Shown here piece after piece: positions 1 through 32,407 of a DNA stretch of 32,407 bases (its first letter is position 1; each line of letters starts with the position of its first letter). The notes under the pieces are model-generated. The model saw only the letters and a list, made by a program, of their open reading frames with translations, was not told where the DNA came from and ran no database searches. The stretch covers positions 1-32,407 of the forward strand of contig JAHCBA010000057.1 in NCBI GenBank assembly GCA_019634625.1, given 5' to 3'. This stretch comes from Verrucomicrobiia bacterium (lineage in GTDB: Bacteria; Verrucomicrobiota; Verrucomicrobiia; Limisphaerales; CAIMTB01). A program made the translations under genes and the position numbers.

Positions 1-144
1 GCAGAATCGGGCGAGATGATGGAGGATGTTGACCAACTTGTTCTTGGCGGAGTCGTCGAGGAGAGGGAGGCGACCGGCGACTCGGGACATGCAGTGATAG
101 ATTGCGGGGAGGGAAGGATCGGCCTTGATGCGGGGTATTCTCAT
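1..144 (-). CDS. RAYT-type (REP-associated, Y1/IS200-like) transposase, N-terminal fragment cut by window start
   Basis: The minus strand reads an open frame from an ATG at 144 to the window edge, giving 48 residues. It begins MRIPRIKADP and contains the YHCMSRV motif and a run ending LHHLARFC. The Y-H-C-x-S-R-V signature close to the N-terminus is characteristic of the REP-associated tyrosine transposases (TnpA_REP, Y1_Tnp family) common in Verrucomicrobia. The catalytic HUH motif and tyrosine lie outside the window, so intactness cannot be judged. These single-strand endonucleases act on REP palindromes, and this window holds many palindromic elements (for example 8146-8445 and 16665-17663), so a link is plausible but inferred. 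The family call rests on the N-terminal motif only. Confidence 0.7.
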   Translation of the reverse strand, partial: MRIPRIKADPSLPAIYHCMSRVAGRLPLLDDSAKNKLVNILHHLARFC

Positions 145-531
145 GGTTTGGGGAGTGGATGGTTACTGGGCTGGAAGCGTGAGTATTCCCATTGCGAAGT
201 CAATTTAAAACGCCTGACCTATTAAATCATAGAAGTCCAGCTTAAGCGGCCTGGCTTATTAGCTTGAGCTTGTGCCTTGTGTGAATTTCCCAACGGCAAT
301 GCGATAAGCGAGGCCCCGGGTAGCACCGGCCTGGCTTGGAGAAAGCCAGCTCGTTTAATGACCTGCCTATTCATTAGGGCCGCAGCGGTGGGGTGCTACG
401 GGACGTGGAGTCGCGGAGTTCGTCCCTCCGATTCGCTGCCTCCTCATCCACAACCCGGAGATGCGCCGGCCGGGTGCAACCGCCCACTTGCGGCTTCCGC
501 CGGGGAGGGGCGGTCCTTAGGTTGCCGGCCG
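145..531. other. Intergenic region between RAYT gene and oxidoreductase gene
   Basis: No gene is supported here. The first half is more AT-rich than its surroundings and could hold the transposase promoter, but I see no well-spaced -35/-10 pair. A 7-bp hairpin (CTGGCTT / AAGCCAG) lies at 331-349 without a T-run. A half copy of the REP-like palindrome family lies at 379-467. An open frame running into the next gene from 277 simply translates this repeat. Confidence 0.6.
379..467 (-). repeat. REP-like palindromic element, half copy (family A)
   Basis: Read on the minus strand it contains the outer arm (GGGTTGTGGATGAGGAGGCAG), in pieces matching the copies at 16665 and 17501, followed by the core GGAGGGACGAACTCCGCGA. 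It then continues into a GCACCCC...GCTGCGGCC loop, but the second arm (CTCGTGGAACTCGGCCCTCC in other copies) is missing, so this is a truncated copy. It sits just upstream of the oxidoreductase start and argues against extending that gene upstream of 532. Confidence 0.6.
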
Positions 532-1566
532 ATGAAGTCGCCGCCCAGGGTTGCCGTGATCGGCACCGGATCGCTCGGAAAGGAGCATGCGCGCATCTAT
601 GCCGCCATGGCGGCGGCGGGGGAGGTGATCTTCGCGGGCGTTCACGACGCGATTCCGGAGACGGCCCGGGCGGTGGCGGACCGCCTCGGGGTGCGGGCCT
701 TCGGCGACCTGGCGGAGGCGATGGAGTCGGCCGAGGTGTTCAGCGTGGTCACACCCACCTCGACCCATTTCGAGACGGCCAGTCACCTGCTGCGCCACAA
801 CCGGCATGTGCTGGTGGAGAAGCCGATGACGGACAATGCGGCGGACGCGACGGCCCTGGTCGAGCTGGCGCGCGAGAAGGGGTGCGTCCTGCTGGTGGGC
901 CATGTGGAACGGTTCAACCCGGTGTTTCAGCGGTTGCAGGAAATGGCGCCGGTTCCGCGCTTCATCGAGGCTCATCGGTTGTCGCCCTACCCGGCCCGCA
1001 GCACGGACATCGGGGTGGTGTTGGATCTGATGATCCACGATCTGGATGTGATCCTGGCCTTTGTGAATTCCCCGGTGGTGGCGGTGGATGCGGTGGGGAT
1101 CCCGGTGTTGAGCCGGAGCGAGGACATCGCCAACGCGCGGCTGCGGTTCGCCAACGGCTGCATTGCCAACCTCACGGCCAGCCGGGTGAGCACGGAGCGG
1201 ATGCGGAAGATCCGCGTGTTTTCCGGCGGGGCCAAACCGGCTTACGTGTCGCTGGATTACCGCGCCCAGACCGGATACGCGCTGCGACTGGCCCGATCGG
1301 ACGAGAAGGAGAGTTCGCTGCTGAAGAAGCTGCTGCACGCGCGGGACTCCTCGATCGTGGTGGAGTTCGCGGGGCGCCGCATCGTCCGCGAGCCGGTGCC
1401 CATCACCCGGGAGGAACCGCTGCAGTTGGAACTGAAGCATTTCATCCGGTGCGTGACGGAGCAGGGCGCCCCGCTGGTGAGCGGCGAATCGGCCAAGCAC
1501 GCCCTTGATCTCGCCTTCACGATCACCCGCCAGATCGAGGCCCAGGTGCCGCCGGAATTGGGATGA
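532..1566 (+). CDS. Gfo/Idh/MocA-family NAD(P)-dependent oxidoreductase, lipid A locus (GnnA-like)
   Basis: The product is 344 aa. A Rossmann fold opens the protein with GTGSLG at residues 11-16. The EKP motif of the Gfo/Idh/MocA family is at 96-98 (VLVEKPMTDN), and a GHVERFNP segment follows, typical of the subgroup found in lipid A clusters. I chose the ATG at 532 because the frame upstream translates a REP-like repeat and the family begins a few residues before the nucleotide-binding strand. The stop overlaps the lpxB start (ATGA), indicating translational coupling. GnnA, which oxidises UDP-GlcNAc at the 3-position for amide-linked lipid A, belongs to this family and is encoded beside lpxA/lpxB. 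The partner aminotransferase GnnB is not in this window, so GnnA activity is possible but unproven. Cytoplasmic. Confidence 0.85.
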   Translation: MKSPPRVAVIGTGSLGKEHARIYAAMAAAGEVIFAGVHDAIPETARAVADRLGVRAFGDLAEAMESAEVFSVVTPTSTHFETASHLLRHNRHVLVEKPMTDNAADATALVELAREKGCVLLVGHVERFNPVFQRLQEMAPVPRFIEAHRLSPYPARSTDIGVVLDLMIHDLDVILAFVNSPVVAVDAVGIPVLSRSEDIANARLRFANGCIANLTASRVSTERMRKIRVFSGGAKPAYVSLDYRAQTGYALRLARSDEKESSLLKKLLHARDSSIVVEFAGRRIVREPVPITREEPLQLELKHFIRCVTEQGAPLVSGESAKHALDLAFTITRQIEAQVPPELG

Positions 1567-2867
1567 GAACCGACGCCGACCGACCGCCAGGTGTTCCGCC
1601 GCATCCGGCTTCGCTTTCCGCAGGGGCCGGGGATGAACCCCAGTGCCCGCTGAAATCCCTTCAGTTCATGCTGATTGCCGGGGAACCCAGCGGCGATCTG
1701 CTGGCGGCGGAACTGGTCGGGTCCCTGCGCGAGCGGGTGGTGCAACGCGGCGGCGTCCCCCCGCAGTTCTTCGGGGCGGGCGGGCCCCGCATGGGGGAGG
1801 CAGGGGTGGAACTGCAACTCGACCTGACCCAATACGCCATCATCGGCCTGGCCGATGTGCTGAGGAATCTGTGGCGCCTGCGGCGCATCCTCGAACAGAT
1901 GCTCGATCTCGCCTGCGCACGCCGGCCGGAGGTGATTGTCTGCGTGGACTACGGCGGCTTCAACCGCCGGTTCGCAGCCGCCTTGCGGGCACGTCAGACG
2001 GCCGGCTGGCGCCCACACCTGGTCCAGTATGTGTCGCCCCAGGTCTGGGCGTCGCGTCCCGGGCGGGCCCGCACGCTCGCCCGCGACCTCGACCTGCTGG
2101 TGAGCATCCTGCCCATCGAACCGGCATGGTATGCCCGGCGGCATCCGCGATTGCGGGTGGAGTTCGTGGGGCACCCCATCGTGGACCGGCATCCGGCCGC
2201 GGCGAAAGCGATCGAACCCCCGGAGGGATGCCCGCGGAGGGTGGTCCTGCTGCCAGGCAGTCGTCCTTCCGAGATCGCGCGGCATTGGCCCCTGATGCTG
2301 GAGGCGGCCCGACGGGTGGCGGCGGGAAAGGGTCCGGCGGTCGAGTGGGTGGCGGTGTTTCCGGACGACAGCCTGCGGCAGGCGGCGCTTGCCGCGGACA
2401 AGGGCACGGACCTGGCGCTCGAGTGCCGGGTGGGCGGCCTGAGCGAGGAACTGGCCCGGGCGACGCTCTCGATCGCGTCAACGGGCACGGTGACCCTCGA
2501 ATGCGCCCTGTGGCGGGTGCCGACGCTGGCGATCTACCAGGCCTCCTGGAGCACCTATCAAATCGCCCGGCGCATCATCCGGGTGCGGCATCTGGCCCTT
2601 CCCAATCTGCTGGCACCGGCGCCGGTCATGCCGGAGTTCCTCCAGACCCAGGCCACACCCGAAACCATTGCCGCCGAGGCGGGTCGCTTGCTGTGCGATG
2701 CGGACGCACGGCGCGCCATGCGCGAACGACTCGGCGACGTCGTGGCGCAGCTCGGCCCGCCCGGGGCCGTCGGCCGGGCCGCTGAAGCGATTCTGGGTCT
2801 GTTGCCGGCCGACCCTCGTGGACCGGCAGCCGGTCGGGATCGCCCACCAGAACTCAGGACCGGGTGA
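1563..2867 (+). CDS. lpxB: Lipid-A-disaccharide synthase
   Basis: LpxB joins UDP-2,3-diacylglucosamine and lipid X into the tetraacyl disaccharide of lipid A at the inner face of the inner membrane. The 434-aa product carries the family N-terminal motif AGEPSGD at residues 39-45. It also has the central GHPIVDRHP segment, the LLPGSRPSEI nucleotide-sugar motif, the S-TGT-TLE acceptor loop (STGTVTLECAL) and the C-terminal ALPNLLA segment. The N-terminus is about 30 residues longer than usual for LpxB and is low-complexity. No better in-frame ATG precedes the AGEPSGD strand, so the ATG overlapping the previous stop is taken, though a non-ATG start nearer 1650 is possible. The 3' end overlaps the opposing DUF1553 gene by 14 bp. 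Confidence 0.93.
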   Translation: MRTDADRPPGVPPHPASLSAGAGDEPQCPLKSLQFMLIAGEPSGDLLAAELVGSLRERVVQRGGVPPQFFGAGGPRMGEAGVELQLDLTQYAIIGLADVLRNLWRLRRILEQMLDLACARRPEVIVCVDYGGFNRRFAAALRARQTAGWRPHLVQYVSPQVWASRPGRARTLARDLDLLVSILPIEPAWYARRHPRLRVEFVGHPIVDRHPAAAKAIEPPEGCPRRVVLLPGSRPSEIARHWPLMLEAARRVAAGKGPAVEWVAVFPDDSLRQAALAADKGTDLALECRVGGLSEELARATLSIASTGTVTLECALWRVPTLAIYQASWSTYQIARRIIRVRHLALPNLLAPAPVMPEFLQTQATPETIAAEAGRLLCDADARRAMRERLGDVVAQLGPPGAVGRAAEAILGLLPADPRGPAAGRDRPPELRTG

Positions 2868-5856
2868 TGGTCTCGTGCAGGTTGAAGATGACGCGCGCCA
2901 CCGAGGTCCAGGCGGCCAGCTCGTCGCGGCGCAGATCCTCCGGAACCGGCCGGTTTCCGGTTGCCAGCAACTGTTCGGCGGCTCCCGCATCGGCCGAGTA
3001 TTCCCGGGCGTGATCGGCCAGCAGGTTGCCGAGGATTCGGTACTCGTCGGGACGGGGCTGGCGCGACAGCGCCTCCCGGAAGGCGAACCTCAGGCGGTCC
3101 CGCACCGTGGTGCCGCCCTCGCGCAGGATGCGCTCCGCGAACACCCGGGCGGCCTCGACATAGGTGGGGTCGTTCAGCAGGACCAGCGCCTGCTGCGGCG
3201 AATTGGATCGAACCCGTTCGGCGGTGCACTCCTCCCGCGTCGGGGCATCGAAGGCCGCCAGACTCGGGTGCAGGAAGGTCCGTTGCCAGTGCGTGTACAG
3301 CCCCCGGCGATACTGGTTTTCGTCGCGGTCGGCTTCGTATTCGCGCTTCGGAAAGTTCAACTGCGAATAATACCCGGCCGGCTGGTACGGTTTGGAGCTG
3401 GGCCCTTCAAACTGGTGCACCAGCAGTCCGCTTGCCGACAGCGCCAGGTCCCGCACGAACTCCGCATCGATCCGGAACGCCGATTGCCGGGCCAGCCACC
3501 GGTTGTCCGGATCCACCTCGCGCAAGGCTTCGGTGCCGCGTGAACTCTGCCGGTACGTGGCCGAGGTGACCATCAGGCGCACCACGTGCTTGAGGTTCCA
3601 TCCGCTGTCCCGCAGCTCGCACGCCAGCCAGTCGAGCAAGGCCGGATGCGACGGCCATTCCCCCTGCGCCCCGATGTCCTCGAGCTTCTTCGACAATCCC
3701 ACCCCGAAGAACTGCTTCCACAACCGGTTCACCATCACCCGGGCGGTCAACGGGTTGTCCGGCGCGGTGATCCACTCCGCCAGGTCCCGTCGCGTGAGCC
3801 GCCGGTCCGTCACCCCCTGCTGCGGCAGAAAATGCGGCACCGCCGGCTTCACCACGTCCCCGCCGTCGTCCAGCCAGTTGCCGCGCCGCAGGATCCGTGT
3901 CTCCCTCGGTTCCGGAAGGGCCTCCGACACCAGCGTCCTTGGCATCGAAGCCAGCAGGCTCCTGAGGGATTCCTGCGCCTGGGTCAGCGCCGTGCGCGTC
4001 GGCTCCAGCAGGGGAGTGATCCCCGCGAAATGCGTCTTGAGGCGGGCTCGCTGTTCCTCAGTACGTTTCGCGGGAGGAACCTGGGCGGCCGCGACGATCT
4101 CCGGTGGCATCTGGTCCACGATCTGAAAGTAGAAGCCGCTGCCGCCCCCGGCATTGACCACTTTCATCAGCAACCCGTTCTCCCCGGCGCGAAGCCGCAC
4201 CACCGGCTTCTCCTGGCCGGCGGCGGCCCCACGCTGGACCTTCTTCGCCAGCACTTCCTCGCCGTTCAGCCACACCCGCAGGGCATCGTCGCTGCCCAAC
4301 GACAATTCGATGTCCTGTTCGACCGCAACCCGGAGGGTCCGGAAGACATAGGTCGCCGAGTTTTCGCCGTCGAGCGCCTGAATGGTGCCGTCCTTCCAAT
4401 GCGACCGCGCCTTCCACTTCAGGGCGCCCCCGTCGAACTCCGCCTCGAGATCCACGCCCTGTTCCGGACCGAACTCCCGGTCGTAGGCCTCCTCGAAGCT
4501 GTCCGCCCCGAACGGACCCACCATGTGCCAGGGACCCAGCTCCACCCGGCCGTCCTTCGCCAGACTGCGTTCCCATTCGGACCGGGCTGCCACCAGTTCC
4601 GGCGTCTCGTCCGCCAAGGCGGCCTTCAACCGGGCGATCGTCCCCTCCAGGCGCGCCTGTTCGGCGGTTTGCGCCGCTGTGGGCAGACGCAGCATGGGAC
4701 CCCAATCCCCGCCTCCAAACCCGCGTGCGTAAAAGCCCTGCTCATTCAGGTCGGCAAAGAACGCCGCAAAACTGTAGAAGTCCCGGGCGGTGAACGGATC
4801 GTACTTGTGGTCATGACATTCCGCGCACCCGAGCGTCACCCCGAGCCAGGCCGTGGCAGTGTTCCGCACGCGGTCGGCGGCGTACTTGGCGAGGTACTCG
4901 CGATCCTGGGCTCCGCCTTCGGCCGTGATCATCAGCAACCGGTTGTACGCCGAGGCCACCCGTTGATCCCGGGTCGCGTCAGGCAGCAGGTCCCCCGCCA
5001 GGTTTTCCAGCGTGAACCGGTCGAAGGGCATGTTGGCGTTGAATGCCCGGATCACATAATCCCGGTAGGGCCAGACGCTGAAGTCCTGGTCCCCGTGATA
5101 CCCCACCGTGTCCGCGTAGCGCGCCAGATCGAGCCAGAACACCGCCATCCGCTCCCCGTAATGCGGCGATGCCAGCATCGCGTCCACGGCATGCCCATAG
5201 GCTTCGGGATCGTTCGACGCCGCAAAGGCCTCCACCTCCTTCGATCGCGGCGGCAGTCCCGTCAGATCCAGACTCAACCTCCGGTAAAGCGTCCGCCGAT
5301 CCGCCTCCGCCGACCGGGCAAGCCCGCGCGATGCCAGTTCGGCGTCGATGAACCGGTCGATCGCCTCCGCACCCCAGGAACGCCCGGTCCCCCGGCCGGA
5401 GCCGTCTGGATCCTCAGCCCCCGGCACCTCCGGGCGCTTCAAGGGTTCATAGGCCCAGTGCCCCTCGTACCCGGCACCGCTTCGGATCCACTCCTCCAAG
5501 GTCGCCTTCTGGGCCTCGGTCAGCGGCTTCTTCAAATCCGGCGGCGGCATGATGTCCTCCGGATCGTCGCTCCGGACCCGCTCCATCAGCGTGCTCCGGT
5601 CGGGATGCCCCGCCACCACGGCCGCGCGACCCCGGCGCAGCGCCAAGGCCCCCTCCCGCGTGTCCAGCCGCAGGCCCGCCTTCCGCGTCGAGGCGTCCGG
5701 CCCGTGACAGTGGAAGCAGTGATCCGACAGGATTGGCCGGATGTCCCGGTTGAATCGCAGTTCTTCCGCCCTGCTCTCCGGCACCGCCAGCCATAGCATT
5801 GCCGCCATCATCGGACCCACTCCGGTCCAGCCTGGATCACGCTCGCGCCGCTTCAT
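2854..5856 (-). CDS. PSCyt1-PSCyt2(DUF1549)-PSD1(DUF1553) heme protein, secreted
   Basis: The product is 1000 aa. A short hydrophobic N-terminal stretch ending AVPESRA (residue 30) is a likely signal peptide. A PSCyt1 domain follows with the heme motif CFHCH at 47-51. The DUF1549/PSCyt2 domain contains LTGLPP and the motif CAECHDHKYDPF. In the middle is an inserted beta-rich carbohydrate-binding-like (PA14/galactose-binding-like) segment around WHMVGPFG to SGFYFQIVD. The DUF1553/PSD1 domain closes the protein with NPLTARVMVNRLW and WLACEL. The ATG at 5856 is chosen because upstream codons are a shadow of the divergent kinase gene. Such proteins are abundant in Planctomycetes and Verrucomicrobia and are linked to polysaccharide degradation, often beside a DUF1501 gene. 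None is seen here. The substrate is unknown. Confidence 0.9.
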   Translation of the reverse strand: MKRRERDPGWTGVGPMMAAMLWLAVPESRAEELRFNRDIRPILSDHCFHCHGPDASTRKAGLRLDTREGALALRRGRAAVVAGHPDRSTLMERVRSDDPEDIMPPPDLKKPLTEAQKATLEEWIRSGAGYEGHWAYEPLKRPEVPGAEDPDGSGRGTGRSWGAEAIDRFIDAELASRGLARSAEADRRTLYRRLSLDLTGLPPRSKEVEAFAASNDPEAYGHAVDAMLASPHYGERMAVFWLDLARYADTVGYHGDQDFSVWPYRDYVIRAFNANMPFDRFTLENLAGDLLPDATRDQRVASAYNRLLMITAEGGAQDREYLAKYAADRVRNTATAWLGVTLGCAECHDHKYDPFTARDFYSFAAFFADLNEQGFYARGFGGGDWGPMLRLPTAAQTAEQARLEGTIARLKAALADETPELVAARSEWERSLAKDGRVELGPWHMVGPFGADSFEEAYDREFGPEQGVDLEAEFDGGALKWKARSHWKDGTIQALDGENSATYVFRTLRVAVEQDIELSLGSDDALRVWLNGEEVLAKKVQRGAAAGQEKPVVRLRAGENGLLMKVVNAGGGSGFYFQIVDQMPPEIVAAAQVPPAKRTEEQRARLKTHFAGITPLLEPTRTALTQAQESLRSLLASMPRTLVSEALPEPRETRILRRGNWLDDGGDVVKPAVPHFLPQQGVTDRRLTRRDLAEWITAPDNPLTARVMVNRLWKQFFGVGLSKKLEDIGAQGEWPSHPALLDWLACELRDSGWNLKHVVRLMVTSATYRQSSRGTEALREVDPDNRWLARQSAFRIDAEFVRDLALSASGLLVHQFEGPSSKPYQPAGYYSQLNFPKREYEADRDENQYRRGLYTHWQRTFLHPSLAAFDAPTREECTAERVRSNSPQQALVLLNDPTYVEAARVFAERILREGGTTVRDRLRFAFREALSRQPRPDEYRILGNLLADHAREYSADAGAAEQLLATGNRPVPEDLRRDELAAWTSVARVIFNLHETITRS

Positions 5857-5954
5857 TGGATTCCCGGCATCATCCGGGAGCGGCGCCTCGATGCAAGCTG
5901 CGACCGGCCGTCGGACGGGGTCATCCTCCGGGGCCCGCCGGCCGGCCTCGTCCC

Positions 5955-5982
5955 TTGTCTGCCGTAACGTGCGTGGTAGTGT
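5955..5982 (+). promoter_or_regulatory. Possible sigma-70-like promoter for the kinase gene
   Basis: TTGTCT at 5955-5960 and TAGTGT at 5977-5982 are separated by 16 bp in the 132-bp divergent gap. The kinase GTG codon begins only 6 bp past the -10-like box, so transcription from it would give a leaderless or nearly leaderless mRNA. Hexamer matches are partial and verrucomicrobial promoter rules are poorly defined, so this is tentative. Confidence 0.25.
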
Positions 5983-5988
5983 GGCGCC

Positions 5989-7020
5989 GTGACCTTCGAC
6001 GCACCCGCCACTATCTCCGAGCGCCGCCCGCTGAAGATGGTGACCTGCGGCGGGTGTGCCGCCAAGGTGTTCATCCCGGCCGATCTTCCCCCCCTCGAAT
6101 TCACCCCCTGCGGCAAGTGCGGGCATCCCCTGATGATGCCGCTCAAAATGCGGCAGCTCGAACTCCGCGCCCCCATCGCCTCGGGCGGCATGGGCACCGT
6201 CTATCGCGCCTTCGACGAGATGCTGCTCCGCGAGGTGGCGGTGAAGCTGATGCGCCGCGAGTTGCTCAACGACCGGGAGGCGGTCGAGGCTTTCCAGCGG
6301 GAAGCCCGGGCCTGCGGCGCCCTCAACCACACCAACATCATCCACATCTACGAGTTCGATCAGATCAACGGCCAGCTCTACATGGTCATGGAACTGGCCG
6401 ACCGCGGCAGCCTCGACAGCCGCATCGAGAAGGAACAGCGCATCCCCGAACTCGATATCCTGGATACCGGCATCAAGGTCGCCGGCGCCCTCGACGCGGC
6501 CCTCAAGAAGAACCTCCTCCACCGCGACATCAAGCCGGGCAACATCCTCTTCAATGCCGACGGGGAACCCAAACTGGTGGACTTCGGACTCGCCCGTCCT
6601 GCCCAGCACGACGGCGTGGACGAATCGTCCCTCTGGGCCACCCCGTACTACGTCGCTCCCGAAAAGGTGAAGCGCGAACAGGAGACGTTCTCCTCCGACC
6701 TCTACAGCCTGGCCGGGGCCCTCTACCACGCCCTGACCGGACACGTCCCCTTCGAGGCCCCCACCGTCGAGGAACTCATCGCCGCCCATATCCACACCCC
6801 GCTCACCCCCCCCAACCACGTGCGGCCGGATATTTCCCAGCCCACCAGCGACGCCCTCTGGCAGGCCATGGCCAAGAACCCCGCCGACCGGTTCCAGAGT
6901 TACGACGGGTTCATCATGGCCCTCACCGCCGCCCGCAGCCAGCTCCTCGTCTCCCTCTTCCGCCCGGGAGAGGCCGCCCCAACCCCCGGCGGCCGCATGC
7001 GCAAGTGGCTTGGGCGCTAA
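5989..7020 (+). CDS. Hanks-type Ser/Thr protein kinase with N-terminal zinc ribbon
   Basis: The product is 343 aa with a GTG start. Residues 20-44 hold two CxxC pairs (C20/C23 and C41/C44), a probable zinc ribbon. The kinase domain follows: glycine-rich loop IASGGMGTVY at 63-72, VAVK lysine at 86, HRD at 178-180 with KPGN, DFG at 198-200 and APE at 223-225. All catalytic residues are present, so the enzyme should be active. Unlike many bacterial PknB-type kinases there is no transmembrane or sensor domain after the kinase fold. The protein ends soon afterwards and is probably cytosolic. It diverges from the DUF1553 gene and overlaps pdxA tail-to-tail by 4 bp. Substrates are unknown. Confidence 0.93.
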   Translation: MTFDAPATISERRPLKMVTCGGCAAKVFIPADLPPLEFTPCGKCGHPLMMPLKMRQLELRAPIASGGMGTVYRAFDEMLLREVAVKLMRRELLNDREAVEAFQREARACGALNHTNIIHIYEFDQINGQLYMVMELADRGSLDSRIEKEQRIPELDILDTGIKVAGALDAALKKNLLHRDIKPGNILFNADGEPKLVDFGLARPAQHDGVDESSLWATPYYVAPEKVKREQETFSSDLYSLAGALYHALTGHVPFEAPTVEELIAAHIHTPLTPPNHVRPDISQPTSDALWQAMAKNPADRFQSYDGFIMALTAARSQLLVSLFRPGEAAPTPGGRMRKWLGR

Positions 7021-8039
7021 GCCGTCTCTTCCATCCCCGCACCGCACCTCCCCCGCGTTCCGCCCGTCAGCCTTCGCGCCAGCCGGATCGCCGCCCGCAT
7101 GCTCGATGCCTCCGCCACGCCCCGGCCGGCAACATCGTAGGCCGTCCCGTGGTCCGGCGAAGTCCGCACAAACGGCAGGCCGAGCGTCCAGTTCACCCCG
7201 CTCGCAAACGCCACCAGCTTCAACGGCGCCAATCCCTGGTCATGGTACATGGCCACCACCACGTCGTATTCCCCGCGCCAGGCCTCATGAAAGACCGTGT
7301 CCCCCGCGCGCGGCCCAACCACCTCCCAGCCCGCCGTCCGCGCCCGCTCGATCGCCGGCACCAGCACCCGCCCCTCCTCGTCCCCCAGCATTCCCCCCTC
7401 GCCCGCGTGCGGATTGAGACCGCACACCGCAATCCGTGCCCGCCCCAAGCCCAGCCGCCCGCAGGCCTCGACGGAATGGCGGATCGCCCGGAACACCCCT
7501 TCGGTCGTCACCGCCTCGGCCACCTGCCGCAGCGGCACATGCGTCGTCGCCAGCGACACCCTCAGCCACCGTCCCCCGGGATCATCGCCCAGCAGCAGCA
7601 TGGTCACCTCAACCCCGCCCGCCAATCCCGCCAGGTGCTCGGTTTGCCCGACAAAGGCATGTCCTGTCCGGAGGATGGCTTCCTTGCTCACCGGCGCCGT
7701 CACCAACCCTCCGAACCCACCGGACAGGCAGCCCGCGGCGGCGGCATTCAGGTAATCCAGTGCCGCCTCCGCCGCCATCGGCGAACCCGGCTCCATGAGG
7801 TCCGGCAGCGGTTCGGACCTCGGATCGACGACCCTCACCGCAGCCGCTTCATCGACCTCGCCCGCCAGATTCAACCCAATCCCCAGCCGCCGGTTCCACG
7901 CCTCCAATTGGGTCCGGTCCCCCACCAGCACGTACCGCGTCGTCTCCCCGGTCTCCAACTCGGCCGCCACCGCTTTGAGGGTCACTTCCGGCCCGATCCC
8001 GCTCGGATCTCCACACGCAATCGCCAACGGCTGCCGCAT
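7017..8039 (-). CDS. pdxA: 4-hydroxythreonine-4-phosphate dehydrogenase
   Basis: PdxA oxidises 4-phosphohydroxy-L-threonine in the DXP-dependent route to pyridoxal 5'-phosphate, using NAD(P) and a divalent metal in the cytosol. The 340-aa product starts with the family signature GDPSGIGPEV at residues 10-19. The three metal-binding histidines seen in E. coli PdxA have counterparts at H167 (TTHVPL), H211 (NPHAGEGG) and H266 (YHDQGLAPLK). The C-terminal SPDHGTAYD motif is also present. Length is normal. The ATG at 8039 sits directly in front of the first strand. It lies downstream of the redox gene pair on the same strand, but 430 bp of repeats separate them, so it is probably transcribed separately. 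Confidence 0.95.
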   Translation of the reverse strand: MRQPLAIACGDPSGIGPEVTLKAVAAELETGETTRYVLVGDRTQLEAWNRRLGIGLNLAGEVDEAAAVRVVDPRSEPLPDLMEPGSPMAAEAALDYLNAAAAGCLSGGFGGLVTAPVSKEAILRTGHAFVGQTEHLAGLAGGVEVTMLLLGDDPGGRWLRVSLATTHVPLRQVAEAVTTEGVFRAIRHSVEACGRLGLGRARIAVCGLNPHAGEGGMLGDEEGRVLVPAIERARTAGWEVVGPRAGDTVFHEAWRGEYDVVVAMYHDQGLAPLKLVAFASGVNWTLGLPFVRTSPDHGTAYDVAGRGVAEASSMRAAIRLARRLTGGTRGRCGAGMEETA

Positions 8040-8092
8040 CGCCCCGGACCCTACCGCCCCACCCCCGCCGTTGCACCCTTTCGCTTTCCTCA

Positions 8093-8130
8093 GAATCGGA
8101 TTCGTAATCTTAATCGTAATCTTAATCTTG
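8093..8130. repeat. Degenerate hexamer tandem repeat
   Basis: About six copies of a 6-bp unit (CGTAAT / CTTAAT variants) follow GAATCGGATT. A near-identical array starts at 8264, also opening with GAATCGGATT. Each array lies next to a family A palindrome. Confidence 0.7.
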
Positions 8131-8145
8131 AGCTCGCTTCACCTT

Positions 8146-8256
8146 TCGGAGGGACGGGCTCCACGAGGCCGCAACGGTGTGGAGCGTTGGGTTGAGGACT
8201 CGCGGAGCTCGTCCCTCCGATTCGCTGGCTCGGTACCGACAACTTGGGGATGCACC
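8146..8256 (-). repeat. REP-like palindromic element (family A)
   Basis: The two arms, GGAGGGACGGGCTCCACGAG and CTCGCGGAGCTCGTCCCTCC, are imperfect inverted repeats around a loop of about 35 bp. The outer flank on the right (CCGACAACTTGGGGATGCACC, in two halves) is the reverse complement of the outer arm of the 17501-17663 copy. Confidence 0.75.
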
Positions 8257-8263
8257 GCCCTCT

Positions 8264-8293
8264 GAATCGGATTCGTAATCGTAATCGTAATCT
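8264..8293. repeat. Degenerate hexamer tandem repeat
   Basis: GAATCGGATT is followed by three to four copies of the 6-bp unit CGTAAT and then TCTCGC. It resembles the array at 8093 and sits between two family A palindromes. Confidence 0.7.
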
Positions 8294-8302
8294 CGCTTCA
8301 CT

Positions 8303-8445
8303 CCGGAGGGACGAGCTCTTCAGGGTCGAACATGCCGGTGCCCTTTTCGAGGACGAGTACGCGTCCGATGCCAGGGCAAATGCCGGAGCAGGTCCGCAAT
8401 CCATTGCTCCACTCCCCTGCGGCCTCGTGGAACCCGGCCCTCCGA
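8303..8445 (+). repeat. REP-like palindromic element with enlarged loop (family A)
   Basis: The left arm is CCGGAGGGACGAGCTCTTCA. The right arm is CTCGTGGAACCCGGCCCTCCG. Between them are about 100 bp instead of the usual 35, including an extra GAGGACGAGTAC segment recalling the hexamer arrays beside other copies. It looks like a composite or insertion-bearing copy. Confidence 0.65.
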
Positions 8446-8468
8446 ATTCACCACCCCGCTTTCGCCTC

Positions 8469-10754
8469 TCAGATCCCCTGCGCCACCAGCGGGACATCAA
8501 TACTCGGATACTTCGGGTGGTTGGTTTCGATCACCAGACGTGCCCCCAGCGGCGCGGGAGGCAGGCTCCATCCCGACGGCAGGGTCATCTGCACCACGTA
8601 ACTGTTGGTTCCGCCTCCCCGCTGCACCTGGGGTTGGGTGAACACCGGGCCGCCTTCCAGCACCGCCCCGGTGATCGCGAAGTCAGGCATCCCGTCCAGA
8701 CAACGCACCAGCACCTGGTGATGCCGGTCCGTGGCCAGCATCCCTCCCGGGACCACCACCCGCGGCGGCACCACCGTCACCGCCCGTTCCACCAACACCC
8801 GCGCCGCCAGCGCCAGCGACTCCGGCCAGCCCTCGGGCACCGGCGTCTGCAACTGGACGAACAGCGCCGTCTGCTGCAACCCGGTTCCCAGCGCACGGTC
8901 GGTGCCGACCTCGACGTCGTATTCCCGCCCGGGCAACACCTCGTTCAGCCGGGCCGTGAACCCTGGCGTCTGCGGATGCACCGACACCACACCCACGTCC
9001 TCCGCGAACGACAGCCGCATCACCCCCTGGGTCGCACTCTGCTGCGGATCCACCCGGCCGAGATCCAGGATGGGCGGCGTGATCGTCAGCGGTTTCCATG
9101 ACCGCCCCGTCACCCGCACCGGCACACTGGGAACCCGCGCATCGCTGTGAATCGTGAGGGTCTCCTCGAACTCCCCTTCGTCCCGCGGCATCACCAGCAT
9201 CAGGTCCAGCAGTCCGGCCCCCCCCGGCGGCACCGGTGTCCGTAATCCCCGCAGCACCCGTCCCCCGGCTGGCAGGCTCACCCGCTGCACCATCAGGGGC
9301 GCCTGACCGGGATTCGTGAAGGAAATCGTCACCGGCCGCTGCGTCCCCGCGAAGGCCCGGCCCAGGTCCACCACCTCCGTTCCCAACCTCAGTTCGGGGA
9401 TCCGTTCCCGGACCAGCCCCAGGTGGCTGGCGAACAGTCGGAAGAACTCCTGCGCATCCGCCGGCGCCCCCACGACAATCTCCTGACCGATGATGAACTG
9501 GGGGATGTTGCCGCGCTGCGTCACCGCCCGGTTGGCCGCGTGAATCTCCCGCGTCAGTTCGAAGAGCCAGGTGATCCAGCCCTCGTGCTCCACCAGGGCC
9601 GCCTGCAGCCGGTCCGCCCCCAACCGCTGCGACAACACGCTCCGCACCGCGGTCGGATGCAGCGTCGTCCGTTCCCCGTACAGGTCGTCCGCCACCGACC
9701 GCCACAGATCGCGATCCACCCGCCACGTGGCCAGCATCATGCGCTGGATCTCCCGCGACTCCGCACTGCCGTAGCTCGGCAGCATGAAAAGACCCAACCG
9801 ATCCGTCCCCAGCCCCTCCCAGACGTCATGCAGCGTCCGGTGGGCGTTGCGGCAGTACCGGCACGAGTAGTCTGAGATCATCACCGCCAGGTAGGGCGCC
9901 TCGGGGGACCCCACCAGCGGCAGTTCCCTCGCATCCAGGTCGAACCGTCCCTGGTGCAGACGCAACCGCCCCGCCGCCACCGTCCTGCCCCCACTCCCTG
10001 CCTCCGCGTCCCCCCGCTCCACCCCGGGCGCAGGAACCGCCGCGCTTTCGCCTCCGGGTGACGGATCCGCAACCGGTCCGGCGTTCGTCCCGCCGCCGGA
10101 TGTTGTCCCCATCGAAGCGGTCACGATCCGGGCCGGTGGCGGTTCCGGGCTCAGCGCCTGCACGCCCATCCATCCCCCCATCGCCACCGCCGCGCAGGCA
10201 AAGGCCGGGCCCCACACCCCTCGCGCCGCCTCCGCCGTTTCGCGTCGTCCCTTGCGCCCCGTCGTACCGGCGGTTCCGGCACCGCGTCCCTCCCGCCGCC
10301 ACGCCAGCGCCATCAGGATCGCGCCCGTGGTCGCCACGGCATGGGTGGCCGTGCACCAAGGACAGAAGGCGCGCAGGACAAACGCCTGGAGAAACCCGAA
10401 CCACACTGCCGCCGTCGGAATCAGTATCGCCAGCGCCGCACCCGCCACCCGCACGCGCCACTGGCCCGGACCGAACGGACGCGCCCCCAGCACCGCCAGA
10501 ATCACGTAGGTGGCCGCCCCGAACAATCCGACCGGCACCCCGAACACCTTCGACCACTTCGACGCCAGCACCGCCGCGCAGTCGCCGGCGTCACACCCGG
10601 GAACCGATCCCGACCCGGCCCCCTGCACCGCCAGCCACCCGGACAACCCGGTCGCCAGGGCCAGCGCGATCAACGCGGCCCGGCGCAACGTGCGTCCCCC
10701 GGAAGAGGACCCTGACGACGGGGTCGCGACGGATTCCTTGCTCGATCGGGCCAT
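8469..10754 (-). CDS. Vitamin K epoxide reductase-like / DsbA-like / DUF1573 fusion protein
   Basis: The 761-aa product has three parts. Residues 23-155 form a VKOR-like four-helix membrane domain, with loop cysteines C54 and C59, the conserved SK..GVP..L segment and the active-site CPWC at 131-134. After another hydrophobic helix (about 182-201) and a low-complexity linker comes a thioredoxin/DsbA-like domain with CRYC at 298-301. The C-terminal half has at least two Ig-like DUF1573-type modules (for example VVDLGRAFAGTQRPVTISF). Inferred role: quinone-linked oxidation of an attached thioredoxin domain for disulfide formation in the cell envelope. The start is 39 bp after the stop of the TlpA-like gene on the same strand, so the two probably form an operon. 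VKOR-DsbA fusions are known; the long DUF1573 tail is less usual. Confidence 0.87.
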   Translation of the reverse strand: MARSSKESVATPSSGSSSGGRTLRRAALIALALATGLSGWLAVQGAGSGSVPGCDAGDCAAVLASKWSKVFGVPVGLFGAATYVILAVLGARPFGPGQWRVRVAGAALAILIPTAAVWFGFLQAFVLRAFCPWCTATHAVATTGAILMALAWRREGRGAGTAGTTGRKGRRETAEAARGVWGPAFACAAVAMGGWMGVQALSPEPPPARIVTASMGTTSGGGTNAGPVADPSPGGESAAVPAPGVERGDAEAGSGGRTVAAGRLRLHQGRFDLDARELPLVGSPEAPYLAVMISDYSCRYCRNAHRTLHDVWEGLGTDRLGLFMLPSYGSAESREIQRMMLATWRVDRDLWRSVADDLYGERTTLHPTAVRSVLSQRLGADRLQAALVEHEGWITWLFELTREIHAANRAVTQRGNIPQFIIGQEIVVGAPADAQEFFRLFASHLGLVRERIPELRLGTEVVDLGRAFAGTQRPVTISFTNPGQAPLMVQRVSLPAGGRVLRGLRTPVPPGGAGLLDLMLVMPRDEGEFEETLTIHSDARVPSVPVRVTGRSWKPLTITPPILDLGRVDPQQSATQGVMRLSFAEDVGVVSVHPQTPGFTARLNEVLPGREYDVEVGTDRALGTGLQQTALFVQLQTPVPEGWPESLALAARVLVERAVTVVPPRVVVPGGMLATDRHHQVLVRCLDGMPDFAITGAVLEGGPVFTQPQVQRGGGTNSYVVQMTLPSGWSLPPAPLGARLVIETNHPKYPSIDVPLVAQGI

Positions 10755-10793
10755 GCTGGGCGGAGGGAAAGGGTTGGAAAGAACGATGCCTTC

Positions 10794-11705
10794 TCAGTCC
10801 AGGCGGGCCTCATACCCCTTCAGGGTCTTCTCGAGCTGCCCGCGCTCGACCTCGTCGGCCGCCACCGCGACCGCCTTCCGCTGCATCGCGATCGCCTCCT
10901 TCAACTGGCCCGTCTCGAAGTACGCCCGTGCATAGGTGTCCGCCACCGACGCATCCTTGCCGCCCGTCCTCTCGTAGGCGATCCGCGCCGCCCGCATCGC
11001 CAGATCAAGATCCCGATTCCGGATCGACGGATGAGTGAGAATGACCCACGAGAACGTGTTCAGCAGTGCGGCGCTGGACCCGCCTTCGCGCACAATCCGA
11101 TCCCCGAGTTCCCGCGCCCCGGTCGCTTCCTCCGCTTCGGCCGCCCGCTGGAAATATTCCCGCATGCTCGTCTCCGCCGCCATCACCCGCCTGGCCGTCT
11201 CGATGTCATGCCGCCCTTCGAGGATGTCCTCGATGGCCTGGTCCAAGCCGGCCTTGGGATGTCCCCGCCACGCCACCCGCCCCTCGAGGTCGATCACAAA
11301 CGCATGCGGAATCCCCTGCACCCCAAAGGCTCTCATGTATCCCTCGGTCGTCGCCTCCCCGTCGTCCACCGCCACCGTGTACCCCATCTGGTCGCCCATC
11401 CGCTCCACGAACGGACGCACCCGCCCCACGGCCTCGTCGCTCACCCCCACCACCCGGACCCCCCGGTCCTGGTAGCGTTTCTGCAGCTCCGTAAGATGCG
11501 GAATGCTCACCCGGCACGGCCCGCACCACGTCGCCCAGAACTCCACCACCACCACGTGGGTGCCCCGTGCGGACGCAAGGTCCACCGGTTCCCCCTTCAC
11601 CCAATGCGCGATTCGCAACGGCGGCGCCTCCATCCCCAGGTCGGCCGCCCCGCCCACCGGAAGGCCAAGCGCCAGCAAAACAACAACGAAACACAGGCGT
11701 TTCAT
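10794..11705 (-). CDS. TlpA/ResA-like thioredoxin-fold protein, exported
   Basis: The product is 303 aa with a signal peptide-like N-terminus (MKRLCFVVVLLALGLP, then GGAADLG). The thioredoxin domain has WATWCGPC with the redox pair at C61/C64, and the cis-proline region is GIPHAFVID. A helical C-terminal third (LLNTFSWVIL to the end) looks like TPR-type repeats. The ATG at 11705 is preferred over an upstream TTG because the signal peptide begins there. It is probably a periplasmic thiol-disulfide protein acting with the VKOR-DsbA fusion encoded 39 bp downstream. The gene diverges from the glucanase gene across 264 bp that contains a REP-like element. Confidence 0.9.
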   Translation of the reverse strand: MKRLCFVVVLLALGLPVGGAADLGMEAPPLRIAHWVKGEPVDLASARGTHVVVVEFWATWCGPCRVSIPHLTELQKRYQDRGVRVVGVSDEAVGRVRPFVERMGDQMGYTVAVDDGEATTEGYMRAFGVQGIPHAFVIDLEGRVAWRGHPKAGLDQAIEDILEGRHDIETARRVMAAETSMREYFQRAAEAEEATGARELGDRIVREGGSSAALLNTFSWVILTHPSIRNRDLDLAMRAARIAYERTGGKDASVADTYARAYFETGQLKEAIAMQRKAVAVAADEVERGQLEKTLKGYEARLD

Positions 11706-11778
11706 GAAGGCGCGACTCAAACATCGCCGGGCGGAATGTCAAACCCGCGGCCGTTCCCGTCGACGCCACCGGTGCCTC

Positions 11779-11888
11779 CCGGAGGGGTGGGTCGTGGAAC
11801 CCGGCTCTCCGATCTCAACCGTCCGCTTCACATCCGGAGGGACGAACCCCGCGAGTCCACAACCCAACCCTGCACCTCCGGATTGCAC
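11779..11888 (+). repeat. REP-like palindromic element, degenerate (family A)
   Basis: It contains CGTGGAACCCGGCTCTCCGA followed by TCCGGAGGGACGAACCCCGC. These are the right arm of one copy and the left arm of another, joined by about 20 bp. The pattern is the same arm order as the junction between the two copies at 16665-16921. It lies in the divergent gap between the TlpA-like and GH81 genes. Confidence 0.6.
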
Positions 11889-11969
11889 GGCTGCTCCCCG
11901 GAACGCCCGATCCAGGCTTGCACCGCTCCATTCGGTAACATCCCGCCGGAATCCGGGTAGGGGATCGGT

Positions 11970-14900
11970 ATGCTTGGTGCCCGCATGTCCCCAAGGCAGC
12001 CCGACTTCATCCTGAGCCTGGCTGCCGTCCTCCTCGCCCTTCCGCTGTCCGGCACCGCCGCCGACAGCGTTCATGCCGCGCCGTTCCAGGTGGGCCAGAC
12101 CTTCTTCGAGCGGGCCGCCACCAACAGCGCCCAGTACCCGCTCCTGCCCGGCGTCCATGATGTCGCCGCCACGGCGAACCTGCCCCAACCCTACCGGCTC
12201 CGCTCGTTCCTCGGCGGTCTCCTCTGGGGCACCGGCGAACTGGCCGAATTTCATCAATGGGTCGATGCCCCCGGCGATCCGTCACGCTGGCACGAGGGGC
12301 ACTGGCAGCAGCTTCGCCTCGACCAGCAGCCGATCTACCTCAACCCGGTGATGCTCAGCTTCAACTGGGCCCCCGGCCAGTTCGGCAGCGATCCCGCCCT
12401 CCTCGAACCCCGCACCCCGCTCAACCAGGGCGGCATCTACAACGGGTTCGCCGTCACCAACTTCGCCTACCCCCCGAGCCTCCTCATCCAAGGCTCCCCC
12501 ATCCCCAATCGCAGCGTCCCTCCCTACCCCTACTTCCAGCGGCGCGGCCTCAATCTCGCCCTGCCGTTTCCCTACCTCACCCCCGACCGAAACTGGAACG
12601 ACGCCTTCCCCGAGCCCTGGAAGCGGTCCCCGCTCCGTCTCGAGACGCGGCCCCTCGAGACCTTCCTCCTGGTCCCGAACAACCTCACTCCGACCGAACT
12701 CCACGCCCGCCAGTCCCCGGACTCCAGCTATCTCACCACCGCCTGGACCCCCGACTGGAACCCGAACGACGATGTCCGCACCCTCCTGGTGGATCGCATG
12801 GGCGACTGGGATGCCGACCTCGTGTACCAGGATCCCAAGGCTCCCTTCTCCCGCACCGCCCACGCCGATCCGGGCATCGGACGTTACCTCAAGCTGACCG
12901 TCGCCAACGGGTCGCCCTATGTCTGGTGCGAAATGAATGACCTGCGTTACGCCCAGCTCTACAACCTCATCTTCGGCCTGCGCCCCGCCCGCTCGATCAC
13001 CGCACCCGCCACCGTTCCCGGCCTCCCCGAGGTCCAGTACGCCCTGATCTCGGGCAACCAGGACGATCCCCAGCGCGCCATCCCCGGCATCGAGGCCGTC
13101 CCCTCCCAACTCAATCCGGCCGGTGCCCAGGACAATCACACCACCGCCGCCATCTTCTGGTACCGCGTCAATCCCCGCGCCGCCAATCAGCCGGTCGCCT
13201 TCTCGTCCGGCACCGACCCTCTCGATCTCGACTACCTCCAGCTCGATTTCGGATCCGACCCGGGCAAGGTGTTCTTCGTCGTCGCCCTCCTCCCCGTTCA
13301 GGCCCACTACCCGACCACGGGCCAGCCCCTCGATCTCGATGCCGCCCGCGCCTATGCCGAAGCCCTCGGCCAGTACGCCTTCAACTACGTCACCGCCACC
13401 CGCGTCCGCTACTCGGTCGCCCGCAAGTCCGTGGTCACCTCGACCTGGACGAGCGACCTCTCCAATCCCCATGCCAACCCAGCCCTCGTGGCCGCCCCCA
13501 ACACCGTCCACGCGCTCCTCCCCCATCAGTACCAGCCGATGACCCTCGGCACCAACCTCACCACGCAGACTGCCGTCACCTGGACCCCGCTCGTTCCCGA
13601 ATCCGTCACCCCGTGGGCCCCCGCCCTGCCGTCCGGTTCGCCGGTCCTTCGCTACTGGACCGCCCGCGGCACCCTTGCCACCTATCTGGGCACTCCGACC
13701 ACCGCGGACGGCACCTCCGCTTCCTCCTTCCAGACCCGCTATCTCCACCAGAATTTCCTCGCCGCCCTGCCCCCGCCGCGCTGGACCGGCTCCGTCCATT
13801 CCGACCAGCCCCTCAACGCCACCATCATCACCCGCGACCAGCAGGACTACGCCGAAACCGCGCCCATCGGCTCCGGACCCCGCATGGTCAGTGTCGGACA
13901 GTTCCTCATGGATGACATCGCGACGCAGTACATGAACAACACCGCCTACGGCAACCAGCCCTGGGGTGTGTATTTCCATCGCAACTCCATCGATTCCTAC
14001 GGGGTCAATGCCGCCTTCTCCCGCGTGGCCCAGCAACTCGGCACGCTTCATCTCTTCGACCAGTACGCCCCCGCCGCCAAGCCGACCTACATCGACCAGT
14101 TCTGGTTCAATGCCCAGGGACCCGTTCCCTACTACCGTGCGCCCGACACCCACCGTCCCGGGGTCGATCCTGCCGCCGCACTCCAGGACACCGTGGCCGG
14201 CCTCCAGAAAGGCATCTCCAGTCTCTTCGGGGAAAACCCCGCCGTCGCCGTGGTCAATTACGATTTCTGGTCCGGCGGCTTCAAGCAGGATGGCAGCGCC
14301 GACATCGTGAATCATCGCACCCCCAACCTCTGGAACATCGAGTACTTCGTCCGCTGGGAACCCGAGGCCGGACGCGTGGTCATGCACCCCAACGGCGCCT
14401 TCCCCGCCTTCTTCTGGACCCCCCGGACCACCAACATGGCGCCCCCCGTCGCCACCACCTACCCGCCCCCCGCCCTTCAGCCCCAACGGGAGACGCCCCC
14501 TGTCCCCGCCGACGCCATCAATGTCGATCCTCCCCAGAACATTCCCACCGACCAGAGTTCCAATCCCTACTATCCCGGGACCATGTGGGACGGCTTCGGC
14601 ATCGCCTCCCAGTTCAACGATCACCACTACAATCTCGGCTATCTCATCGCCGCCGCCTCCCTCGTCACCCTCTACGACAATTCCTGGCTCGACACCCCCA
14701 CCGCCAGCGCCTGGGCCGGTCGTGACGCCTTCGGCCCCGGCATCGATGCCATCATTCAGACCCTCGGGAACGACCCCGACAATCCGGCCTTCCAGAGCGC
14801 CCTGTTCCTCCCCGAGGAAATGCGGAGCTCATTCCCCAAATTCTCCTTCTTCGATGTCTGGGCCGGTCATCCCTGGGCCAGCGGCATCACCCCCGGTCCC

Positions 14901-16157
14901 GGCACCCAGCCGCTCGGCCTGAACGAAAACTCGAACTACGAAGGCAACCAGGCCTGGTCCGCCACCACCCTCTGGGGCATGGCCACCGACCGGCCCGCCG
15001 TGACCGACCTCGGTCTCTTCCTCTACACCCTCGGCTCCTGGGCCGGCGATTTCTACTTCTTCGACAAGAACGCCAACGCCGTCCCCGGTAATCCCTGGTC
15101 CTGGGTCCCGGTCACCACCGGCTCCGACACCAACAATGGCGGCGTCTATCAGCCCGGCCTCACCCAGCACGCCGCGAACCCGCTGGGTGGCACCAACTCC
15201 ATTCCTGTCGGCACCGCGACCCAGTACCAGGGCGGCGGGAGCCTCGCCAATTTCTTCGGGGGGTTTCCGCAGGGTTCCCGGCTCATCCAGGCCTTCCCCG
15301 CCACACCCTGGCATCTGGCCATCGGCCGCAATCCCGGCTTCATGCGCCAGTGGAGCGCCGCCCTGGCCTCCCCCGAATGGCAGGCTCTCAACGTGAATCA
15401 CCCGGACCAGCCCGCCCTCTTCAAGGGACAGTACATGGCCGCCCTCGACCAGGTCATGGCCCTCGGCGGCATGGACCGCCCTTCCGCCGCGGCTCCCTAT
15501 GCCGATCCCTCCGGCCAGCTTCCCCTCCTCGATTACTGGGCCAACCTCTTCATCGGCGACGGCACCCCGCCCTACGCCATCGGGGCCGTGGGACAATCCA
15601 TGCTCCAGCCAAGCCAGACCGTCGGCGAAGTCTTCCACTGGCTTCTCACCCTCGATCAGTACGGGCTCCCCGACTTCTCCATCGTCGGCCATGCCGTCTC
15701 CGATTCCCGAACCCCGGCCAGTTCCCCCGACGCCCACGTCTTCACCGCCGCCTTCACCAAGGTCGTGGACGGTCTCCCCATCACCTCGTACTTCGCGTTC
15801 AATCCCGGCACCCGCGCGGTGGTCGCCAACTTCTGGCGCGTGGACGACACCGCTGAGACCACCCCGCTCGTCTCGGGCGGTCTCCTGGTCCAGCCGAAGC
15901 GCTGGGCCCGCGCCCAGAATCCTCCCGGTGAAGTCCACCTCCACTCACCCCAACTCGATCCCGTCACCGGCCACTTCACCTTCACCGTCGATGTGGATCA
16001 CACGCTCGTGCTCCTCCTGGAGCGGAGCTTCGATCTCATCACCTGGGAATCCATCCCCATCCCGCCTCACGACCCGACCCAAAAGGTCTATGACCTCGAT
16101 CTCGGGCCCAATCCGAACGGCTCCGCCTTCTTCCGCATCACCACCCTGGACTTTTGA
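11970..16157 (+). CDS. Secreted glycoside hydrolase family 81 endo-beta-1,3-glucanase
   Basis: The product is 1395 aa with an N-terminal signal peptide (FILSLAAVLLALPLSGTAA). GH81 enzymes cleave beta-1,3-glucans such as laminarin, curdlan or fungal wall glucan. The catalytic half matches the family well: NDHHYNLGYLIAAAS with the presumed acid D884, FDVWAGHPWASG, and NENSNYEGNQAW with glutamates E986 and E991 in place of the usual ESSSEA-N motif. LWGMATDRPAVTDLGLFLY follows. The first-glutamate spacing is one residue longer than in typical members, which is unusual. The protein is far longer than most GH81 enzymes. The last 75 residues (LERSFDLITWESI...FFRITTLDF) form a small beta domain like those ending many verrucomicrobial exported proteins. 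An AGGGGAT stretch precedes the ATG; ATG 11985 is an alternative. A minus-strand frame covering it is a shadow. Confidence 0.87.
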   Translation: MLGARMSPRQPDFILSLAAVLLALPLSGTAADSVHAAPFQVGQTFFERAATNSAQYPLLPGVHDVAATANLPQPYRLRSFLGGLLWGTGELAEFHQWVDAPGDPSRWHEGHWQQLRLDQQPIYLNPVMLSFNWAPGQFGSDPALLEPRTPLNQGGIYNGFAVTNFAYPPSLLIQGSPIPNRSVPPYPYFQRRGLNLALPFPYLTPDRNWNDAFPEPWKRSPLRLETRPLETFLLVPNNLTPTELHARQSPDSSYLTTAWTPDWNPNDDVRTLLVDRMGDWDADLVYQDPKAPFSRTAHADPGIGRYLKLTVANGSPYVWCEMNDLRYAQLYNLIFGLRPARSITAPATVPGLPEVQYALISGNQDDPQRAIPGIEAVPSQLNPAGAQDNHTTAAIFWYRVNPRAANQPVAFSSGTDPLDLDYLQLDFGSDPGKVFFVVALLPVQAHYPTTGQPLDLDAARAYAEALGQYAFNYVTATRVRYSVARKSVVTSTWTSDLSNPHANPALVAAPNTVHALLPHQYQPMTLGTNLTTQTAVTWTPLVPESVTPWAPALPSGSPVLRYWTARGTLATYLGTPTTADGTSASSFQTRYLHQNFLAALPPPRWTGSVHSDQPLNATIITRDQQDYAETAPIGSGPRMVSVGQFLMDDIATQYMNNTAYGNQPWGVYFHRNSIDSYGVNAAFSRVAQQLGTLHLFDQYAPAAKPTYIDQFWFNAQGPVPYYRAPDTHRPGVDPAAALQDTVAGLQKGISSLFGENPAVAVVNYDFWSGGFKQDGSADIVNHRTPNLWNIEYFVRWEPEAGRVVMHPNGAFPAFFWTPRTTNMAPPVATTYPPPALQPQRETPPVPADAINVDPPQNIPTDQSSNPYYPGTMWDGFGIASQFNDHHYNLGYLIAAASLVTLYDNSWLDTPTASAWAGRDAFGPGIDAIIQTLGNDPDNPAFQSALFLPEEMRSSFPKFSFFDVWAGHPWASGITPGPGTQPLGLNENSNYEGNQAWSATTLWGMATDRPAVTDLGLFLYTLGSWAGDFYFFDKNANAVPGNPWSWVPVTTGSDTNNGGVYQPGLTQHAANPLGGTNSIPVGTATQYQGGGSLANFFGGFPQGSRLIQAFPATPWHLAIGRNPGFMRQWSAALASPEWQALNVNHPDQPALFKGQYMAALDQVMALGGMDRPSAAAPYADPSGQLPLLDYWANLFIGDGTPPYAIGAVGQSMLQPSQTVGEVFHWLLTLDQYGLPDFSIVGHAVSDSRTPASSPDAHVFTAAFTKVVDGLPITSYFAFNPGTRAVVANFWRVDDTAETTPLVSGGLLVQPKRWARAQNPPGEVHLHSPQLDPVTGHFTFTVDVDHTLVLLLERSFDLITWESIPIPPHDPTQKVYDLDLGPNPNGSAFFRITTLDF

Positions 16158-16399
16158 GCCCCGGGCTCCCACCCGGACTTGTGAACCCGACACGGGATTG
16201 GTGGATGAAATTGGTCCCTGTCGCGGACTTCACAGTGGGCCGGTTGAGTTGAACGGAACGAGGACTAACCGGCCAACGGCGGAGTGCCTGGTGACTTGTC
16301 CGGCGGACTCTTGGATCTGTGGGTTCCCTCGCCGCCCCATCACCCGCAGCCTCCGTTCCCTGAATCGAGATCCGAGGGAGCTTCGCCTTCCTTCCCGAC

Positions 16400-16573
16400 A
16401 TGGAATTGAAGCACTGTACGATGCGCATTGCACGGTCGAGGGAGCCGGATTCCCAGGCTCTCTGCGCTTCATGGGAACTGCGCAGTGACCCGCCTTGGTT
16501 CGCCCTCCCCAGACCCCCCCTTCGAGTGGGTTCTCCTCGGATTCTTGCAGGTGACCTCGTGACGTCGCGGTAG
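16400..16573 (+). CDS. Small ORF of unknown function, doubtful
   Basis: An ATG frame of 57 codons begins MELKHCTMRIARSREP and ends GDLVTSR. Its stop codon is supplied by the left arm of the 19-bp hairpin at 16564-16605. I do not recognise a domain. The residue composition (Arg, Pro and Trp rich) and position inside repeat-rich DNA suggest it may be part of a repeated element rather than a functional gene. Confidence 0.25.
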   Translation: MELKHCTMRIARSREPDSQALCASWELRSDPPWFALPRPPLRVGSPRILAGDLVTSR

Positions 16574-16605
16574 GGACGCCGGGTAACCGGCGTCCCTACC
16601 GCGAC
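16564..16605. repeat. Perfect 19-bp inverted repeat with 4-nt loop
   Basis: The left arm GTCGCGGTAGGGACGCCGG (16564-16582), the loop GTAA and the right arm (16587-16605) form a perfect hairpin. No T-run follows on either strand, so an intrinsic terminator is unlikely. A REP-type transposase substrate or mobile palindrome fits better. It is immediately followed by GTACGAGTACGAG. Confidence 0.8.
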
Positions 16606-16664
16606 AGTACGAGTACGAGTGAGAGGACGGCTGCAAAATGCTGACATGCGGGCCCGTTGTGAGC

Positions 16665-16775
16665 GGTGCATCCCCAAGATGTCGGTGAGGAGGCAGCAAA
16701 TCGGAGGGACGAGCTCCGCGAGTCCGCGATCGATTGCACCACTCCCCTGTGGCCTCGTGGAACTCGGCCCTCCGA
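16665..16775 (+). repeat. REP-like palindromic element (family A)
   Basis: The outer arm GGTGCATCCCCAAGATGTCGG leads into the core GGAGGGACGAGCTCCGCGAG, a loop GATCGATTGCACCACTCCCC, and the returning arm CTCGTGGAACTCGGCCCTCC. About 40 bp upstream (GCTGCAAAATGC, GCGGGCCCGTTGTGAGC) are shared with the 17501 copy. The repeated unit is therefore larger than the palindrome. Confidence 0.8.
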
Positions 16776-16797
16776 ATTCACCACCCCGCTTCACCAT

Positions 16798-16921
16798 TCG
16801 GAGGGACGAGCTCTGCGAGTCCGCGATCGATTGCACCACTCCCCTGCGGCCTCGTGGAACTCGGCCCTCCGAGATGACGCCTCGCGAATGTCGCACCTCT
16901 TCCCACAACCTCGGGATGCAC
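16798..16921 (+). repeat. REP-like palindromic element (family A)
   Basis: The core and loop are almost identical to those of the preceding copy 22 bp upstream (GAGCTCTGCGAG; GATCGATTGCACC). It lacks the left outer arm but has the right outer arm, CCCACAACCTCGGGATGCAC. Together the two copies look like one long palindrome with a duplicated core. A further half outer arm (CGGTGCATCCCGAAGTTGCGG) begins at 16931. Confidence 0.8.
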
Positions 16922-16990
16922 GGGCAAACGCGGTGCATCCCGAAGTTGCGGCGAAGGGTGGGAGCTTGGGAGCTTCACCCTCCATCAGGA

Positions 16991-17055
16991 GAAACCCGGA
17001 GGGTTTCCAGCGATTAGCCGGGGGTCGGGCCCGGCTTCGCGGGTTCGACCCCCGG
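16991..17055 (+). repeat. Double-hairpin element
   Basis: The first hairpin, GAAACCC-GGA-GGGTTTC (16991-17007), is followed by CAGCGATTAG. A 10-bp stem (CCGGGGGTCG 17018-17027 / CGACCCCCGG 17046-17055) comes next. Similar 'GGGTTTCCAGCGATTAGCCGG' modules are, from memory, recurrent in related genomes. The right arm mimics a tRNA T-loop, but no tRNA folds here. Confidence 0.55.
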
Positions 17056-17223
17056 GCAACAGTCCCACCCCTCACACGACCCCGCCAAGGGGTCGCAGAA
17101 CCCACCGGTTGGAGGGCGCGGGCAGGCTCGACGGTCCCGCCTCCTGCCACACCACCGCCTGAAGACTCATTCAACTCACCCCGCAAGGTTCCCTTCCGGA
17201 CGCCCGAATTCCTTCACCCCACC

Positions 17224-17279
17224 CCACTCGCCACTCGCCACTCGCCACTCGCCACTCGCCACTCGCCACTCGCCACTTC
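17224..17279. repeat. Heptamer tandem repeat (CCACTCG)n
   Basis: Seven perfect copies of CCACTCG (17224-17272) are followed by an eighth ending in CTTC. It is a simple minisatellite in gene-free DNA. Confidence 0.9.
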
Positions 17280-17331
17280 TTACGCCCGCCCAAGCCACCC
17301 CTCGCACGACTCGTACTCAGCCCGAAGGGCG

Positions 17332-17357
17332 GTACTCGTCCTCGTCCTCGTCCTCGA
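17332..17357. repeat. Hexamer tandem repeat (CTCGTC)n
   Basis: GTACTCGTC and three further CTCGTC-type units make a short array, on the opposite strand equivalent to GACGAG/GTACGAG arrays near other family A palindromes. Confidence 0.65.
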
Positions 17358-17400
17358 ACCCGCAGGGACACCCCTTCGCGTGTTGCCTTGTGGCGGGGGC

Positions 17401-17463
17401 GAGGGGCGAGGGGCGAGGGGCGAGGGGCGGGGCGATTACGAGTACGATTACGAGTACGAGGAC
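17401..17463. repeat. Heptamer (GAGGGGC)4 followed by hexamer (GATTAC/GAGTAC) tandem repeats
   Basis: Four copies of GAGGGGC (17401-17428) run into GATTAC-GAGTAC-GATTAC-GAGTAC-GAG (17434-17463). The hexamer part abuts GCTGCAAAATGC, the shared upstream flank of the family A palindrome at 17501. The copy at 16665 has the same arrangement with GTACGAGTACGAG. Confidence 0.8.
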
Positions 17464-17500
17464 TGCTGCAAAATGCATGAGATGCGGGCCCGTTGTGAGC

Positions 17501-17663
17501 GGTGCATCCCCAAGTTGTCGGTGAGCAGGCAGCCAATCGGAGGGACGAGCTCCGCGAGTCCTCAACCCATTGCACCCCTACGCTTCGGCCTCGTGGAACT
17601 CGGCCCTCCTAAGCGCCGCCTGGCGAAGTTCGCGCCTCCTCACCCACAACGCCGGAATGCACC
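17501..17663 (+). repeat. Full-length REP/MITE-like palindromic element (family A, most complete copy)
   Basis: The ends are inverted repeats: GGTGCATCCCCAAGTTGTCGG on the left and CCACAACGCCGGAATGCACC on the right. The inner arms are GGAGGGACGAGCTCCGCGAG and CTCGTGGAACTCGGCCCTCC. The loop is TCAACCCATTGCACCCCTACGC. The whole 163-bp unit is one long imperfect palindrome without coding capacity. This copy was used to define the ends of the other, partial copies in the window. Confidence 0.8.
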
Positions 17664-17997
17664 GCGTTGGGAAAAGCACGGTTCTGGCCGCTCGCTTCCG
17701 GGACCGCGTCTCCGCCAGCGTGGGCGCCTATCAGCCCGATGGCCCCATGATGCGTTCCAGCGTCCAGGAGGTGGCACCCTCACCCATGGCTCGACCCTCC
17801 GAATCCTGGCCCTTTTCGGCGACGACACGCGACTCGTGACCGCAACCGCCGCACAAGCCACAACAAGTCGGCAGCAGGACAACGACCCGCTCATTGCCCT
17901 CAAGGCTCCAACGAGGGAACCCAGCGATCGGTGCAAGACTGCCACCCGTTGAAGCCACCCCACCCAACGAGACCGCGGCCCCCGGCGTTCGGGTGTC

Positions 17998-18011
17998 CAC
18001 GCTTCAGCGTG
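17998..18011. repeat. Short palindrome CACGCT-TC-AGCGTG
   Basis: This is a 6-bp stem with a 2-nt loop. It resembles three CACGCC-N3-GGCGTG palindromes in the element at 18559-18816 and may belong to the same small repeat class. Confidence 0.5.
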
Positions 18012-18150
18012 TCGGCGCTTGGGAAGGGAACTTCAGAATCAAGCATTGCCCGCAACCTCCAGTTCCGATCATTCATCGTCCCGTCCCAGGATCGACAGAC
18101 AGTGGCAGCAACTGGCGCGGAGCCACTGAAACAGCGGCGGCTACTCCGCG

Positions 18151-18363
18151 ATGGTGCGGATGCGACTGCACCTGAACGGCTTGAGCTTCCGTATTGCGCA
18201 GATGGGACCGGATTTCCTCCTGGTCGAGTCTCCGGCCGACCACCCACCCACCCAAGCCACCATCGAAATGCACGTGGACGGCTCCCACCGCATTTGGGAA
18301 GTGAGCCTGCCGCAGGGCATGAAAGCAGGCAATCCGCGTGTCTGCCTAAATTTGACAGAATAG
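18151..18363 (+). CDS. Small protein of unknown function, paralogue of the ORF at 19326
   Basis: The product is 70 aa. I do not recognise a named domain. The sequence looks genuine: it aligns without gaps over about 63 residues to the ORF at 19326-19526, with about 22 identities. These include an F-x3-Q-x-GPD motif, V-E, A-x-H-x-P, VD, LP-x-G and a final R-x2-L. Alternating hydrophobic residues suggest an all-beta fold, and there is no signal peptide or membrane segment. Both copies share GTGCGGATG near the 5' end, so the true start may be ATG 18151, GTG 18154 or ATG 18160. It sits on the plus strand between repeat elements upstream of the CRISPR-Cas locus. The function is unknown. Confidence 0.6.
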   Translation: MVRMRLHLNGLSFRIAQMGPDFLLVESPADHPPTQATIEMHVDGSHRIWEVSLPQGMKAGNPRVCLNLTE

Positions 18364-19325
18364 CGACCATCAACGGTCCGCCGCTTTCTTCGACTGTTTC
18401 CCAACGGACCAGCAGGTGGTGGCGAAGGCGAAGACGGGTCTTCGCTCGGGAGGGATAGGGTACCGGGGAGGGGGCGGGTTCGCCTTTGAAGTAGGTGCCG
18501 ATGGCCTCGCAGATCCTGTGAAACGGCGAACGCGACCCCATAGTGGCCATCTCCGGGGCACGCCAACGGCGTGCAAGCAATCCAGCCCAGGGCAAGCCCG
18601 CGCCAGTGGGCGTCGCCCAGGGAACAACGTCCCCACCCCGCGCAAGGCACGCCGAAGGTGTGCCGGTGGCCCCGTCCCCGCGCGATGAACGTTCGGGGTG
18701 GAACCACCCCCGCCCCTTTAGGGGCGGTTCGGGTCTGTTGTGGCGTGTCACCCAGGGCGGCGGCCCGCGGACGCGGGCCTTGCCCTGGGCTGGATTACCG
18801 GCACGCCGTTGGCGTGGGGACGGGTGTGCGAGATACCCCATCCAGGCGGGCCGACGATGGGCCCGACCCAACCCACCCACACCAGCCCACGGGGCACCCA
18901 CGATGCGCCGCCCCCGCCATGGAGCCCATTGGCCTGCTCCACGGGCAACACCCAAAAAAATTCCGATCCTCGGCGTCCCCCGCGACGCGGATCCCCGTGA
19001 ACGGTTACACGCCGGGAGATCATCCGGCCGATACCCACCCACCGGCAAAGGCGAGAACCGACACCTCTCCGCGATAAACTCCCACTCGAGGATTGCCCGG
19101 CGACGCCGTTGAGGTTACCACATCCAACCATTCCCAGGGACCGATGCAAGGAGTTCGAAGTGACCATCGGAACAAGCGAGTTCGCGGACCCGATTCGGCG
19201 GCCCATCGAAGGCCGCCCCTCCGACTGGTCCGTCTGCTCCGACACCGAAGAACTCCGGTCACGCCTCCCGAAAGGCAATGTTCCTCGGCACACTCTCCCC
19301 CGCACAGGTCTCCTCTCGGGTGCGG
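18364..19325. other. Region without supported genes between the two small paralogues
   Basis: It contains the palindrome-rich element at 18559-18816. The remaining sequence has open frames on both strands, but none shows a recognisable domain or a consistent coding signal. A run of seven A at 18953-18959 and a short frame around 19158-19300 before the second paralogue are the only other visible features. It may hold decayed genes. Confidence 0.5.
18559..18816. repeat. Palindrome-rich element with about 45-bp terminal inverted repeats (family B)
   Basis: The left end (18559-18602) and the reverse complement of the right end (18772-18816) share CACGCCAACGGCGTGC, AATCCAGCCCAGGGCAAG and CCCGCG, differing at about five positions. 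The interior holds hairpins GGGGTGG-AA-CCACCCC (18695-18710) and CCGCCCC-TTTA-GGGGCGG (18710-18727). It also holds CACGCCGAAGGTGTG (18648-18662). The ends themselves are small palindromes. It has no credible coding sequence and looks like a non-autonomous, MITE- or BIME-like element. Confidence 0.75.
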
Positions 19326-19526
19326 ATGCATCTCGAAGTGGGCGGCGTGCTGTTCCCGGTCAACCAGCTCGGACCCGACTCCGCCATCGTCGAGGCCACC
19401 GCGGCCCACTCCCCCGGCCCGGCCAGGTTGCTTGTGGCCGTGGACGACACTCTGACCGTTCGCCAAGCTTTCCTTCCCGAGGGTATCCCGCCCGGCCCCT
19501 TTCGGACTCGGCTCGCGCTGGTCTGA
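19326..19526 (+). CDS. Small protein of unknown function, paralogue of the ORF at 18151
   Basis: The product is 66 aa from the ATG at 19326; a GTG at 19320 is an alternative. It shares with the 18151 ORF the residues F-x3-Q-L-GPD, V-E, H-x-P, VD, LP-x-G and R-x-RL in the same register without gaps. It is on the same strand about 960 bp downstream and converges on the UPF0175 gene, leaving 35 bp between stops. I recognise no named family. The paired occurrence argues that both are real genes from one duplicated or repeatedly acquired family. Confidence 0.55.
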   Translation: MHLEVGGVLFPVNQLGPDSAIVEATAAHSPGPARLLVAVDDTLTVRQAFLPEGIPPGPFRTRLALV

Positions 19527-19561
19527 GGAGGGGACGGGTCCGTCCACGTGGGCCTGACCCG

Positions 19562-19819
19562 TCAAGCGCCCTTCGACGCCCAAGCCAGATCCGTATCCAA
19601 CTCGGCCATGTCGTAGGGGCGCACCACGTGGCGCTTCGCGAGCAACGCCTCGAATGCACGACGACCGATTCCGGCCATTTCAACCGCCTTGCCGAGGGAC
19701 AACACCTCGCGGGCGTAAAGGCCGACAGCAAGTTCCTTCATCAGTTCGGCCGTGACCTCCTGCCGTGGAAGGCGCATCGCCGTCACGACTTCTTCGGAAA
19801 TCTCAAGGGTCAACGACAT
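19562..19819 (-). CDS. UPF0175 family protein (putative antitoxin)
   Basis: The product is 85 aa beginning MSLTLEISEEVV. The mid-region ELAVGLYAREVLSLGKAVEMAGIGRRAFEALL is the UPF0175 (COG2886) signature: a helix, a K/R-x-A-E-x-AG helix-turn-helix-like stretch, then a C-terminal tail. Length is normal for the family. Members are usually encoded just upstream of a DUF3368 PIN-like toxin and are thought to act as antitoxins. Here the DNA downstream on the minus strand is occupied by the opposing small ORF, and no PIN-like gene is visible within the window. It looks like an orphan. A toxin elsewhere or lost is possible. Confidence 0.8.
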   Translation of the reverse strand: MSLTLEISEEVVTAMRLPRQEVTAELMKELAVGLYAREVLSLGKAVEMAGIGRRAFEALLAKRHVVRPYDMAELDTDLAWASKGA

Positions 19820-20281
19820 GCGAGAAGGCTAGCCGTCTTGCTTGGCACGCGGTAGACTGCTGGACAAGGAAGGGCCAGATCAACCACTTTCAACTTCGGT
19901 CCTCGCTCCTACCATTTTTTTGGGGTCCGACGAGGCTTCGATTCAGCAAGCGGAATAGGAACCCGATTCGGGTTTTGGCTGGGCGCCCTTTCGCCCTGTT
20001 TCCATTGCAGTTCGACGAGGAGCCAGGTACATAAGACGATCCTGATGCTTGGCGAATGTCAGCATGCGAAACTCGCTACCAAAGATCCCAAGGGGCGCAT
20101 TGTGATAAGTCACGCTCCGCTTCAAAGGTTGGCCACTTCCAAACGTGCTGAATCCGAGCAAATGCCACACTGGGAATGGAGTTTCGTCCCTATTCTTCAT
20201 CCGCTTGGACCACGGTTGTCCATCCCAAGGAGCCATACTTTCCCGTGAGGGGCCATGGGAACGCTCGATTCAGAGGGAAGA
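19820..20281. other. Intergenic region upstream of the cas operon
   Basis: This stretch is visibly less GC-rich than its neighbours and should contain the cas operon promoter, although I cannot identify a convincing -35/-10 pair. A T7 run at 19915-19921 has no hairpin in front of it. A minus-strand 97-codon frame (19943-20236) is listed separately as doubtful. The composition change may mark a junction of the acquired CRISPR-Cas island. Confidence 0.5.
19943..20236 (-). CDS. Doubtful 97-aa ORF divergent from cas3
   Basis: The ATG at 20236 opens a frame beginning MAPWDGQPWSKRMKNRD, with a central SVTYHNAPLGIFGSEF. No domain is recognised. It is the longest open frame in the gap before cas3 and has mixed composition not typical of the high-GC shadow frames. 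However, it lacks a clear ribosome binding site and has no identifiable homologue that I can name. It could equally be leader or regulatory DNA. Confidence 0.2.
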   Translation of the reverse strand: MAPWDGQPWSKRMKNRDETPFPVWHLLGFSTFGSGQPLKRSVTYHNAPLGIFGSEFRMLTFAKHQDRLMYLAPRRTAMETGRKGAQPKPESGSYSAC

Positions 20282-22540
20282 ATGGACTACTACGCGCACA
20301 CAGCCCAAGGGCCGGATGGCGGGCCGGACAAGGACCGGTCGAGATGGCAGCGGCTGCGGGACCATTTGGTGAACGTCGCCCGCATTGCCAGGCATTTCGC
20401 CGATCCGCTAGGACTGGCCGACGAAGCAGAGTTGGTCGGGCTGCTGCATGATCTGGGGAAATACCGCGACGAGTTCCAAGCCTACCTGCGAGGTGAACGG
20501 GGTAGTAGTGTCGAGACGCAGCATGCCATTTATGGTGCTGCTTGGGCGCTTGAACCGCATCAGCAGCTCGGGACGATGCTCTGTGTTGCCGGACATCACG
20601 CTGGAATTCACGACATGGCTGACGCGCAAGCAGCGGCGTCTAAGGCATGGGTTACGCAGGCGGTCTGCAAGTTGGTTGCCCGTCTTGAATCCGAGGTGGG
20701 GCCGCTGCCACGGCCACCGGGTATTCCAGCGTTTGTCGAATCCGCCAGCGAACCGACGTTCGCCGCCGAGATCTACGTGCGAATGCTCTTCTCCTGCCTC
20801 GTGGATGCGGATCGGCTCGACACTGCCTTCTGGCCAGCCGGGCCGACACCGGATGTGCCGCTGGACGCCGAGATCCTGCTTGGCAGGGTTGTCTGTGAGC
20901 GGGATCGGAAGCGGGAGGCCAACCTGGACAGCCCATTGGGCCTGCTCCGCAATCGCATCTTTGATGCCTGTCTCGAGGCGGGTTGCCAGACCCAGGGCTT
21001 CTTCTCCCTCACCGTGCCCACAGGCGGCGGCAAGACGCTTTCGGGGATGGCCTTCGCGTTAGCTCACGCCAAGGCATGTGGGCTTCGGCGCGTCATCGTC
21101 GTCATTCCCTACTTATCCATCATTGAGCAAAACGCCGCCGAGTACCGGCGTATCCTGGGCGACGGCGTGGTGCTGGAGAATCACTCTAACGCCTCTCCAA
21201 GACCCGATACGGATGAGGAGGAGAAGGACCGGCTCGACTTGGTATCCGAAAACTGGGACGCACCCGTGATCGTCACCACGTCCGTCCAGTTTCTCGAATC
21301 CTTGTTCGCCTCCAGTCCCTCAAAATGTCGGAAGCTCCACCGCATCGCCCGCTCGGTCGTCATCTTCGACGAGGTCCAGACGCTGCCCACGCACCTGCTC
21401 AAGCCCATGTTCAGCGTGTTCCGCGAACTGGTCCGCAGCTATGGCGTTAGCTTCGTCTTCAGCTCCGCCACTCAGCCAGCGTTCCGCAAATCATTGGCGT
21501 TGCCCGATGGATTTGCACCGGAGGAACTTCGCGAAATCGCCCCGGATCCCGCAGAACTCTTCCGCCGGTTGCGGCGCGTGACCTATCACCTACCCAGACA
21601 GGGCGAAGCGCTCGACTGGCCGCAACTGGCCGCACGAATCGCCGAGCAACCGCAGGCGCTGTGCGTCGTCAATCTCACCCGGCACGCCAAGGAGCTTTGG
21701 GAACAGGTGAAACGCCTGTTGCCCGACGGCGAATGCCCGATCCACCTCTCCTCCGCCATGTGCCCGGCGCATCGGCTGGCGTTGATTGAAACAATACGAG
21801 GACGCCTTCGCGGAGGGATGCCTTGCCGCGTCGTCTCCACCCAGCTAATCGAGGCCGGTGTGGATGTGGACTTCCCGGTGGTCTGGCGGGCAATGGGGCC
21901 GCTTGATTCCGTCGTTCAGGTCGCCGGCCGATGCAACCGCGAAGGACGACATGCCGTCGGTGAAGTGCATGTGTTCCGGCCGGGGGATCACAAGCTGCCA
22001 CCCGGTGTCTATCGCGCAGCCTCCGATCAGGCAGTCATCACGATGGATCAGTTGGGCGAGCCGGCAGCTGCTTCTGAAAGGCTTTCAACCGATCCGAACG
22101 TGTTCCGAGGCTACTTCGATTCCCTGTATCAAGTGGTGAACACCGACCACGCGAGACGTGGGGAGTCCACCATCCAGCAGGACCGCGAACAACTCCGCTT
22201 CCGTGAGGTTTCTCGCAAGGCCAAGGTCATCGAAGACTCCGGCCAGCCAGTGATTATCGCCGCGGACAATCACGGTCGGAAGTTCGCCGCCGATCTGATT
22301 GCCGACATTCGCGACCGACAGCCGGCCCACCGCCAACCGCGCTTCACCCGCGACGATCTCCGCGCCCTTCAGCGCTACATGGTCAACGTCCACCACCACC
22401 GTTTTCAACAGCTCGAGTCCATGAAGCACCTCCGCCCCTTGCTCCCCAACTTCGAGCTCCACGTCCTCGCGGACGGGTTTTACCATCCCGACCTCGGCCT
22501 CCTGGTCGAGAACCGGCCGCTCGACGATTTCATCGCATGA
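20282..22540 (+). CDS. cas3: CRISPR-associated helicase/nuclease Cas3 (type I-C)
   Basis: The product is 752 aa. The N-terminal HD nuclease domain has H-LVNVA, the HD pair in LLHDLGKYRDEF and the later AGHHAGIHD. The SF2 helicase follows: Walker A PTGGGKT (about residue 247), a DEVQ box at about 363 (FDEVQTLP, the form usual in I-C), motif III SSAT and motif VI QVAGRCNREG. Cas3 is recruited by Cascade and unwinds and degrades target DNA. I favour ATG 20282 (MDYYAHT, with AGAGGGAAG just upstream) because I-C Cas3 proteins start close to a YYAH-type strand. ATG 20255 would add nine residues. It is the first gene of the cas operon, and its stop overlaps cas5 (ATGA). Confidence 0.95.
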   Translation: MDYYAHTAQGPDGGPDKDRSRWQRLRDHLVNVARIARHFADPLGLADEAELVGLLHDLGKYRDEFQAYLRGERGSSVETQHAIYGAAWALEPHQQLGTMLCVAGHHAGIHDMADAQAAASKAWVTQAVCKLVARLESEVGPLPRPPGIPAFVESASEPTFAAEIYVRMLFSCLVDADRLDTAFWPAGPTPDVPLDAEILLGRVVCERDRKREANLDSPLGLLRNRIFDACLEAGCQTQGFFSLTVPTGGGKTLSGMAFALAHAKACGLRRVIVVIPYLSIIEQNAAEYRRILGDGVVLENHSNASPRPDTDEEEKDRLDLVSENWDAPVIVTTSVQFLESLFASSPSKCRKLHRIARSVVIFDEVQTLPTHLLKPMFSVFRELVRSYGVSFVFSSATQPAFRKSLALPDGFAPEELREIAPDPAELFRRLRRVTYHLPRQGEALDWPQLAARIAEQPQALCVVNLTRHAKELWEQVKRLLPDGECPIHLSSAMCPAHRLALIETIRGRLRGGMPCRVVSTQLIEAGVDVDFPVVWRAMGPLDSVVQVAGRCNREGRHAVGEVHVFRPGDHKLPPGVYRAASDQAVITMDQLGEPAAASERLSTDPNVFRGYFDSLYQVVNTDHARRGESTIQQDREQLRFREVSRKAKVIEDSGQPVIIAADNHGRKFAADLIADIRDRQPAHRQPRFTRDDLRALQRYMVNVHHHRFQQLESMKHLRPLLPNFELHVLADGFYHPDLGLLVENRPLDDFIA

Positions 22541-23415
22541 AAACACCCGGCACCATCACCCTCCGCGTCTGGGGCGACTTCGCCTGCTTCACCCGTCCCG
22601 AGATGAAGGTCGAGCGCGTCAGCTACCCGGTCATGACGCCCTCCGCCGCGCGCGGCATCCTGGAAGCCGTCTTTTGGGAACCGCAGATGTTTTACCTCAT
22701 CGACTCCATCCGCGTGGTGAAACGGGGTCGGTGGATCTCCTTCCGGCGGAATGAAGTCACCAAGGTCATTAGTCTCGACAGCGCGAGGACCTGGATGCAC
22801 TCGCCCGAGAAAACCTCGCCCATTCTGGCAGGTGGCGGCGCGGACGACGGCACCCAGCGGAACATGCTGGCCCTGGAAGACGTGGAATATCTTGTCACCG
22901 CCGAGGTCCGCACCACGCCGCTGGCCGACCGGGCCGAGGACAAGCGGGAGAAGTATCTGGCCGAGATCGAACGCCGCGCCTGCGCCGGCAAGTGCTTCCA
23001 CCGTCCCGGCCTCGGCATGAGGGAATTCACCGCCGACTTCGAGTGGGAGGACGATGCCGACACCGCCCTGCAACGTCGCCACGCCGAACTGGGACAGGCA
23101 AACGCACCGATCACCGAAGACCTCGGCCTTATGCTCTACGACGTCTTCGACCATCGCGAACGTGCCCACGGTTTCCGCTGGCTCCGCGGCGAGGAAGTCG
23201 CTGCCCGCGATCGCGAGTTCGAGTCCTCGCTGGCGGGAATGAAGAAGGGCGAACAGAACATTCGCCGGAAGGAATACACCGCCAATCCCACGCGCTGGAC
23301 GCGCCGGCCCATCAAACCCCAGCCCGCCTTCTTCCACGCCCGGATTGAGAAATCCCGCCTCGACTGCCATCCCGACCGCATTCGCATCCTGACCACCCCC
23401 TCCGGAGGCAACTGA
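22537..23415 (+). CDS. cas5c: Cas5c (Cas5d), crRNA-processing Cascade subunit of type I-C
   Basis: The product is 292 aa. The N-terminal RAMP fold shows the I-C signature WGDFACFTRPEMKVERVSYP and TPSAARGILEAVFW, then RRNEV and a CFHRPGLGMREF loop. In type I-C, Cas5c replaces Cas6 and cuts pre-crRNA in the repeat. Aligning by eye from memory to B. halodurans Cas5d (catalytic Tyr46, Lys116, His117), the equivalent positions appear to be F46, K139 and Y140, so the active site may differ. The protein is about 50 residues longer than usual, mainly a basic segment between LRGEEVAARDRE and PAFFHARI. It overlaps cas3 by 4 bp and is 2 bp before cas8c. Confidence 0.93.
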   Translation: MKTPGTITLRVWGDFACFTRPEMKVERVSYPVMTPSAARGILEAVFWEPQMFYLIDSIRVVKRGRWISFRRNEVTKVISLDSARTWMHSPEKTSPILAGGGADDGTQRNMLALEDVEYLVTAEVRTTPLADRAEDKREKYLAEIERRACAGKCFHRPGLGMREFTADFEWEDDADTALQRRHAELGQANAPITEDLGLMLYDVFDHRERAHGFRWLRGEEVAARDREFESSLAGMKKGEQNIRRKEYTANPTRWTRRPIKPQPAFFHARIEKSRLDCHPDRIRILTTPSGGN

Positions 23416-23417
23416 CC

Positions 23418-25328
23418 ATGCTGCTCAAGCATCTCTACGAATTCGCCCAGTCCCGGAAGCTGCTGGATGACCTGGCCTTTTCGCCCAAAGCCGTGCGCTG
23501 GATCCTAGAGCTCGACGCGTCCGGGCAACTGCGCGGCGGTGGTCCGCAGATGACCGGGGATGACAAACGCGGTAAGGAGTTCATCTGTCCACAAACCACG
23601 CGCCCTAAGGTCGTGGGCGGCGTATCTGAGTTCCTCGCCGACGGGCTTACAGCCGTCTTCGGACTGGATCCCGATCCCGATGCACCGATGCCAGAAGCCA
23701 AGCGGGCCAGCCGCGACACGAACAACGCAGCCAAGGAAGCGGACTTCTGGCGGCAGATCGAGGATGCAGCCAAAGATTCGGCCCATCCCGGTCTTCAGGC
23801 GCTCATGGCCTTTCGAGATAGCCTTCCCGGTCTCATTCCGCAGCTTCTCCGCTGGGGAACTGCGCCAGATGCCAAGTCGGGAGCCAAGTGCGCCTGGTGG
23901 TTGCGCACGGCCAACGGTGACGAGGCGCGCCTTGGACCGGAGAATTTCACCTTCCGTGTCTCCGGTGAACTGCTGCTGGAAAACGAGACGATTCGTCAGT
24001 TCTGGCGCGGGCAACACGCGCGGGAAGTGGACGATGCGCGGAGCGGATACAGTCGCGGACTGTGCCTGGTGTCGGCGCGGGAAAACCAGCCGCTTGCGCC
24101 CACCCACAATCCCAAGATCAAGGGCGTTCCCAACACCCAGTCGTTCGGTGCGGCCATCGTCTCATTCGACAAACCCGCCTTCGGCTCCTACGGCTTCGAT
24201 CAAAGTCTGAACGCGCCGACTTCGGAAGAAGCCGCCACGGCCTACTGCGTCGCGCTGAACTGGATGCTCGGACAGGACGAGCATTCGTCGCGGCTGGGAC
24301 AGACGAGTTTCTGCTTCTGGGCCCGTGAAACCGCGGCGGCTGGAAGCCTTTTCGCCAGATTGCTCAACCGGCCTGATTCCCAATCCGTCGCTCAGTTCCT
24401 CAAATCGCCTTGGTCCGGCATCCAGCGTGAGTTGGCCCGAAAGGACGAGTTCTTCGCCGTCACGCTGGCCGGTAACTCCGGTCGGATCGTCGTGCGTCAC
24501 TGGCTCCAGGAGCCGCTTGATCAAGCCATCGAGCATTTCCACCACTGGTTCGCCGACCTTGAACTCAAGGTTCCCCAAAGACCTACCTCCAAGGGCAGCA
24601 AGAAGGCGACTGCGTCGGGCAAGAAGACCGAGTACCATCCGCTGTCCGCCTACTGGCTGGCTTGCACCACAGTCCGCGAGGCGAAGGATCTCGCGCCCGA
24701 CGTGCCCGCCCAGCTCTACCGCGCGGCGCTTGAAGGCACAGCCCCGTCTGCTTCCCTGATCAAACCCATCCTCGACCAACTGCACTCCAAACTCGTCCGC
24801 GATGAAGACTACCAGCTCCTCTACGACCAGAGCCGATTCGCACTGCTCAAACTCATCCTCAACCGCAACCGCAACCACGCCGACATGGAAATAGGACCTG
24901 AACTCACTGCCGACACCGATGACGCCGCCTACAACTGCGGCCGGCTGCTCGCCATTCTCTCCGCCACCCAAAGCAAAGCGCACGAGTACAAGCTGGAAGG
25001 TTCGGGCGTAGCGGAACGCTACTTCGGCACAGCGTCCGTCTCACCGGCCAGCGTATTCCCGCTGCTGCTGCGCCTGAACCGGCATCACCTGAACAAGATC
25101 AGAAAATCCGAACGTTTCGGCGGCCACGAGCGCTTCATCGAGGAGCAGATGCAGGGCGTTCTCGCGCTGTTCAAGCCGGCCGAGCCCGGTCTGCCGCCGG
25201 TCTTTCCACGCACCCTGGACCTTCAGGCCCAGGGCCGGTTTGCCCTCGGATTCTACCAGCAGCAGGCTGCCGAAGCCGCGGCCCGGCAGGCAGCCCGCGG
25301 GCAACAAAGCAATTCCGAATCCCAATGA
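23418..25328 (+). CDS. cas8c: Cas8c (Csd1), large subunit of type I-C Cascade
   Basis: The product is 636 aa, starting MLLKHLYEFAQSRKLLDD. Csd1 hallmarks include CAWWLRTANGDE and the central VSFDKPAFGSYGFDQSLNAP followed by YCVALNWMLGQD. A helical C-terminal region carries YNCGRLLAILSATQ and FPLLLRLNRHHLNKI. Cas8c recognises the PAM and helps Cas3 recruitment. The C-terminal quarter corresponds to the small subunit Cas11c, which in studied I-C systems is also made from an internal start (see the entry at 24885). The ATG is 2 bp after the cas5c stop. A 31-bp gap follows before cas7c, the longest within the operon. Confidence 0.95.
   Translation: MLLKHLYEFAQSRKLLDDLAFSPKAVRWILELDASGQLRGGGPQMTGDDKRGKEFICPQTTRPKVVGGVSEFLADGLTAVFGLDPDPDAPMPEAKRASRDTNNAAKEADFWRQIEDAAKDSAHPGLQALMAFRDSLPGLIPQLLRWGTAPDAKSGAKCAWWLRTANGDEARLGPENFTFRVSGELLLENETIRQFWRGQHAREVDDARSGYSRGLCLVSARENQPLAPTHNPKIKGVPNTQSFGAAIVSFDKPAFGSYGFDQSLNAPTSEEAATAYCVALNWMLGQDEHSSRLGQTSFCFWARETAAAGSLFARLLNRPDSQSVAQFLKSPWSGIQRELARKDEFFAVTLAGNSGRIVVRHWLQEPLDQAIEHFHHWFADLELKVPQRPTSKGSKKATASGKKTEYHPLSAYWLACTTVREAKDLAPDVPAQLYRAALEGTAPSASLIKPILDQLHSKLVRDEDYQLLYDQSRFALLKLILNRNRNHADMEIGPELTADTDDAAYNCGRLLAILSATQSKAHEYKLEGSGVAERYFGTASVSPASVFPLLLRLNRHHLNKIRKSERFGGHERFIEEQMQGVLALFKPAEPGLPPVFPRTLDLQAQGRFALGFYQQQAAEAAARQAARGQQSNSESQ
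24885..25328 (+). CDS. cas11c: Putative Cas11c small subunit from internal in-frame start in cas8c
   Basis: An in-frame ATG at 24885 (Cas8c residue 490) would give a 147-aa protein starting MEIGPELTADTDDAAYN, immediately before the GRLLAIL helix. Type I-C, I-B and I-D systems are known to translate Cas11 separately from an internal site at about this place in the cas8 or cas10d gene. The conserved methionine before the x-YN-GRL helix fits that pattern. No clear Shine-Dalgarno sequence precedes it (the upstream bases are AACCGC/AACCACG repeats), so initiation would have to be weak-SD or SD-independent. Inferred from family knowledge. Confidence 0.45.
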   Translation: MEIGPELTADTDDAAYNCGRLLAILSATQSKAHEYKLEGSGVAERYFGTASVSPASVFPLLLRLNRHHLNKIRKSERFGGHERFIEEQMQGVLALFKPAEPGLPPVFPRTLDLQAQGRFALGFYQQQAAEAAARQAARGQQSNSESQ

Positions 25329-25359
25329 CCCACACAGAACCTCGTTATCTCCCTTTATC

Positions 25360-26328
25360 ATGAGCAACAACATCCTCACGAATCGCCACGACTTCCTCCT
25401 GCTGTTCGAGGTCACCAACGGCAACCCCAACGGCGATCCCGATGCCGGTAACCTGCCGCGCCTCGATCCCAACACTAATCGCGGCATCGTCTCCGATGTT
25501 TGCCTCAAGCGGAAGGTGCGCAACATGGTCGAACTTTTCCCGCCGGCCCGCGAAAGCGGGGCGGCCAACGGCTTCAACATCCTGATCAAGCAGGGCGCGG
25601 TTATCGAGCGCGCCCAGCAGGACGCCATCATGGGCGCAAAGGATGAAGGCTCCATAGCCGGTGGCTCGCACGCCGAAAGGGCCAAGAACTGGCTCTGCCG
25701 CGAATTCTTCGACGTTCGCACCTTCGGCGGCGTCCTCTCCACTGGCGACGACGTTATGAAGGGATCGGCCTTCGGCCAAGTGCGAGGCCCCGTCCAGTTC
25801 ACCTTCGGCCAGTCCTTCCATCCCATCACTCCGCTGGAGGTGACCATCACCCGTTGCGCCGTGACCAAGGCCGAAGATGCCAAGAAGGAGCGGACCATGG
25901 GCAACAAACACATTGTTCCCTACGCCCTCTATGCTGCCAAAGGCTACGTCTCGCCCGCGTTCGCCGAGAAGACCGGCTTCACCGAAGCCGACTTGGAACT
26001 CCTCTTCCAATCCCTCCTCAACATGTTCGAGCACGATCGTTCCGCCGCGCGGGGCGAGATGATCGTGCGCGGGCTCTATGACTTCGAACACTGTGGCACC
26101 CAGCACCCGAACAACGCCGAGCAAAACCGGCGCGAGGCCCGCCTCGGCTGCGCCCACGCCCACAAGCTCATCGAAGGCATCAAAGTCACACTCAAAGACG
26201 GCAAGACCTTCCCCGAATCCTTCGCGGACTACGACGTGAACTGCGATTGGACCGAGGCCAATCTACCGAGAGGCATCAAGCTCCATCTCCGCCACGACGG
26301 AGCCACCGTCGGGCCCAAGCAAGGTTAA
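25360..26328 (+). CDS. cas7c: Cas7c (Csd2), backbone subunit of type I-C Cascade
   Basis: The product is 322 aa starting MSNNILTNRHDFLLLFEV. The Csd2/Cas7 signature NGNPNGDPDAGNLPR follows at once, with SDVCLKRKVRN next. The central FDVRTFGGVLS, GPVQFTFGQSF and the C-terminal GLYDFEHCGTQHPNNAEQ are typical of the family. Several copies coat the crRNA spacer to form the Cascade backbone. The ATG at 25360 is chosen because family members begin at this strand; an upstream frame overlapping cas8c is an extension without similarity. The cas4 start follows 1 bp after the stop. Confidence 0.95.
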   Translation: MSNNILTNRHDFLLLFEVTNGNPNGDPDAGNLPRLDPNTNRGIVSDVCLKRKVRNMVELFPPARESGAANGFNILIKQGAVIERAQQDAIMGAKDEGSIAGGSHAERAKNWLCREFFDVRTFGGVLSTGDDVMKGSAFGQVRGPVQFTFGQSFHPITPLEVTITRCAVTKAEDAKKERTMGNKHIVPYALYAAKGYVSPAFAEKTGFTEADLELLFQSLLNMFEHDRSAARGEMIVRGLYDFEHCGTQHPNNAEQNRREARLGCAHAHKLIEGIKVTLKDGKTFPESFADYDVNCDWTEANLPRGIKLHLRHDGATVGPKQG

Positions 26329-26329
26329 C

Positions 26330-26977
26330 GTGGCGGAGTTGCCGCCAGTTCCGGCGTTGCCCGAAGGAGAGCGCGAGAGGATCCCGCTCTCCGCTCTCAA
26401 CCAATATCTGTTTTGCCCTCGCCGTGCCGCCCTCATCCACGTCCAGGGCATCTTCACGGACAATCAGCACACCCTGCGCGGCGACATCGTCCACGAACAC
26501 GCCGACCTTGCCGGTTACGAGGTGGTCAAGGGAGTCACCTTGCTCCGGGCGCTAACCGTATGGACCGAGCGGCTGGGTCTGAACGGTAGGTGCGACATCG
26601 TTGAGCAACGGGCCGATGGCTCGATGTTCCCTGTCGAGTTCAAGCTTGGCAAGCGGCGGCGATGGGAAAACGACGACGTACAGCTCTGCGCCCAGGCGAT
26701 CTGCCTGGAGGAAATGTTCGGAATCGCCGTTCCGCGCGGCGCAATCTTCCATGCCGACAGCAAACGCCGCCGGGAGGTAGAGTTCTCACCGGAGCTTCGC
26801 GCCAGAACCGAGGAAACTGCCCGGCAGTTGCACAAGCTTCTGCGGGAGGAGCGGACTCCGCCCGCCGTCTACAAGGAAGCCTGCGAAGAGTGTTCGCTCT
26901 ATCCAACCTGCCTGCCCAAAGCCACCGGCGACCGGAGCCACGCACTTCGCTTGGCAAAACAACTGTTCCAGATCTGA
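26330..26977 (+). CDS. cas4: Cas4 exonuclease, spacer acquisition
   Basis: The product is 215 aa from a GTG start 1 bp after cas7c. It has the RecB-like nuclease motifs: H55 (VHEH), D89 (GRCDIVE), and E103 and K105 in PVEFKLGK. The four cysteines of the iron-sulfur cluster are C29 (FCPRR) and C185, C188 and C194 (CEECSLYPTC). Cas4 trims pre-spacers and fixes PAM orientation together with Cas1-Cas2. In I-C systems it lies between cas7 and cas1, as here. Motifs are complete, so the protein should be functional. Confidence 0.95.
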   Translation: MAELPPVPALPEGERERIPLSALNQYLFCPRRAALIHVQGIFTDNQHTLRGDIVHEHADLAGYEVVKGVTLLRALTVWTERLGLNGRCDIVEQRADGSMFPVEFKLGKRRRWENDDVQLCAQAICLEEMFGIAVPRGAIFHADSKRRREVEFSPELRARTEETARQLHKLLREERTPPAVYKEACEECSLYPTCLPKATGDRSHALRLAKQLFQI

Positions 26978-26990
26978 ATCGTCCTTGCCC

Positions 26991-28076
26991 GTGGATGCCA
27001 TCCAACAGAACACCCTCTTTCTGACCACGCCGGGAACCTATGTGGCCCGTGACCATCTCACGCTGCAGGTTGAGGTGCCCATCTATCCCGACGATCTCCC
27101 ACCGGAGCAACGCGCCAAGGACACCGCCACTGGCCAGCGCAAAGTTGCCATCCCAATTCACCACCTCGAATCTATCTGCGTCTTCGGCCTGGCCACCATA
27201 AGTCCGCCCGCGCTCGACCTGTGTTGGGAAAACGGCGTGGCCGTGAACTACCTCAACGAGTGGGGTCGCCTGCACGCCCGATTGACCGGCGTGGCCGACA
27301 CCAGCGTGATCCTGCGCCGCGCCCAATTCCGCGCGGCCGACGATCCATCCAGGTGCACCGCCATCTCGAGGCAGATCATCGCAGGCAAGCTCCAGAACAG
27401 CCGAAACAGCCTCCTCCGCGCCGCCAGAGAGACCACGGACCTCGGCGACAAGGAACGCCTCGACGCCGTCACTGACGCCTTGGGCCGCCAGATCCGCGAC
27501 CTTCCCGAGTTGGACATGGTAGATTCATTGCGCGGGTCGGAGGGCATTGCCGCCAGCCTCTATTTTATGGTCTTGGCCCTCACCTTGAAACAGCAACGCG
27601 AGGACTTCGCCTTCAAGAGCCGTAGCCGGCGGCCGCCACGGGACCGCATCAATTGCCTCCTCAGCTTTCTCTATGCTCTGGTCCGCCATGATTGCATCGC
27701 TGCGCTCACCGTTGTCGGTCTGGATCCCTTCGTCGGATTTCTCCATGTGGAACGCCCCAACCGACCTTCGCTAGCGCTCGATCTTATGGAGGAGTTTCGC
27801 CCGTGGCTCGCCGACCGACTAGCCATAACGCTCATCAACCGGCAACAACTGGGACCTGCAGATTTCAACGAACGCGAAGGGGGCGCGGTTGAACTCACTG
27901 AGGCAGGTCGCAAACGGGTGATCAAGGCCTACCAAGAACGGAAACAAGAGACACTCCACCATCCGTTGCTCGACCAGAACCTCCGCATTGCCCAACTTCC
28001 CTTCATTCAGGCGCGCGTCCTCGCCCGTCATCTCCGAGGTGACCTGACCGACTACGTGCCGTTTGTTCCGAAATAA
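26991..28076 (+). CDS. cas1: Cas1 integrase of type I-C
   Basis: The product is 361 aa, beginning MDAIQQNTLFLTTPGTYV, which matches the usual NTLY-TTPG start of I-C Cas1. The metal-binding active site is complete: E184 in RGSEGIAAS, H252 in FLHVERP and E267/E268 in DLMEEFRPW. Cas1 with Cas2 inserts new spacers at the leader end. Start choice is between GTG 26991 and TTG 26985; the GTG is preferred because its spacing from the cas4 stop (13 bp) equals that between cas1 and cas2. The C-terminus ends DYVPFVPK. Confidence 0.95.
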   Translation: MDAIQQNTLFLTTPGTYVARDHLTLQVEVPIYPDDLPPEQRAKDTATGQRKVAIPIHHLESICVFGLATISPPALDLCWENGVAVNYLNEWGRLHARLTGVADTSVILRRAQFRAADDPSRCTAISRQIIAGKLQNSRNSLLRAARETTDLGDKERLDAVTDALGRQIRDLPELDMVDSLRGSEGIAASLYFMVLALTLKQQREDFAFKSRSRRPPRDRINCLLSFLYALVRHDCIAALTVVGLDPFVGFLHVERPNRPSLALDLMEEFRPWLADRLAITLINRQQLGPADFNEREGGAVELTEAGRKRVIKAYQERKQETLHHPLLDQNLRIAQLPFIQARVLARHLRGDLTDYVPFVPK

Positions 28077-28089
28077 CCGCCGCACCTCC

Positions 28090-28380
28090 ATGCTGATTCT
28101 CGTCACCTACGACGTGGCCACCGTGGACACCTCCGGAAAGCGTAGGCTGCGCCGTGTTGCCCAAGCCTGTGAGGACTACGGTGTGCGGGTACAGAAAAGC
28201 GTGTTCGAATGCCAGGTCGGGCAGAAGGAATGGGTGCTACTGCGAAACCGGCTACTGACTGAGATCAAGGCAGACGAGGACTCGCTCCGCTTTTACTTCT
28301 TGGACGAGAAGGCCGTACAACGCACCGAGCACCACGGCGTGGACAAGCCAATCAACCTGAGCGAACCGCTCATCCTATGA
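28090..28380 (+). CDS. cas2: Cas2 adaptation protein
   Basis: The product is 96 aa beginning MLILVTYDVATVD with the conserved D8 of the ferredoxin-like fold. It ends DKPINLSEPLIL, with the VQKSVFEC strand in the middle. It is of normal length for I-C Cas2. The ATG at 28090 lies at the first beta strand; upstream in-frame codons overlap cas1 and are not needed. It dimerises and bridges two Cas1 dimers in the integration complex. It is the last cas gene, and 190 bp of leader separate it from the array. Confidence 0.95.
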   Translation: MLILVTYDVATVDTSGKRRLRRVAQACEDYGVRVQKSVFECQVGQKEWVLLRNRLLTEIKADEDSLRFYFLDEKAVQRTEHHGVDKPINLSEPLIL

Positions 28381-28570
28381 CCGCTCCCCCGCGAACCCCC
28401 AGCGCCGGGCCAATGATGACGGTTTCGCGGAACCGGGTGTTTTCGTGGCTTTCTCGGCCGCTTTTCCGCTCTTTGACATGGGAAAATTCCCGCAGGGTCG
28501 ATCTGCGCTGGGCAGGTTCGCGCCTTATCCTTAATAGTCGCTTGCGGCTCAGCCCTTTGGGAGGGTCGCG
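28381..28570 (+). promoter_or_regulatory. CRISPR leader
   Basis: This is the non-coding DNA between cas2 and the first repeat. It begins with CCGCGAACCCCC, resembling the start of other I-C leaders. CCGCGAA (28389-28395) pairs with TTCGCGG (28424-28430), and a third arm GGTTCGCG lies at 28515-28522. A TTGACA box is at 28473-28478, and a more AT-rich CTTATCCTTAATAG tract is at 28524-28537. These could serve transcription or integration, but the box spacing is not a standard promoter. The last bases, GGTCGCG, partly repeat the first bases of the CRISPR repeat (GTCGCC). Confidence 0.75.
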
Positions 28571-31500
28571 GTCGCCTCTGGCTCCGGTCAGAGGCGCGGA
28601 TTGAAACGTGATTTCCATACTGTTGCTGCTTTCGGTTGCCCGTCGCCTCTGGCTCCGGTCAGAGGCGCGGATTGAAACTCGATCATCACCCGCACCTGAT
28701 CCTTGGCGGTGCGTCGCCTCTGGCTCCGGTCAGAGGCGCGGATTGAAACCTCGCGGTCCATGGCCCTGGCAATCGCGGCCCCGGTCGCCTCTGGCTCCGG
28801 TCAGAGGCGCGGATTGAAACCCGTCGAGAGGCGCACCGTCCAACCACCGGCTGAGTCGCCTCTGGCTCCGGTCAGAGGCGCGGATTGAAACACGTCCGGA
28901 CCCTGCTGCTGCTGCGCGGCGCCCGAGTCGCCTCTGGCTCCGGTCAGAGGCGCGGATTGAAACTGCAGCGGGAGGTGTGATGATCGAGTTGTTCGCACCG
29001 TCGCCTCTGGCTCCGGTCAGAGGCGCGGATTGAAACGGCTGACGCCGGGCCGGAATCTTGCGGCGGTGTGTCGCCTCTGGCTCCGGTCAGAGGCGCGGAT
29101 TGAAACTGGCGTGGTGGCCGGTGGCGCGGCCCGACGTGGCGGGTCGCCTCTGGCTCCGGTCAGAGGCGCGGATTGAAACACCGCTGGTGGCGTCCTGACC
29201 TTCGCGAACATCCGGTCGCCTCTGGCTCCGGTCAGAGGCGCGGATTGAAACAGGTTGAAGGCGTCACGGGGAACGACCCCCGGATACGTCGCCTCTGGCT
29301 CCGGTCAGAGGCGCGGATTGAAACATGTGCAACCGCGTCACGAAGAATTCGGCGACCGGTCGCCTCTGGCTCCGGTCAGAGGCGCGGATTGAAACCTTGG
29401 CCACCACGTACGCGCCCTGGTCTCCGTTGGTCGCCTCTGGCTCCGGTCAGAGGCGCGGATTGAAACGTTGCCGGTCACCTTCACCGCAACATGCGCAGGC
29501 GTCGCCTCTGGCTCCGGTCAGAGGCGCGGATTGAAACCCCCTTGTGCCGCACGCCCTGCACGATCTCGTTGAAGTCGCCTCTGGCTCCGGTCAGAGGCGC
29601 GGATTGAAACTTCGTGAGCGATTCCCTGGTGCGGGTCGGAACGGTCGCCTCTGGCTCCGGTCAGAGGCGCGGATTGAAACCTCGGCTGTGTACGCGGGTT
29701 ACCTCGCCACCACCGTCGCCTCTGGCTCCGGTCAGAGGCGCGGATTGAAACAGCCACTCGTCCCTCCCCGTGCGGGGGGAGTGGTGTCGCCTCTGGCTCC
29801 GGTCAGAGGCGCGGATTGAAACATGCAGGCGTCGATGTCGCACTTGAATCGTAGCAGGTCGCCTCTGGCTCCGGTCAGAGGCGCGGATTGAAACGTCCCC
29901 GGCGACACCCGCGTCGGCGGGAATCTCGGGTCGCCTCTGGCTCCGGTCAGAGGCGCGGATTGAAACCAGTTCGGCCAGTTCGGAGAGCCGGTTGTCGGCG
30001 AGTCGCCTCTGGCTCCGGTCAGAGGCGCGGATTGAAACACAGCAGCTTCGCGGCCTCCTCGATCCGCGCGAGGTCGCCTCTGGCTCCGGTCAGAGGCGCG
30101 GATTGAAACCTTTGCTCTCAATACCATCTCAGAGGGGGACTTCGTCGCCTCTGGCTCCGGTCAGAGGCGCGGATTGAAACGAAGCTCATCAAGGCGATCA
30201 GCTCCAAATCCTCCCGTCGCCTCTGGCTCCGGTCAGAGGCGCGGATTGAAACCTCACGCACCTCGCCGCGGAGGGTGGTCAGCTCGGTCGCCTCTGGCTC
30301 CGGTCAGAGGCGCGGATTGAAACGGCATTGCGGGTCGCATCGCCGCCCAGTCCGACACGTCGCCTCTGGCTCCGGTCAGAGGCGCGGATTGAAACTCGAT
30401 GACGGGCGATGACGCGACGGGGAACGGGGTCGCCTCTGGCTCCGGTCAGAGGCGCGGATTGAAACGTACCTGGAGTGCCGATTGCGCACTTTTCGATCTA
30501 GTCGCCTCTGGCTCCGGTCAGAGGCGCGGATTGAAACTCGGTGGACGAGGAGGGCCCATGATCAGCCCTTGTCGCCTCTGGCTCCGGTCAGAGGCGCGGA
30601 TTGAAACTCGGTGACTCCAACGGCGGCATTCGCGATGACACGGTCGCCTCTGGCTCCGGTCAGAGGCGCGGATTGAAACCCTCGGCGGCAGTGGAAAGTC
30701 GCCCGAAGGATTCAGTCGCCTCTGGCTCCGGTCAGAGGCGCGGATTGAAACTGGTATCACCATCACCCTGACCGGAACCCCGGCGTTGTCGCCTCTGGCT
30801 CCGGTCAGAGGCGCGGATTGAAACCCTTGTCTGCATCGGCGTCAGCATCCCGAAGTTGAGTCGCCTCTGGCTCCGGTCAGAGGCGCGGATTGAAACCCCG
30901 TCCCACTCATGCGGCTGCCAGAAGCCTCCGTGTCGCCTCTGGCTCCGGTCAGAGGCGCGGATTGAAACACCCACCCGGTAGCCGTGTGCGTTGACCGCCT
31001 GCCGTCGCCTCTGGCTCCGGTCAGAGGCGCGGATTGAAACGGATGCTCGCCGATTGGCACCGCTCCTGTCGCCGTGTCGCCTCTGGCTCCGGTCAGAGGC
31101 GCGGATTGAAACATCCACTGGAAGAATGCGATCTACGCCGACGCGCCGTCGCCTCTGGCTCCGGTCAGAGGCGCGGATTGAAACTCGGAGCCAGCGGCGA
31201 CATATCGCCACTTCCCGCGTCGCCTCTGGCTCCGGTCAGAGGCGCGGATTGAAACTATGAATAAAGGAGAAGTGAGGTGGAAACGGGCGGTCGCCTCTGG
31301 CTCCGGTCAGAGGCGCGGATTGAAACATTTTCATCGGGTGCAACCTGCGCCGGTGGCAGGAGTCGCCTCTGGCTCCGGTCAGAGGCGCGGATTGAAACTC
31401 CGATGGCCATTCCCACTTCAGCTTCCACGCCCTGTCGCCTCTGGCTCCGGTCAGAGGCGCGGATTGAAACTCCCTCGATTGCAGCGGTCCGTTGCGCCCC

Positions 31501-32407
31501 TATGCGTCGCCTCTGGCTCCGGTCAGAGGCGCGGATTGAAACTGGCCAATGTTGCGGATTCGGCCGGCTCGCTTCGTGTCGCCTCTGGCTCCGGTCAGAG
31601 GCGCGGATTGAAACCTGGAGGCTTCGGTAAATCAACGAAACAAAACCTATGTCGCCTCTGGCTCCGGTCAGAGGCGCGGATTGAAACCTCGGCCGTGATC
31701 TTGATGAGTGCAGGCCCAGGGGTCGCCTCTGGCTCCGGTCAGAGGCGCGGATTGAAACCCCTCCGCCCTGTTGGTCAGATGGGCAAACACGTGTCGCCTC
31801 TGGCTCCGGTCAGAGGCGCGGATTGAAACTCCCTCAATTCCCTGACTCCTCAACGCTCCCACTGTCGCCTCTGGCTCCGGTCAGAGGCGCGGATTGAAAC
31901 GCCAAGACCGGCTCGCGGCCCTGCCCGGTCGGCAACGTCGCCTCTGGCTCCGGTCAGAGGCGCGGATTGAAACCAGCAGCACTTTGGTACCTCAGCCAGC
32001 ACCGGAAGTCGCCTCTGGCTCCGGTCAGAGGCGCGGATTGAAACAAGCCTGGGGACATTGGAATCCGGCACTTGGACCGTCGCCTCTGGCTCCGGTCAGA
32101 GGCGCGGATTGAAACCGCGCGGATGCTGCGGGAGTGCGGTGTGCCAATGGTCGCCTCTGGCTCCGGTCAGAGGCGCGGATTGAAACCTTTAATAACATCT
32201 GACAATCCCCCACTGCATGCACGTCGCCTCTGGCTCCGGTCAGAGGCGCGGATTGAAACTGCTGTGGCGTCAGAGACTTGCGTTATGGACCCGCGTCGCC
32301 TCTGGCTCCGGTCAGAGGCGCGGATTGAAACGCGAGTGATGTACCCCGGGGCAGACTGTCGCAGGGGGTCGCCTCTGGCTCCGGTCAGAGGCGCGGATTG
32401 AAACGTG
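28571..32407 (+). CRISPR. Type I-C CRISPR array, 54 repeats, continues past window end
   Basis: By direct count there are 54 copies of a 37-bp repeat. Repeat 1 starts at 28571, repeat 2 at 28642 and repeat 54 at 32368; 3 bp of the next spacer close the window. I see no mismatch among the copies. Each is GT, then an 8-bp stem (CGCCTCTG / CAGAGGCG) around the loop GCTCCGGT, then CGGATTGAAAC. Cutting after the stem would leave that 11-nt sequence as the crRNA 5' handle, as in known I-C systems. There are 53 complete spacers of 33-36 bp, with no duplicates noticed by eye. Orientation away from cas2 with ATTGAAAC at the 3' end is canonical. Reading frames within the array are artefacts of the repeat. 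Confidence 0.99.

Follow-up and report, generated by a model that had tools for sequence, protein, structure and literature searches.

The window (the whole 32,407-nt stretch of DNA analysed here) carries two small ORFs, P1 and P2, separated by a palindrome-rich element and followed by a UPF0175 gene and a complete type I-C CRISPR-Cas system that comprises cas3, cas5c, cas8c, cas7, cas4, cas1, cas2 and a long array. The true start of cas7 probably lies further inside the ORF as listed, since the profile match begins only well within it (Table 1). GC-rich direct repeats were also observed at 16642–17612, with 135-nt copies at 16642 and 17478 that are 90% alike, together with short tandem repeats at 17214–17284.

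Table 1. Genes and other features of the window discussed in the text.
Feature	Coordinates	Strand	Basis
Recognisable counterpart of the family's GGHSA segment (N-terminal), as GGYSA, directly behind an in-frame TGA	18130..18150	+	family profile match through 1 TGA
P1, solo member of subfamily A (70 aa, small, beta-rich), shortened N-terminus	18151..18363	+	P1-alone search, best relative E 2.0e-18
Palindrome-rich element between P1 and P2, 41-nt arms, 90% complementary	18559..18816
P2, 82 aa (most likely start), subfamily B, small beta-rich protein, solo	19278..19526	+	subfamily comparison, tree
UPF0175 gene (85 aa) in the P2–cas3 interval	19562..19819	-
cas3, best model Cas3c	20255..22540	+	PDLC01765, E 7.5e-198
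cas5c	22537..23415	+	profile match
cas8c (csd1)	23418..25328	+	profile match
cas7 (csd2), ORF as listed	25240..26328	+	profile match from residue 48
cas4	26330..26977	+	profile match
cas1	26985..28076	+	profile match
cas2	28063..28380	+	profile match
CRISPR array, one 20-mer x54, 55-90 nt spacing, reaching the contig end	28571..32404		repeat scan

A sequence-only reading of the window had aligned P1 and P2 without gaps, with about 22 identities over 63 residues. Both ORFs exist and the likeness is real: the best ungapped alignment has 25 identities at 69 positions and a BLOSUM62 score of 109, as against a highest score of 41 in 2000 shuffles. When the whole of the genome was searched with P1, P2 was the sole other significant match (E = 7.5e-8, 37% identity), and the match ranked after it had E = 0.58. 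The same reading had started P2 at the inner ATG at 19326, giving 66 aa, but the ATG at 19278 is most likely the start, because relatives in subfamily B (see below) also have their N-terminus there. In the P1 frame, NSGGYSA, the counterpart of the relatives' GGHSA segment, comes immediately after the in-frame TGA, so that P1 must begin at the inner ATG at 18151 and is an N-terminally shortened family member.

Judged from these and the following comparisons, P1 and P2 are members of a real, new family of ~82-aa proteins. Searches with P1 alone gave matches in 10 of 97 related genomes including its own (nine of the 96 others), and a family profile of 26 rows, P1 and P2 among them, found 45 matches in 36 of the 293 genomes of the order, own genome counted; against this profile, which itself includes them, P1 and P2 have E-values of 5.3e-32 and 1.5e-26. 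The family was found in four of 387 genomes of a phylum-wide sample, again counting the window's own, and a pattern-based scan covering 84,980 species, each represented by a single genome, yielded 23 loci, 20 under Verrucomicrobiota names and three under 'bacterium' only. The family could not be assigned in the sequence-only reading, and library searches agree: Pfam has no match for P1, P2 or 12 aligned family members and PADLOC none for the small protein, while NCBIfam gave chance-level matches only (E = 0.09 and 0.11, each for a single one of 12 members), PHROGs one chance-level match (E = 0.041, one of 26 members), and a sequence search of solved structures with the small family a best E of 0.083. 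In the titles and abstract openings of open-licence literature, no naming of the small protein or of the kinase partner described below was found, and the main text of PMC8565338 contains neither 'kinase' nor 'Rhodopirellula'.

A tree of 22 rows, from which four partial rows were left out, places P1 in subfamily A and P2 in subfamily B with a split supported at 100/99, P2 grouping (93/80) with L034, a locus of the congener G003. P1 and P2 are therefore paralogous, as had been proposed, in the deep sense of representing two old subfamilies, whereas their origin by local tandem duplication is ruled out by that split. Selection at the protein level, which had been read from the conservation of the two ORFs, is borne out by pN being lower than pS in every one of the 297 pairs, drawn from 25 sequences, that have 40 or more codons in common; an absence of homologues together with a dN/dS ratio near 1, which had been named as the outcome contrary to selection, is thus not what the 96 other genomes and these pairs revealed. 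The dN/dS comparison of P1 with P2 that had been proposed says little by itself, since synonymous sites are near saturation at a pS of 0.55 (pN 0.44), whereas the comparison of P2 with its own subfamily is clear (pS 0.55–0.71, pN 0.20–0.26). In subfamily A, the N-terminal segment (mean pN 0.340, pS 0.645) is about as constrained as the body (pN 0.298, pS 0.607), an observation in favour of the upstream start and, with it, of the overlap with the kinase start described below. For L029 and L031, both with broken kinases, the small-gene dN/dS is 0.19, a constraint that may predate the kinase breaks. The Gly and Asp of the motif Q-[ML]-G-P-D-F are the sole invariant columns in the 26 rows, and exceptions to the motif occur in L007, with Gly for the Asp, and in P2, with Ser for the Phe.

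In the relatives, the small gene is adjoined on the opposite strand by a gene for a ~164-aa kinase-like protein, and the L019 kinase matches positions 2–162 of the 162 in the PADLOC ST_Kinase model PDLC01137 (E = 6.9e-53). Searching with PDLC01137 found the kinase in 26 of the 293 genomes of the order, 25 of which also have the small gene (11 have the small gene only and 256 neither; Fisher p = 1.4e-26), and the one kinase-only exception, in G213, is a 213-nt fragment with a stop. Outside the order, kinase and small-gene searches converge on the same three of 386 genomes, in one of which (G509) the kinase is present only as a fragment with a stop. What is new is that the small protein is the near-constant partner of a kinase already in PADLOC. 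The pair is encoded head to head: in 16 of 22 rows the two start codons overlap as CATG, and in the four rows of B-type pairs the overlap is 20 nt, the remaining two rows being the two L019 copies. All 12 aligned kinases and four divergent ones stop right after the catalytic loop. As modelled, the partner would be a mini-kinase that has an N-lobe and catalytic loop but neither the metal-binding motif nor the remainder of the C-lobe, and it may be a pseudokinase. In the window's genome PDLC01137 has no match, the best E in a genome search for the kinase was 0.63, and no kinase was found within the window; the usual partner is this divergent gene, absent here and so out of reach of the sequence-only reading. 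Transport of either gene as mobile cargo was rejected: the small protein was not found in plasmid records or, by pattern-based scan, in viral contigs, nor the kinase in plasmids, phages or, by the same kind of scan, viral contigs.

The kinase side is readable for 21 of 22 small genes (L024, too near a contig end, was left out), and its frame is unbroken in 12 and broken or deleted in nine. One of the 12 unbroken, the first L019 copy, has no usual start codon and carries Asn for the conserved Lys and the catalytic-loop Asp. Just the two ends of the kinase remain in L017, 3.5 kb separates the small gene from the main kinase piece in G281, and a frameshift near residue 82 interrupts the B-type kinase of L029 and that of contig C236 of G269, which are probably one record. 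In the order-wide search, the only kinase sequences that lack an accompanying small gene are remnants, namely that in G213 and a second G191 copy without the start of the N-lobe. Broken or partial small genes also occur (one with a TAA in G101 C294, and partial matches in G101 C96, G139 and G155), and none was observed beside an unbroken kinase. The tally is 17 kinase losses beside a small gene versus none of the reverse (p = 0.001 at a 2:1 length ratio), the pattern to be expected if carrying the kinase without the small gene has a cost and the reverse does not; the greater length of the kinase and errors in metagenome-assembled genomes account for part of the pattern. The window's genome is the extreme case, with two small genes of different subfamilies and no kinase.

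Placement relative to cas genes was examined by a Cas3 C-terminal domain search of 37 genomes, the strongest 35 Cas3 matches being paired with small genes. Of the 45 small genes, 14 (in 10 of 36 genomes) are followed by a cas3 on their own strand at a distance of no more than 6 kb, compared to 0.02 expected. Among these strongest 35 matches only one other is that close, 4.4 kb upstream of a small gene in G191, and that gene has a downstream cas3 too. The remaining 31 small genes, some of them on short contigs, have no strong cas3 match within 6 kb downstream in the available sequence; a tblastn search brings in two more genomes, G050 and G170, the latter with broken pieces of cas genes flanking the pair. 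Type I-G genes occur within ~3 kb downstream at seven of the 23 scan loci (L014, L018, L019, L024, L028, L033 and L034), and I-G cas genes lie downstream of the small gene in all three genomes outside the order. The adjacency to cas genes is therefore recurrent and exceeds chance, in line with the setting of an accessory module beside CRISPR-Cas that the sequence-only reading had suggested. The systems of the relatives, where typed, are mostly I-G, as against I-C in the window, and several other small genes adjoin housekeeping genes (DnaN, chaperonin, PFOR) or DUF genes. A simple 20-mer scan within 20 kb at 30 relative loci revealed no CRISPR array.

The palindrome-rich element was considered as part of the module and rejected as a component; it looks incidental, there being no match to it at any of 30 relative loci. 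The UPF0175 gene is an occasional neighbour, occurring at two of 30 relative loci; at one of these, L118 (G509; L118 9037–9930), it takes up the position it has in the window, on the opposite strand in the interval from small gene to cas genes. Since it adjoins there a 163-aa ORF that we take to resemble a PIN-domain toxin, the UPF0175 protein of the window may by analogy be an orphan antitoxin. Several other neighbours were observed. At L019 10317–10850 and L117 6709–7773, the small gene and the cas genes are separated by phage-type regulator genes (ORF6N, BRO-N); at L031 1003–9065 a B-type small gene is directly followed by two large helicases resembling Druantia DruE and DpdE/DrmD; and a helix-turn-helix and IrrE-like peptidase gene, with RmrA and capP as best PADLOC matches, is found near the small gene at L120 7260–8381 (G138). 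Pieces resembling the Cas3 N-terminus lie at the kinase side of some pairs (L019 9133–9408, L123 9124–9828 and, by eye, L095 1998–2639), as might result from duplication or insertion of modules or of cas3 at these places.

The L015 small protein was modelled with six strands (pLDDT 86.3) and a low-confidence start. With this model, eight of the first 15 Foldseek rows are PilZ by title and five more are, we presume, PilZ proteins, making 13 of 15, the best E being 0.012 and none below 0.001. VIA aligned it with PilZ 4rt0 over 67 residues (Z = 6.9, rmsd 3.0 Å), but a VgrG-effector chain scored Z = 6.8 and Hcp proteins 5.1–5.4, none reaching 8, so the barrel match is not unique to PilZ. PilZ membership by sequence was rejected, with an hhalign probability of 0.5% against 12 PilZ domains and no PF07238 match for P1, P2 or 12 members. 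The c-di-GMP motifs of PilZ domains, RxxxR and [DN]xSxxG, are not conserved in the small family, occurring in three and one of the 26 rows respectively. The model thus suggests a protein that is PilZ-like in fold only. For the kinase model (pLDDT 93.5), the best Foldseek match was CK2 (E = 5.7e-4), and VIA gave a tie at the top (Z 8–10) between CDKL1 (Z = 8.6), CLK1 (Z = 8.2), the RIO kinase Rio2 (1tqi; Z = 8.2, rmsd 3.8, 126 aligned) and APH(2'')-IVa (4n57; Z = 8.1, rmsd 2.9, 122 aligned). The part aligned to Rio2 stops at Rio2 residue 228, beyond which the metal-binding Asp of Rio2 presumably lies. A sequence search of solved structures with the kinase gave a non-kinase as best match (E = 0.061), with kinases from E = 0.11.

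Our preferred reading, held tentatively and at rather less than even confidence, is that the small protein binds the kinase and controls or neutralises it, the window ORFs being solo members of the family. In relatives the small protein is usually one half of a two-gene module, the other half being the divergently encoded mini-kinase, and the module is often directly in front of the cas3 of a type I CRISPR-Cas system. The small protein would restrain or direct the kinase like an antitoxin or an adaptor, and the kinase would act only once infection or the CRISPR system released it. With the kinase gone, the two small genes of the window would be left as orphan neutralisers or be retained for a further function at the cas operon.

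In an alternative that we consider doubtful but plausible enough to weigh, the small protein works for the Cas machinery directly, for instance in cas3 expression or adaptation, with the kinase as its switch, and would go on serving the cas operon after kinase loss. The polarity of the arrangement, with cas3 downstream of 14 small genes and one other cas3 nearby, points to it, as do the retention in the window of two small genes, with no kinase, next to an I-C system that is complete and has a long array, and the PADLOC description that lists the kinase with a putative adaptation module beside I-C systems; many small genes, however, lie away from cas genes in the available sequence, and the predicted fold gives no hint of DNA binding. 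Control of the kinase and a role at the cas operon are not mutually exclusive.

That P1 and P2 are no more than the decaying remains of a lost module, with no present function, is unlikely. At least one of them may be decaying, since P1 has lost its N-terminus to the in-frame TGA, and the genome has no kinase. Promoter and terminator scans gave nothing exceeding shuffles, and a sigma-70-type promoter scan of 17900–20300 gave no match, which says little with just 0.4 expected by chance. Against such decay, both frames are open across the folded core, P2 shows the low pN relative to pS of its subfamily, and the part missing from P1 is poorly predicted in a relative anyway (mean pLDDT 47, residues 1–10). 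Very improbable, finally, is a split active site in which the Q-[ML]-G-P-D-F motif of the barrel protein supplies in trans the metal-binding Asp that the truncated kinase lacks, for although the 12 aligned kinases and the four divergent ones end after the catalytic loop, the PADLOC model has the same short length and the motif Gly and Asp stand out as invariant, the barrel is unlike a kinase C-lobe and L007 and P2 depart from the motif at the Asp and the Phe. Just as slim are the prospects of its extension to a two-part kinase switch in CRISPR loci, with overlapping starts and a kinase completed or gated by the GPDF Asp, that would control type I immunity.

On the preferred reading of a small protein that controls its kinase, the family is a candidate control part for bacterial immunity. 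The small protein is nameless in the libraries searched, and we found no described role for its kinase partner; with a partner known, this CRISPR-listed kinase can be assayed alone and together with the small protein, for its activity, its toxicity and any influence on CRISPR. The divergent, overlapping starts further raise the question of how two genes with no spacer between them are transcribed and translated.

Four known systems invite comparison. The PilZ domain, a c-di-GMP receptor, accounts for most of the top Foldseek rows of the small-protein model, but the family differs in sequence and motifs as described above. RIO, CMGC and APH kinases have folds that match the kinase model, and differ in that the partner has nothing beyond the catalytic loop, neither the metal-binding motif nor the remaining C-lobe. 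Type II toxin-antitoxin modules are alike in having adjacent genes, one of which often persists without the other; such pairs are normally co-directional, whereas the small gene and kinase are divergent with overlapping starts and thus form no co-directional operon. The fourth is PDLC01137 itself, described in PADLOC as 'Serine/Threonine Kinase present with a putative adaptation module operon next to I-C systems in Rhodopirellula species'. Across nearly its whole length this model is matched by the partner gene, and both are linked to type I CRISPR, although the link here is mainly to I-G, that to I-C in Rhodopirellula being known from the PADLOC description alone.
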